Source: Schizochytrium sp. TIO01
Taxonomy: Eukaryota > Sar > Bigyra > Thraustochytrida > Thraustochytriidae
Direction: 5' to 3'
DNA: 64,000 nt
NCBI GenBank assembly: GCA_004764695.1
Contig: SMSO01000032.1
Coordinates: forward strand, 8,948,668-9,012,667
The notes below the pieces were generated by a model that was given only the letters and a program-made list of their open reading frames with translations, was not told the DNA's origin and searched no databases. Shown piece by piece: positions 1 through 64,000 of this stretch (position 1 is the stretch's first letter; every line of letters begins with the position of its first letter). Made by a program: the position numbers and the translations under genes.

Positions 1-244
1 CCTCATCTCTGTAGATCGTGCGTTTCTTGGACTGACTCTTTTCAGACTGGGAAGAAGCTGGCTTTGAAGGTACTGATGTCTTCGAATCAGTCTTGGTCTT
101 GGTTTTATCTTTGGATCCCTCAGACTCGTTCCTTGACGTAGATTTCGACGTAGGTTCTGTCTGCTTGACAGCCTTGCTTTCCTCCTTTTTTGTTGCAGGA
201 TTGTGTGCAGGCTTGCTGAAAAAGCTGCGGATATCACCCTTCAT
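1..244 (-). CDS. RFC1: Replication factor C large subunit-like protein, N-terminal part (runs off left edge)
   Basis: An ATG at 242-244 (complement) opens a frame with no stop for 81 codons to the window edge. The protein starts MKGDIRSFFSKP, a PCNA-interacting (PIP-like) motif at the very N-terminus, as in the clamp loader large subunit RFC1, whose human form starts MDIRKFF. A long Lys/Ser/Thr-rich disordered stretch follows and then KKRTIY near residue 75, matching the KKRIIY region of human RFC1 at a similar place. RFC1 loads PCNA on primed DNA in the nucleus. The BRCT and AAA+ parts would lie outside the window. DNA ligase I also carries an N-terminal PIP box (SIMSFF) and is the main alternative. 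The PIP-like start is clear; the family name is moderately sure. Confidence 0.55.
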   Translation of the reverse strand, partial: MKGDIRSFFSKPAHNPATKKEESKAVKQTEPTSKSTSRNESEGSKDKTKTKTDSKTSVPSKPASSQSEKSQSKKRTIYRDE

Positions 245-940
245 TTTCTCCTCGTCAACTTTGCCCTGAAAGCACTCTGCTGTCTATATTCGACTTTTCT
301 GTGTCGCAGAAGCTTGCTGAGGAGGTTTTCCACCTCGATGCTGGGTCTTCCGTCGCAGACTACACCAAGCAGAACGCGGAGTTAATCCTACTGAGTACGG
401 CTGCCCGCCCTATCAGTAGCTCCGCGGATCCCTTGCGCCACGGAAGCTCTATCGATAGGTTTTGGTTGATTGAAGCGCCAAGGATTTTGACATGTCTCTT
501 TCTTCTACTACCTAACCACGATCAACGTAGTTGAGCAAGTATTGCATTGTTAGACTAAGTACTATTAACTAAAGGCTTAAGCCTTTGCGTTTCGTAGCAC
601 TAATATGAGATATGATAGTATGCATCGTGACTTGAGCATAACGCAAGGCAGACAATTGGGGAATTGTGCAAGAGCAACAAATGTTGGTGTTCATTGTAAA
701 AATTAAAAGGTCGAATATACTATACTGGTTGGCAATTTTAACAACATGGTTGTTGTTTGCTACTTTCTGGTCAAGTTCACGGTGGTTGGATTTAATGTTT
801 TCAAGGAGCATGCTTCGTGAAGATAGTTTGTCGGTCGAGATAATCGGAGCTGCAATAAATACATAAGAAATGGAAAGGGATCCTTACAAGAATTGAAAAC
901 ATAAAAACGAAGGATAACATGATAGTTGTTGGCTGGAAAA
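245..940. other. Intergenic: IFT54 3' side and RFC1-like 5' side
   Basis: AT-rich sequence between two minus-strand genes. It should hold the 3' UTR of the IFT54 gene and the promoter and leader of the RFC1-like gene. Short reading frames here overlap each other and match nothing I know. Confidence 0.5.
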
Positions 941-3058
941 CTAATTAAGAACCATATCACGGAGGAGCTCTGAAATACGCTGATCATTCTTAGCAATGGA
1001 GGCCTTGAGAGTGGCAATACGGCTTTGTTTATCTTTGATGTTCTCATCAATTTCGGTAAGTTTTCCACGCAAGGGGAGAAGTGTTTCGGAAGTGACACGT
1101 TGTTCATCTTCCATAGCGTCACAGCACTTGCGATACTCATTTTTCCACTTGTCGAGTTCCTTGGACATGGCTGTGAGGTCTTCGTGCACGAAATCCATGC
1201 ACTTGCCCAGTGGGTTAGTGCTCTGGCAAACAAGTTGGATCGCAGACCTGATCTTGTCCACGTCCACGACACCGGCAGGCTTGCCTTTGCCACCCTTGTG
1301 GAGACCCTGTCCGATCTTACCCATAGTAATGCCTCGCGAGGTCGGCCGCTCATCAGATTTAGCTTCGTCATTCGCCTCTGGGCGTGTGTCTGCTGCATCC
1401 TGCTTCTGTTCGTCATCAAGAATATCTCTCACAAGACGACTCTTGAGCTGCTGCTGGCCATCGTCTAGGGAAGGGTCCATGTTCTCGTTGGCACCACTAC
1501 GCCGACGGCTGAGAGCACCATCCTCATCCTCCTGCTCATCTTCATCAGAGTCATTATCACCTTCCCGCATCACGCCAACTGGAGCTCCCTGACCACGGGA
1601 AGGTGGTTTCTCCATAGCACCAGCAGTGCGTTCTCGAATTTTAGGTGGACGCTTGCGAGCTGTCTGCGGTCTGGCGAGATTTTTGCGATCCGAGGGTTCT
1701 TCAATTGTCCTGCGGTCAGTTTCTTTAGATTCGGGGCCTGTGTCTTCGGACTCCTTGGCCTCAATTGGTGAGTTTTCTTCGGCTGCGTCATTTCGAGCAG
1801 CGGAAGAGTCTGCTGCGCTTCTTGTCGACGACTTACGTGGACGCTCCTCACCGCGGACGTTGTCGGGTTCCATCTGCTGGGAGGAGCGAGAAGACCTGCT
1901 GTTATGCTTGGGCAGGTCTTCCTCCTCATCATCATCATCGCCACCCTTTAGCTGCACTTGCTCGGTAGCAGGAGCAGCTTCACCCCCCCCCAATGCAATG
2001 CGAACAGCCTCACTTGGTGGAACTGCATAAGCCTCGGATGAGGTTGCCAAAATAGCCAACATTTGTAAGAGCATGTTTGTCTTGTCAGACTCCTGACCAG
2101 CAACAATGCGAGAAGCATTTGCGTCTACTGGGACGCCACTACAAATTTCTACAAAACGAATAAGTTTCTCAAGATACCCGAGCTTGGCTTCCTTTGAGGT
2201 GCATTGCTTGGAATCTAGCTCTTCGCCTTGGAAGAGGCCTTCCATGAGACCTGTCGCGCTACGGAGGCTAGTCATTACATCGTGGATAAAGCGAAAGGGG
2301 GGGCGGCTCAACAGTTTTTCTGTCATTTTTGGCTTGCGAATGATATCACCATAAAGACGAATAGTAGTGCCAATGTCACCGTCCACCCCGCTAAGTTGGC
2401 CAGATTCATGATTTGATTTAGTCTCACTAGGCTCAGGCTCCTTTGACTCTGCCGGCGGAGGTGCTTCTGCTGCCGAGGAGTTTGAACGTGATTTGCGGCG
2501 GGGCTTCTCCTGCTCTTTTGATTCATCTGTTGCAGCTGAGCGATCTTCAGCCTCGCCCATTGGCGCAGCTTTTGTAGACGGTTTTTTGCTGCTTTCTTGA
2601 TGATCTTCTGCTTTGGACTCGCCTCCTTGTCGAGGTACACGTCCAGGAGGCACGCCGTCAAGCGCCAAACGTGATGCAGCTGCGTAGTCAATAGTACTAT
2701 CCATTGCTGCTTTTGCAAGGGCTTGGAGCAGAATATTTGTGTTAAGAGCCTCAGCGCCAGCCACAATCTTTGCCTCGCGTACGTCAATGGCTTCCCCCAT
2801 GCAGATACTTGCAAAGGCAATAATTTTATGCAAAAAGTCTAGCTTTCCTTGTTTACTGTCTTTGATGTTTCCAGAATCTTGCTCTTCAGCAGTGAGCAAA
2901 GCATCTACAAAGCCCGTCTTGCTATTCATCCCCATTACAATGTCGTGCAAAAACCGGAAAGGGGGTCTCGAGAGTAACTTTTCCGTCATCTTCGGTTTCT
3001 TGATGAGCCCCCCTACGAGAGATTGGGTCTCAGCGATGGCATCCTCGAGCGATGCCAT
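941..3058 (-). CDS. IFT54: Intraflagellar transport protein IFT54 (TRAF3IP1/MIP-T3) with doubled N-terminal domain
   Basis: A 705-residue protein, close to human TRAF3IP1 (about 690). IFT54 is an IFT-B subunit that carries tubulin and other cargo along the axoneme; its N-terminal calponin-homology-like domain binds tubulin and its C-terminal coiled coil binds IFT20. Residues about 8-115 show the family core: KPKMTEKLLSRPPFRFLHD, then IVAGAEALNTNILLQ. The same core returns at about 228-345 (KPKMTEKLLSRPPFRFIHD, then IVAGQESDKTNMLLQ). So the N-terminal domain is present twice, joined by a Lys/Ser/Glu-rich linker. Residues about 360-590 are charged and disordered. Residues about 591-705 form the conserved C-terminal MIP-T3 coiled coil. 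One uninterrupted exon; ATG at 3056-3058, TAG stop. The doubled domain is odd: known IFT54 proteins carry one copy. Confidence 0.9.
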   Translation of the reverse strand: MASLEDAIAETQSLVGGLIKKPKMTEKLLSRPPFRFLHDIVMGMNSKTGFVDALLTAEEQDSGNIKDSKQGKLDFLHKIIAFASICMGEAIDVREAKIVAGAEALNTNILLQALAKAAMDSTIDYAAASRLALDGVPPGRVPRQGGESKAEDHQESSKKPSTKAAPMGEAEDRSAATDESKEQEKPRRKSRSNSSAAEAPPPAESKEPEPSETKSNHESGQLSGVDGDIGTTIRLYGDIIRKPKMTEKLLSRPPFRFIHDVMTSLRSATGLMEGLFQGEELDSKQCTSKEAKLGYLEKLIRFVEICSGVPVDANASRIVAGQESDKTNMLLQMLAILATSSEAYAVPPSEAVRIALGGGEAAPATEQVQLKGGDDDDEEEDLPKHNSRSSRSSQQMEPDNVRGEERPRKSSTRSAADSSAARNDAAEENSPIEAKESEDTGPESKETDRRTIEEPSDRKNLARPQTARKRPPKIRERTAGAMEKPPSRGQGAPVGVMREGDNDSDEDEQEDEDGALSRRRSGANENMDPSLDDGQQQLKSRLVRDILDDEQKQDAADTRPEANDEAKSDERPTSRGITMGKIGQGLHKGGKGKPAGVVDVDKIRSAIQLVCQSTNPLGKCMDFVHEDLTAMSKELDKWKNEYRKCCDAMEDEQRVTSETLLPLRGKLTEIDENIKDKQSRIATLKASIAKNDQRISELLRDMVLN

Positions 3059-4718
3059 TGTGTCTCGTATTACTTTCCCCAGACTTGGTTGTCCTTGTCT
3101 TCAATCTATTTTCGTAAAGCTCTCTCTCGAAATAGCAGGGTTAAGTGCCACGCGCGCAAGCGCTGTCGCCAGTTGTGAAGATGCGTTGATCTTATGTGGA
3201 CAAAGTCGCTTGATGTTGCTCTATGTATATGCCTCTGTGTCCAAGGATGTCCTCAACCCCGGTCAAGAGCAGGTAGGTTGTCAGTTTGCAGATGCAGTAG
3301 TTCTGCTTTGAGCCACTGCTAAGTGCTTTGTACCCTCTGAGGATACTGCGAGCTAGCGGCCTTTCACGCTGAGCCCTGACCGAGGCCTTGGCTCTTTGCG
3401 GACTTGCTCCAAGTCTCTGCTTCGAATTGCGGCTCCTTGGGGAGTATAAAAGGTCCTCGAACCAGGTCCCCGTGCGCCGGCCCGTCTGATTGTATTGTGC
3501 TATGCTACCAGTGTTGCTTCCCACGTTTTCTGACACCTCGCAGAATCGCTCTTCTGCAGACAGAACTCTTCTACAAGTATAAATTTGCCTGTTGCGCTGC
3601 CTCTTCAAGCTGCATAAACGAATCCATGCAACTTTGCCTCACTAATAGAATGAACTTGCGAATAACAATATTCTTCAATTTGTAAGTTACCCCCCAACCA
3701 ATGTAAGAGACTTAGCCTTTGCTCTTACAAATACACACTACTTAGTAATATACCACCTATATAACATTATGCAGCCCCGAAGCCATGCCCATGCGAGCTT
3801 CGTCTTGAAAGCCTCGTGGCTACGTTCAGGTTCGTGCGCTTAGAGTAGTTTCTATGATCTTCTAGCAGTGCCATGCATTTCGAAGATGATGACACGTACA
3901 CTGATTCTGCCAATGGTCCGCCCATATGACCGTTGAGATATGTGGGGTTTCGCAAGTTCCAGATGTTCTATATTGAAACCGACAGCTAATTGAATAATTG
4001 GGCAAGGCCTGGACCCCGTACCGACCGAGGCATCCGCTGTGCTCTCGGCGGCGCGCGACGGAGACCGGCGCGTGAGAGGATAATTAAACGCAGTGACATA
4101 CCTTCGTCGCTGCTGACCCGGCCTGGTTTCCCAGCGAGGGTAGCGCGGTGAAAGTATTTGTGCTAGGTGGTGGTGGATCCGTTTTGCTCGCGCGCTTCTT
4201 TCTCCTATTCTTCTAGTTTTGGCGGCAGTGTTTTGGCGCGCTTTTGCGTGCAGTGGCCTTGGGTTCCATCTTTGCGCTTCAACCATTCATTTGTTCGCAA
4301 GATATTTGCTGTGCATCTTTGTTTGATCGTGGAGACATTATTGTAGGTTCGCATACTTTGTGGAGTGCCATTTATTTTCAAACAAGCTCTTGCACACACA
4401 AGTTTAGATCAGAGTATATCTATATTTCTTCCGGTGAAGGCCAACACATATAATTGCATCTGATAGTGCCATTGTGCTTCTTTTGAACTAGAATCACTTC
4501 AGTTTGGGGGGATTTAATTTGCTTGGAGTCGTAGCTCCTGTCCTACATTTTGTTCTTCTATTTGGATAGGTTATCAGGAAAACTTTTAGTTCATCCTTAT
4601 ACGTGTGGGTCGTCTGTTTGCTATTTGTTTATTTTGGGGAAGGGCTTTTGCGAAGTCTCGGCTCACTAGAGTTTTCTTTGGTTAACGAGACATTCAGGTA
4701 AAGATACAGGCGGAGACG
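3059..4718. other. Divergent intergenic region between IFT54 and the CTFxP protein
   Basis: About 1.66 kb between two divergently transcribed genes, so it should hold both promoters. A TATA-like GAGTATAAAAGG lies at about 3438-3450 on the plus strand but is far from both starts. Reading frames here are short and unlike known proteins. No RNA gene is recognised. Confidence 0.5.
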
Positions 4719-7232
4719 ATGTCGGCAGCATCTCCTGCCCGAGCCTCAACACCGCTGGGGTCCATGTCTACAACAGGCTCAGAGGTATTTGCCGACGGCA
4801 AGAGCAAATCAGAACGTATTCAAGAACTTGTACACCAAATGAAAATGGGCAACATCACCAAGAGCGAGCTGTTCACTCAACTATCATTGCTGCAAAGGAC
4901 ATCATCTACAGGAACTAAGAATCGTGGAGCTCCAGATGACGCCAGCCATGGTGTATCGGTGGTGTCTGAAGAAGAAGAGCATGAATCTGGTAGTGAAGTT
5001 CAGAGTAGCGTTGCGGAAAGCCCTTATGATTTCATACTTCACCGGTCAGGTGCTGAGGGTCGCGGCTCAACACCGGAGCGACGCGCCCAAATTCTCCAGC
5101 GTTTGTTCGAGGAGAAACGCCGGCAGCGCCAGAAAGCGGCAACGCCATCAGTAGGAACTTCTGCATCTGTAGCCTCTGGAAGTAGTCACATGCGACCTGA
5201 TACTCCTTCAACTTTGGAGAGCGCTGATGTACATCATGGTAACGTGGCTGCGTACTCGCCAAGAAGCGCGCGGCCTTCATCAGCCACCTCGTGGGTTCCT
5301 TGGGAAGGCGCAGATGATGGCAATAATATTCATCATTCGCATACGACCCAGGATGATGCACACCAGGTACTTGAACGCATGCGGCGCCAGCACGAGCATC
5401 ACCAGGGCGGAAGTCAGTCCGCCGGTGGCGACGGGCAAAGACCACGACCTTCGTCAGCGCCACGACCGGTAGGCAGAAGACCTGATCTTTCACAGCGTGG
5501 AAGTGCAAGCTATTGGTACGAAACTCGTAAACGCAGGATGCAGCAGGACTTATTGGAAAAGCAACTTGAAGAGTGCACATTTCGACCCAAGATCAGAGAC
5601 CTGCCCTCGGAATATGGTACTGGAAGACACCCTCGCGTGCGAGGTAACTTTCAAGAACGTGTTGATACTTGGAACCAGAGAAAACGTGAAGAGACTGAGC
5701 GAAAACGGCGCGAGAAACAAGCTTCGGAACTCGATGGATGCACGTTTCAACCACAAATCAACCGCAGCAGGAGTCGAAGTCGCGGTCGGCCAATGACCCC
5801 AGGACGCAACAGCGATGCAGGATCTTCTATCGGCTCGCCAATTTCGGCTCGACGTGCTGATGAAGATGTATATGGCGATGAAGATGGTCTTCGAGAAACT
5901 ATGAGTGAGGCTGGCGCGTCTCGGCATGGCAGGTCAAATCCCTATGAACGTCTTTACCGTCAGAACAACGCAGAGAAAATCGCTGCAATGCAAGCCAAGG
6001 CACGTGCTGATGAAGAAGAACGCATGCGCCAAGAGTGCACTTTTAAACCAAAGCTTTCTGATTCTGTACAGTTCCCTGGGCGCTCACGGTACATGAAGGG
6101 CACTGCGTCTCAACCAGCCAGTGCTCGTGGAACTCGCGGTGTGGGAGAGGTGATGTCTGAGAGTGGAGTATCAACCCCTTCGTCACGAGCACGTCGCAAG
6201 TCTGCGTGGGATGAACAGTGTACATTTACCCCGCAAACAAACCCTGTACACCCCAAGATGGAGGCTGCTCAAGTTTATCTTTCAAACGATATCTTCACTC
6301 GCTTGTCTCAGCCTCGCGAAGCACTGTACCAACGTCGCGAAGCAGATTCAGGAAGTGAAGTGAGCCCTGGCAGCGGGGATGATGACCGGGTTATGGATAT
6401 GGAGACCTTTATGGCAAGTCTTGGTGATGCGCAAGGGGATGCTAACTCTTCAAAGGGGGGCAAACAAAGGCCGGGTTCTGCACCTCGTCAGCGACCATCA
6501 ACAGCTGAAGGAGCAAAGGCATTGACGGCGGAGGAGCGCAGGGAGCGTCGTAAGTCGTTTGAGGCTTTTCTGGCCCGCCAGAGTCACAGTACTGTGCGCA
6601 AACAGCAAAAGATTGCACAGGTAGCGCAACGCACCAACCCTTCTCATAAGCCAGAGCTTTGCGCGAAGTCACTCTCCATGGCAAATCAACGCGCGAAGGG
6701 AGATTTTCTGCAGCGGGTTGCAAAGGGTGCGATCCGGCGTGAGCATGAGGCTGTTCGCCGGAAGTCAAGTAGCCTCGACCCAGAGTGTACGTTTCATCCT
6801 AAAATCACGCGTGTTGGCCAGTCCCGGCCTGCGCGCACGACGCTGGAGATGAGTCGCGGCGATAGTCTTCGAAAGGAGACCAACGCTCGGCTCATGAAGT
6901 TGCGTGTGGAGCAGGAGGAGCTCCAAGATTTGACGTTCACACCTGAGTTCCAGGCACGCCACAAGGCTGCTGAGGGTCGCCTGAAGATCCTCTCCGAGCC
7001 AGACACTTATATTCGTCGCTTGCAGCACAAAGATACTTTACAGTCTCATAAACAAACCAAGGCTGCTCAGGATCAGGAAATGAAGGAGCTGGAGGAGTGT
7101 ACATTTAAGCCCGAGATTCATGATGCGCCAGCGTATGTGAAGCGGATTGTCCGCTCGCTGGCCCTCGCGAAACCTGCTCGAGAGGCTCAGGCTGCAGCTG
7201 AAAAGGAGCACGCCCGTCCCGAGTGGCGTTAG
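4719..7232 (+). CDS. Disordered protein with seven CTFxP motifs
   Basis: An 837-residue, highly charged protein rich in Arg, Ser, Glu and Gln, with no transmembrane segment or signal peptide. Its mark is a motif of the form [E/Q/P]-[E/C]-C-T-F-x-P-[K/E/Q] repeated seven times: EECTFRPKI (about 284), DGCTFQPQI (339), QECTFKPKL (438), EQCTFTPQT (498), PECTFHPKI (687), DLTFTPEF (738) and EECTFKPEI (793). Each follows a basic, helical stretch full of R/K/E, so the protein may alternate helices with short CTFxP anchors. The first 60 residues include a helix with IQELVHQMKMGNITKSELF. Similar motifs occur in uncharacterised protist proteins, often tied to cytoskeleton or cilium, but I do not know a proven function. 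ATG at 4719, TAG stop, one exon. Confidence 0.85.
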   Translation: MSAASPARASTPLGSMSTTGSEVFADGKSKSERIQELVHQMKMGNITKSELFTQLSLLQRTSSTGTKNRGAPDDASHGVSVVSEEEEHESGSEVQSSVAESPYDFILHRSGAEGRGSTPERRAQILQRLFEEKRRQRQKAATPSVGTSASVASGSSHMRPDTPSTLESADVHHGNVAAYSPRSARPSSATSWVPWEGADDGNNIHHSHTTQDDAHQVLERMRRQHEHHQGGSQSAGGDGQRPRPSSAPRPVGRRPDLSQRGSASYWYETRKRRMQQDLLEKQLEECTFRPKIRDLPSEYGTGRHPRVRGNFQERVDTWNQRKREETERKRREKQASELDGCTFQPQINRSRSRSRGRPMTPGRNSDAGSSIGSPISARRADEDVYGDEDGLRETMSEAGASRHGRSNPYERLYRQNNAEKIAAMQAKARADEEERMRQECTFKPKLSDSVQFPGRSRYMKGTASQPASARGTRGVGEVMSESGVSTPSSRARRKSAWDEQCTFTPQTNPVHPKMEAAQVYLSNDIFTRLSQPREALYQRREADSGSEVSPGSGDDDRVMDMETFMASLGDAQGDANSSKGGKQRPGSAPRQRPSTAEGAKALTAEERRERRKSFEAFLARQSHSTVRKQQKIAQVAQRTNPSHKPELCAKSLSMANQRAKGDFLQRVAKGAIRREHEAVRRKSSSLDPECTFHPKITRVGQSRPARTTLEMSRGDSLRKETNARLMKLRVEQEELQDLTFTPEFQARHKAAEGRLKILSEPDTYIRRLQHKDTLQSHKQTKAAQDQEMKELEECTFKPEIHDAPAYVKRIVRSLALAKPAREAQAAAEKEHARPEWR

Positions 7233-8182
7233 GTAGTAGGGTAGAAGGTACCATCTCGTAACATGACAAATTGCTAATTTTTCTACTTGTGTCAGTTGTT
7301 TTTTTCATTTCGAGTCCATCACTGCGACGTTTCATTGTTGGCAAGGTTTGTATAGTTCATGCAGAAATACCTTTGCTTCTTGCATAGCCTTGCATAGCTT
7401 GTCAAGTGAATGATCATTGTAGGTTGTTGTTTTAAGTAGTTGATGAAGGTCAAATTGAATCAGTGAATAGCATTTTAATCTTTTGTTTTGGTCTTTAGTT
7501 TTTTTTTTGTTTCTTTCAAACGGGTAGATGAAAGTGTCGTTGAAGGTTTGTGATGATGAGGATATAGCGTGACTTAGCAAAGCAGGGTCGTCATGCGGGA
7601 GAGCAGCAAAGAATTTAACTAGCCAGCTATCTTTCCGCCGGTACTTTGCCCGCACTAGTCCTTTGGAGGAGGTTGAGTCAGTGAGATGAGAAGCTAGAGC
7701 TTCGGCATCTTTTTTATATGAGCGCACAGGGAGTCAAACCCCTGGCAGTGGAGAGAAAGTAGTGATTGGTAGAAGTGTTGTTGTATAGTTGTACGAAAGG
7801 TTGAAATAAGCGAAAGTGGTGCTTCTCAGTTAATTGCTCCGCAGTACCGCTGTCGATTACATTCCTATCAGAGAAAAACGTGTTCCCTGTGAACTCGTCG
7901 ATGTGGTAATATCGGACGCAACTGAGCCACCAGCAAACAATCTGTTACGGACAGGCATTTTCTCTAGCCCACGACCGCCAACCTATTATCAAGGCCACAT
8001 CTCCCACACTTGCTATGATTGAGGCAAGCCAATGCACCAATTAATCAGTCAATGAATCCCATTAATCAGGCGTCCATGCGTGCATTCCATGTCTCGATCT
8101 CGCAAGAAGCGTGTGTGATTGAAGAGGAGGAGAGTTTAGTTGGTGAGCCAATGAGACGGAGAGCGCGTCATCTCTTGCCCAT
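7233..8182. other. Convergent intergenic region
   Basis: About 950 bases between the CTFxP gene (plus) and uS5m (minus), holding both 3' ends. A 131-codon frame on the minus strand (7332-7727) has no ATG near its start and is not supported. Nothing else is seen. Confidence 0.45.
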
Positions 8183-8926
8183 TCACCCGCGGTGCCTGTA
8201 ACGGTTGACGCGCTGTACCTTCATACCTCTGGCGAGCGAGAGGTCCTCTGGTGAGTGCATCTTGCCGAGCGCATCAAAGAAAGCGTAAACTACCGACGAG
8301 GTGGTTGTGCGTCCAATCACCTTGGTCGTCGCGTTTTCGATGCCGACCACATCGCACAGACACTGAATAGTCGGGCTGGAGGTGAGACCGTTGTACGGCT
8401 TACAGGCACGCAAGAGAACACGCGTGTTGTTCTTCTTACCGACCACGTCGTAGAAGAGACCCTTGTCCTCGCTCAGCTCCACAGGCACCCAGTTCGTCAA
8501 AGCGTTGCGGTAGGCCTTATCAATGGCGGCGCGCACAGTGCGTCCCTTGCCGACCGCGAAGCCACCAGCGCCGTTGCCGTTGCCAGCGGCAACGAGGGCG
8601 CGGAAGGAGTTCACACGGCCTCCCTTGGTGGTCTTGCGGGTGGAATCGACGGCAAGCACACGCGAGACGATCTGCATGCGAGGCTGCGGGGCCGGGGTGA
8701 AGCGGTTGCGCTTAGCAGGCTGACGGCGAGCGTTGTTTCCAGAGTCTGAGCTCACATCCGAGCTGCCCACGCCCTTGTTTGCGCGGAAAGGCTGCGCAAC
8801 CTGACCAGGGGCAGGGGAAGAGGACGAGGACGAGAAGGCGCGCATGAAGGAGAACGAGGGAGACACCGGGGCAAGACCGGAGCATGCGGGGCGGAACACG
8901 CCGCGGGAAAGAGCGGCGGAGAGCAT
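8183..8926 (-). CDS. MRPS5: Mitochondrial small-subunit ribosomal protein uS5 (S5)
   Basis: A 247-residue protein if translation starts at the ATG at 8924-8926. The start MLSAALSRGVFRPACSG plus a run of serines (AFSSSSSSPAPG) looks like a mitochondrial presequence. Residues about 84-155 hold the S5 N-terminal double-stranded RNA-binding fold: RVLAVDSTRKTTKGGRVNSF, then LVAAGNGNGAGGFAVGKG and a helix of AAIDKAYRNA. The rest holds the S5 C-terminal domain (KPYNGLTSSPTIQCLCDVVGI, KVIGRTTTSSVVYAFFDAL). uS5 sits in the decoding-side body of the small subunit near the mRNA entry. An earlier in-frame Met would add an Arg/Gln-rich leader and is less likely. A GCAAA-type repeat lies upstream at 9146-9178. 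TGA stop. Confidence 0.9.
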   Translation of the reverse strand: MLSAALSRGVFRPACSGLAPVSPSFSFMRAFSSSSSSPAPGQVAQPFRANKGVGSSDVSSDSGNNARRQPAKRNRFTPAPQPRMQIVSRVLAVDSTRKTTKGGRVNSFRALVAAGNGNGAGGFAVGKGRTVRAAIDKAYRNALTNWVPVELSEDKGLFYDVVGKKNNTRVLLRACKPYNGLTSSPTIQCLCDVVGIENATTKVIGRTTTSSVVYAFFDALGKMHSPEDLSLARGMKVQRVNRYRHRG

Positions 8927-10337
8927 GGTGGCACGCGGGAGGAGAGAGCAGGGGTGAGCGCAGGCGCGGAGGCGGCTTTGTCTTCTGCCTTGGCCTGCTT
9001 TTGCCTGCTCCTGGCCTTGTCTGTGCTCTATCAGGTTTCTTGTGTTGGAGACGCGGGTTTGTTCTACTGTAGGAAACAATTTGTTTCATAGTATAGATAT
9101 ATATTTTCCACTTTACTTCATTATTCTCTAGTGTCCGAAACTGCCTTGCTTTGCTTTGCTTCGCTTTACTTTGCTTTACAATTATGCCTCTCTTGCGAAA
9201 GGTCAATACCCACTGAAGAATGCAGCGAATAACTCACTTGCAGTGGACACGCTACAGTAGAGAATGCGCATTGTCTATAGTGCCGTGCTCCATGTAGGCG
9301 CAACTCAACATTCCTTCAAGTCGTTGCTAAAGAAACAAGTACCGCCTCTGCTGACTTTAGCTCTTCTTTCGCCGTGCCATCATCGCTTCGTGTCCTGCCT
9401 GCTCTCTATTGTTCGCTATCGCCATGATTTCACTCACTCACTCGTTCATTCATCAATTCATTCGCATACATCTGTCGATCGACTATCGATCGTTCGATTG
9501 ATAGCCATAGTAAGAGCACTACTGCCATCGGTACTGCCAGCCAGTGCTAAGGTTAGGACTAGGTGCTGCTAGGCGCAGGATGTTCTCGCCTTTTCCATCT
9601 TTTCCTGTGGCTCTGGGCAAACGGGGAAACTTTAACGCCGGCTAAACTTAGGGCTTCGGGGATACAGGGGTGAAAAAGCCGAAGTGCGAAAACCAAACTT
9701 CTTCTATTTTAAAGTTAGAAAATATTCTATAGCTTCAAGTTGGGTAAAAACCCAAGCTAAAACGATTGCTTATTACATGCAGGGAAGGACTGGGTACCAC
9801 GGTGCCTGATGTGAAGCAAGTTGCAAAGTATGTGGTGAGGTCGTTTAACAATTTTGAAACATCGAACAGATGGTCTAGGTTGAGAGGTTGCGTTAGTATC
9901 AGAGTTAGATTGTCATACAGGAAAGGCACATCTCTCCCTGCCTACGACCAATGTATTATTGCGTTTAAATTAAGAAGACGCTCGGAAATGCATGATAACG
10001 CATAGCATTCATATCTTTCAAATGCTGAATTTCTTTTGTTCAGAAACACGCGTCTATCCCTAAAGCTAATCTGAAAGTACATATGCGCAAGTCTGCTTTT
10101 GCGAAACACAGGGAAACGCATTTCCTTAATTTCACAAGATGGGATGTTTGTTAATTTCGTAGGTTTAACGTAATCACATCTGTTGATATATTTAAACAAA
10201 ACTAACAGCGCTAATGGTGTTACATGGAAACCCCCCTCACCCCAGCATATCTTGTTGTTTAGATTGCTTGGGTCTAACTTATGATACATTGACAGCTCTT
10301 TCATTCAGCCTGAAAGGTATCCATGGAAATGCAGATG
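8927..10337. other. Intergenic region upstream of uS5m
   Basis: Holds the uS5m promoter side and the 3' side of the PC-esterase-like gene. It includes the GCAAA repeat at 9146-9178 and short TCAC/ATTC repeats at about 9427-9470. A 120-codon ATG frame on the minus strand (9942-10304) shows no codon bias and no family signature and is left out. Confidence 0.45.
9146..9178 (-). repeat. GCAAA-type pentamer repeat upstream of uS5m
   Basis: Imperfect TTGCT repeats on the plus strand, read as AGCAA/GCAAA on the gene strand, about 220-250 bases before the uS5m ATG. The same unit lies upstream of the first DRAM-like gene and the LEA-like gene. Confidence 0.6.
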
Positions 10338-11894
10338 CTATCCCATGAAACCGAGGAGTGGCTTAGCAAGTGCGCGAAGTGACCGGGACTTGGCTAGACT
10401 AGGCTTCATTCGAATGATCTGACACGCAGTGTAATCAGAGAAAACCTCGTTTGTCTTAGCTCCATAGTGACGCATATCTGTTGGTGTCATAGGATCGTGT
10501 TCACCGCCAAACGAGAGCGGCTCAAGATCAATAAGGTGAAAGGCTTTAGCAAACGGTGTGCTCTCAACAACATCTCGTGCAATAAGATTCAATACGTGCA
10601 CACGAGGTGCAGTCATTGCCCACTTCCGACGATCAGTAAAGATCTTCTTGTAGTGAATAGGATGCACCGTAGTAGTGGTCAGATAAAATATATGCTGAAA
10701 GCTCGACTGAAGTGCGGCGTGGAGAATCTCTTCAAGTCGGTCCTTATAAAGATTTGTATCTCCATAAGCCGTTTCCCAAAGCCCCGCAACATTAATAAGA
10801 AGTACACCACCCCGAGATGAAGTTTTGAGAGCCTTGAGGTAGTTGTCTACGATCGTGCGATTACTCAATGGGCCCTTGTTAACTTCGCAATACGTATTAG
10901 GCCGTCGGGTCTGCCACTGGGCGCACATATATGAAGGCTGAGAGTCACCCATTACAGTGATTGGGATTTCATCCCGTACCTCACATGTCCGGGTGTCGCC
11001 TTTATACCAGTGCCACACTGTCTCCTCTGATTGGCGTACAAGCCATTTAGCATCAGCTTTGTCATTTATAAGATAGCTATCAGCTGCGATTTCCTTTGTC
11101 ATTGAGCTAGAGATATTGCCAAGGAAGCTGCACTTGGACGCTGGGTAGTTAACTAGGGCATCCGCCATCGATGAGTACTCCAGGCGCCAATGCAAAGAAA
11201 CTGTGCCTGGGCAAGGGACATCAATAGATAAGCTAAAATACAACTTGAAATGGGTTTCATTTAGTTGATCGCGCTTGGTCAACTCCATCAAATTGGACCC
11301 AAACTGCATCCCATCTGTCAAGAAAACCTGCTTCCATTCCAGCGCACCATCGTGACACCATGGTCCACTGATACGAATAAAAAGAACTGGATCAGGGTAC
11401 TCAGTTTCAATAGAGAACTCAAGAAAGTCGGTGCTCTGGACAACCTCTCCACCTTCCTCCGTGTCATCATCTATCGACACACTCAACTCCAGACCTTGAC
11501 CGTACTCTTTGTCATCATCCATGTCATCATCCATGTCACCTTCCTTGCTAACTTCTTCTCCATTAGGCCCTCTATTACTCATCACAGTGTCGTTCTCTGC
11601 AGCCGGGGTACCTTGAGCGTTGAAATTGGACTCGACTTTCGAAGCCGTAGTTTCGAGCGACGCTTTCTGCAATGAAGGTGCAATACCTATGATGGAGTAC
11701 ACAGGGTTTTGCTCGATACCAAAGACCACCAGCGCCCATACGAAGGAGAGCAGAAGGCCCGACATGAGCAACATGCGGGGCATTTTGCCCACCGGCACCG
11801 CCATTGTCTCTACGATGGCAGGGTGCTGACGACAATACCGTTCTACAGCTCCTCCATTACCAAGTCTACTGTCACGTTTGTGAGAATGGATCAT
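10338..11894 (-). CDS. Type II membrane PC-esterase-like (GDS/DxxH) protein
   Basis: A 518-residue protein. A short cytosolic part is followed by one membrane segment at about 41-60 (LLMSGLLLSFVWALVVFGI), giving a type II anchor as in Golgi enzymes. Residues about 65-150 are acidic and disordered. Residues about 155-300 look like a beta-sandwich domain. The catalytic domain carries GDSQPSYMC with the nucleophile Ser at about 318, a central LLINVAGLWE block, and DMRH at about 473-476. A GDS box plus a late DxxH is the signature of the PC-esterase superfamily (NXPE, TBL and capsule O-acetyltransferase relatives), which move or remove acyl groups on glycans. The layout (anchor, beta domain, esterase) is most like NXPE proteins. 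The substrate cannot be told. The ATG at 11892-11894 is used; MAVPVGKMP at 11804 is an alternative start. One exon. Confidence 0.7.
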   Translation of the reverse strand: MIHSHKRDSRLGNGGAVERYCRQHPAIVETMAVPVGKMPRMLLMSGLLLSFVWALVVFGIEQNPVYSIIGIAPSLQKASLETTASKVESNFNAQGTPAAENDTVMSNRGPNGEEVSKEGDMDDDMDDDKEYGQGLELSVSIDDDTEEGGEVVQSTDFLEFSIETEYPDPVLFIRISGPWCHDGALEWKQVFLTDGMQFGSNLMELTKRDQLNETHFKLYFSLSIDVPCPGTVSLHWRLEYSSMADALVNYPASKCSFLGNISSSMTKEIAADSYLINDKADAKWLVRQSEETVWHWYKGDTRTCEVRDEIPITVMGDSQPSYMCAQWQTRRPNTYCEVNKGPLSNRTIVDNYLKALKTSSRGGVLLINVAGLWETAYGDTNLYKDRLEEILHAALQSSFQHIFYLTTTTVHPIHYKKIFTDRRKWAMTAPRVHVLNLIARDVVESTPFAKAFHLIDLEPLSFGGEHDPMTPTDMRHYGAKTNEVFSDYTACQIIRMKPSLAKSRSLRALAKPLLGFMG

Positions 11895-12395
11895 TAGTAA
11901 CTAATACCGTCACGTAGCTTACTTTTAAAATAAAAAGAAAGTTTTTCGAAGCCCCAGCGCTATCGCCGCTAATTCGCTTTTCAAGGAAGTTTGAAACTAC
12001 AGCATGCACATGCCAGAGAGAGGTGACTTGCTTTCCGCGGAGACAGAGCTCCTTTCTAGAATCCTGACTTTGCTGTGAATTTCATTCAAGTTGTGACGTC
12101 CAGATTCTAAACGCCGCGACCAGCACCAGCATCGCCAGTGCTAAAATACCAAGTTTCCCAGTTTTCGCTTTTATTTCTCATGGAATTGCAAAGTTTAGAG
12201 ATTTTTTACATAGTTCCTCCTAGTGCCTACCTACGTAGCTAGAGTACATAGTCAGATAGTAGAGTTTTGGAGTTTTTCTCGTATGACTTAAGTTTATACC
12301 CCAAATGAAGTTCCTAAAAGATTTTATGGAGTTGCCTCTGATGTGAGTAACCTGAGTTCGATTGCTCCATCGATAATAGCTACTTGCAATTATAA
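11895..12395. other. Intergenic, no gene seen
   Basis: AT-rich spacer with the 5' side of the PC-esterase-like gene. It contains a GCCTACCTACGTAG stretch at 12235-12248, one of many TACCTACC-like words scattered through the spacers. Confidence 0.4.
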
Positions 12396-12626
12396 TTAGG
12401 ATTCACATGGGACCTCGGCACAATGCAGCGGCAACCCTTCGCCCCAAGCGGCGTCTTTAAGGTCAGGAGGGTGGGAGGTTGGTTCATAGACCCTTGCGTG
12501 CTCACTCAGGTTGTCCTGGGAACGATGGTGCTCACATGGATTGCCGCGGTCGTCTACATGGCCGCAAGTGCACTTCTCTGGCAGCCGGGCACCTAGAGAA
12601 ACGTGCAACTTTAATTTCGAGTCCAT
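12396..12626 (-). CDS. Possible small Cys/His protein
   Basis: A 76-codon ATG frame ending in TAA. The ATG is followed by G and preceded by a pyrimidine-rich leader. Third codon positions are rich in C and G compared with the AT-rich spacers, which suggests coding. The N-terminal half has C19-x-C21-x9-C31-x-H33-H34 (around KCTCGHVDD and NPCEHH), a spacing that could bind zinc. No family is recognised and the frame is short, so it may be chance, or one exon of a longer gene. Confidence 0.35.
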   Translation of the reverse strand: MDSKLKLHVSLGARLPEKCTCGHVDDRGNPCEHHRSQDNLSEHARVYEPTSHPPDLKDAAWGEGLPLHCAEVPCES

Positions 12627-13258
12627 GATGAAGAGGCGGCCGTCGTCTCGCGAGAATGAAAAAGTGGAAAAGTCGAGTAGTGTACCAAAGAGTCTGAAAT
12701 CAAAAGTTCGTTTTTCTCGAGGCAGTTGAGGGTGGCAACAACTTCGATTGAGAAATTGATAGAACCTAGTGCCTTTCTACTCGGTTCACTCTAGGAAATG
12801 CAGAGGTTGAGCTGACTTGTTGACCAGCACGAGAGACTATATGTGTACTCGTCGAGAGAATACAATCCTTTTGCTCTGTACATCTGCCTGATGCTACAAT
12901 CTTGGGGAGACCTCCAGGTTCCCCGACTCATAACATATAGCTTTTTAAGACAATGTAATTTAGAAATGAAATTGAGATATTTGATCATTAGAGCCTTTTG
13001 TTTCTCAAGCAGTAAGGTATGCAACGGCGCGTATTGTAAAAGTGATGGTAGTTCTTGGTACTGTTGTAGTTGCAGGTGGGCGACTCTTGTTTGTTGTTTT
13101 CTTGATCACGGCGAACAAATTTAGACACGCATGTACACACGAAGATGAATTGAGTGGGGCGGGATGCAATAGAATGCGATGGCAAGGAGCGGTCAGATAA
13201 TGTTTGAGAGCGAGAAGAAAGAAAGTTTGCAAATGGGGTAAAATCAATGTGTAGTAGA
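12627..13258. other. Intergenic, no gene seen
   Basis: Holds the 3' UTR side of OLA1 and a GT/AT-rich spacer. Short frames on both strands overlap and have no family signature. Confidence 0.4.
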
Positions 13259-14868
13259 TTAGTTGTTGAACTTAAAGTGCATGATGTCACCATCAAGGAC
13301 CTGTTACGAATAAATTACAAAGGAACACATCATGTGTTGAGTGTTAGTATGTTTGTTTGAATGAGTACTGTGTAAGAAAGTGCGAGGAACTCTCTGCGCC
13401 CATACAGTTAAAACAGTATTGTGTTTGTTTGTGGGGTGGGACGAAGATATAACTTACCTCGTAGTTGCGGCCCTTCATCATGAGCTTACCAGCGGCCTTG
13501 ACGGCAGCCTCGCTCTTGAGCTCCATGAGGGTGTCGAACTGCATAACATCAGCAGAGATAAAGCCCTTCTCGAAATCAGTGTGAATGATACCAGCAGCCT
13601 TAGGCGCCATGGTACCGACCTTCAAGGACCAAGCGCGGACCTCATCCTTGCCGGCAGTGCTGTTGTATTACCAAAGTTTCATTAGTAAAAATGTCAAAGT
13701 CGATCGCATAATTTGCAAATTGCCATAAAAAGCGTGTCAGTCATTTCCTATTCTTTTCAGTATAGTTACATCAAGTCCGCCAAAAAGCAAAAATACCCAT
13801 TTTGCCTTGGCTGCTAAGGACCCTCTTACAAAGTAGCTTGCGAGATACTTTAATGTGGTAGCCCTGTACGTTCCAGTGCAGATCTATGATCCTTGGATCT
13901 ACAGGTCTCAATTCAAAGTAAATAAAAACTTACAAGTAGTGGATGAGGTTGAGGGCCTCGTAACCGCTCTTGATGATCTTGGGGATCATGGTGCGAGCGC
14001 CAGCCTCCTTCATGAACTTCTGCTTGGCCTGGGGTCCGCCAGCCATCTCTGCGTCGACGCACTCCTGCTCGAAGGTGACGGAGAAGGGAAGCACAAGGTC
14101 TCCGCAGTCGCGTGCCTTAACGAACTCGTCAATCTTAGGGAGCCACTTGTTACCCTTGGCAATAAATGCCTTGCGGGAGATGTTAACAAGGTAGATCATG
14201 GGCTTGGCAGTGAGGAACTGCATGGTGTTAAGGATCTCAATCTCCTTGGCCTCCCAGTCCACAGCGCGGATATCCTTCTTGTCCTCGCTGAGCACGTGAA
14301 GGCACTTCTGGATGGTCTCGTACTCGAACTGCTTTTCCTTGCCACCAACCTTCTTGTCGTACAAGTTCTTGTTGCCGGAGATGTAGGTCTGGCACTGCTC
14401 AATGTCCTTCTTGCGGAGCTCGTCGTGGATGATGCCAAGGTCACGAACGGGGTCAACACTGTCCTCGACGTGGGTCACATCCTTGTCCTCGAAAGCACGG
14501 CACACGTGGAAGATACCATCAACGGCACGAATATGCGACAGGAAAGCGTTACCGAGGCCAGCACCCTCTGCAGCGCCCTTGACGAGACCGGCAATGTCTG
14601 TGATGGTAAGCATAGCAGGGACCTCGCTGTTAGGCTTGTACATGGCACAGAGGTCCTTGAAGCGCTTGTCAGGAACAGGCACACGAGCGACGTTAGGGTC
14701 GATGGTACAGAACGGGAAGTTCTCAGCGGCAACAGAGAGCTTGGACATGATGTTAAACATGGAGGACTTGCCCACGTTGGGAAGACCCACGATGCCCATC
14801 TTGACGTTGTTGCCGGGGCGGCCGAGAAGCACGCGCTTAGGCGGCTCTTCACCTTTCTTGGGTGCCAT
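13259..14868 (-). CDS. OLA1: Obg-like ATPase 1 (OLA1/YchF), three exons
   Basis: The gene is split: exon 1 14868-13934, exon 2 13659-13458, exon 3 13300-13259. Joined they give 392 residues (human OLA1 396). OLA1 is a cytosolic P-loop NTPase of the Obg family that prefers ATP and acts in translation and stress control. Exon 1 holds G1 GLPNVGKSS (the family usually has K-S-T), the switch region with [17 protein letters not shown], and the MIYLVNIS block (NxxE is changed to NISR). The codon split at intron 1 rebuilds [12 protein letters not shown], and exon 2 ends GRNYE, continued by exon 3 [13 protein letters not shown], the end of the C-terminal TGS-like domain. Donors are GTAAGT and acceptors CAG. 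MAPKKG at 14868 is chosen over a Met 26 codons upstream because all OLA1 proteins start near this point. Confidence 0.95.
13301..13457 (-). other. OLA1 intron 2
   Basis: A 157-base phase 0 intron with a GTAAGTT donor and an AACAG acceptor on the minus strand. Removing it joins GRNYE to VLDGDI, which restores the conserved OLA1 C-terminus. Confidence 0.9.
13660..13933 (-). other. OLA1 intron 1
   Basis: A 274-base phase 2 intron with donor GTAAGT and acceptor ACAACAG on the minus strand. Removing it rebuilds the conserved [12 protein letters not shown]. Confidence 0.9.
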
Positions 14869-16400
14869 CTTAAGTAAAAGCGAGCGGAGCGAACTACTGA
14901 CGGTGGACGGAGAGCGACAGCGAGTAGCAAGTCTGGCGGAAACCACCGTCTGACTTTCCAGAGCAAGAAAGACTTTCTTCGTCTCTCTCTTTCATCAATC
15001 TATTAACATTACTATGAATGGACTCTCTCTCTAGCAACAACTTAGTACACGGATAGTCGATCCTTAGCTAGAAGGCAGGGTGCCTACTCATCCTTGCCGC
15101 CATTCTACGAAGGAAGGGGAGCGCCAATCTCTGCGGCAGGATCCTCAGAACGCTCTGCTGTAAAATCCTGCTTGCAAGCAGCCCAACGGGAGCTTCATAG
15201 TAGAACCCACGTCGCGAATGTTGGACAAAAAACCCATACGCAAGCAACGCCCAGATCCACAGGAGAGACAAAGCGGAAAACTAAGGGTATCTCTAAGGGC
15301 TCATTATGACCCACTAAGACTACAGATTGTATCACAGCCGCCGCCACCGATGGTTCATGGAGAGTACCCCAAGCTGCTTCCAGTACTATACTATATATGA
15401 TTGAACTTGTTGTGATTGTTATTAGCAATACCCCCTAGCTTGACCTGTTATTGCCGCAGAGTAAAGAACTGGAAAGAACGGGTGGTGGCGATGTTAGCGA
15501 ACGCTAAACTAATACTAAGCATCATAGGATTTGTTCATCTAGAAATTAATCAGGCACATCCCAGTGCTTGTGGCTATACGCACCACACTTCCCCTATTTT
15601 AAGATGTGCTGACCGAAACCTTTGGAAACATAAAGCATGTAATCAACGCTAACATGGTACCTACATAAGTATCTTATGTTGTGATTCTGTATTTTAGAAA
15701 GGTATTGCGGGTGTCATGGATAATTACTGCCAAACTTAGAAATCTTAAACGTAAGAAATAAAGTTGATCAGCATTTTGTTGGAACATGGATGGTACTGTA
15801 AGCAATACGTGGCTTCAATTTTATTTTTAAAAAGTTGAATATGAACTGAAAAGGATTTATGCAAGGTCACGATTCCTTTCGGTAACATAGAAACTCATGC
15901 ACAATCTTGGATTTGTTCTCAAAAAGGTCCAGAAAATTTGAGGAATTTACGTCCATGGAAACAGAATCCATTAAGCGAATTCCGCCGAAAGACTAGGTTT
16001 TTGGAAATTGTAAAATAAAGTCTGCATGCTTCTTAACTTATACGCAGAAGCAAGTTTAGTCAAGGAAACCAAGCAGGGAGTTGCTCAGGAGTGATAAGAA
16101 AGATACATACAGGCTAAAAGTTAAAACGAATTTGTACGGACTGGCAAGAAAATCAATCATTCGTGTTTGCAGTTGGGCAACAACAGCTTGTCAAGAAAGA
16201 TTCACATTGAGATATAGGAGAAAAGATTGCATATGATGGTACCAATTCGGGCAATGACGTAATGATATAAAAGAAAGTAGGAGAGAATCTACGTGGACAA
16301 CAACAACAAATCTCCCAATTTGTAAGCTCGAAGCGTACAGTAGAATGGGAGTGCCTTACTTGTTTGCTTGCTTCCCTTGTTAGCAACGAAAGAAATAAAA
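14869..16400. other. Intergenic between OLA1 and the SH3 protein
   Basis: Holds the OLA1 promoter and the 3' UTR of the SH3 protein gene. A minus frame at 15068-15271 looks membrane-like but starts at TTG, and no ATG supports it. No RNA gene is seen. Confidence 0.45.
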
Positions 16401-18983
16401 TCAATAGTGCAAACTTGCGAAGGGATCAGAGCTGTTGTTCTGTTGTTGCTGCTGCTGCGGCTGCTGCTGCATGCCAGGCGGCATGTTATAGTAGGGCTGC
16501 TGCTGTTGCTGCTGCTGTGGTGGGGCGTACTGGTTGTTAGAAGGCCCGCTACCATAGTATGACTGACCTTGCGGCAGCTGTTGCTGCTGCTGTTGCTGAT
16601 AGGATGGGTGCACGGGGGGCGGTGCATGGCGTGCCGGAGGCGGTGCATGGCGAGCTGGCTGCATTTGCCCTCCTCCAGAAGGCAAAGTTTCGCGTTGCGG
16701 CATGTTGATCGGTGCAGGCGTAGCATAGGTGTTTCCATACGGCTGCGCAGGTTTCCACGATGCCGGGGTGACAGGAGGAGGCGGGCGCTGCTGTTGCTGC
16801 TGCTGCTGCTGCTGGCGTTGCTGGCGTTCCCGCTCCTGGCGTTCCCGCTCCTGCTGCTGCTGTTGCTGCTGCTGTTGCTGCTGTTGGCGTTGTTGCTCCT
16901 CGTAGCGCCTCTGCTGCTCCATTTGCTGCTGGCGTTGCTGCTCCATCTGTTGCTGGCGCTGTTGCTCCTCGTAGCGTCTGTGCTCCTCTTGTTGACGCTG
17001 CACCATACTGTTGTGCGCCTCCATCTCCAGACGCTGCTTGTCGCTCATGAGCTGTGCCTTCTCCATCTCCAGGCGTCTGTGCTCCTGCATGATGTGTTGG
17101 TTCTGCTGTTGAGCAAGTCTTGCTTGTTCCTGGTGACGCCGCGTCTCCTCGATCTGCTGGTTGATGCGAGCATTTGCCGCTCGTTCCACATTCTGCCGAG
17201 CTTGTGCTTCGATCTCCGCTCGGCGTCTGAAGTCTTCTGCAGCGCGTTTTTGATTGCTGATTTCGTTGTGGGCACTGGATAGTGCTGCTTTGAGCTTCTC
17301 CGTTTCTGAAGACATCTGGCCCATGAGTGCGTTGAGGCCCTGAACCTGTTGCGTCAGGCTCTGAATTTGGGCCTGAAGCCTCTGCTGGTTGGCCTGGACA
17401 CCCTGGAGCTGGTTCTGTGCTTCTGCGCGGAGTGCTTCCGCGCTTGCCTTCTCCTGTTTGAGCTTGTCGATCTCTGCTTGCATCTGGCGGTACCGCACGG
17501 CATACCCCTGATTGATCTCGTCCCGTTGTCTCTTTGCAGCCTCTTGCTCCTTCAGCAAGGCCTGCTCGATACGTTCTCTGGCAGACTTTTCTTCAACGGC
17601 AAGTGCTCTGGCCTTTGAAATCTCCTGAAGATCCTGTGCCTTCTGAGCCTCATACTCGGCCCTCTTGCGCTGCAGCGTCTCCTCGAGTTTCTTGCGGTCG
17701 TTTTGCCTGTTGGCCTGTACCTGCGCATTAAACTGCGCTTCTGCAAGCTGTCGCTGCTGATCCACAGCGCTGCGAGCCTTTGCGATCTCCATCTTTGCCT
17801 GCTCAAGTTTCTGCTCGTACATTTGCCTGATGCCGTCCACTTCTTGCGCATGAGCTGCTTTCTCCTGTTCGTACTGAGCCTGCAACGAAGATCCCTTCTG
17901 CTTCTCTGCCATGAACATCTCAGCTCTACGCCTGGACTCCTCTTCTCTGCGGAGAACTTCGTCGCGATTGCGTTTTTCGTAGTCCTCTTGAAGCTGCGCA
18001 ATGCGTTTTTCCAGTGCATCTTTTTCAGACTTGCTATTATTGAAGGCGTCTTCAATCATGGATGCCGCGTTACCCTGTTCTTTCTTAAGCTCCGCTTCGA
18101 GTCCGGATCTTGTCTTTGCGTGTTCCATTCGCTCTGCGTCGAGAAGCCTTTGGTACTCCTCGCGTGAGGCCTCTGCGTGCTGCAGGTTGACACGGATGGC
18201 TTCGACCTCCTGCGCAAGTTTCTGAGATTTCTCGCGCTCGGCCATGAACTGCTCGGCACGTTTCTGGCTCTGATCCTCCCTGGAAAGAGCAAAATCCCTT
18301 TCGCGTGTCTCGAACTCGGTACGCATCTGCGCTGCCTGTGCCACGAGGCGCTCATTCTCCTTAAGAACTGCCTCAAGACGCTCCTGTGCAGCGGATCCTG
18401 CCTCTGCCTGGCGCTCCATGTACTCCGAGTTCAACTCCTGCTCCTTCTGCGCAAGACGTTTCTCAGCGTTGAGGCGAGCCTCCCGCTCTGACTCCACTTC
18501 GCGACGCAGCTCTGCAACACGGGCCTCTAGACCATCACTCTGCTCACGAGCTGCGGCGAGGTCGCCTTCGCGAGCCGCAAAAGCTGCCTCGTGCTCTGCA
18601 GCAGCACGCTCTGCGGCTGCGCGTTCCAGTTGAGCTTTTTGCAGCTGCGCCTCAGCAAGATCCACATTCACGGGGCCACCAAAGCCGTCATCATCACCGT
18701 CCTCTGAGGCAAAACCAGCATTCGTGCTCTCCGACCGGCCCATGCCGACGGCATTGGCGTCTACATCGTCCTCATCGTCGTCAGTAGGGCCAAGGGGAGG
18801 CGTGCCCTCAGGGAAGTCGAGGAAGGCAGTAGGGAAGATACCTTCAGAACCGGAGGAGGAGCGAACCTCACACCAGCCATCGCCGTAGTCGAAGCGAACG
18901 TCAAGCTCATCGCCCTCGTGCGCCTTGACCTGTCCTTCCTCGCCCTCAGGGTCGAATTCTGTGTTCACCACGCCGCGAGTCAT
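16401..18983 (-). CDS. SH3 domain, long coiled coil, polyglutamine protein
   Basis: An 860-residue protein from the ATG at 18981-18983. Residues 1-60 form an SH3 domain: an ALYDY-like start (GVVNTEFDPEGEEGQVKAHEGDELDV), the tryptophan strand DGWCEVRSSSGSEGIFPTAFLDF with the usual G-x-F-P end. SH3 domains bind Pro-rich peptides. Residues about 95-690 are a nearly unbroken coiled coil rich in E, A, Q and R. Residues about 690-860 are Gln-rich (runs of 9-12 Q) with Pro, Tyr and Asn, so a flexible tail prone to condensates. No membrane segment. Such an order suggests a scaffold for actin, endocytosis or the cilium, but none is proved. GAAGCAAAAGCAAG lies 13-27 bases before the ATG. One exon, TGA stop. 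Confidence 0.85.
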   Translation of the reverse strand: MTRGVVNTEFDPEGEEGQVKAHEGDELDVRFDYGDGWCEVRSSSGSEGIFPTAFLDFPEGTPPLGPTDDDEDDVDANAVGMGRSESTNAGFASEDGDDDGFGGPVNVDLAEAQLQKAQLERAAAERAAAEHEAAFAAREGDLAAAREQSDGLEARVAELRREVESEREARLNAEKRLAQKEQELNSEYMERQAEAGSAAQERLEAVLKENERLVAQAAQMRTEFETRERDFALSREDQSQKRAEQFMAEREKSQKLAQEVEAIRVNLQHAEASREEYQRLLDAERMEHAKTRSGLEAELKKEQGNAASMIEDAFNNSKSEKDALEKRIAQLQEDYEKRNRDEVLRREEESRRRAEMFMAEKQKGSSLQAQYEQEKAAHAQEVDGIRQMYEQKLEQAKMEIAKARSAVDQQRQLAEAQFNAQVQANRQNDRKKLEETLQRKRAEYEAQKAQDLQEISKARALAVEEKSARERIEQALLKEQEAAKRQRDEINQGYAVRYRQMQAEIDKLKQEKASAEALRAEAQNQLQGVQANQQRLQAQIQSLTQQVQGLNALMGQMSSETEKLKAALSSAHNEISNQKRAAEDFRRRAEIEAQARQNVERAANARINQQIEETRRHQEQARLAQQQNQHIMQEHRRLEMEKAQLMSDKQRLEMEAHNSMVQRQQEEHRRYEEQQRQQQMEQQRQQQMEQQRRYEEQQRQQQQQQQQQQQQERERQERERQQRQQQQQQQQQRPPPPVTPASWKPAQPYGNTYATPAPINMPQRETLPSGGGQMQPARHAPPPARHAPPPVHPSYQQQQQQQLPQGQSYYGSGPSNNQYAPPQQQQQQQPYYNMPPGMQQQPQQQQQQNNSSDPFASLHY
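16787..16886 (-). repeat. CAG/CAA repeat coding polyglutamine
   Basis: Runs of CTG/TTG on the plus strand, read as CAG/CAA (Gln) in the SH3 protein. Mixed CAG and CAA codons and short RER interruptions would slow expansion. It is the cause of long shadow frames (poly-Leu) on the plus strand. Confidence 0.9.
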
Positions 18984-18995
18984 CTTGGTGGTCAA

Positions 18996-19010
18996 CTTGC
19001 TTTTGCTTCA
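18996..19010 (-). promoter_or_regulatory. GCAAAA-type motif before the SH3 protein ATG
   Basis: The gene strand reads GAAGCAAAAGCAAG about 13-27 bases before the ATG. It resembles the longer GCAAA/GCAAAA repeats before uS5m, the first DRAM-like gene and the LEA-like gene. A role as a leader or promoter element is inferred only. Confidence 0.3.
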
Positions 19011-19419
19011 AGGTATCCAAGTTGAAAAATCTACTTTCTCTGCGTGGACTACCCCAACTTAGGGAGTTCTGGCCACCGCAAGAGCGCTGCTGATCACGAG
19101 CGGGACCTGCCTGCGCCGTGGACAGACGGATCCTTTGTGAAGGTTGCGCAAGGCCTGGCTTCAGACGCTTACCGCAGAGCTTGGATAGTAGTCAGAAAAT
19201 AGAGAGACAGATATCCTATCTATCCAATACAGATGGATAGATTAACGAGCGAACAGGGTGCAGCAGCTCTGTCTCTCCGGGCAAGAGGTCAGGTGCGACA
19301 ATGAGTACGGTAAATTGAGATAATTGCTTTGTCGCCGCAGACGGACGCGCGTCCGGGAGCTTTCGCTGCGAAACCGGGGGGGACCTCTGATCGCAAGATC
19401 GATCGAAGTTTGGTCGATC

Positions 19420-19503
19420 TTCTGCTTCTCCTGCTTCTTCTGCTTCTTTCTTTTCTTCCTTTCTTTTTTATTTCGTTTTATTTCTTTTCTTTCTTTCTTT
19501 TAA
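19420..19503. repeat. Polypyrimidine tract
   Basis: CTTCT/TTTCT-rich stretch with almost no purines on the plus strand; simple low-complexity DNA. Confidence 0.7.
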
Positions 19504-19979
19504 AGTTCTCTCTCCGAACTCCTTTTTTTACTCTGAGGTTTGAAATTGGCATAGGAGGTGTCTACCATATGTTACCTGTATTACTTCATTTTTCAAAGTA
19601 ATAAAATAATTATAACTTATTTTAAGCTGTCAACCTCACTGTTTGTGATACGTCTCCTCTTATTTACTTCTTCGCCCAGCAATTTAAGCTAACATAAACT
19701 ACAAATACAAATAAAATAACTTTTAGGTAGAGAAGAAGTAGTTTGAGGAAATCTTTCAGGGCATAGCTCTGGGCACGCGTGGCGGTTGAGCAGGAAACAG
19801 GTGTACGCTTAGCTAATCGTCTCTGGTATTAATGACGTGTGTCAATCAATCACATTCAACGAAGAACTGCCATCATTATTTTTATTTTTATTTTTTATTA
19901 AAGTAAATTAAACTACCAACCTCGTATCTTTGTTACAGTGTCGCTCACTAGCACGAGTAGATAATTGGTAGTAGTAGAG

Positions 19980-20008
19980 CTTTCTTTTCTTTTCTTTTCT
20001 TTTCTTTC
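19980..20008. repeat. (TTTTC)n microsatellite
   Basis: About five perfect TTTTC units inside the SH3-GRASP spacer. Confidence 0.8.
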
Positions 20009-22053
20009 ATTAGTATTAAAGCTAAAGAAACGAGAAACAATTATAATCCCCAGCAGCAGACTGGATATAGGACACAGGGCAAGTAAGTCCTGAAAAATAC
20101 CCTCATAGGTCGTCTTTTATCTCAGTTATTTCTGCTGTAAAAGGGGTATACTATACGTTTACTGGATTGACGAATGTGGCGCAAAGGCGGACGATGGACA
20201 AGAATCACCGGGAGTGGACACAGTCCACGGCACTCTTATTGCTCAAGCAAGCATCAGCGAGTCTGACTCCAAGCCAAATAGCCAAGCAGACTGAGTCGCA
20301 AGCGGCACTAAATCGAAGTGAGCCGGTTTTTCCAAACTTATTCATATCGAAACGATGTTTTCTTGATGCGCCAGTCATCATCATGTCGTTTTTTAATCGA
20401 ATTCTTCATCAGCACTCACAGGTTAAGTAAAAATACGACCAGGATACACATGAGACCAATAGCGCCTCAAATGCAGGTCATACAGGTGACTGGGCACGTA
20501 TTTGTTGTGCTCCGGTCATGTGGCTGAGCTGTAAGATCCTCCTTGTCACTTCCGCGCAGCTGCTCGTGCTATTGGAAAGCTTCACAAGTTTTTGTTTTCG
20601 TTTGTTTGTACAAAACGCACAGAAATAACTTTGGCTGTTTGCACGGCGACTGGCGCAAAGAATTTGGTCTCCAAGCTCACGGTAAAGCAGATGAGCTCAG
20701 CTCCGACAAAGTCTACAAGCTAAGCGCTGGTTCCTCTTCAAGCTGCTGCTCGTGTCGTTGCAGATGTCCGGTTTGCAGGAACGAACTCATCTTCTCACCA
20801 TGCAGGTATGCCGCCAAAATATTGATTTTTATTTTTATCTTCATCTTTATATTTTTGTTGCTATATATTACTCTTTCTTTCTTTCTTTCTTTTTAAATAA
20901 AAAATATAAATTGCAATAGCCAACTTGAAGGGAGTGGATATCCTTCAGTTGATAGATTCACCCAGCTTGAAGTCAGGACCCAGGTTTGTAGTGATGATAC
21001 GCCCGGTTTCAGGGCACTCGCATGTCAAATAGGCAGCTCAGGAGCGAGCAAACCACGCCAATTACCTTCTTCCCGTTCACTGCAACTAATGTGTTTGTTT
21101 GCTTTATTTTTCATTATTGAGATGGCAGAGGCAACTTCGTTTCTTCCTGTAGTACTAGTGTCGGTATTAATCTTCTTTATCTTTTCAAGCAATGTTGACT
21201 TGTATTTTAGTTTAGGCACCTAAGTACCTCTGAGCAACTTGTTCAATCATCGCCTTCATCAATCGTCAAGGAACTAGGAGTGTTCGTCCTCAATTTCCAG
21301 CGCTCGCAGTATCCTATACATCAGCGTAGGGCGATCGTTCATATCACAGCTAGGTGCATCTTTTATATTGGCAATGCCAGAGCTGGATTCTTTCTTTCAA
21401 GAAATAAACACCAATCAGGCGTACAATACGGCTGCGACCTACCGCAGTGCTAGGCGGGTACTAAGCAGGCACCTACCTACCAATTATGATGTTATCTTTC
21501 CTTTAAAGTTCTTCTTCGTGAAAGAAAATGAAAATGACTATTTTAATACATCATTTTTCTTGATGGCCACAACTCTGTGCATCACATGTTCAGAGCGCCC
21601 ATGCAGCCAGGCCCCACGAGCTGAAGTTGCTTACATTGCTGCAATTCGCGCATTCACTCTCGCAACCACCGGTTCCCCCCGCGTTCTGTGACGAGAGCAG
21701 AACAAGCAACCACAGAAAGCGGTCTGGGGACAGCGTTCTATGATCAGGCAGACCCACAGACAGGCATTTGGATAATGAGCATGGGATGAGACCACAATAT
21801 CAAAGCACAATCTTGTAAGAGCATCTCTGGGTAAGACCATATCTTGAAACCAATTCTGCTGAGTTTTATTTAGAAACCAGAGACAGCTTGGACCAAGCGG
21901 CTGGTTCGATTGTGGCGTGGACTCACCGGCCTGTGAGGGCTTGAAGGCGCTGAGTGGCGCGGCTAAAGCATAGATTGCGGATTTTCATGGATTCTTGAAA
22001 TTGCACATTTGAGCAGGAACCTTGTGCTGCAAACTGCAAACATATCTGCTCTC

Positions 22054-22065
22054 GGGGGGGGGGGG
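22054..22065. repeat. Run of 12 G
   Basis: A single-base run in a GC-rich patch, 70 bases before a (CCA)n run. Run length may not be exact in the assembly. Confidence 0.8.
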
Positions 22066-22133
22066 TGAGCGACTTCAGACAAATCCAAACTTCCCGTCGC
22101 CAGAGCCAATGACTTCGAACAACTGCGTGGTTG

Positions 22134-22155
22134 CCACCACCACCACCACCACCAA
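22134..22155. repeat. (CCA)n microsatellite
   Basis: About seven CCA units, read as poly-Trp in a spurious minus frame. Confidence 0.8.
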
Positions 22156-23037
22156 CACCTGAGTACAGCTGTGAAGTCGAGGAACTTGAACTTGGCGAGC
22201 GCACGTGCTGCCACGTGGGCATCTTCCAGGCATGCTGCTGTAGACCTACTTCCCAAGGTAAGCAGAGACCGCTGGCCTCTGCCCAGCCCCGTATCTAAAG
22301 CTCTTCCATACTGTCAAAATGTGCATCAGGGCTCCCGGCGTCGCTAGCGAGGCCTTCGCTTCTCTCCAAGACCTTTGCTGCAACTAACTAAGTTCGTACC
22401 TGCATAAGCAGACCAACCCTGTCCCATTTGATTTTGCATTCGGCGAACTAGCTTGGTACCTGTTTTTAATCGGTGTCACCAAGGGGGGCTACAATTACGA
22501 TCGGGGTAACCGAGGAAGCTGAAGTTTCTCCGACTCCCCGTCGTTCTTACGTGCGTTCCGTTCTCTCGCTGATGGGCTGTAAAAAAGAACTTTGGAAAGA
22601 TACAGTCTGCCAGGCAACCGTCTGAGATCGACCATTTCATTTCACTCGGCAGCTCTTGTACGTAGCGCTTGAATTGCATTCCACGTACGAGAGATGGCAC
22701 TGATGTCTACACTGGTTTCAACTTGTGTTGTTTTGTCAAATCTATGACAGATTATTGAAGTTCTTCACCTGCGGTGGCACTTTATATAGTACAACAGTTA
22801 GTACCATAGTAGTAAGAAGAATATCAGCATTCATTCATCGTTGTTATAATCTTCGTTGATTCATCTGCCGCGATCGCTCACAGCAGAATCCTCAGTCCCT
22901 ATTGGAGCACGCCTCGCGTCCAGGAACGACGCGTCGCGACTGCTCAGACTCCAATCGATAGGTCGCATATCTGACCTTCCAGTCGCTGAGCTTTGGCTCT
23001 CTCAGCTCGATTACTTGGACGCTTGGCGTAGACCACC

Positions 23038-24747
23038 ATGGGTGCAGATCAGTCTGTGGATGCCGGGCCCGGACCTTCGTATGAGCCACCAGAGCTACCA
23101 GAATTCCTGCAGGAGTCGCCTACAGGGTACCGTGTGCTGGCGATCCAGGAGAACTCCCCAGCGTGCCGCGAGGGCATTGTACCTTTTTTTGATTTTATTG
23201 TAGAGGCGAACGGCGCAGGCCTGCAGCAAGAGGATGGTACCTTCGTTCAGACAATTCGCGCCTTTGAGAATAAGCCATTGACGATCACGCTCTTCAACAT
23301 CAAGTGCAAGCAACTGCGGCAGCTTTCATTCGTGCCGAGACGCGGTTGGGGCGGTGATGGCTTGTTGGGCCTGACCATCAAATTCGACAGTTTTAAAGAC
23401 GCCGACGACAAGGTCATTCACATCCTCGACGTCGTGCAAGGATCGCCAGCTGCTGAAGCCGGGCTTCAGCCTCACACGGATTACCTTCTCGGTACACCGT
23501 ACACGGCCTTCGCCGATGTAGATGAACTCTTCGACTTGGTCTCGGAAGTTGCTGCTGAGAATGAGTTCTCAAAACCGAGAGGCATCGACGTTTTCGTCTA
23601 CTCTACCGCAACAGATACTGTACGACGAATCGTGCTCACGCCGCGTTCAGGATGGGGAGGGAGCGGTGTGCTCGGCTGCGGAATTGGCTTTGGCTACCTG
23701 CATAGACTCCCAAGGTCCGTGCTAGATAGTACAGGTGTTGCACGGGTTGAGGATCTCATTGCTGTACAACCGCGGTCAGCATCGACGCCGCCTACCACCA
23801 CAACACAAATTCAGAAAGCGACAGAAACTCAAAATACCCTTAACGAACCGGAGGGTACAAAGGTATTCGTAGACCCATCCATGCAGACAACATCGACACA
23901 TGAAAATGAAAAGGTGCCAGCGGGTGACACACAAGCAACACAGACTTATTCTGCACCTTTGACTTCGACCGTAGACTCTTCAGGCGAAGCAAAAGCAATG
24001 ACACAAGACGAAAATGATTTGGAGACTACATTTGCAAAAGACCAACCTGTGTCAACTCATCAGATGTTACACTCTGCCCCTATTGAAGATGATCATGATG
24101 ATAATGACAATAATGAGGCTGAAAGCGAAGATGAAATTGATCAGCACGAGGATGACAATGAAGACGCTGAAGAAGAGTACAACGACGAAAACGATGATGA
24201 TGAGGACGATGAAGATGATAATGATGATGCTCACGACCACGACTACGACCACGACGATAATGACAATGATAATGATGAAGATGATGACGACGATGCTGAT
24301 GAAGACGATGAAGATGATGATGAAGATGAAGATGAAGAAGATGAAGATGAAGAAGATGATGACGATGATGATGATGATGATAATGAAGACGATGATGAAG
24401 ATGATAATGAAGACGATGATGAAGATGGTGAAGATGATGACGTTGATAACGATGACGACGTAGATGAACCAGAGCACGTTGCAGACCTCCTTGCTGGTCA
24501 ATGGGTCTCCACGCCCAGTGGACCTGGTATATTGCTAGGCCGCAGGTCCAACGGCACGTTTGTTGTTTCTTTAGACTGGAAACTAGCAAATGGTGCTTCA
24601 TGCTTCGCTTTTCTTCAGCGAACAAGTCTCCATCCTATTGCAAACCCCAATGCCCCAAAGACGTCTTCCCCCGAGCACAATGGCCCTCAGGAAGATCAGC
24701 ACAAAGTCATTGATGTCAACCTCGGCCGTCCACACCCCTCATCATAG
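23038..24747 (+). CDS. GORASP: GRASP (Golgi reassembly-stacking protein) with acidic tail and C-terminal domain
   Basis: A 569-residue protein. It starts MGADQS, which fits the N-myristoylation rule (Gly2, Ser6), and the ATG has an ACCACCATGG context. Two PDZ-like GRASP domains follow: about 27-115 (GYRVLAIQENSPACREGI, FFDFIVEANG) and about 115-228 (WGGDGLLGLTIKFDSF, GSPAAEAGLQPHTDYLLG, WGGSGVLGCGIGFGYLHRLP). GRASPs sit on Golgi membranes, tether cisternae and act in unconventional secretion. Residues about 230-350 are Thr/Gln-rich. Residues about 351-480 are almost only Asp, Glu, Asn and His. Residues about 483-540 form a small extra domain, VSTPSGPGILLGRR then VVSLDWKLANGASCF, a beta-rich pattern that I recall from other stramenopile proteins. 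Usual GRASP tails are Pro/Ser-rich; this one is odd. One exon, TAG stop. Confidence 0.92.
   Translation: MGADQSVDAGPGPSYEPPELPEFLQESPTGYRVLAIQENSPACREGIVPFFDFIVEANGAGLQQEDGTFVQTIRAFENKPLTITLFNIKCKQLRQLSFVPRRGWGGDGLLGLTIKFDSFKDADDKVIHILDVVQGSPAAEAGLQPHTDYLLGTPYTAFADVDELFDLVSEVAAENEFSKPRGIDVFVYSTATDTVRRIVLTPRSGWGGSGVLGCGIGFGYLHRLPRSVLDSTGVARVEDLIAVQPRSASTPPTTTTQIQKATETQNTLNEPEGTKVFVDPSMQTTSTHENEKVPAGDTQATQTYSAPLTSTVDSSGEAKAMTQDENDLETTFAKDQPVSTHQMLHSAPIEDDHDDNDNNEAESEDEIDQHEDDNEDAEEEYNDENDDDEDDEDDNDDAHDHDYDHDDNDNDNDEDDDDDADEDDEDDDEDEDEEDEDEEDDDDDDDDDNEDDDEDDNEDDDEDGEDDDVDNDDDVDEPEHVADLLAGQWVSTPSGPGILLGRRSNGTFVVSLDWKLANGASCFAFLQRTSLHPIANPNAPKTSSPEHNGPQEDQHKVIDVNLGRPHPSS
24091..24468 (+). repeat. 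GAT/GAC/GAA low-complexity tract coding the GRASP acidic tail
   Basis: About 380 bases of Asp/Glu/Asn codons. It gives long open frames on both strands (Met/Thr-rich on plus, Ile/Val- or His-rich on minus) that are shadows. Confidence 0.9.
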
Positions 24748-26512
24748 AAACAAGTTAAGATTAGTAGCAACTTACCGTGCGTTTGTTCGCACTTTCATTC
24801 AAATCGCCAACACTCTGTGATAGTATAACAGACCTGCAATAATTGTTCAGGTTTGTCAGGTCAAAAAAAAAAATGATTGCCCGCGCCATGGCACCTAAAG
24901 GAACCATTTAAGCTGTTCCTTGTTAGCATTGTAGCCCTTTGTAACCCAACCAAAGTAGCATCCTCCATTTATATACTTTCTTCGCCTCCCTTAAATCTTT
25001 TCCTTTGTTTTTGATTTTTACATTTCCGAGTTGACCAAGCAAAGGCATGGCACACCAGTAAGGCTGCAATGGATCCTTCTGCTTCTATGCAAGAAGTACC
25101 TAGTTCTTCCTAACACCCAGAGTTCTGAAGACATACATCACTTGGATATTTTCGCTAAGTAGCGATCAGTAGCGAACTACATCGTTTTACAACCGTCAAG
25201 AAGAAAAATCTCTCCATGAACAAGAAACTCTTCGCAAGATCTACCTTCGCTTTCACATTAAGTAACCACTGTTACAACAACTGGTACCTATGAAAACGAT
25301 AGAACTTAAACAATCTCAAAATAGTAGAGACGATTCCATATACATTATAATCATTTAGATCTTTGTTAAGAAGTGGAGGTTAGGTAAGAAAATAGAATGG
25401 CCAATGAACCACCAAGGTCCAGACACTACAAGTGAAGCAAACCTTCAATTCAATTTATCATAGCACTTGAATCAGAGGTTTGGCGTCTCAGCAAGTGCCC
25501 TTCGGTTGCTTCCCCGGAGGCAATCGCACATACGCAAGTGGCGACGTTAAGCGTACCTACGGCTGCGAGCAACGCGGCATTGACTGTACCATTATCTACG
25601 CCATAGTGTCCTCCGCCGAGCAAAAAGAGAATTTCAAATGCCAGATTGGTGGCCTCCAGCGTGCTTATTCAGACGCCTCCGACGTCTACAAAGACATTAG
25701 TAGATTGATCAACTTCAAAAGGCCGGGGTTGCGTGTCCTTCTGGACTACTGAGATCCACCGCAAGCTTGCACCTTGGCTCTGTAAAAACCTTGGTGTTGT
25801 CCTTTTGCCTAAATTTGAAACCTCAAAAAGATTACACAATGGATCAAAATCAACAACATCCAAATGATGTGTCGTTCGTTGGCTTCTGACAAGCGCCCAT
25901 TCATAAAGCCGAGATTCTCCCTTGCCAGTGATGTCAATTGAGTTTTTGCCGAGAGAGTTGCACTTCAAAATCAAGCAATAGAATGAATGTAGTACCATCC
26001 ACGATGAGCTCGGAACATCCATAATTTTCATATGCCCCCCCAAAAATGCGAATACGTAGCTGATCGTGATATCCACACCGCCAGAGGCATCTTTTTGCGC
26101 TACCTATCCAGGGATATGATTTCAGAATTGTCTTTGAGTCGCGGATTAGGTTTATTGGCCCCACTTGTAGATGCAAATTTTATAAGTCAATTACTAAGTG
26201 TGAGTAGCTAAGTAAGTACTAAGGAGTAGGACTAATCTAGTCAGTCCCAAGCTTGTATTTTTTCTTTCTTTTTTACCTGTTCTTTTTTTTTTATCGAAAC
26301 GGTCACATTGGGAGCGGGTTAAGTTGGGAGCCTTGGTCAAGGACAAAGTATAGGTTTTGCAAAAGAAACAAAATCAAAAGAGGCGGGGAGGGAAAGAACT
26401 GCTCCCAAAGAAGGGACCTCTCGAATACCTGAGCAACATAACTGCGACCTTGCTTGTGTTGGCCTCTGCTCCTCAACATTCTTGCATTACTAAGCAGACA
26501 GAAGCAACAAGC
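24748..26512. other. Intergenic between GRASP and the HU-calcyphosin gene
   Basis: AT-rich spacer with one GC-richer patch at about 25480-26110. A plus frame at 25480-25752 has a coding-like codon pattern but begins at TTG after an in-frame stop, so it would need to be an inner exon or a decayed copy. The minus strand of the same patch carries the possible retroelement relic listed separately. Confidence 0.45.
25669..26176 (-). mobile_element. Possible decayed Ty1/copia RNase H fragment
   Basis: Two overlapping minus frames without proper starts. One reads SYVFAFLGG, then about 35 residues on CNSLGKNSIDI, and then RTTHHLDVVDF. In copia-type polyproteins the RNase H region has GYVFxLGG, then C-D-N-x-x-A-I, then RTKHIDVRYHF in this order. 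The order fits, the spacing is shorter than usual and key residues are changed (the catalytic D of DN is lost), so it would be a dead relic. No LTRs, integrase or reverse transcriptase are seen around it. It may be chance resemblance. Confidence 0.27.
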
Positions 26513-29500
26513 ATGGATGCACAGGGCTGGTCTACGGAAACCTTGCTCACGGCGACACACAACACGTTGCGTAGGAGCAAGGTTGATGGCAGGCCTGTAA
26601 CTCTAACAGACGTGGAGAATGTGTGGGAGAACCTCGGCGTTTTCCTCCAGCAGGCCCTTAAAGAGGGACGGGCAACACAGCTAGTTAAATTTGGTACATT
26701 TGCTCCAAATAACACGATGCGCAAATCTAGACCTGAAAATTCATGGAGCTTGTATTTGGCATCTGATTTTGTGGCAGGTTGTGGCATACGACAGCGCAAG
26801 GCAGGGGCTACCAAGGTCCACGGTGCTGCGCGATTAAACTTTCTGGGGCTAGCTAAATTTAGCCATCTACCCAAGGATCTCTGTCGCAAGGTTGTAGAGA
26901 CAATCATTTGGACAATCACATTTGCACTCACGAAAGACAAATCATGGATGCGTCTCGAATTTCCAGGCCTTGGTCTTTTCCAGTGCCAACATGGTGTTTG
27001 TGATTTTCTTTTTGGTCGGGACGGCACATTGAGCGAAAACAGAGACATTCGTAACGAGGATCTAGCCTTTTCTGAGGATGGCGACGCAGACATGTACTAT
27101 AATAACGCTACCAATAGTGAAGACGAAGAGAGAGATGAAGAAGACATGAGGGGTACACATTTGCAACCTCAGAGCCAACTCCGGGACCATATTGGTATCA
27201 AAACACAAAACCGATCGGGGCAAATGCCAGAGCACCAAGAACAAGCACGACTTCAGCCGCGTGCGTCACAGCAAGCCGCACCAGTACGCCGAATTGTAAT
27301 CCCGCCTTCTATGGACCGCCTTCGCGAAAAGGTGACACAGCGTGGAGGCGCTAACGGTATTCACAGTCTTAGTAGGCTTCTTCGAATCATGGATAACTCT
27401 GGTGACCGCTGCCTTGATCGTGAGGAGCTCAAGTATGGCTTGCAAGACTATGGAATTCGTATCAATAACTCGGAGCTTGAGGAGCTGTTTATGTTTCTTG
27501 ACCGCGATCGCAACGGAAAGATCAGTATCGACGAGTTCCTCATCGGTATGCGTGGACCTTTAAGTAAGCGACGTATTGAGCTTATTCACATCGCATTTAA
27601 ACGTTTAGACCGTACAGGTGATGGATTTGTCACAATTGAGGACCTTGAGCTGGCATATGATTCCTCTCATGACCCCGACGTGAAAGCAGGGCGTACAAAG
27701 CCCGCAGATGCACTTCGAAATCTTCTTGCACAGTTCGACACACAAGACAAGGACGGCATTGTTACAAGAGAGGAGTTTGAGGATTATTACAAGAATGTGA
27801 GTGCATCCATTGATAACGATGACTACTTTGAACTCATGATGCGTAATGCATGGCATATTTCAGGCGGACAAGGGCAGTATGCCAATACTAGCAATCGTAG
27901 AGTTTTAGTCACTCACGAGGATGGGTCTCAGACCATTGAAGAGATACAAGATGATCTTTGGGTAGACAAGAATGACCAGGATGAAATGAAACGTCGCCTC
28001 GCTCAGCGAGGTGTAAAAGCATCCGGACAGCTAGGCCTGTATAACGCAACAGACTCAACAGAATCTGCGCGAACGGCCCACCGGCCGAAACGGTTTTCTG
28101 AGATCCAAGGAGGCAAGGCAATGCCCCAAGGTCTGCAACAACCTCGCAAGGCAGTAGCCATCGCATCCAAAACTAAAGGAGTTCAATTTCGTCAGCACAT
28201 GCAGGATGAGGGAGATGAAGCACTTCCTGTGGAACCTGTACAAAATATTGACAAATCTGGCGACCTAGCACCAACAAGTTCTGCAGCCACTAGCTCCAAA
28301 ACTGCCACTTCTGAAGACCCTATGCAGAAACTAGGCAAGCTATTGCAGCAACGACGCCTGAGTGTTGACGACTTTCTGCTGCGAATTGGTGCGAACCGTG
28401 TGGTTGGAAGTGCCAGCATTGACGTCCCTGGCTTTATAAGAGGCCTTTCACGATTCGATCCTTCGCTATCTGCCGAGGAAGTTCAAGCTATTGCTAAAGC
28501 TGCAGATGCCGATCGATCTGGGTCAATTGATGTTGCAGAGTTGTGCGCGTATCTACAAGGATCCAATGCTGTGGAGCGCATCAAAAGTGCTGTTTTACAG
28601 CGTGGAGGTATGAATGGTATCATCTCACTGACACGTATCCTACGCAACATGGATACTTCCAGGGATGGGGCTCTAGATCGTCGCGAACTCACGGATGGAT
28701 TTGCAGCCTTGGATGTCAAACTCAACTCTAAAGACGTCCAGGACATTTTTGCGTTCTTTGACAAGGACCGCAGTGGTAAGATTAGTTTTGATGAATTTCT
28801 TATAGGATTTCGAGGTGAGCTCAACTCTCGCCGACGGGATCTCGTGCTCATTGCTTTCTCACGCATGGATCGGACCGGAGACGGTGTAATTACAGTAGAT
28901 GACCTTGAGCTTTCTTACGACCCATCACACCATCCAGAGTTCATGAGTGGTGCAATGACCAAAACACAAGTTTTGCGTGAATTTTTGGACAGTTTTGATG
29001 GTCTTGAAAAAGATGGCATCGTAACACAAGAAGAATTCCTCGATTACTACAAAGGTCTAAGTGCGTCCATCGATGATGACAACTACTTTGAGCTGATGAT
29101 GCGAAATGCGTGGCACATATCGGGTGGACAAGGTCAATATGAAAACACCACGAACAGACGTGTGCTTGTTACAGACGCCTCGGGGGAGCAGAGTGTTAAA
29201 GAAGTGAAGGATGACCTGTACTTCGATGCTAGTGACGCGGATAATCTTCATAAGCGTCTTGGCCTGAACAAAGAATCTTCTACCAGCAATTATTTTGCAA
29301 GTGATGCCACGGGAAAAGCTCGCGATACGTCCAAGCGCCCAGCACGTTTTCAACAAAAGGTAAACGACGCCCCTCAAACGAATATGCGCACAAGAACCAA
29401 TGCATCACAAAAGTCTACCTTTGCAAAATTTGGCCCTTCCAGAGCCAAATCTCAACTTGCCTGGGGAAGACCTTCGAGCGTTGATCAAGGGCAAGATTCA

Positions 29501-30787
29501 TTTATGATGAATGGAGGAGACGAAAGCCTTCCTGGTGGTCCAGCACCCTCGTCAAAACAAACATCACGCTTGGGCAGGTTTTCCTCAAAAGTTCGAACCA
29601 CCCCTGGAAGTGCACAACGTCGATCGTCTTCTATTCAAAGTCAAAACATACCAAGACGATCCCAGCAAGCCACAGAACCTCATGCTCTCGGGATGTTGCG
29701 CGAGCGAGTGGTCAAAAGAGGCGGAACAAATGGTATTCACACACTTGGTCGAGTGCTACGCATCATGGATGACTCAGGGGATAAGAGTCTTGATCGAGAG
29801 GAGCTGAAATATGGCCTCGAGGACTATGGTATCAAATGTACGCCCGCAGAGTGCGATGCTCTTTTTACATATTTAGACAGAGACGGAAGTGGTAAAATCA
29901 GTTTTGATGAATTCTTGGCAGGCATGAGAGGGCCGGTGCCCGAAAGAAGAGTAACGTTAATTAAGATGGCGTTTCAACGCCTTGATCGCACTGGAGATGG
30001 CCAAGTCACTGTTGAAGATCTTGAAATGATCTATGACCCCTCTTTTCACCCAGAAGTACGCAGTGGAAACTTAACAAAAGCACAAGCCCTTCGTGAGTTT
30101 TTGTCGCAGTTTGATACTATTGACAAAGATGGCATTGTAACTGAAGAAGAATTTATTGAGTACTACAAGAATGTTAGTGCTTCGATCGATAGCGACGACT
30201 ATTTCGAGTTAATGATGAGAAATGCATGGCATATTTCAGGAGGCCAAGGTCAGATGGCCAATACTACGAATCGTCGTGTATTGGTCACTCATGAAGATGG
30301 CCGTCAAAGCATCGAAGAAGTTCAAGATGACCTGTGGGTAGATAAGGACGACGAAGCTGAAATGAAGAGGCGCCTTGCAAAGCGAGGAGTCAAAGCCCAG
30401 GGTTCATTAGGAATGTTTCATGCCAGTGACGATACACACGCTCCTAAAAACATCGGTAAGCGTCCCCAACTTTCGCACCGCGGTCCACGTCAACCTCAGT
30501 CACAGCACAAGCACAGAGAAACTACAATCTCTTTGGCATGGGATGAACCTGAAGACCTCAACGCTTCGCAGGCCAAGATTCGTATGGCACGAGAGCGAGA
30601 ACGCAAAATCCGTGCTGGAGCTGCAACAAGAGTTCAAGCGGCAGTAATAGCCCACCGAGCAAAGCGCAAGACTGAGATGCTTAAGCGTAACCAGCAGACA
30701 AAACAAGCCCAAGAGCAAGAAGTTCAGCAAGAGCGCCAAGCTCAAGCACGCCGCATCATTCGTCCAGCTGGTCCGAATTGGTATTAG
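26513..30787 (+). CDS. HU-like (CCDC81-type) domains, three calcyphosin EF-hand modules and an IQ motif
   Basis: A 1424-residue protein from the ATG at 26513 (the longer frame starts at TTG). Residues about 4-80 and 85-190 resemble the eukaryotic HU domains of CCDC81, a centrosomal protein (WSTETLLTATHNTLRRSKVD, GRATQLVKFGTFAP). Three homologous calcyphosin-like modules follow, starting at about 266, 687 and 1060. Each has EF-hand loops such as DNSGDRCLDREE, DRDRNGKISIDE and DRTGDGFVTIED, then KDGIVTxEEFxxYY, and ends with YFELMMRNAWHISGGQGQ and NRRVLVT. A further EF-hand pair lies at about 603-683 (DADRSGSIDVAE). An IQ-like motif is at about 1370 (TRVQAAVIAHRAKRK). So about a dozen EF-hands in one chain, plus a possible calmodulin site. 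A calcium-responsive ciliary or basal-body scaffold is inferred. One exon, TAG stop. Confidence 0.85.
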   Translation: MDAQGWSTETLLTATHNTLRRSKVDGRPVTLTDVENVWENLGVFLQQALKEGRATQLVKFGTFAPNNTMRKSRPENSWSLYLASDFVAGCGIRQRKAGATKVHGAARLNFLGLAKFSHLPKDLCRKVVETIIWTITFALTKDKSWMRLEFPGLGLFQCQHGVCDFLFGRDGTLSENRDIRNEDLAFSEDGDADMYYNNATNSEDEERDEEDMRGTHLQPQSQLRDHIGIKTQNRSGQMPEHQEQARLQPRASQQAAPVRRIVIPPSMDRLREKVTQRGGANGIHSLSRLLRIMDNSGDRCLDREELKYGLQDYGIRINNSELEELFMFLDRDRNGKISIDEFLIGMRGPLSKRRIELIHIAFKRLDRTGDGFVTIEDLELAYDSSHDPDVKAGRTKPADALRNLLAQFDTQDKDGIVTREEFEDYYKNVSASIDNDDYFELMMRNAWHISGGQGQYANTSNRRVLVTHEDGSQTIEEIQDDLWVDKNDQDEMKRRLAQRGVKASGQLGLYNATDSTESARTAHRPKRFSEIQGGKAMPQGLQQPRKAVAIASKTKGVQFRQHMQDEGDEALPVEPVQNIDKSGDLAPTSSAATSSKTATSEDPMQKLGKLLQQRRLSVDDFLLRIGANRVVGSASIDVPGFIRGLSRFDPSLSAEEVQAIAKAADADRSGSIDVAELCAYLQGSNAVERIKSAVLQRGGMNGIISLTRILRNMDTSRDGALDRRELTDGFAALDVKLNSKDVQDIFAFFDKDRSGKISFDEFLIGFRGELNSRRRDLVLIAFSRMDRTGDGVITVDDLELSYDPSHHPEFMSGAMTKTQVLREFLDSFDGLEKDGIVTQEEFLDYYKGLSASIDDDNYFELMMRNAWHISGGQGQYENTTNRRVLVTDASGEQSVKEVKDDLYFDASDADNLHKRLGLNKESSTSNYFASDATGKARDTSKRPARFQQKVNDAPQTNMRTRTNASQKSTFAKFGPSRAKSQLAWGRPSSVDQGQDSFMMNGGDESLPGGPAPSSKQTSRLGRFSSKVRTTPGSAQRRSSSIQSQNIPRRSQQATEPHALGMLRERVVKRGGTNGIHTLGRVLRIMDDSGDKSLDREELKYGLEDYGIKCTPAECDALFTYLDRDGSGKISFDEFLAGMRGPVPERRVTLIKMAFQRLDRTGDGQVTVEDLEMIYDPSFHPEVRSGNLTKAQALREFLSQFDTIDKDGIVTEEEFIEYYKNVSASIDSDDYFELMMRNAWHISGGQGQMANTTNRRVLVTHEDGRQSIEEVQDDLWVDKDDEAEMKRRLAKRGVKAQGSLGMFHASDDTHAPKNIGKRPQLSHRGPRQPQSQHKHRETTISLAWDEPEDLNASQAKIRMARERERKIRAGAATRVQAAVIAHRAKRKTEMLKRNQQTKQAQEQEVQQERQAQARRIIRPAGPNWY

Positions 30788-32797
30788 GTCCCAAGTCTAT
30801 TCATCGAAACAGTATCCTCTGGTGATTTGAGTGTAAGCATGATTCTCCAATGTACCTCCCATGCTGTATGTTGGGTAGCAAAGACGAGTCCTTTTGCTCA
30901 TAAGGTATTGCTCAAGATGTTGGCGTTGTCTGAACAGTTCTTCTTACCTAAAAAATTAATATCACCAAATCTGCTACACCTTCGCATTCAGATATAACAA
31001 TATCTTAATTCGTAACTTTGCGGATAGGTCCAAAAATGCTCCTTTCCTGACTATTTGTGGATAATGAGACAGTGTCATGCGCAGCAACTGCATTGTGTCT
31101 ATCGAAAAGAAGATATTGCAATGCCTTTTACCAAAGCCTCATATAGTTTTCGTAAACATAGGATGCACGAAGTCGTACAAATATATTCTAGTGAGGAAGC
31201 ATTCTGGCTGGAGTCAGTACTCAAGTCAAAGGATTGATAGGACATTAACTCTAAGAACTGGAAGTGGACCCCTTTCAGAGCACTACTGTAAGAGTTGCCT
31301 CGTCTCAAAGGGGATCAGAGCCTAGCTGCAGCGTTATATCACAGAGCGTCTCCTCGTTAGTCAATACATTGTGGTCACTAACGAAAACCACACGAACTTC
31401 CTTCGCGACAATACAAAGCTTTGGACAGTCCCTAACGTTGTATTTACGGTCCTCAAAGAAACAAAGCAAACCCACGAAACGCTTCCTCAATCGTTCAATA
31501 GCACATTGACACCAGATACTCTGCTGCAACGTACGTGTATACATTTTATTCCCAGACAAGTCTCTTCACACAGTCAATCTCCTACGCAGGTTTTGTGACG
31601 ACCTCTACGCGAACGAAAACCGTACCTTTCTCCATCACTAGAGTCCATTTCATAATGTTGAACAAGCACTTAATCCTTGCCATCTAGAGCTAAAGCTCTT
31701 TTGACTCTTCAATCTATGGCACGTGAGAAGCAATGACTCGAAAGAGTTTGTCTCGATGCCTTCCCACGGCGATCCTGCTTCTCACTAGCTAGAGGAGTAC
31801 CCTACATATTCTCTCAAACAATCCATGAAGATCAAATCACATCAACCTTCTTACATAGGGTACCCAATCCTTAATTAAAAGTGAGCCTATCTTCACAACT
31901 TGCTCCCATTAACATGAACTAAAGACCTTCGATCCAGGGCACAAGTAAATACCAACTGAAAGTGTTGATTCTACGAAGTAATATTCTTTCTTTTTCTTTT
32001 CTTTTTTTTAATTCAAAAGAAAATGTCCTGGACAGTATGAAGGTCATTCCGCCTCGTATAGATTTTCTCTACAGAGTTTGCTTCAAAGATAGGCCAGCCG
32101 ATCCGTGTGCTTCTATATTCTGAAATGGCTTTGCTGCCATAGCGAGCGATGCTCAGATCGCTTCTCCAGCGCAAGTGAGTCTGCGCATAATGTACAAAAA
32201 AGCTGTGCAAGTCCTTTTTCTGGTACTTTTCCAGGGACATGGAGCTGGGTGGGAACTACCTGCAACGCAAAGATCCCTCCCATAAGTCGCAGGATATTGT
32301 GTCAGTCGCGAGGGGAGGCTAAGGAGGCACTGCGTTGCAGTTTCTGCAATGTACATTGGCAGAGGGTCGAGGAAACCTGGTCTCGAAATAAGATTTTTCT
32401 TCTTCGTGAAATCCCTCCGTTGGATTGTCTTCGAAAATGAATGATAAGCCAGGTTTAACACGAGGAAAGGTTTCGGTTCCAAAGGATAATAATCTAACTT
32501 TTTCTCTATTGTAGATACCCCCTAGGTCCTAGAAAAGCGGATGAATATCCACACTCAAGGTTGAGACTTTGTTGTTCCCTGTATTGAAACCTGGTATCTG
32601 AGGATGCTATGATGGCAAATGAGACGGTACTAAGTACAACCTTATGCCTAGGTTTTGTTCCTGCTGAAGCGGGTGCATAATGCATCTGGCCCAGTCCGAC
32701 AGATTAAAAGGGATGCTCTATGTACAAGCAAAACCCTTATATCTGCAAACTTCAATTTCTAGTAGCTCGTTGGACCTAAGCGCGAGACTAGAATAAA
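30788..32797. other. 2 kb intergenic region, no gene seen
   Basis: Lies between two plus-strand genes and should hold the 3' UTR of the EF-hand gene and the promoter of the ABC transporter. Open frames are short, start at TTG or GTG, and match nothing known. Confidence 0.45.
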
Positions 32798-35700
32798 ATG
32801 CTTGGACAGAATAATGATAAAGAACAAGAGGATCTCTGCATCCATGTCTCTAGTGGAGAACCTGCTACAAAAAGTTCTTCCAGTTTATTTCTTTCAGACG
32901 AAGAGAGTATGGACTATCCTGTTCAAAATGACACTGATCCGGAGTGTAGTATAAAGCGAGTGTCTGATGCTACATTCTTGAACATGAAGCCAAGCGTGGA
33001 TAGTACTAGCAGCTCCCATGCTGATGATGAAGTCAATCGCGTGCGCTGCATGCTTAATCGACTTCAACAAGAAGCTGATAAACAGCACAAAGAAACTCCT
33101 GAGGATGAAGATCCTTCTCTTTCGATCGCATTAACTCCAGCGGAGATTAAACTTCTCACATCTTTGCTAGACCGCGGGTACCTTCGACTGCCACATGAAA
33201 CCTTGCGTCACTCTCTGCCTCCACGCACCCGGAAACTTACAGCAATACAGTACTCTATGATTCTTTCACGCGTACGTGGAGATGGTCATTGGCCTGTTAA
33301 TGTGGGTTTTCGAAACCTTGAGTACATAATCAAGGTACCTAAAGCTGACGCTGGAATTCCTACGGTTGGATCGACACTCTATAAAGTGGTTGCACCCCTG
33401 GTGAATCTATTTTATAGCAAGACCAAAGAGTCAATTGAGATCCCGGTACTGTGCAAGGTATCAGGCGCATTTGAGGCAGGAACATCAACACTTGTACTTG
33501 GTCCTCCTGGATGCGGTGTGACATCTTTATTTAAAGTTCTAAGTGGTAGAGCCAAAGTTGGCGGGCGGTATAAACTCAAGGGAGAGCAGTTTTACTCTGG
33601 TTTTCGCCCTGAAGATCTACATTTGCGCAAGCTAGCCATGTATGTAGACCAAATGGACCAGCATACAGCTGTATTGACAGTGCGCGAAACTTTGAAATTT
33701 GCATATGAATGTTTTGGAGGGGCTCAGACGGCAGTCCGCGTAGTTGCATTTCCAGGCACGAATCAAGAGGCTACCGAAGAAGAGAAAGCTAGAATCATCG
33801 AACAGCTCGAGAACTACCCCGATTTCATTATTCACAACCTTGCACTGGACCGTGCCGCTGATACTGTAGTAGGAAACCCTATGCTCCGTGGGGTTTCTGG
33901 TGGCGAGAAGAAACGTGTGACATCTGGTGAAATGTTAATGGCAAGGCGCCCTCTCACATTTTACGATCAAATTTCTACTGGTCTAGACAGCGCAGCTACT
34001 TTTGATATTTGCCGGCGAATCACTAAAGTGGCTCAGACGCTTCATCTTACACCAGTTGTATCTCTCCTTCAACCCCCACCAGAAGTGTATGATCTTTTTG
34101 ATGAAATCCTTATTCTCGCCCTTGGATATGTCGTGTATCATGGCCCGCGCGAAGATGTCCTACCTTACTTTTCTAGTATTGGTTTCGAGTGTCCATTTGA
34201 TCGTGACATTGCTGACTTTATCCAGGAGGTAACAACTTCAGCGCGAGTTAAATACCAAGTGAAGAATGATGCACCGCAAAATGAACAAGAGATGGCCTTT
34301 GCATGGCAGATCTCCTCATATTCAGAAGCCAAGCGCAGAGCAGTAGACAGATATTGCAATCCTACTAACAAAGTTGACAGTGCAACACGAGCCCTCCTGT
34401 ATGATAAAAGCACTGATGTTTACGCAAATCCATTTTGCAAAGAGTTTCAGTTGGTTCTCCGACGACAAGTACAGTTGGTGCTTCGAGATCCAGCATTTAT
34501 CAAAGCTCGGTTTATGCAGTCTATCATCATGGGTGTTCTGATTGGTACGGTGTTTATCCGCATTGATCCTGCATTGCCTACGAGTATTGATGCCATCAAC
34601 GTGACACCCATTACGCAGCGTTATGGTGTGATGTTTTCTACACTTATGCAATGCACATTTGCAGGTATGGCTCAAGTCCCTATTGTTCTGGGGCAAAGGC
34701 CTGTCTATTACAAGCAAAGCTCTTCCTTCTTCTTTCGCACAGTAAGCTATGTACTTGGTGAAGTTGTTTCAGTAATGCCGATAGCAATTGTAGAGTCCAT
34801 CTTGCTTGGTCTTCCAATGTTTTGGATTACCGCAATTGTTCCCTGGGGAGCAGACTCACAGACTGGAGATTCGGATGTGGGTGCATGCTTTGTCATTTTC
34901 CTTTGTATTATGATCATTCTGAACATTTCTTTTGCCTCGTTTTTGCGTGCTGTAGCAACCTTTGTACCAACGCCAGGCATTGGGCAAGCCATTACTGGCA
35001 TTTGCGCCTCTGCTGCAATGATTTACAGTGGCTTCGTTGTAGTACGCAGTGCAATGCCCCCATGGTTCGTATGGATTTACTATCTTTCCCCCATTGCATG
35101 GGCCTATCGCGCAGCTGTGATTACCATTTTCTCGTCCAAAGCATTCACACCGGAGCAAACCGCATTTGCGCTTGAGCTGTTTGACTTTGAACAAAATGAG
35201 GAATACATTTGGGCTGGCGTTCTAATGCTTATTGGATATACCTTTGTAAATATTGCGCTCAGCTATATTGGTTATTCGCATTTTCGTTACGACTCTTCAG
35301 CCCGCCAGACGAAAGTTAATCTACTTTCTGAAGGTGTGCGAGATGCTAATTTGATTAAAAGAGGGGATCGGCGCATGGAACAACGATTGGATGAGGATGC
35401 ACAGTCAACAGCAGAAGAAGTTCTGCCTCAATATGATCTTACCAGCAGACATAAATTGCGGATGGAAAGTTCATTGCAGAATGACAATTTTATCCCCGTG
35501 GACTTAGTCTTTCGAAACCTGTGGTACTCGGTCCAAGGACCAGATGACAAGAAGGGTAAATATTCGCTTGACTTGCTTAAGGATGTGTCTGGTTTTGCTG
35601 AAGCAGGTACACTAACTGCTTTGATGGGCAGCAGCGGTGCTGGAAAGACTACACTGCTTGATGTGCTTGCATTGCGTAAAACGAGTGGACTTACGCAAGG

Positions 35701-37453
35701 GCAAGTGCTCGTCAATGGACATCCTCAAGAAAAGATAACATTTTCTCGGATTGTGGGCTACGTAGAACAGAATGACATCCATAGCCCATTTGCTACTGTG
35801 GAAGAGGCACTGATTTTCTCTGCTACCCTTCGTCAGTCAGCAAACCTTCCTCGTGAAGCAAAGGAGAGCTTTGTAGAAGGTGTGATTGCAACATTAGACC
35901 TATCAGACATTCGGGATTTCAAGATTGGCTCTAAATTCTCTGGAGGGCTGACAACAGAGCAAGTGAAACGTGTTACAATTGGCGTGGAGTTGGCTGCAAA
36001 CCCAGCAATTGTTTTTGCAGATGAGCCCACCTCAGGTCTTGATGCAAATTCAGCGCGTGCAGTCATGATTGGGCTTGAGCGCATTGCTCGAGCAGGTAGA
36101 ACAGTAATTTGTACTATTCACCAGCCGTCCAAAGATATTTTTCTAAAATTTGATCGCTTATTACTGCTACAGCGAGGCGGTGAAATTGTATATTTTGGGG
36201 ATCTAGGTGAGAGGGCATGCCATTTATTGAATTATCTAGCAGGTATTCCAGGGACACCTCAAATTCCCAACGCACGGTACAATCCAGCAACGTTCATGTT
36301 AGAGGTGATAGGTGCAGGAGCAAACTCCCAACGGAATACCGAAAGGATTGTTGACTTTGCCTTGGAGTATCGGGAGAGCCAGTTGTTTCAAGATGCAGAA
36401 GCAAAGATAAGCAGCATAATTGACAGCAACTTGGACAACCGGGCAGCAATAGCTTTTGATCAAAGCTTTGCAAGTAATTTCTCCACGCAGCTCGAACAAT
36501 TAACCAAGCGTTGGCTGCGAGCCTATTGGCGAAACCCTGGATATAATACTACGCGAATCACTATGACTGTGTTCATTGCAACATTTTTTGGTTTGACATT
36601 CTTGCAGCAAGCCAAAGAACTTAATCGTACGCAGGATGTTCAAAGCTTTTGTGGTCTGTTGTACATTGCCACTGCCTTTACAGGCGTCATTGCAGTCAAT
36701 ACTGCGATTCCTACGATTATGGAGGAACGAGCTCCATTCTATCGTGAACGTGCAGCTTCGTATTATGGAGTTGCACCCATGATTTGTGCTATTACCTCTG
36801 CAGAGGTTCCGTATGTTATTGCGGGAACAGTAAGTTGGTGACGTGCGTCGTGCTTAGAATTGCAAAACTTGCAAATGGCTGGATTTTTTGCTAAACTCAC
36901 AACATTGAACTCACCATTACCTTGTCCGAATGTTTTGTATGACTCACAGCTACTTCACATTCCTATATTTTACTTCCTTGTCCATTTTTGGTACAACGTG
37001 AGAGCGTTTTTCCTTTATTGGTTTGTCTATCTCATGTACATGCTGGTGATGACCTTTTGGGGACACTTTCTAGCCAGTGTTTCTCCAAACCAGCAAGTGG
37101 CAGCAATCATAGGCTCCATTTCATTTGGGCTTTGGGTCTTAACTGCTGGTATGGTGATTGCAGTAAAGGACATCCCTAAATTTTGGTACTGGTTGAGTTG
37201 CATTAACCCGATTCGATACGCATTCAATGCTTTGGTAGTTATTCAACTAGGGTGCGAGAGTTCAGAAGATAGCGATGCACCTGGGTGCGCAGCCCTCCCG
37301 AATGGAATTACAGCTTGGGCATTTGTGCAAGATAACTTTGGGTTTGAAGCTAATGACTGGGTGTATTGCTTGAGTGCGCTTGTAGGCTTTCTCGTGGGGT
37401 TTCGAGGATGCACAATTCTGGCTTACAAATACGTTTCTTTTCTTCGCAGATAA
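32798..37453 (+). CDS. Full-size PDR-type ABCG transporter, two exons
   Basis: Exon 1 32798-36829 and exon 2 36950-37453 join in phase to a 1511-residue protein; the joint reads VIAGT-LLHIPIFYF inside a membrane segment. Order is NBD1-TMD1-NBD2-TMD2, the pleiotropic drug resistance layout, which exports lipids and hydrophobic compounds across the plasma membrane. NBD1: Walker A GPPGCGVTS at 235-243 (Val241 where Lys is needed), signature VSGGE 366-370, Walker B ends YDQ with Gln391 in place of the catalytic Glu, and Gln425 in place of the switch His. NBD2: Walker A GSSGAGKTT with Lys950, signature-like LTTEQ 1051-1055, Asp1075-Glu1076, His1108, all intact apart from the usual PDR signature change. 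So one composite ATP site looks dead and the other works, as in fungal Pdr5. TAA stop. Confidence 0.93.
36830..36949 (+). other. Intron of the PDR transporter gene
   Basis: A 120-base phase 0 intron with donor GTAAGT and acceptor ACTCACAG. Reading through gives a stop within four codons (SW then TGA); splicing restores the last TMD. Confidence 0.9.
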
Positions 37454-37733
37454 TTCAAGATTCTAAGTTTTATCATACTCCTTTTCTTAATTTCTTCCCT
37501 ACCATGATTGGTTTTTCCTATGCCATGTCTGGTACGCTATTTGAAAATGGCCTGTAGTCTTTTAGCCTCTTACAAAAAGAGAAGAGGAGGGTGGAAATCT
37601 ATTTCTTTTGTTCTTTGCATACGTGGCATGTTCACTTCACTGTTGCTGCTATTTACTCATTTATTTTCACACAAGAATTTCTGTAAAGCACTCTGTTTTG
37701 TTTTTCCAAGGCATTCTTTGTTATGATGCAAGG

Positions 37734-38648
37734 CTATGCTATTTGCATAGCTTTGCCTGCTCGTCCATCAGGGTCCCCCCCCATTGTTGTCGCTGTTGCT
37801 TGTGCTGAATTTGATGAGGAATGTTGAACCCTTGATGGCACTTTGGTTTCTATACTATCTTCAGGAGACGGGTCTAGAGCATACAAACCAATGTAAGACA
37901 TGAGAGCAATGATACAAATGAATTGAGTAGAACTACGCAGTAAATTGGAGGGTTTGCAGTCATCATATTTCCAGAGTTTGGTAAATTCTGGGTCTCCTTC
38001 AAGTACCATTGATTCGCAGTAGTTTTGGTCATTTGTTATCTCAGTACAGTCTACAATAGAAAGTCGAACCCATGGGCACACAATGCCGAGGCCCACTGGG
38101 ATATAGAGAATAAAACTGAGAACAACTACTACTACCACGAGTTGACGGAAAAACCAGAGAGACTTAAAACGGGGATGTAAAGAGTATAGTTGACGATATA
38201 TAAGCATGCTGAAGCCAGTGTGAAAAACAATGAAAATAAAGAATACATAGGCTGAGTAGTTGTGAATGTCAGGATAGCTGCTTGTGTCAAAAATCGCAAG
38301 GAGAAAGCCCCCAACCGCCGCAATGCCACCAAAACAAGATGCCAATAGGTTTTGCCACTTCACTGGTCTTTCGGGCATCCAGGCCTGCACATATTTATAT
38401 TGCAAGACCATCAAGACCCCTAGCATGATACACGCAATAGAAATGAAGATGGAAAACACATAATACCCAGGTTTATCACGGCCAGTGTCGGAGAAGTATG
38501 GCATTGGTAGGCCACCTGTGTAAGTATCGCGCACGGATGCAATGGATATGCATACTATATAGGCAAGAATGACTCCCGTGGGGCAGACTGATGCAATTGC
38601 TGCGCGGGCATTTATGTCTCTCCTTTTGATGACTTCGTTGGGACTCAT
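37734..38648 (-). CDS. Frag1/DRAM/Sfk1 family membrane protein, copy 1
   Basis: A 304-residue protein from the ATG at 38646-38648; the longer frame begins at GTG. Six hydrophobic segments are spread over residues about 20-270. After the first segment comes the family mark GGLPMPYFSDTGRDKPGYYVF, like the PYISDTG of DRAM and Sfk1 proteins. Members sit in lysosomal, Golgi or plasma membranes and act in autophagy or lipid (PI4P, sterol) balance; the function here is not known. The lumenal loop between segments five and six has Cys pairs (VDCTEI, NYCES, DDCKP) that may form disulfides. The tail after residue 265 is polar and Ser/Thr-rich. It converges on the ABC transporter with 280 bases between stops and is a paralogue of the next gene. 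Confidence 0.82.
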   Translation of the reverse strand: MSPNEVIKRRDINARAAIASVCPTGVILAYIVCISIASVRDTYTGGLPMPYFSDTGRDKPGYYVFSIFISIACIMLGVLMVLQYKYVQAWMPERPVKWQNLLASCFGGIAAVGGFLLAIFDTSSYPDIHNYSAYVFFIFIVFHTGFSMLIYRQLYSLHPRFKSLWFFRQLVVVVVVLSFILYIPVGLGIVCPWVRLSIVDCTEITNDQNYCESMVLEGDPEFTKLWKYDDCKPSNLLRSSTQFICIIALMSYIGLYALDPSPEDSIETKVPSRVQHSSSNSAQATATTMGGDPDGRAGKAMQIA

Positions 38649-39396
38649 TCCTTCCCAACTGACCACCTGTACTTTGCCCTCTTCGGAATGAGTTGATGAG
38701 TAGTTGCTTCACGCCACCTGTGACCGCCAAAGTTGCGAGGAGAGTGACTTGTGCTTTGCTTTGCTTTGCTTTGCTCTGGTGTTGCTTTGCTTTGGTGTTG
38801 CCTGTAGCATTTCCCCGCGAGCTGTGTGCACGGCTGTTGGAGTCCCAAGTTCGTGATGCCGACTTCCATGATCATGAATATTTGCTAATGATGACCTCTA
38901 GGCATGTACTTACTAGCGGCATCAGGTAATACCTATGCCATATCCACAGTATTGTGCTTCTACTACCGTATCTGGTGTCATGTAGACGACATACTGATTG
39001 GGTAATTGTTTTGGCTTGAGTTTTTACCAAGCTAAAGGATTTCATGTCATTACCTCTGACTAGTGGGAGTGTTGAAGCCACAGAGTTCCAGGAGAAGACA
39101 TGTGAAGCATGTGCTAAGTATTCTGTAGTACACTCTGCAAATGTAGTAAAAGGAGAAACAAAAGAACAAATTAAAATATAGGTGTAGTACAAAGGCTATG
39201 TTTTGAAAAAGAGAAAAGGTTACTATTCATTTGCCACATGGATGGCCATCTGCTTAATCAGAGATCTGTGAAGATGAAGCAATTAAAAGCTCACCAGGGA
39301 CACGAGAGTCTCGCAGAAATCACTCCATATAGTTCTGATTAATAAAATTCATAGGTATCTCTCACTCTGACATTTGCTTGTAGTCTTGGGTTTAAG
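38649..39396. other. Spacer between the two DRAM-like genes
   Basis: Holds the promoter of copy 1 with the GCAAA repeat at 38753-38795, and the 3' side of copy 2. No gene is seen. Confidence 0.5.
38753..38795 (-). repeat. GCAAA pentamer repeat upstream of DRAM-like copy 1
   Basis: About seven TTTGC units on the plus strand (GCAAA on the gene strand), some 105-147 bases before the ATG. Copy 2 has no such tract at the same place. Confidence 0.75.
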
Positions 39397-40212
39397 TCAT
39401 TTGGCAGAGTTATATTCTTCATTGTCCTTGACCTTCGTTTGGGGCGGATAAGGGTCTGCAGAGTAAAGGCCGACGAGAATTAGGACGGATACTATGCACA
39501 CAAACTGAGTTGCAGAGCGCATTGTATTAACTTCAGTACATCCATCATAATTGAAGAGGATGGTGAGTGAAGGGTCATCGGCTTTAACCTTGGACTCACA
39601 ATAATCCTTGTCACCAGTAAATGAAATGCAGTCGGCCATAGTGAGCCTAGTCCAGTCGCAAATCAAACCAAGGCCAATTGGGATGTAGCAGAGAAAAGCT
39701 AAGAAAAATATTGTCGTCAAAACATAGCGAACGATGGTGATCTTCTTGAAGTTCTCCGGGAACTTGATAGAGAGAACCCTGTAGATAGTGATGCTTATGA
39801 TCGCGTGGATAACGATGAGAATGAAGAAAATGTACGCTGAGTATGAATGAATTGCACTGTATCGTGATGTATCAAAAATTGATAGCATCGCGCTACCGAT
39901 TGGGGCAATCGCCCCTGCAATCGTTGCAGTATAATTTCTGCATGTTACCTCCCCGTTGTTAAGCCATTTGTTGATGAAAAAGAATTGCAAGATCATGAAG
40001 GGAATCATGAGGATGCTTGAAACCGTGTTAAGTGTAGCAAACACATAGTAGGCGGGTTTATCGCGACCTGTGTCAGAAAAGTAGGGGAATGGCAAGCCTC
40101 CAATGTACGTGTCCTTCCCAATTGCAATGCTAATGCACGTGATGTAGGAGATAAGCAGCAGTCCTGCCGATGAGGCTGCCAAAACCCGGCGTGCAAGCCA
40201 TGCGTCCACCAT
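39397..40212 (-). CDS. Frag1/DRAM/Sfk1 family membrane protein, copy 2
   Basis: A 271-residue protein, ATG at 40210-40212, TGA stop. It is a clear paralogue of the neighbour: GGLPFPYFSDTGRDKPAYYVF, then SIFDTSRYSAIHSYSAYIFFI against IFDTSSYPDIHNYSAYVFFI, and CYIPIGLGLICDWTRL against LYIPVGLGIVCPWVRL. Six membrane segments and the same Cys pattern in the last lumenal loop (ADCIS, DYCES, DGCTE). It lacks the long Ser/Thr tail of copy 1. Same strand and order point to an old tandem duplication, since the DNA differs a lot while the protein is kept. Substrate or partner unknown. Confidence 0.82.
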   Translation of the reverse strand: MVDAWLARRVLAASSAGLLLISYITCISIAIGKDTYIGGLPFPYFSDTGRDKPAYYVFATLNTVSSILMIPFMILQFFFINKWLNNGEVTCRNYTATIAGAIAPIGSAMLSIFDTSRYSAIHSYSAYIFFILIVIHAIISITIYRVLSIKFPENFKKITIVRYVLTTIFFLAFLCYIPIGLGLICDWTRLTMADCISFTGDKDYCESKVKADDPSLTILFNYDGCTEVNTMRSATQFVCIVSVLILVGLYSADPYPPQTKVKDNEEYNSAK

Positions 40213-40878
40213 CTTAAGCTATGGCCCTGTCTTTAGCTCGAACCCTTTTGTCAGACTAGAACTCAATATAGGTCTGGACTTCGAAGCAGCACATTTGTCA
40301 ACGCGGTTCACCTTATGGCGGCCTGCTTTAACGCTTACTGTAGACAGTAGGTAGTTGCTATGCAGTACCCAAGTAAAAGTTAGTTTGTAAAGTTTACACT
40401 TTTCAAGAAAGCGTCATTTTACCGTATAATATCTAGTCAAGTTAAAAACTAGGAGCTGTTTTACTCTCTTTGGATCAGGTGAGTTACCTTTTCAAGTAGT
40501 AGTTGTGATAGGAGGGGGTACCTACCTACGACTCTCCCACACTCTGCTCCAGCGCCAAAGATTTGCAGAGCTGTCGATTTACAACTTGCCTCCTGAGCTA
40601 GAACAGAACCACAGCACTTCATGCACTTCATGCACAAACAAACAAAGAATCAAGCAAAGAATCAATCAATCCAACGGGCACGACTCGAAGAGCCAGGTTG
40701 CAAACGACGCATAAAGTCAGTCGAGTCTTCGTCTCTGAAAGCGCAACGATGCTCCTCAGAATATATATATCATACCTGAGGGACGCACGTCTCTTTTTCA
40801 ATTTCCAATTAAAACAAATAAAGAAACAAGCACAGGCTATGCATCATTTCAGTAAAGGCAATGATCATTGACGGTTTG

Positions 40879-40904
40879 GCGAAAAGCAAAAGCAAAAGCA
40901 AAAG
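40879..40904 (+). repeat. (AAAAGC)n tract
   Basis: Three to four AAAAGC units on the plus strand. It is the same unit as the GCAAAA tract before the LEA-like gene, but no gene starts just downstream. Confidence 0.7.
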
Positions 40905-41090
40905 AATGGCGACAGTCGAATGAATGCAAAAACAAAGAAGGAGAAGGAGCACAACGTCTTGCTTGATTGATTGATTGAAGCAGCACCGCCTGCGTTGACG
41001 AGAGCTCCTCCCACGCTCGTTACGTGGATACCGTTGCGGGCCAGCTCCAGTTTGGTGCGGACCGGCGACGTCCCTCCCTGGCTGGCTGGC

Positions 41091-41198
41091 TCAGCTGTCT
41101 TCAAGCTTGCTTCCAGTGGGGCATGGACTGCGCTGCGCAGAGCTGATTGAAGGAGAGACTGCCAAGATAAATAAAAGAATTAAGCGGATAGCGAACAT
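41091..41198 (-). CDS. Possible short secreted peptide or first exon
   Basis: A 35-codon ATG frame with a text-book signal peptide: MFAIRLILLFILAVSPSISS, with a likely cut after the next Ala, then 14 residues with one Cys and a TGA. It lies at the start of a GC-rich patch whose second frame stays open for another 50 codons, so it could be the first exon of a longer secreted protein, but no good donor site is seen. It may be chance. Confidence 0.22.
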   Translation of the reverse strand: MFAIRLILLFILAVSPSISSAQRSPCPTGSKLEDS

Positions 41199-44100
41199 GG
41201 GTCCGCTCCAATTGTTTGCACACCTTTTCGAGGCTTAAGTGGGTATTAATACACGTTTACTGGGACCACTGTGCTCTCTCTGTTCGTCAAAGAGGCTGCT
41301 TTATAATTTGCCTATTCAGGAAGGACAGAGAGCTGAGAAAGCGCCTGCCTGCGTTCTGATGGTGGTGGGATAAGTACGGCGGTCCTCTCGTCGATACGGA
41401 AGGCCGCGTGGGCGCAGCTCAGCTCAGGCCGCGTAGCCAAGGGAGGAGTGAGTGAGTGAAGGCAAGAAAGAAAGAACATGAAAGCCTTCTCTTCTGTGCT
41501 GAGTTCCGAAGCTTTCTTTCACTCTGAAGAGGAAGAGCGCCTCACTTTCAACCATTTCTTTCTATTTTGATTAAATAAAACATATCTTGAAATGGCATTA
41601 TCAATATTACTTTAAACACGAAAATTAAAACCAAGAACCTCGAATACGTATATGCTTTTGCTGGGCTGTTACTTTTGAGGAAAACGGATAGAGTGTAACA
41701 TGATAATGGCATGACGGAGGAGGCGCCGCCTGCATTACGGAATGCATGATTTGGGAGATGGTTTTCTCGTTTTGATAAAGGCGTATCTGCCATTTTAAAA
41801 AGCCATTGATGACTTCATTTTAAAAAGAGATATGAAGTAAAATAATAAAATTGAGTATGGTCGATGGAACGTTAGGTGCTCATAGAGTACTCCTAGAGGC
41901 AGAGCCTTCAAAGAAAATCCAAGTTGGAACCTATTTTGGAACGCTGGAGGGGTACGCGCGCTCGAAAGGGATGGAGAAGTCAGAAAGGGAAAAAGATGGG
42001 AGACAGACGCCTTTGTTGATGAGGTGAGCGCTTCATCGTGGACTTCTTCAGACAGAGCCTCTTTCCTGAGAGACGGCTGCTTAGGCCCTCTGCCGAAGCC
42101 TGCGTAGTCCGTTTCTTTGCTTGGCCTTCCGGAAATAATCCATGCGTGAAAATGACGCTTTACAAATTACGCCTGATTACCCACTTTTTAATATGTTAAT
42201 TTCATTTTAAAAATTAACTTGAATGGTAATAGGTGTATCATGATGAAGATGGGAGAAGTATAAAGCGAAGGTCAATCAACAACAGACGCACAGACAGATG
42301 ATAAAAAGACGTGTGCTCGACCTTCATGTTCACAGGAACTACAGCAGATGCATCGTAACTAGTACCAGGTAGTATATCAATACTCAAGGCCGCTCCTTTT
42401 CATCCTTTTCGCCGAGATGATCCTTACTGGAGAAAAACTTATATGTAGGCATATATATGTTCCACTTCAAAAGACATGGATGGCTATATAATGAGAAGGC
42501 CCAGTGTAGAAAAACTGTGGCTTCCCACTGGAGCGTGCTCTCATGGCGTGCGATACATTTTGTCTTCTGTTTTTTGAAGAGTTAGTTTCTCAATGAGTGG
42601 TGGTGTGCTTTCGAGTCCCAGCTGCAAGCTATGATGTGATTCGGTCTACGAGTCGCCAACTATTTGTAGGTGTCTTGTGCGTCGCTCCCAGAGCTGCTCG
42701 GAATGAATTTTAAAGAGCTATAAACGAGGGGTAGTTTTACTTTCGGCAGGTTGGTTTGCCAACGTAGGTGCATCCAACCGGAAATTCATAATCCAACAAA
42801 AAGACTGATGTTTTGAAGTTGACTTGGATGATAGGTACTATCTACCAAATCACATACCTAGGCACCTTACGGCACACCATCGAAACCTGTGCTGAAGCAA
42901 ACGTTGATCAAGCATCACCAAGAGGATGAAAAGAGACAGCTCTGCCATGCGACTCATGTCCTTAGGGACAGAGAAATAATTAGTTCAACTATGTTGATTC
43001 ATTTACAAAACACGGCCACAAAACTCAACAGTCTGATGCAGAGTTAAAAGGAAAGCTGACATCCATGTTCTCGTCACAAGTAGAATACTGCTATTGCAAT
43101 CTATTTCATATAAGAAAGTCATCAGTAAATTGCCAACCGAAATGTCTTGCCATTTATGGACTTTTTATTTGGCCAGGCATAGTAGGCGTAGGCAGAAGAA
43201 TCTCAAGTCAGTCCTGTAGCGAGTCACAAAAGCTGAATGGTTGTGAGTGCCTGATGGTCTCCAGAATGAAAACAAAGAAAACAATTAAGACAATATCACC
43301 CCAAGTGGAATGAGTCTCCAGCGTCCATGAAAATGGCTTCTTCTTCTATTTAGATAAATGCAAGCAAAAAGCAAAACATTTCGCGAAATTGTGGGCGATA
43401 ATAACACAAATAAGAGGAAAACGAGTGAGCAATGGGTGAGATAGCTGCAACTTTATTGAAGCACAAGTCAAGATTTGAATCACATACATGATTGTGACTG
43501 TTTCTATAGGAAGAAAGTCAAGGTGAAGGGCATGATCAACTACAATTTTGTAGTCCAAAAAGACCTTGGAAGGCAATAGGAAGTCGTGAGATATTTCTAC
43601 GTTTGTGAAAAACTTTGCAGAGGATGCGAACGTCCACTAGGGCGAGCTAGAATATAAGAACACCGGTGTTGTGACTAGCAGCATTGAAAGTTTGCTATTC
43701 TCTCAAATCAGCAAAGCAAGACCGCCTACATCATCTAAAGTGAATTAGAATAGTAAAGTGCGTATTTACTGGTATATACTGGCTTGGACATGCCCAATCT
43801 AAACCTCAGCACTGTCGACAGCTCATTATCAGCTTAGTCCAAAGTCCTAGTTATCCTTTTATTTCACCTCTCCTCATGGACGTCGCTGCGCTACATGTGT
43901 AGCTCCGATACGCAAGCTGCCATTTCTGAAGGCCTCGCAATTTACGCCAACTTGCAGTGACTGAGAAAGAGAGTCGGGATAAAACCTTGCGAGCTTGAAC
44001 TCGATATCTAGAACTCGGCAATCTGCTGAACATAACAAAAGAAAAATGCTCAATGATTTCTTGTGTTTTAGGTTTCTTAGAAATTTCAATTTCATTCACC

Positions 44101-44498
44101 AGTCTGCTAAACGCAACTTCCGCAACGTGCACGCTCAGCTCGGTCGATTCTGATTGTTCTACTTACATCTCAAAAAAGGAAACGTTGCAAAAACCCAATA
44201 TATAGAGTTGGGGCGAAACAAAATGAAGAAGTGAGAGATCTATATATCTATAGAATTCCATCAGACAATTGCTAGGAGATATGAGCATCCATATTAACGA
44301 AATACAAATAATTTGTTGGCAATCAACCAATTAGTAAAACGTGTTCTTAGAGAAGATGCCAATGGTGAGTCGGGATTCCTGGCAGTACAACTTGCTGTAT
44401 ATGAAGAAGTGAGAGATCTATAAATCTATGGAATTATACAATTATATGGGACTAAAGAGCCAAAAACTGGGCTAGCAGCAGGGCGAATGGAGGATGAT

Positions 44499-45353
44499 TT
44501 AGTTGTCGGTCTTTTCCTTGACCTTGTCGGCGGCGTCGTTGACAGTCTCCTTGGCAGATTCCTTGCCGTCCTCGAACTTAGACATGATGAAGTCCTTCTT
44601 CTCCTGGAGGTTCTCCTGGACGTTCTCGGCGGTCTCAGAAGCGTACTCAGCAGCCTCGTCCTTCTTCTCGAAGAAGGTCTCCTTGACGCTCTCAACGGTC
44701 TCCTTGACATACTCGATGGCCTCGTCCTTCTTCTCAAGAAGCTCATCTGCCTTCTCCTGGGCAAACTCGGTCCAGGTCTCAGCCTTCTTGTCGGCCTCGG
44801 CCTTGATCTCGTCCTTCTTGTCAGCAGCCTTGTCAGCAAGCTCGCTGGCCTTATCCTTGGCCTCCTCGGCCTTCTCGGAGGCAGCGTCCTTGAGCTCCTC
44901 CTTCTTCTCGGCAGCCTCGTCAGCCTTCTGGGAAGCGGTCTGCTTGATGTCCTCAGCCTTGTCGGCGGCGTCGCTCTTGAGCTCCTCCTTCTTCTCGGCG
45001 GCCTCGTCAGCCTTCTGGGAAGCGGTCTGCTTGATGTCCTCAGCCTTGTCAGCGGCGTCGCTCTTAACGTCCTCGGCCTTGTCAGCGGCCTTGTCAGCCT
45101 TCTGGTCAGCGTCCTTCTTGAGCTCCTCCTTCTTGTCGGCGGCGTCGTCGGCAAGCTCGCTGGCCTTGGTCTTGGCCTGCTCAAACTTCTCCGAGGCAGC
45201 GTTAGCAGCCTGGTCCTTCATCTCACCGGCACGGTTGGCAGCCTCGGATGCGTTTTCCGAGACGCGGTTCTTGGCGGCCTGGGCAGTCTCGGCGATGTCG
45301 TTGCCGGTCTTCTGGAGCATGTCGCCCACGTTCTGGTTGTCGTTGTAACCCAT
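44499..45353 (-). CDS. LEA-like hydrophilic repeat protein
   Basis: A 284-residue protein made almost only of Ala, Lys, Glu and Asp, with no Cys and a single Trp. It is predicted to be disordered or a long amphipathic helix. Repeats of the type DKAEDIKQTASQKADEAAEK recall group 3 late embryogenesis abundant proteins (11-residue helical repeats), which protect membranes and proteins during drying, freezing or salt stress. One 29-residue block occurs twice in tandem, 87 bases apart in DNA. No signal peptide: the start is MGYNDNQNVGDML. Third codon positions are strongly C/G, unlike the neighbours, which suggests high expression. Long GCAAA and GCAAAA tracts sit 46-141 bases before the ATG. Perilipin- or apolipoprotein-like helical proteins are an alternative. 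One exon, TAA stop. Confidence 0.8.
   Translation of the reverse strand: MGYNDNQNVGDMLQKTGNDIAETAQAAKNRVSENASEAANRAGEMKDQAANAASEKFEQAKTKASELADDAADKKEELKKDADQKADKAADKAEDVKSDAADKAEDIKQTASQKADEAAEKKEELKSDAADKAEDIKQTASQKADEAAEKKEELKDAASEKAEEAKDKASELADKAADKKDEIKAEADKKAETWTEFAQEKADELLEKKDEAIEYVKETVESVKETFFEKKDEAAEYASETAENVQENLQEKKDFIMSKFEDGKESAKETVNDAADKVKEKTDN
44898..45071 (-). repeat. 87-base tandem repeat in the LEA-like gene
   Basis: Two nearly identical 87-base units (29 codons), the second starting at about 44985. The few differences are silent or conservative. Confidence 0.8.
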
Positions 45354-45398
45354 CTTGATAACTTGGTTCTTGTTTTCTTTCTACTACTGTTTGCTAGC

Positions 45399-45494
45399 TT
45401 CGCTTTGCTTTGCTTTGCTTTGCTTTGCTTTGCTTTGGCTTGTTCGAGTTTTGGTTTTGCTTTTGCTTTTGCTTCGAGTTTTGCTTTTGCTTCG
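45399..45494 (-). repeat. GCAAA and GCAAAA tracts upstream of the LEA-like gene
   Basis: Seven perfect GCTTT units at 45402-45436 on the plus strand (AAAGC on the gene strand) followed by GCTTTT units at 45456-45492. They lie within 141 bases of the ATG and may be leader or promoter sequence. Confidence 0.8.
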
Positions 45495-45873
45495 TCGGCC
45501 CATGCATTCATCATCGCACTGCTTCCTCAGCCGGATCAAGCCCTCTCCCCTCCCTCCTAGGACCCTACCTACGTCTCCCTCTACCACCAGGACGACCCGC
45601 TTTTGTCCCCTGCCTTAGCTATCCAAACCACTAGGAGCCCCTAAGGGTACGCCCATAATCTGTCTCTGATGCTCACCCGAGCGAAAAGAAGAGATCTTCA
45701 TATCTCGGAGTCCTATTGGGCGCCTAACCTAAACCGTAGCAGGGGGCACGGGCCTAGTGTCTGAGCGCCGAAGCTGAGGGTTCTACCAAGTTTCGCAGCA
45801 AATCTTCGGGAAAGAAGAACTCGCGTGGGGTTCTCAGAAGAAGAACTCTTGAAGCAAGGGATTAAGGAAGCAA

Positions 45874-45910
45874 GTCAGTCAGTCAGTCAGTCAGTCAGTC
45901 AGTCAGTCAG
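45874..45910. repeat. (GTCA)9 microsatellite
   Basis: Nine perfect tetramer units at the left edge of the GC-rich island. Confidence 0.9.
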
Positions 45911-46463
45911 ACCTCTGCGCAGCGCCGGGAGGGCCTGGCTTGTGCGACAGAACCCGCGCTGGTGATGTCGCTCAAGTTTCTGCTGAGAGCGAGTTTCGCT
46001 GGGCTTTTCGTTGAAAGGTCGGCGCCTAGCGCACATGTCGATCTCGAAGCGAGGTCCTCCTCTGTATGCATGTTTACGAATGTAATGCATGGAGTTGTAT
46101 GCATGGTTTGCATTGGTATGGATGTGTATGAATGCGAATGAATTCGTTGTTTGTAAATGTAATATGTATGTGGTGTATATGTATATATATTTGTTTGTAA
46201 TGCGGAATGCATGTGTATGTGTGTATGTGTATGTAGGAGGTACCTAGTGGCTGGAAGGTCTGAAAGCGAAGAGAAGAGCAGGAATTGCAGCTCGAGTCAG
46301 CTCAGCACCGTGACTGCAGCGGCCCTCCTGAGCTTCTTTCCTTCAAGTTCGTGCTGCTTGCGTGTGCTCCAGGCTGCTGCGAGCGGCTTGAGCTTGCTCC
46401 AAAATGCAAGGCAGGAGGACTCTCGGCTGCCAAGTCATCCCAGAGAGCTTCTTGAGGGCCCTT

Positions 46464-46516
46464 GAAGTCCTTCAGACTTTTTGAAGTCCTTTAGACTCTT
46501 CGAAGTCCTTTAGACT
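46464..46516. repeat. Three copies of a 19-base repeat
   Basis: GAAGTCCTTYAGACT occurs at 46464, 46483 and 46502, a 19-base period, in the GC-rich island. Confidence 0.85.
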
Positions 46517-47262
46517 GCTTTGCGGCGGCGAAGCGACTTAGATTCTTGCCCTCGAGCTGCTCGCGAAACAACCCCACAGTGTGGTTGTCTGCCTCACTGA
46601 GTACACACGTACACACGGCACTAGCTAGCCATAGCTAAAGCTACGGCGCAAAGGTGCCGCTCAAGTTCTTTTGCTTGCAGCACCAGACGATACAAACGAA
46701 GCCTGCAGGTGTCAGTCTAGCTCCAAGCTGAGAGTCTCCAGCTGCAAGCAGCAGGCGCCTGGCTCTTGGCTCTTGGCGGCACTCAGGCGAGAAAGCCGTC
46801 GTAAACACTCAGCAGCTCCAAGCTCAGCGAACCAGCAAAACCTGAAGCTGCTAAGGCAGCCAGATCAGCCGGTAGCACCGCCAAGCAGGAGACACCGCCT
46901 AGTAGTAGCCACCTACCTACCGCCTAATGCGCCCGGTTCGCACGCGGTTCTTCAGAGAACGCCCGCCTGAACGCTCCCCGCAACTGTGGGCCCACAGCCA
47001 TGGAGACCCATCAAGGGGGTCCCCCAGGGCTTCGGCGGGCCTTCCTGAGGAACGAGAACGCTGACGCCGAGGAGGAGGACGTTGAAGCGCAGACCTGAGA
47101 GCGAGGCTGCAGCGGAGACCTGCGGCGAGAGCGCCCAGAGGCAGGCGCAGGGTGGAGAGCGCCTTGGCGGGACAGCGCGCGGGTTCTTGAAGAAAGCGAG
47201 GCGAGTCTGACTCCTCTTCGGGACGAGAAGCTTGGCTGCTTGAGAGCCTGCCCACCCTGCCA

Positions 47263-47305
47263 TGGCTTGCAGGGCTTGCAGGGCTTGCAGGGCTTGCAGG
47301 GCTTG
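47263..47305. repeat. (GGGCTTGCA)n minisatellite
   Basis: About five tandem copies of a 9-base unit. Confidence 0.9.
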
Positions 47306-49834
47306 GCCTAAATAGATAAGATGGTAGGCCTGGAGAGGCTTGTGGAAAAGCTGAGGGTGGCAGCAGGGGCGGATGCGTGGAGCCCTTGGGCGGAGTTGTT
47401 GAGTCCTGCTTCTTTGTGTGCAGCCTCTAGAGGCAGCTAAAGCCGAAGCAGGAGTCAGTGGGTGTTGTTGGTGAAATGCGCAGGTACCTATGAAGCTAGT
47501 TCAACTCAGGAGGCTGCTGTTGAACGCATGCTGGAGGGAGGCCCTTACTCCTCGAGGTGTCGCTGTAGAGTGACTTAGATTTCTTTTGATCCGAGACCGG
47601 TAGCAAGTACCAGAACTCGTGGGTCTTTGGTGCCAGACAGCGAGCTTTCCGTCGGCAGGTCAGTGTTCACTCGTTTTGGAATCGGGCGCCCAAGCTCGCG
47701 TAGCTTCGTTTGTCATACGATATAGATCAGCGGCTGACGACGATGCAGTAGCTTAGATCTGCCCACAAAACAAATTGCCGTGACGTCGCATCTGGGTTCC
47801 TGTTGCCGAATAAATCGCAGCGGTCAGGCCGCTCTCAAAAGTCATCTTTGAAGCAGGTAAGAGGTTCGACGTACCACTGGTTTACATAAATTATGAGAGA
47901 ACATTAAAAGTGAGTTTGCGTTCCGACAGCCAGAGCTTCAGATTTTCATCTTCAAGTTGGATGTTTAGATGTAAAAGTAGTTTAAGAATAATCACCATGC
48001 TCCAAGGCTGCACCCAAGGTTCCCGAGCTCGAAACACTGGCAAAAATTGCGTATGCAGGCACGTAGTGGGTTCCTAATATTTTTAAAGGAGCTGAGTCTC
48101 AGCCAATTAACCCAGCGGGATCTCCTTTGTATTGTTGTTTGAATCTCAAGGATTCTAATTCCATCAAAACCTGAGCTTCGAAGGTATCGCTTGTATCAAG
48201 CGCACTTTGAAGTTGTAACTACTGCACCCTGTCTTTTCGGTTAGGAAGTCTGAGCGTCTGCTGTCACGGTACATTAAAGTAATAATCGACATCAATCAAA
48301 ATCAAAGGAATATTTGAGGGTCAGTTATGATTTGAAGAACCTAGGCTCGCTTGCAACTTAGGCGCTATATGTAGAGTGCTACTCTTGCATCTCATTACGC
48401 ACGAATATGTTTTCGCTACTATAGTCAACCTGTTTGCTTTCTTCCTTCCTTACTTTCTTGTTGGCTAGCTTGCTTTCTTGCTGGCTAGCTTGCTCATGTC
48501 CAGCTGTATGACCCATACGATCTTAGTCTCATAAATTCCTCTTCTTCTGAGAGTTTCTTTCTCGTCAAAACTTCTCAGATTCATCTCTTGTTCCTTTGGG
48601 TAAATTTTTACTATACTAGCTCTGGCTACCATCACACTCAAAGGATGCTTCGCGAGCTTTCTAAGACACAAACCACGTAGGAAGCGAGCACTGCATGAAG
48701 CAATTGTCAAAAAGTCAAGCGAGTCGCAAAGATACTGAACTATAGACACCTATATTAACATCCACTCATCGTTGTTAACACTTTGCTTTTTATAGCAAGC
48801 TGACACTGTATATGTATCATGGAAAAAAGCTCATGCTAGGTAAGATGTGATGCTCGCACCGTTCAAAGTTCACCGCAGATAGTCTCATCGAGAGACTGGG
48901 CGTGTAAACTGACAAGTATTAGAATCAATAAACCTGATAGATTTTGTCCTAATGATATCAGAAATACTGTGGAGCCGAAGAGTTTGAAACAATCCTACTC
49001 GTTTGAAGTGCATATGTAAATTTTTATGGAGTGAATCTAAAACACAGCTTGCTATAAGTACTATAAGTAGGTTGTTCGGGCAGTAGTATGAATATCTTTA
49101 TTTTCTAAAGATGCTCTGCTTGCCGGTTCGTATTTTCGAATGATTGACCGAGCAACTACCATGTATTGCATGCCTTCGTTACTTCGAGTCTCTCTCAGCT
49201 CTTTGAACGTCGAGGATATCACGGAAGGCCATATCAAAACATCAGCACTATTCTAAAACTCGGAGAACCGTTCCGTCTAAGCTTCATCCTATACATCATC
49301 TCATGATCAACATAGTGGCATCATGGCAAAGCAGAAGTCCAAGTATTGTTTACGAGTATTGAATGTGGTGCAGCCTATTTCTAAAAAGCAATTACTGATA
49401 TCTCTGCCTTACAGTAATTGGACCCACTCTTCAAGTATTCGGCCGACGAGAAGCCTGATGCTACCTCTTAGGTCATGGCCCTCCTGGCCCTTTGCCTCAC
49501 GTAGTAAACAAGAAGCAATAATGAAAAAAAAAAGAGAGTGCATACAAGTATTGCTATATAATAGAAGATCGAAAGGTACCAGCCCCTGACAAATTTATCA
49601 AGGTCGATAACGACTTTATTCGATACACATAACGTTCATCTTGTGTTTGTCTGATAACAATTATGTTGATGATAATGGAGATCACAGTCACGACAAAACA
49701 GTGTAGACCAACAATTGGTTTAAACTCTTAACAAGTGCTGATGAGAAGCTGCCAAAAAGATTGTTAGAATGCATACTAACGTGAGCACGAAAAAAAGAAG
49801 AAAAAAGTCTATAGTCCCTACGCTAAATATTGCC

Positions 49835-50395
49835 TTAATTTGAGGTTATCCGGTTCTCCAGCGCTCCCTTAGGAAGAGTTGATAAGGCTGCTGCACCCAT
49901 GAAGTCTTCGAAGGCTTTATTTATAAGAATTCTCGTTGAGGAGTCAGTTCCTTCGCTTAGGTACCATTTCAGCGTGGGGGGTGGTCCAGAAGACGATGGT
50001 GATTTGCGAGAAATTATACATAAGTGCTTCACGGCCACATTGTCCTTTTTCCATACAGTGTCCATGTCCATGAAGGCAATTCGCTTGAATGGCTCAATTC
50101 GGCTTACATCAAAGCCTTGTGGTTCTGCAAGTTGGGCTAGAGCAGCCTTGTCGACCACTGTATAGACAGCTTGAGATGTAACAACATAAATCTCGGATTG
50201 CATTCTCATATTGTCAAGCTTAGACTTTGGTGATCGCAAAAAACCAAAGCAGCCTCCCCCCTTTTGGTCAAGAGCCTTTATTTTGTGCTCTGCAGGGTTG
50301 AAGGCATCAATTACAGCCTCTCCGTTCGCCGAAAGCGTGCTGCCTAGGATCTCAGAGACCCGAGACATGAGCTCCGGGCTGGCGCAGCGGCTCAT
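49835..50395 (-). CDS. Unknown 186-residue protein
   Basis: From the ATG at 50393-50395 (an earlier TTG frame start is ignored) to TAA, one exon. The protein is mixed alpha/beta in look, with no membrane segment or signal peptide. Near residues 35-60 it reads FNPAEHKIKALDQKGGGCFGFLRSP, then SEIYVVTSQAVYTVVDKAAL and FKRIAFMDMDTVWKKDNVAVKHLCI, a run of short strands, and ends with a helix containing INKAFEDFMGAAAL. The strand pattern and C-terminal helix would suit a PH-like fold, but this is a guess; no family is recognised. Codon use matches the other genes, and it stands alone between long spacers. Confidence 0.65.
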   Translation of the reverse strand: MSRCASPELMSRVSEILGSTLSANGEAVIDAFNPAEHKIKALDQKGGGCFGFLRSPKSKLDNMRMQSEIYVVTSQAVYTVVDKAALAQLAEPQGFDVSRIEPFKRIAFMDMDTVWKKDNVAVKHLCIISRKSPSSSGPPPTLKWYLSEGTDSSTRILINKAFEDFMGAAALSTLPKGALENRITSN

Positions 50396-53300
50396 ACTTG
50401 CTAGGTGGTCCACCAACTACCTAGGTACTAGGTCCTGCTTTGTCCCCTTCGAGCGTGCTCACGTGCGATGAATGCCTTAGTCCCTTTGCCAAGAAACGTG
50501 CCCGCGCGCCCTTTTCGTCTTCAAGGTCCGTGTGCTTGTATTTATCATGCGTAGCAACCCAATTCTGACGCCCCGCTGTGCGCACGAGCAAGCTTTGACG
50601 AGTTCTATCTCTGTTCGTCTTCTTAATGGATGTCTCAAGTCACCTCTTGTGTGCATGATGGGATGGTGATCATCGTCATTTTGTCGGTGATCACTCAATC
50701 AAAAATGGAGTGTGCACCAATTCTTGCATCTACGTACCTACTTATGTATCATTATTACTACTACTTCTATTAGTACTTTTATTACCACTATGTACTGCTA
50801 GCGGGTTTGCGAGTAGAAGGTAGCTACGCAAGACTATAACCTATAACAGCCAGTAATGCTACCAGGACCAGGCCCAATAGCCATATACACTATTCGGTAA
50901 CTATGTTAGCAATAGTAATACTGTTATCCCTCTAGTCTTCGACTAAGTATTATTACTTAGGTAGCTGGTATCAGGTAAATGTAAGACGTCCTACTGTTGG
51001 CTATCACCAGCGCCAGCGAGGGGGTCTAGATCTCTCTTTAAGGTCAAAAGTATCCATGCAGCCATGCGACAAGATTTCTAGAACAGCTGGCGCGACATAA
51101 TATAGCGCGCCACCCATAACCACTGCAGAAGTGTTGATTCGAAATACTTGAAAGAACCTTCACTCTGAAGTTCCAACACAACAAATTCTCTGGTGACATA
51201 GTGCAATTGAACTACATATTCCATATAGGAAACATACCCAACTCTGCTGGCGTTGAGCTAACATTTCATCTGTGTTCTTTTACATCATACCTTTCCTAGA
51301 AATTATTAGTCACTAACCGAAGCTCAAAATATAATTTAAGGCCACGCTCGTTAAATCCCCCTTTTGATGACAATCGTGTCCTGAGTACCTTCGTTGCCAA
51401 GGTGTCTCAAGATTTAGAAAACAGTCTTGAAAGTAAAGACGAACCTGACAACATTCAAATAGGTGCCCTCAATGTCTACAGAAAATTAAGTTCTTAACCT
51501 CAGCGACAATTCGGCGAGTTTTATTTTGCGCATAACAGACTTAGGAACATAAAAAGAAGCAAAAGACACGACGACGAGCTAGCAGAGGAAATATAAACTA
51601 GAACTGAGAGACATCCTATTAAGCTTTGAAGACTTCCTTTCGTAGGTAGAAATTCAATGAAAATTTTGCATCATTCAATTGTCCAACGTAAGTCTCATAT
51701 TTTCATTTCAGAGATAAATCATACTTTACAATAGAAGAGACTCAAAAGACATGTAAACTCTCGAATAATACAATTGAATTATGTGCGGGACTGATCATCT
51801 CAATGTGTTGGACACAAGACCAAAGCCAGACATGGACCTTATTAGCACTTTCTGAATGTTAATTCTAACTAACTAATCTTCTCCTTCATCTCTCTACCTA
51901 CGCTATCTCTTGGTGATCGCCTCACGCTAACTTGCAATCATTACATTTGTGAATGCTATCGACACCCACAAGGATTCAAACAACAAAATCAAAGTTGCTT
52001 CAAGTCTTGCAGCTGACCTTCACCTAATGATTTTGATATTCTGTACGGCATCTCATCCAAGACTACTTCAACTCTCTATTCGGATTTTATTAAAAAAAAC
52101 AAAAACAAAAAACTTCACATAAGAACTACAAGGACCTGCGGAAACTGCTTAGGAATTATGTAAAACCCAGCTAAGCGTTTTAAAGCGGCTGCTATCGATC
52201 GTTCTTTGCCACATTGTAGTCCAATAATAATGATAATAATAATAATAATAATAATAAACAGTTTTCAAAGAAAGAAAGAAGGATCATCAAAGAACAAGTA
52301 TAATATGAATAGTATAGGTGATACTTCTAAGGGGGGGAAGTTACCAGTGAAAAACAAAACACTTTCACTAGTCAGAAGCAACTCTTAGCAATCCTTTAAC
52401 TTGAGTCAAGAAAACAATTTCTCATCAAAAGTATCAGTGGTACCTACTTCTAGGATTTGATTGGCCCGAAATATAAGAACTAGATAGGTAGCACTACTAA
52501 GAAAACCTCTGGATAGAAGCATTACTAGTAAAGCTGCTGTTATTATTGTTGATGTTACTATGATTGGTTTTGGTAGTCAAGCACCTGTACCAAGTAGGCC
52601 AACGTTTACTTCCATCTCAACATTGTGCCTTGCTTACCCGGTTTTCATGTAGAAAGATGGGACGCCAACGCCAACCAACGTTGGGATATCGCTACTACTG
52701 ACTGTAGTATTGCTGCAGACAAGTAGCAGTAGTAGCCTTCTTCGAGTGTCCTTGTTTCGTTTCTCTGAAAAAGTGGGAGAGAGCACCCATAACTGCAGGT
52801 AAAAAGTAATAAAAGTGAGGCGAAAGTGAGTTGAAAGACACCTCTTAAAGTGCGACTCTATTTTTTTTTTTTTTAATTAAAATATTACAAAAGAATCTGA
52901 ACAAATAATCTAATTTATTCTATAGTTTGTTTCGTTAGTTTGAAGTTTAATCCTGATCCTGATCCATCACTATACATACATATACATATAGTTGGCCTTA
53001 TCCTCGATTCCAGGGGCAGCGTCGATGAAGCAAGCAAGGTTTCGCAAATCAGCGAAGCCTGTACGCGCAGGCGAAGGGAATAGGGACAGGTGCGAGTAAG
53101 CCTGGTCCCCACGAGGGGAAGTAAAGTAGTTCAGGCGCATGCACCGGGACTGGATTTAACTTCTTCGATGGGTCGGATTTTCTGGTTTCGTTCAGAACAA
53201 GAGCGCCAGCATAGCACGTAACGGTAAAACGAAGGAGCCCCTCCCTAGAATCTAACTCCTGTGTAATTTCGGGGAGGGTCGAAAGTGCGGGGACGCCACT

Positions 53301-54473
53301 TTTCTTGTGGGTTGTGACAACAGCCGAGGGGTCCTCGCAAAAAAAAACGAACCTCCCAGCGCTGCCACCGAATCACTTGAACACGGTAGAGGCCCAAAAG
53401 TGCCGGTCTTTCGCCCTGAACGAACCATAGAGAAAGTGCCGGCACGGGGTAAAGTGGCAGGTTGGGGCCGCTTTGGCTTGGGGAAATGCAAGGTTTCACT
53501 AGCTAGGTGAACAGTAGCCTGTGACTGCGAGTGAGGGCGTTAGAGTGGAGATGCAGAGCAGCATGGTACTGGGCCCAAAGTATCACCGTTGAGCATTCAT
53601 TGTATCGCGCCAGCCTGGTCGGGGGAGGGGCTAAAGTTCCTCTCGCTCATTTGTTTTCAGCTGGTAGAGGGGTACGCGCGAAACTGGCAGCTTAAAAATT
53701 GGGAAAGATACGCCATGAGGAAAACTTGTTTTTGAAGCAGGGCTGACAGCAAAAAAGAGCTTGCAAGTCTCGCTTTATCGGAGCGCTAGAATAACGTAAG
53801 TGCCATTGATAAGTTGGGTGGTTTATTGCAATCTACCCTCAACTGCCGACGTTCGAACAATGATTCTAGTTACATTAAAAGGAGCAAAACACGATACATG
53901 GGCTTCATAGAAATAATCCAACATCCGCTTTGGTGCCGATCACAAGCACCCCTAATACTATTTTTTGTTCTCAAAAACATGAATGTGCCTGCAACTGAGC
54001 AAAATCTTAAAATCTTTAACACTAGGTATGACTTACACCAGCCCTTTTGTAACGGCAACAGGAAATGCCAAAGCCCAGATGATATAAATCCTCGCACTGG
54101 ATTACGACTAGCTCTTTCATCACGCCAAGGACATTGCAATGTGTTTTACCCGAACCTTTGTTTCCGACGGATCTTCCAATACTGACTACTCAGTGTACCC
54201 TACGAAATACAGCAGTACCTTAAGACGGATGTACAGGACCTATGCAAGCCACATTCTTCAGTGCGCATGCACAGCACTTGCTCTTTGTGAGAGCAAGTAC
54301 AAAAATTACGTTACCGAATCCTATTCTAATGCATGTTTTTAGTTTTGGGCTCCTTCAGAGTGCAGCCCAACATGTTTATATATTACATCAAACGAAAATT
54401 TAAAAGTATATGAACCTTTTTTTAGGTCTTTCTTTATGTTTTACTTGATTTTGTCGTAGAAGCAAGGTTGATC
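50396..54473. other. 4 kb intergenic region
   Basis: AT-rich with an (AAT)n microsatellite at 52222-52258. A GC-rich patch at about 53000-53690 has the word AAAGTGCCGG or close variants several times (53396, 53431 and near). Frames on both strands overlap there and lack ATG or family signature. An ATG frame from 53898 overlaps an equally long minus frame and is not supported. Confidence 0.45.
52222..52258. repeat. (AAT)n microsatellite
   Basis: About twelve AAT units with one interruption. Confidence 0.9.
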
Positions 54474-57400
54474 ATGGTTTGGAAATCAAATGGTATCAGC
54501 AAACCCGAAAAGGTATCTGATCGATTTAGCCCCACGCGAACCATGAGAACCACTCAAGGATGGCATGTATTTGCCTTCGTTGCTCTTGTGACAATTTGCG
54601 CAGTGACAGCTGATCGAAATGCGGAATTCTCTGCTACAGAACATGTCTCAATGAATGACTCCAAGCATAAACTAGAGAAGTGGCGGAAGCTAGATTCTTA
54701 TCCCTCTGATTTGTGCAGCTGTAGCAGTGCTACAATAAAAGTAAGATGCGATGATAATCTTCAGTTTCGGCAGTACGAAATGACAAACGGTGTTTACACC
54801 GAAATACCTAGCGACCGCAGTGGTACTTGGGATTATCAAGATTGGACGACCACGTATACCAAAACGATCGAACTCTCTGGGCAGACGCATCTGGAGTTTG
54901 AATGTCAAGATTCTGGCGACACAGGAGGATTTGTAGCCGAAATCGAAGCATGTGGTTATACTTACATAACAGATCGAAGTGTTGTTTTTGACAGTAACCC
55001 AGATCCATATGGGTGGTTCATTAACCCTGAAAAGTCTGATAGTAGCTCTACAGCAGGACTTGTCTACACGCAAATGGGAACTGGCGTTTGGGGGACTCGG
55101 GGTTCTGGCCTCACAAACACAGACGCATACTGGGTCTGGAATGGCAAAACCTACAACACAATCACCTTTGGATTCAATCTGGAATGTCCTAACCAGGAAT
55201 GTACCAGCGCGACTATCGAGGCACGCTGTGATGATAACCTGCGCTTTCGGCAGTATGAGCTTTCAAGCGATGGACTGTTCGTAGAGCAGTCGAGTGATCG
55301 TACAGGAGAGTGGGATAGCACCAGTTGGATTACTACATACGTCAAAACAATCGGCATTACATCAAACACCCATCTTGAGTTCGAGTGCAATGATAATGGA
55401 TCTGTTGGAGGTTTTGTTGCTCTTATCAATGCATGTGGCAAACGATATGTTACAAGCCAGGCAACAATCTCGAATGCTAACCCGAATACCCTGGAGTGGT
55501 ACATTATTCCTTCACTCACAGATGAATCCACTAACGCTCTGGTCTACACCCAGAATGGTGAAGGTGAGTGGAGCTTAGCTGATAATGTACTCACAGACTC
55601 TGATACATACTGGGTATGGAACGGTGAGCTCTTTAACACAATGACGTTTGGTTTCGACTTTGGTCGTGCACGTCAATTTACACCCGCGCCAACATTTTCC
55701 CCGACCCCAGAGCCGACTCCAAGACCAACACGCTTTCCGACGCGAAGACCAACTCCAGCTCCTACCGTTTGTACCAGTGCGACTATTGAGGCACGCTGCG
55801 ATGATAACCTGCGCTTTCGACAATACGAGCTTTCAAGCGACGGCTTGTTCGTAGAGCAACCAAGTAATCGTACAGGAGAGTGGGATAGCACCAGTTGGAT
55901 TACTACATACGTCAAAACCATCGACATTACTCCAAACACACATCTTGAGTTCGAGTGCAAAGACAATGGATCTGTTGGAGGTTTTGTTGCCCTAATCAAT
56001 GCATGTGGTAAACGTTATGTTACAAGCTCTGCAACAGCGTCGAGTTCTAACCCTAACTCCCTGGAGTGGTACATTATCCCTTCGCTCACAGATGAATCCA
56101 CTAACGCTCTCGTCTACACCCAGAATGGTGAAGGTGAGTGGAGCTTAGCGGACGATGTACTCACAGACTCTGATACATACTGGGTATGGAACGGTGAGCT
56201 CTTTAACACAATGACGTTTGGTTTCGACTTTGGTCGTACACGTCAGTTTACACCTGCGCCAACGCTTTCCCCGACCCCAGAGCCAACTGTGGCCCCTACC
56301 GTTTGCACCAGTGCGACTATTGAGGCACGCTGCGATGACGATATGCGCTTTCGGCAGTATGAGCTTTCTGACGATGGCCTGTTTGTAGAACAACCAAGTG
56401 ACCGTACAGGAGAGTGGGACGACTCCGACTGGACTACTACATATGTCAAAACAATCGACATTACTCCAAACACACATCTTGAGTTTGAATGCCAAGATAG
56501 GGGATCTGTTGGAGGATTCATTGCTCTTATCAACGTTTGTGGTAGACGTTATGTTACAAGCTCTGCAACAGTGTCGAGTTCTAACCCGAACTCCCTGGAG
56601 TGGTACATTATCCCTTCACTCACAGATGAATCCACTAACGCTCTCGTCTACACCCAGAATGGTGAAGGTGAGTGGAGCTTAGCGGATGATGTACTCACAG
56701 ACTCTGATACATACTGGGTATGGAACGGTGAGCTCTTTAACACAATGACGTTTGGTTTCGACTTTGGTCGTACACGTCAGTTTACACCTGCGCCAACGCT
56801 TTCCCCGACCCCAGAGCCAACTGTGGCCCCTACCGTTTGCACCAGTGCGACTATTGAGGCACGCTGCGATGACGATATGCGCTTTCGGCAGTATGAGCTT
56901 TCTGACGATGGCCTGTTTGTAGAACAACCAAGTGACCGTACAGGAGAGTGGGACGACTCCGACTGGACTACTACATATGTCAAAACAATCGACATTACTC
57001 CAAACACACATCTTGAGTTTGAATGCCAAGATAGGGGATCTGTTGGAGGATTCATTGCTCTTATCAACGTTTGTGGTAGACGTTATGTTACAAGCTCTGC
57101 AACAGTGTCGAGTTCTAACCCGAACTCCCTGGAGTGGTACATTATCCCTTCACTCACAGATGAATCCACTAACGCTCTCGTCTACACCCAGAATGGTGAT
57201 GGTGAGTGGAGCTTAGCGGATGATGTACTCACAGACTCTGATACATACTGGGTATGGAACGGTGAGCTCTTTAACACAATGACGTTTGGTTTCGACTTTG
57301 GTCGTACACGTCAGTTTACACCTGCGCCAACACTTTCCCCAACTCCAGAGCCTACCCCAGAGCCTACCCCAGAGCCTACCCCAGAGCCTACTTTAGCACC

Positions 57401-58658
57401 AACACATGATCCTACGAGAGCTCCGACAGACAAACCAACAGATTCTCCTACTCAAGAGCCAACTGCAGCTCCTACATTTTGTACCAGTGCGACTATCGAG
57501 GCACGCTGTGATGACGATATGCGTTTTCGACAATACGAGCTTTCTGACGATGGCCTTTTTGTTGAGTTGCCGAGTAACCGTACAGGCGAGTGGGATAGCT
57601 CCGAATGGCCGATTGCCTACGTCAAGACAATTGACCTAACACCAAACACGCATCTTGAGTTTGAATGCCAAGAAGCTCGGGGCTCTGTTGGAGGTTTCAT
57701 TGCTTTGATCGACGCATGTGGCACGCGATATGTTACGAACAACGCAACTGTGTTGGATTCCAACCCAGATTCTCTGCAGTGGTACATTATCCCTTCACTC
57801 ACAGATGAATCCACTAACGCTCTCGTCTACACCCAGAATGGTGATGGTGATTGGACCTCAATGGATGATGTACTCACAGACTCTGATGCATACTGGGTAT
57901 GGAACGGTGAGCTCAACAACACGATGACGTTCAGCTTCGACTTTGGTCGTGCACGTCAGTTTACACCTGCGCCAACACCTTTGCCAACTCCAGAGCCTAC
58001 CCCAGAGCCTACCCCAGAGCCTACTTTAGCACCAACACATGATCCTACGAGAGCTCCGACAGACAAACCAACAGATTCTCCTACTCAAGAGCCAACTGCA
58101 GCTCCTACATTTTGTACCAGTGCGACTATCGAGGCACGCTGTGATGACGATATGCGTTTTCGACAATACGAGCTTTCTGACGATGGCCTTTTTGTTGAGT
58201 TGCCGAGTAACCGTACAGGCGAGTGGGATAGCTCCGAATGGCCGATTGCCTACGTCAAGACAATTGACCTAACACCAAACACGCATCTTGAGTTTGAATG
58301 CCAAGAAGCTCGGGGCTCTGTTGGAGGTTTCATTGCTTTGATCGACGCATGTGGCACGCGATATGTTACGAACAACGCAACTGTGTTGGATTCCAACCCA
58401 GATTCTCTGCAGTGGTACATTATCCCTTCACTCACAGATGAATCCACTAACGCTCTCGTCTACACCCAGAATGGTGATGGTGATTGGACCTCAATGGATG
58501 ATGTACTCACAGACTCTGATGCATACTGGGTATGGAACGGTGAGCTCAACAACACGATGACGTTTGGTTTCGACTTTGGTCGTGCACGTCAATTTACATC
58601 TGGGCCAACGACATCCCCTACTGTCATGCGCCGCGCGCTGCGGAGTGTACAGGTTTAA
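54474..58658 (+). CDS. Secreted protein with seven tandem 150-residue modules and PT/EP linkers
   Basis: A 1394-residue protein from ATG 54474; the likely true start is the second Met (54543, residue 24), which begins a signal peptide (MRTTQGWHVFAFVALVTICA, cut near TA-DR). Seven homologous modules follow, the Cys of each start lying near 54720, 55199, 55770, 56304, 56838, 57480 and 58113. A module reads CTSATIEARCDDxxRFRQYEL, then TGEWD, THLEFEC, GGFxALIxACG, YIIPSLTDESTNALVYTQNG and ends YWVWNG, MTFGFDFG. Four Cys per module suggest two disulfides. Linkers are PTPEPT or PTRAPTDKPT repeats, probably O-glycosylated. No C-terminal anchor is seen; the end is basic (RRALRS). The fold looks like a beta-sandwich that may bind glycans or act as an adhesin, but no family is recognised. 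Modules 4/5 and 6/7 are almost identical in DNA. Confidence 0.85.
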   Translation: MVWKSNGISKPEKVSDRFSPTRTMRTTQGWHVFAFVALVTICAVTADRNAEFSATEHVSMNDSKHKLEKWRKLDSYPSDLCSCSSATIKVRCDDNLQFRQYEMTNGVYTEIPSDRSGTWDYQDWTTTYTKTIELSGQTHLEFECQDSGDTGGFVAEIEACGYTYITDRSVVFDSNPDPYGWFINPEKSDSSSTAGLVYTQMGTGVWGTRGSGLTNTDAYWVWNGKTYNTITFGFNLECPNQECTSATIEARCDDNLRFRQYELSSDGLFVEQSSDRTGEWDSTSWITTYVKTIGITSNTHLEFECNDNGSVGGFVALINACGKRYVTSQATISNANPNTLEWYIIPSLTDESTNALVYTQNGEGEWSLADNVLTDSDTYWVWNGELFNTMTFGFDFGRARQFTPAPTFSPTPEPTPRPTRFPTRRPTPAPTVCTSATIEARCDDNLRFRQYELSSDGLFVEQPSNRTGEWDSTSWITTYVKTIDITPNTHLEFECKDNGSVGGFVALINACGKRYVTSSATASSSNPNSLEWYIIPSLTDESTNALVYTQNGEGEWSLADDVLTDSDTYWVWNGELFNTMTFGFDFGRTRQFTPAPTLSPTPEPTVAPTVCTSATIEARCDDDMRFRQYELSDDGLFVEQPSDRTGEWDDSDWTTTYVKTIDITPNTHLEFECQDRGSVGGFIALINVCGRRYVTSSATVSSSNPNSLEWYIIPSLTDESTNALVYTQNGEGEWSLADDVLTDSDTYWVWNGELFNTMTFGFDFGRTRQFTPAPTLSPTPEPTVAPTVCTSATIEARCDDDMRFRQYELSDDGLFVEQPSDRTGEWDDSDWTTTYVKTIDITPNTHLEFECQDRGSVGGFIALINVCGRRYVTSSATVSSSNPNSLEWYIIPSLTDESTNALVYTQNGDGEWSLADDVLTDSDTYWVWNGELFNTMTFGFDFGRTRQFTPAPTLSPTPEPTPEPTPEPTPEPTLAPTHDPTRAPTDKPTDSPTQEPTAAPTFCTSATIEARCDDDMRFRQYELSDDGLFVELPSNRTGEWDSSEWPIAYVKTIDLTPNTHLEFECQEARGSVGGFIALIDACGTRYVTNNATVLDSNPDSLQWYIIPSLTDESTNALVYTQNGDGDWTSMDDVLTDSDAYWVWNGELNNTMTFSFDFGRARQFTPAPTPLPTPEPTPEPTPEPTLAPTHDPTRAPTDKPTDSPTQEPTAAPTFCTSATIEARCDDDMRFRQYELSDDGLFVELPSNRTGEWDSSEWPIAYVKTIDLTPNTHLEFECQEARGSVGGFIALIDACGTRYVTNNATVLDSNPDSLQWYIIPSLTDESTNALVYTQNGDGDWTSMDDVLTDSDAYWVWNGELNNTMTFGFDFGRARQFTSGPTTSPTVMRRALRSVQV
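56304..57329 (+). repeat. 534-base recent tandem duplication (modules 4 and 5)
   Basis: Two copies with a 534-base period that differ at very few bases by eye (for example GGTGAAGG against GGTGATGG). Silent sites are also unchanged, so the copying or gene conversion is recent. Confidence 0.9.
57352..58604 (+). repeat. 633-base recent tandem duplication (modules 6 and 7)
   Basis: Module plus linker copied with a 633-base period and almost no change; the clear difference is FSFDFG against FGFDFG near the module end. Confidence 0.9.
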
Positions 58659-59394
58659 TAAAACGTTCGCAATTTGATTTGGTATGAAGTTCTGAACTCA
58701 AGCTCCCATAATCACAAACAAAATCTTTTCCTTTTATCATTTCTTCTTTCCATCCAATTTATCCTATGACAAAATTCTCAAGCCTGTTAAAAGTTCTTTT
58801 CGAGCCAATTTGCGCTGAAAGTGCAGTCACACTTGCAAATGTATTGCATAAAAATTCAATGCTGCAATCTTTTGTGTAAGTTGTGAAATGTGCAATTGCC
58901 CTTTACTTACTTTTCACGTCCACCTTCATCGACAGGCTTCACTTCATCGCTTCATCTGAGTTTGCCATCTTCTTGTCAGTACGAGCTAATCTGCAATAAC
59001 CTGTTATGAGGGCGTGTTATTTCGAAGAAGGTGTTGTGTCTGTGATACTACACGTGTCCCTACTTTGATGAAGTCCTTGTGCAAATTAGGAGAACGCAAA
59101 ACTCTACAACTTTTAAAATGCTGGAAATGAACTGTGCTTTGCCCTCAACGAAAACATAAACAGACAGTCGCTTTCCAAATCAGAGCTATTGAGATCTATT
59201 AAAGATAGTTTTTAAAAAGTATTATAATAAAGATCACTTCGAGACGGCGTACCTCTCTATATAGAGTTTCTGATACCTTGCGGTGTTGCTGACTGAACTA
59301 TCGAAGGAACCGAGAGAGTAAAACTAAGAAGAATTGGCATACAATAATAAACTTAATGTGTTTCATCGGCCTGAAAAAATAGAGTTGAGAAAGC

Positions 59395-59416
59395 ATATAT
59401 ATATATATATATATAT
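59395..59416. repeat. (AT)n microsatellite
   Basis: Eleven AT units. Confidence 0.9.
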
Positions 59417-60910
59417 CATCAGTCAAATGTTAACGAATCATTACTCTATTCTAATTTATGTTCAATATTATGTTATGTTTTAGTATTTCCCCTCACGGAG
59501 AACCTTGCATGGCTACACATTATACATTTGATCCTGTTGGCAGACGTCGGTACTATCTGGAGGAGAGCAACTGCTTTCTTGCTTCTAGTCAACAACACTT
59601 AAGCAAAAGATAATCATTACAAACTCGATTAGTTTATTCCGATCTGGATTTTGCGCCAGCAATATCCGGTGTTAGCAAAGGTGACAATAAGTCTTTTAGA
59701 ACGAGTCGAGGATTTCTATCCTGAATATTCGTATTCCAGTAATCACGAAGACGCTCTGCTGGAGCAACTGCCACGCCTCATGAACATGCTCGAATGAACC
59801 AGCCAAAACTAGATCTTGCCCAAGCCTTTTTAAGCAGATTCTCACATAAGCATGACAGGCATCTGCATCCTGAGAACTATACTCAAGACACTATTGCAGA
59901 ATAGCGTGTGCTGTGAAGCGTGGAGAGGTAGTCTAACAAGGATGACGAACTCAGGAGAAAGAGAAAGAGGATGATATACGAGTTATTGGGGTTCCGGGTC
60001 TGCATACAGGCAGGGATGAATATGTGGACAGGAGAGCTTGACTTGAAGCAGAAATAAAGGCAGAAGCAAAAGTTAGGATTCCCTATACCTCAACAACACA
60101 ATTCGTAGAATGAATGATTACACGATCCCAAACAAATGAAGTTACCCCAATCCATTCAAACCGCGAGGCTCCGTAGCAAACCTGGCGCCATCAAAACCAT
60201 CTTGCTCGCTCTTGGGCTCTGGAGAAGGCTCGCTTTAGGGTTGGTCGTGACTCCTAAACAATTGAAAGATAGGCTAGCATTCAGAAGGTTGAACGAAGAG
60301 GATGCTAACTCTCTCAGAAAACTAAGCTTGTGAATGAGTTAGGTAAACTAAGCGGGGACTAAGGAGTCCTGCTAGGTGAAGACTCTGGTGGCTGTGAGTA
60401 GCCGGGTTTTGGGGGTACGCTTGTCCGTGAGACTTCTTCTTTGAGAGGTGTGGATGTGCCAGTTGCACGATAACGTGCACGATAAGAGGAAATCTTTTAT
60501 GTCTAAAAGATTTTAGATTAACAGGTTTTTCTTTTAAATTTTCTTTTTAATGAAAATAAAGTTTTAACTTGAAAGGGGTGAAGTTTTCTCTGTCTTTTTT
60601 TTTTCTTGATAATGTAAGGGCGAATGCATTCATTTGGCAACTTGTATAGGAATAGCCTAGAGGGCTCCACAAGTTGACTATGGGTGAGTGAATCGCGGAG
60701 CCTGTCTGCCTCGTCGTGAGAGTGCTGACGCGCTCAATATAGTGGCGGAAGACTTTGCGAGCACTGTGTATCAATCGGTGTGCGAACTGAACTGGCCATG
60801 TTGAACAAGCGCACTTGAATTCAACTTGAAAAGTGTGGGGTCTCCCACATTCTCTTGCACCCACCTCTTCTACACACACAAAACAAGGTTCACTCGCTCA
60901 CTTCACTACA

Positions 60911-61075
60911 ATGTTTACTCTGAAGTCCGAGCCCGTCTCTGTGAGGCCGGGTCTCTCAGCTTGTGCTGGTCCACCAATCCAGCTCACTTCTCTGTTTTCT
61001 AAAAAGGGGCGCACGCCAACAATATCTGATAATGCGACGACGATCAATCGTATTAAAAACAAAAAGCAGTACTAG
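60911..61075 (+). CDS. Possible small protein
   Basis: A 54-codon frame with ATG in the context ACTACAATG, after an A/C-rich leader like a 5' UTR, ending in TAG. The first half has C/G-ending codons unlike the spacer around it. The product is basic at the end (INRIKNKKQY) and has no known signature. It may be a real short protein, a first exon or chance. Confidence 0.25.
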   Translation: MFTLKSEPVSVRPGLSACAGPPIQLTSLFSKKGRTPTISDNATTINRIKNKKQY

Positions 61076-62322
61076 GTAGTACTTTAAGACTAGAACGTAA
61101 CACTTATTTTAGGGCGCATCTGAGTCTGTCATGCTGATGTGAGCGTCCCCCAAAAAAACTCGCGAGGGGGGCGGAGAGAACATTGGAGAGAACAGGCGAA
61201 AATCTTGGTAAATTATACTTCAAAAACATTGTGCTGGCGAGCTTTCTAATATGCATTTTATAAAATAAATGGCTTTGACTGTGGGACATGATGTGACATT
61301 TTTAGCTTTAAATATAAAATCTCTATGAACTTTGTTACTGGTTTTAGCAAGAACACACTGACGACTCTCCTCTGCTTCCACTGAAAATAATGACACTGGC
61401 TCTTCTCACAAGGTAAATGCAGTAGAGCTTATAATTGTACAACAATGGTTTTATTTGTATATTTAAACCGCATAGAAACTAATACCAGACTATTCTCAAC
61501 AATTTGCGAACCTTGGCAAAGCTACCTAGGTTTCTGCGCTTGAGCAATCAGCATGCGTATTGCTGATTGAATATCAACCGGAAAGTCTTCAAAATCTGCA
61601 ATTTGAGAATTGCTACTACTTTGTTTGTGAACTCTACATAGCAAATATTCAGTTATGTGAAGTAAATTGGGATAGATCTTAATGGTTTTACTCAAACATG
61701 TGATGTTTGAGTAAACTAGCCAGGGATGAAGAGGCCAAAATATCAAGTTGAACTGTGACTCTTGGTTGGTTTAGAACAGAACATTGCTCTGGAACATTCC
61801 ATATACACTCCATAGTACCTCATAATCGTTCTAAGCACGAGTTTTTTACTCAGTTGGAAGAAAGACTTTCGTCAGCATGGTAGTCGAGCCGATTAACATG
61901 TATTGCGCAACATCTTAGTCCGTGTCATCACGATCATGATGAAAGTTTTAATTCTTTTTCTTTATTTTTTTTTTAAGTAAATAAATAACCATTGGTTTAA
62001 AAAACGAGCCCAGTACAGTCACTCAATGGTGGGAGCTTGAAACGAGCTGTTCTGCATTTGGGGCTATTAAAATAAATCAACTGGAGACGAGAGTTGATAG
62101 CCGACAAGCGCATCGTACCAATGTTGCTAGTAAGAGGATATCTAAATTGATATTTCAACTGGAGTAGAGTTTCAACTTTTAAAACATTGTTCACTCGCTA
62201 CAAATATGCTTAAAATCTCTGCTGTCAAAATACCTTCACCCTTTTTGTTTTTATTTTATTTTATTTTATTTTATTAACTAAATAAGTATATATATATTAA
62301 CAGATGAATTTATAAACAGGTC

Positions 62323-62998
62323 GAGCAACATGTTAATGGTCAACCTCTTTAACGAAGACAGCGTGCTCAAAAGTGATCCTTTGTTTTCTGGTCCAGTTTG
62401 CAGTACAAATATATCAAGTATTGCTTGTTTAACAATGATGGAAGAAAGTAATCCTAATCGCTATCTTGCACAAGGGCCACTATGAGCAATGAACTGAGTG
62501 TGGCTCTAAAGTTGCACCCTCGAGTAGTTCACTATTGGGCGTGCGCTTCAGAAGTATAATGAGTACCTCCCATCCAGTACGTATCATTCTCCAAGACGAA
62601 TCGCAAAGTGGTAGATGGGGTGCGCACATTATTCATTTTCATAACATGTATATACATAAATGAATAAACAAATTGAGCAACATGTTGATGGTCAACACCT
62701 TCAACGAAGACAACATCCATAGAGTGTACTGAAAAATGATCCTTTGTTTTCTGGTCCAGTTTGCAGTACAAATTTATCAAGTATTTGCTTGTTTAACAAT
62801 GATGGAGGAAAGTAGTCTTGCACACGGGCCACTATGAACAATGCACTGAGTCCGAGAGTGGCTCTAAAGTTGCACCCACGAGTAATTCACTATTGAGCGT
62901 GCGCTTCTATAATGAGTACCTCCCACCCAGTATGTGTATCACTCACCAAGACGAATTGCAAAGTGGTAGATGGCGTGCACGCATTTTCCATTTTCATA
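62323..62998. repeat. Diverged 351-base tandem duplication
   Basis: Copy A 62323-62650 and copy B 62674-62998 share long blocks, such as CCTTTGTTTTCTGGTCCAGT, the CTTGCACA-GGGCCACTATGA block and GCAAAGTGGTAGATGG. They differ by scattered substitutions and small gaps, so the event is older than that in the secreted repeat gene. No open frame runs through both copies, so it looks non-coding. Confidence 0.85.
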
Positions 62999-63602
62999 CT
63001 AATACGCAAAAAAAAAAATTAAATACACATCATTGGCTAGTGATTTGAAAAATAAAAATAAAAATAATTAGCAGGATTAATTCTTAAAATGTGTGCATTC
63101 TACATATAACTAATGGAAGGTAGTACGAGCATAAAATGATTCTATATAGGCCTCTACGTATGTAAATCCTACCATTACCAATTCTCTGGGACCCACTCCG
63201 TACTACCTACCTATGTCCCAATCCAGTGAGAGTGTCTACAGCTGAACCTTTGCTGCCGGGCCTACTAGGTATAGGTACTTTTTTTTTTTAATTGTAAAAA
63301 ATTGAAAAACAAAAGACACCAAAGAAAGGCTCGAACTTTGAGTGAGGGATGGGGTATTACTATCATTAGTTGCCGAGTTACTAGTGGATTAAATTTAAAA
63401 GTATATAGCCTACCCTAAGGAGCAATGCACCACCATCGAGGTGTTGTGCACCAAGTTACCTTGAAATCGTCAAATTTAGAAACTTTCGACGCAATGCAAA
63501 ACACCAATTGCCCACGCCCACGCTGTACCTAGAGTTGGCAGGACCACTTAAGAAACAGTCGCACAGAGTTGTCCACCATCATACTAACCTGTAGGTCGCA
63601 AG

Positions 63603-64000
63603 ATGGCGAAACAGCGAAAAGCCCTGTCCTCTGTTCTTGCCCTTGCAGCTCTCCTTTGCCTGACCATACCCAAGTCCTTGGCAGCAAGCTGCACTGTGAC
63701 CTCTACAACAACTGCGCCAGCATATCCTAGTGACTCTGGCTTCGACACGTCCAAACTTATTAGTATCGCAAAAGCTACAGAAGTTGTTCAGCTTCGAGTG
63801 ACACCAAATTCCCCTCCGGATGGCTGGAACTCACGTACGAGCTGCCCTTTTGATGAAGACGCTGATGAACTCCTACCTTGGGAAGATGTATCAACATGGG
63901 GCTCAGCTGTCCCGGCAGACGGTGAAGACGTAACCTTACCCGAAAACTCACGGGTGCTCATCAGTGGCTGCTCAGTCTCTGCCGATACAGTTTATGGGCT
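63603..64000 (+). CDS. Secreted G8-domain protein, N-terminal part (runs off right edge)
   Basis: ATG at 63603 (AAGATGG context) opens 132 codons to the edge. The first 28 residues form a signal peptide (MAKQRKALSSVLALAALLCL, cut after KSLAA). After a Thr-rich and Cys-containing stretch the sequence reads PWEDVSTWGSAVPADGEDVTLPENSRVLIS, the start of a G8 domain, which typically opens with W-x-D-xx-T-W-G, then P-x-xGxDV-x-[IL]-P and VLxD. G8 domains occur in large secreted or membrane proteins such as CEMIP, TMEM2 and PKHD1L1 (fibrocystin-like), often before beta-helix repeats, and some members act on hyaluronan. Here only the first third of the domain is inside the window, so the final type of protein cannot be told. 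Confidence 0.72.
   Translation, partial: MAKQRKALSSVLALAALLCLTIPKSLAASCTVTSTTTAPAYPSDSGFDTSKLISIAKATEVVQLRVTPNSPPDGWNSRTSCPFDEDADELLPWEDVSTWGSAVPADGEDVTLPENSRVLISGCSVSADTVYG

Follow-up and report, generated by a model that had tools for sequence, protein, structure and literature searches.

The single-exon gene P0001, located at positions 26513..30787 (+ strand) of the window (the whole 64,000-nucleotide stretch of DNA analyzed), probably encodes a CCDC81B-like microtubule inner protein (MIP) of the flagellar doublet, the N-terminal HU pair of which would anchor the protein near the inner junction while its EF-hand modules would brace the lumen. The analysis established which domains the protein contains, which proteins are related to it, and that the genome carries partner genes of the inner junction; its place in the lumen, the anchoring by the HU pair, and the spacing of the modules are inferred.

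Reading frame and N-terminal HU pair

In agreement with the single exon of 1424 residues claimed by the sequence-only reading, the frame was shown to be open across 1424 codons and to match G000:C31:8975180-8979451 at 100%. The in-frame codon-usage score was above zero in each 100-codon block through residue 1400, including the linker between the HU and EF-hand parts, and was slightly negative (-2.3) in the final 24-codon block. The supposition that the gene model is an artefact, with the HU part and the EF-hand part carried on separate transcripts, is thus very improbable, given the single stop-free frame with a coding signal unbroken through the linker, the absence of a GTRAG-type splice donor in a scan of this linker, and the identical HU-then-EF layout of Tetrahymena CCDC81B.

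A Pfam protein scan identified HU-CCDC81_euk_2 (PF18289) at residues 106-169 with 31.3 bits against a cut-off of 26.1, and the same domain scored 36.7 bits in the genome search. This match, together with the structural model, defined the second CCDC81-type HU domain (residues 104-169; 26822..27019, + strand). HU-CCDC81_euk_1 (PF14908), which directly precedes it, was matched at residues 32-64 with 24.7 bits, slightly under the cut-off of 26.1, in the protein scan and with 29.0 bits, above the cut-off, in the six-frame genome search; HU domain 1, also of the CCDC81 type (approximately residues 8-92; 26534..26788, + strand), was delimited by this match, the model, and the VIA-align matches. The HMM search thus upheld the CCDC81-type HU pair proposed from the letters of the DNA.

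Residues 1-180 were modelled with AlphaFold from three sequences; the model gave a pTM of 0.73 and matched both HU domains of the solved pairs 8snb_1K and 8v3l_A. In sequence, searching the PDB with a three-sequence HU profile yielded E 1.1e-10 for CCDC81 in the doublet of sea urchin sperm (8snb) and E 7.7e-6 for CCDC81B of Tetrahymena (8v3l). In the fold comparison, the four top matches of the HU pair were all doublet-microtubule chains, namely, 8snb_1K of sea urchin (Z 12.3), 8v3l_A of Tetrahymena (Z 11.6), 9e2g_2N of T. brucei (Z 11.3), and 8g2z_0T of Tetrahymena (Z 10.5). We considered DNA binding by the HU pair but set it aside, with bacterial HU reaching a fold Z of only about 6 vs. 10-12 for the doublet-microtubule chains. 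A chain of the Mycoplasma gliding machinery was also recorded among the fold matches, with a Z of 10.0. Burroughs et al. in 2017 reportedly dealt with HU/IHF clades and the centrosome, and the DomainFit paper is said to treat CCDC81b. The source of the 8snb structure was sea urchin sperm (PMC12551952).

Calcyphosin modules and their NAWH tails

Downstream of the HU pair, three calcyphosin modules, each with a NAWHISGG tail, were delimited: module 1 at residues 263-520 (27299..28072, + strand; Ca loops at 294, 330, and 366), module 2 at residues 683-935 (28559..29317, + strand; loops at 714, 750, and 786), and module 3 at residues 1055-1312 (29675..30448, + strand; loops at 1086, 1122, and 1158), with the tails starting at residues 445, 865, and 1237. 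A low-complexity basic linker composed to 55% of STQPGN (residues 936-1054; 29318..29674, + strand) lies between modules 2 and 3. Over 253-258 positions, the identity was 68% between modules 1 and 3, 55% between modules 2 and 3, and 53% between modules 1 and 2; that to the other calcyphosin modules in the genome (L004, L005, and L006) was 37-43%. At the fourfold-degenerate sites common to the module pairs, 15/59, 23/70, and 17/57 were identical (25-33%; chance, 27%), and this near-chance level indicated that the module duplications are old and that the protein is under constraint. As judged from these sequences, the three modules are the product of an old duplication inside the P0001 gene and are maintained by selection at the protein level.

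Module 3 was found to align end to end, over all four EF-hands, with CAPSL (E 6.1e-50) and CAPS (E 5.2e-43) in the PDB search, at about 40% identity to CAPS, and its fold matched that of calcyphosin 3e3r_A with a Z of 15.6 over 176 aligned residues. CAPSL accounted for 40 chains within one PDB entry. After CAPSL and CAPS, the best PDB relatives of the modules were the doublet proteins RIB57, RIB22, RIB35, CFAP161A, DMIP20, DMIP21, DMIP23, and EFCAB6. The NAWH tail alone detected a T. brucei chain (9e2g_0T; E 3.7e-15) and DMIP21 (E 2.6e-11), and no further match below E 0.6 was obtained in this search; P0001 bears the NAWH...NTTNRRVLV...DDL block of the NAWH-tailed EF-hand MIPs (DMIP21 group). 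In the EF-hand loops, EF1 and EF2 were canonical in all three modules, EF3 carried D in place of E at position 12, and EF4, as read by eye, was without the first acidic ligand. The loop sequences make calcium binding plausible. An extra EF-hand pair (residues 626-682; 28388..28558, + strand) upstream of module 2 contained a single canonical loop at 665 and a degenerate partner. The three homologous modules with their tails, the calcyphosin identity, and the extra pair, all of which had been read from the translation, were therefore well substantiated.

This was not the case for the C-terminal IQ motif that had also been claimed. The IQ-like stretch VQAAVIAHRAK (residues 1374-1384; 30632..30664, + strand) is unsupported as such a motif: the Pfam IQ model gave no match in P0001 even at E 10, and, when compared with IQxxxRGxxxR, the R and G of positions 6 and 7 were missing, these positions being I and A. 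Scans of viral contigs with P0001 and with the module profile A3, and of the genome-contig collection with A3, retrieved no relatives, as expected of a eukaryotic flagellar protein.

Location, proposed mechanism, and alternatives

The genome was shown to contain CFAP20 (314 bits), three PACRG loci, and DM10 proteins (one frame of 801 aa and one of 1039 aa, with three DM10 matches each). Among the related genes are those for an HU-pair protein similar to CCDC81 (L002), a NAWH calcyphosin standing alone (L005), a calcyphosin-DM10 protein (L006), and an EF-hand protein whose N-terminus appeared CFAP161-like by eye (L004). A further locus, L031, gave a sub-threshold HU match; its pairwise score against the P0001 HU pair was z 1.3, and, having no significant similarity to the other HU pairs, it was left unassigned. 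No usable match was obtained with L002 or L031 as single-sequence PDB queries.

According to the mechanism that we propose, the HU pair would anchor P0001 through protein-protein contacts close to the A-B inner junction, in the neighbourhood of CFAP52, PACRG, and CFAP20, and the calcyphosin modules, carried on flexible linkers of about 100-180 residues, would attach along the luminal wall or to adjacent lumen proteins. Set at a regular tubulin spacing, the modules would brace the B-tubule, and three of them at 16-nm spacing would cover the 48-nm repeat; by analogy with TtCFAP115, such a multi-module EF-hand protein might act as a lumen ruler. It is possible that Ca2+ bound at EF1-EF3 of each module alters stiffness or docking, but EF-hand lumen proteins may have a purely structural role. 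Some trypanosomatid EF-hand MIPs, e.g., DMIP23, are situated at the A-tubule seam (PMC7617938), and the inner junction of the B-tubule is therefore not the sole possible site for P0001. Less likely, though conceivable, is an independently assembled inner-junction ruler, in which a CCDC81 HU anchor would have captured NAWH calcyphosin modules that elsewhere are lumen proteins in their own right; roles that other lineages divide between IJ34/CCDC81 and EFCAB6/DMIP-type proteins would thereby be merged in a single protein, and Ca2+ would tune the bracing module by module.

The location "basal body or axoneme" suggested by the sequence-only reading was sustained for the axoneme, since the matches of both domain families are lumen proteins of the doublet microtubule. 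CCDC81 is known as a centrosomal protein, and a scaffold that responds to calcium and is located at the basal body or centrosome, with each calcyphosin module as a separate switch, as the sequence-only reading had suggested, would accommodate this fact as well as the canonical EF1 and EF2 loops of all three modules. CAPS2, a protein with both DM10 and calcyphosin-type EF-hands, moreover accumulates at the ciliary base (PMC10973386). However, CCDC81b, the nearest relative in layout, was reported together with BMIP1 as a MIP with a 48-nm repeat that, in wild-type Tetrahymena, is confined to the inner junction of the axoneme and absent from the basal body (PMC11961760), its signal serves as a marker of the proximal cilium (PMC12399478), and the relatives of the NAWH tail are axonemal lumen proteins; the basal-body option is thus the weaker one, and we consider it rather unlikely. 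Slightly less probable still is a position on the outer face of the axonemal doublet, as part of the docking complex, a dynein regulator, or a radial spoke, where the calcyphosin modules would sense Ca2+ for waveform control: EF-hand radial-spoke proteins such as radial spoke protein 7 are known, but, in structure as well as in sequence, the two halves of P0001 are most closely related to doublet-microtubule chains, the named members being lumen proteins.

Should P0001 prove to be a lumen protein, the HU-plus-EF-hand MIP layout would reach past ciliates into this genome, and the CCDC81 and EF-hand families, which alternate at the CFAP52 site across species, would be joined in one chain. Such a protein would also make it possible to test concretely whether EF-hand MIPs brace the axoneme passively or respond to calcium within it.

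Comparison with known doublet proteins

The constituents of P0001 are found separately in several described proteins. The CCDC81 found in doublets of sea urchin sperm (8snb) and IJ34 of Tetrahymena share with it a CCDC81-type HU pair in doublet microtubules, but no calcyphosin modules, of which P0001 has three, were seen in them in this analysis. L002, having an HU pair, no EF-hands, and a charged, coiled-coil-like C-terminus, is a better fit to CCDC81 than P0001 is. IJ34 is a CCDC81 homolog that stabilises CFAP52 in Tetrahymena, as EFCAB6 does in bovine cilia (PMC10105768). DMIP21 of Leishmania (9e78) and 9e2g_0T of T. brucei resemble the modules in that the NAWH/NTTNRRVLVT/DDL tail comes after an EF-hand domain of the calcyphosin type; in contrast to P0001, they possess one tailed module and no HU pair. 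CAPS (3e3r) and CAPSL (11yj) correspond to an entire four-EF-hand module at about 40% identity, but each is a single module lacking both the NAWH tail and the HU pair. EFCAB6 (bovine and mouse) and TtCFAP115 are likewise large MIPs of repeated EF-hand domains, whereas their described layout is without an HU pair and their EF-hands are not of the NAWH-tailed type. TtCFAP115 has four EF-hand pairs and extends over 32 nm, while the one-pair CrFAP115 repeats every 8 nm (PMC10105768). In trypanosomatids, eight lumen proteins with EF-hand motifs have been described, calcium binding being mentioned just as potential (PMC7617938). When the literature was searched for lumen proteins of stramenopile or thraustochytrid doublets, no relevant structure appeared among the matches listed.

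The closest counterpart in overall layout was CCDC81B of Tetrahymena thermophila (UniProt I7M688; PDB 8v3l/8v3i), which, at 1535 aa, is similar in size to P0001 (1424 aa) and likewise displays an N-terminal HU pair (residues 43-192) followed by several EF-hand modules, located by a sequence profile at residues 336-464, 483-678, 733-927, and 1127-1342. For this profile, the HU stretch of CCDC81B was combined with the calcyphosin modules solely in order to rank CCDC81B first and expose its alignments, and each EF-hand match was weak singly (4.8-11.2 bits), with loops readable as EF-hands, e.g., DANKDGYINYTD and DADQDGFLTINE. The fold of module 3 matched residues 713-896 of CCDC81B in 8v3l with a Z of 8.9 over 147 aligned residues and an rmsd of 13.2, the latter probably because the two lobes differ in arrangement. 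In a pairwise shuffling test, the HU pair of P0001 scored higher against CCDC81B (z 17.0) than against sea urchin CCDC81 (z 8.9), whereas that of L002 showed the reverse order (z 9.2 vs. 13.5). These values fit the assignment of P0001 as a CCDC81B-type gene and of L002 as a CCDC81-type gene, but HU-pair identities of approximately 18-22% (22% between P0001 and CCDC81B) do not establish orthology.

The two proteins differ in that CCDC81B contains four divergent EF-hand modules, whereas P0001 contains three well-conserved calcyphosin modules and the extra EF-hand pair, and in that the NAWH tail present in the P0001 modules was not detected in CCDC81B. Given the module scores of 5-11 bits, the undetected tail, and the disparity of four vs. 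three modules, orthology between CCDC81B and P0001 is therefore unproved. The earlier claim that this domain order is without a described example nevertheless failed, since CCDC81B is already a known MIP with an HU pair and four tandem EF-hand modules, and the order of P0001 is thus not unprecedented. P0001 is new as a variant, in that NAWH-tailed modules of the calcyphosin type are set on a frame resembling that of CCDC81B.

Genes flanking the HU-calcyphosin frame

The ciliary transport gene MIP-T3/IFT54 (TRAF3IP1), carrying Pfam PF10243 and PF17749, was located at 941-3058 (-), 23 kb from the HU-calcyphosin gene P0001. The window also contains a GRASP55/65 gene at 23038-24747 (+), in which a PDZ-like region is followed by a very long aspartate/glutamate-rich tract, and a full-size ABC transporter gene at 32798-36841 (+), which encodes two ABC and two ABC2-membrane domains and looks like the PDR type.

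A weak HU-type match and PACRG loci elsewhere in the genome

A sub-threshold HU-CCDC81_euk_1 match was observed at locus L031 (G000:C35:1228452-1228592, (-)) inside a 480-aa frame, and pairwise comparison of this locus with the other HU pairs revealed no significant similarity. Three PACRG loci (L026, L027 and L028) were found in the genome; PACRG paralogs alternating at the inner junction are present in other lineages too.

Calcyphosin-type loci and the known proteins they resemble

At locus L004 (G000:C31:7650606-7651301, (-)), an EF-hand module with a NAWHISGGEG tail is preceded by an N-terminal region that, as judged by eye only, resembles CFAP161/DMIP23. At locus L006 (G000:C30, about 4591-4593 kb, (-)), a single frame holds a calcyphosin module and, behind it, two DM10 domains; this is a domain combination like that of CAPS2, here with the EF-hands leading.
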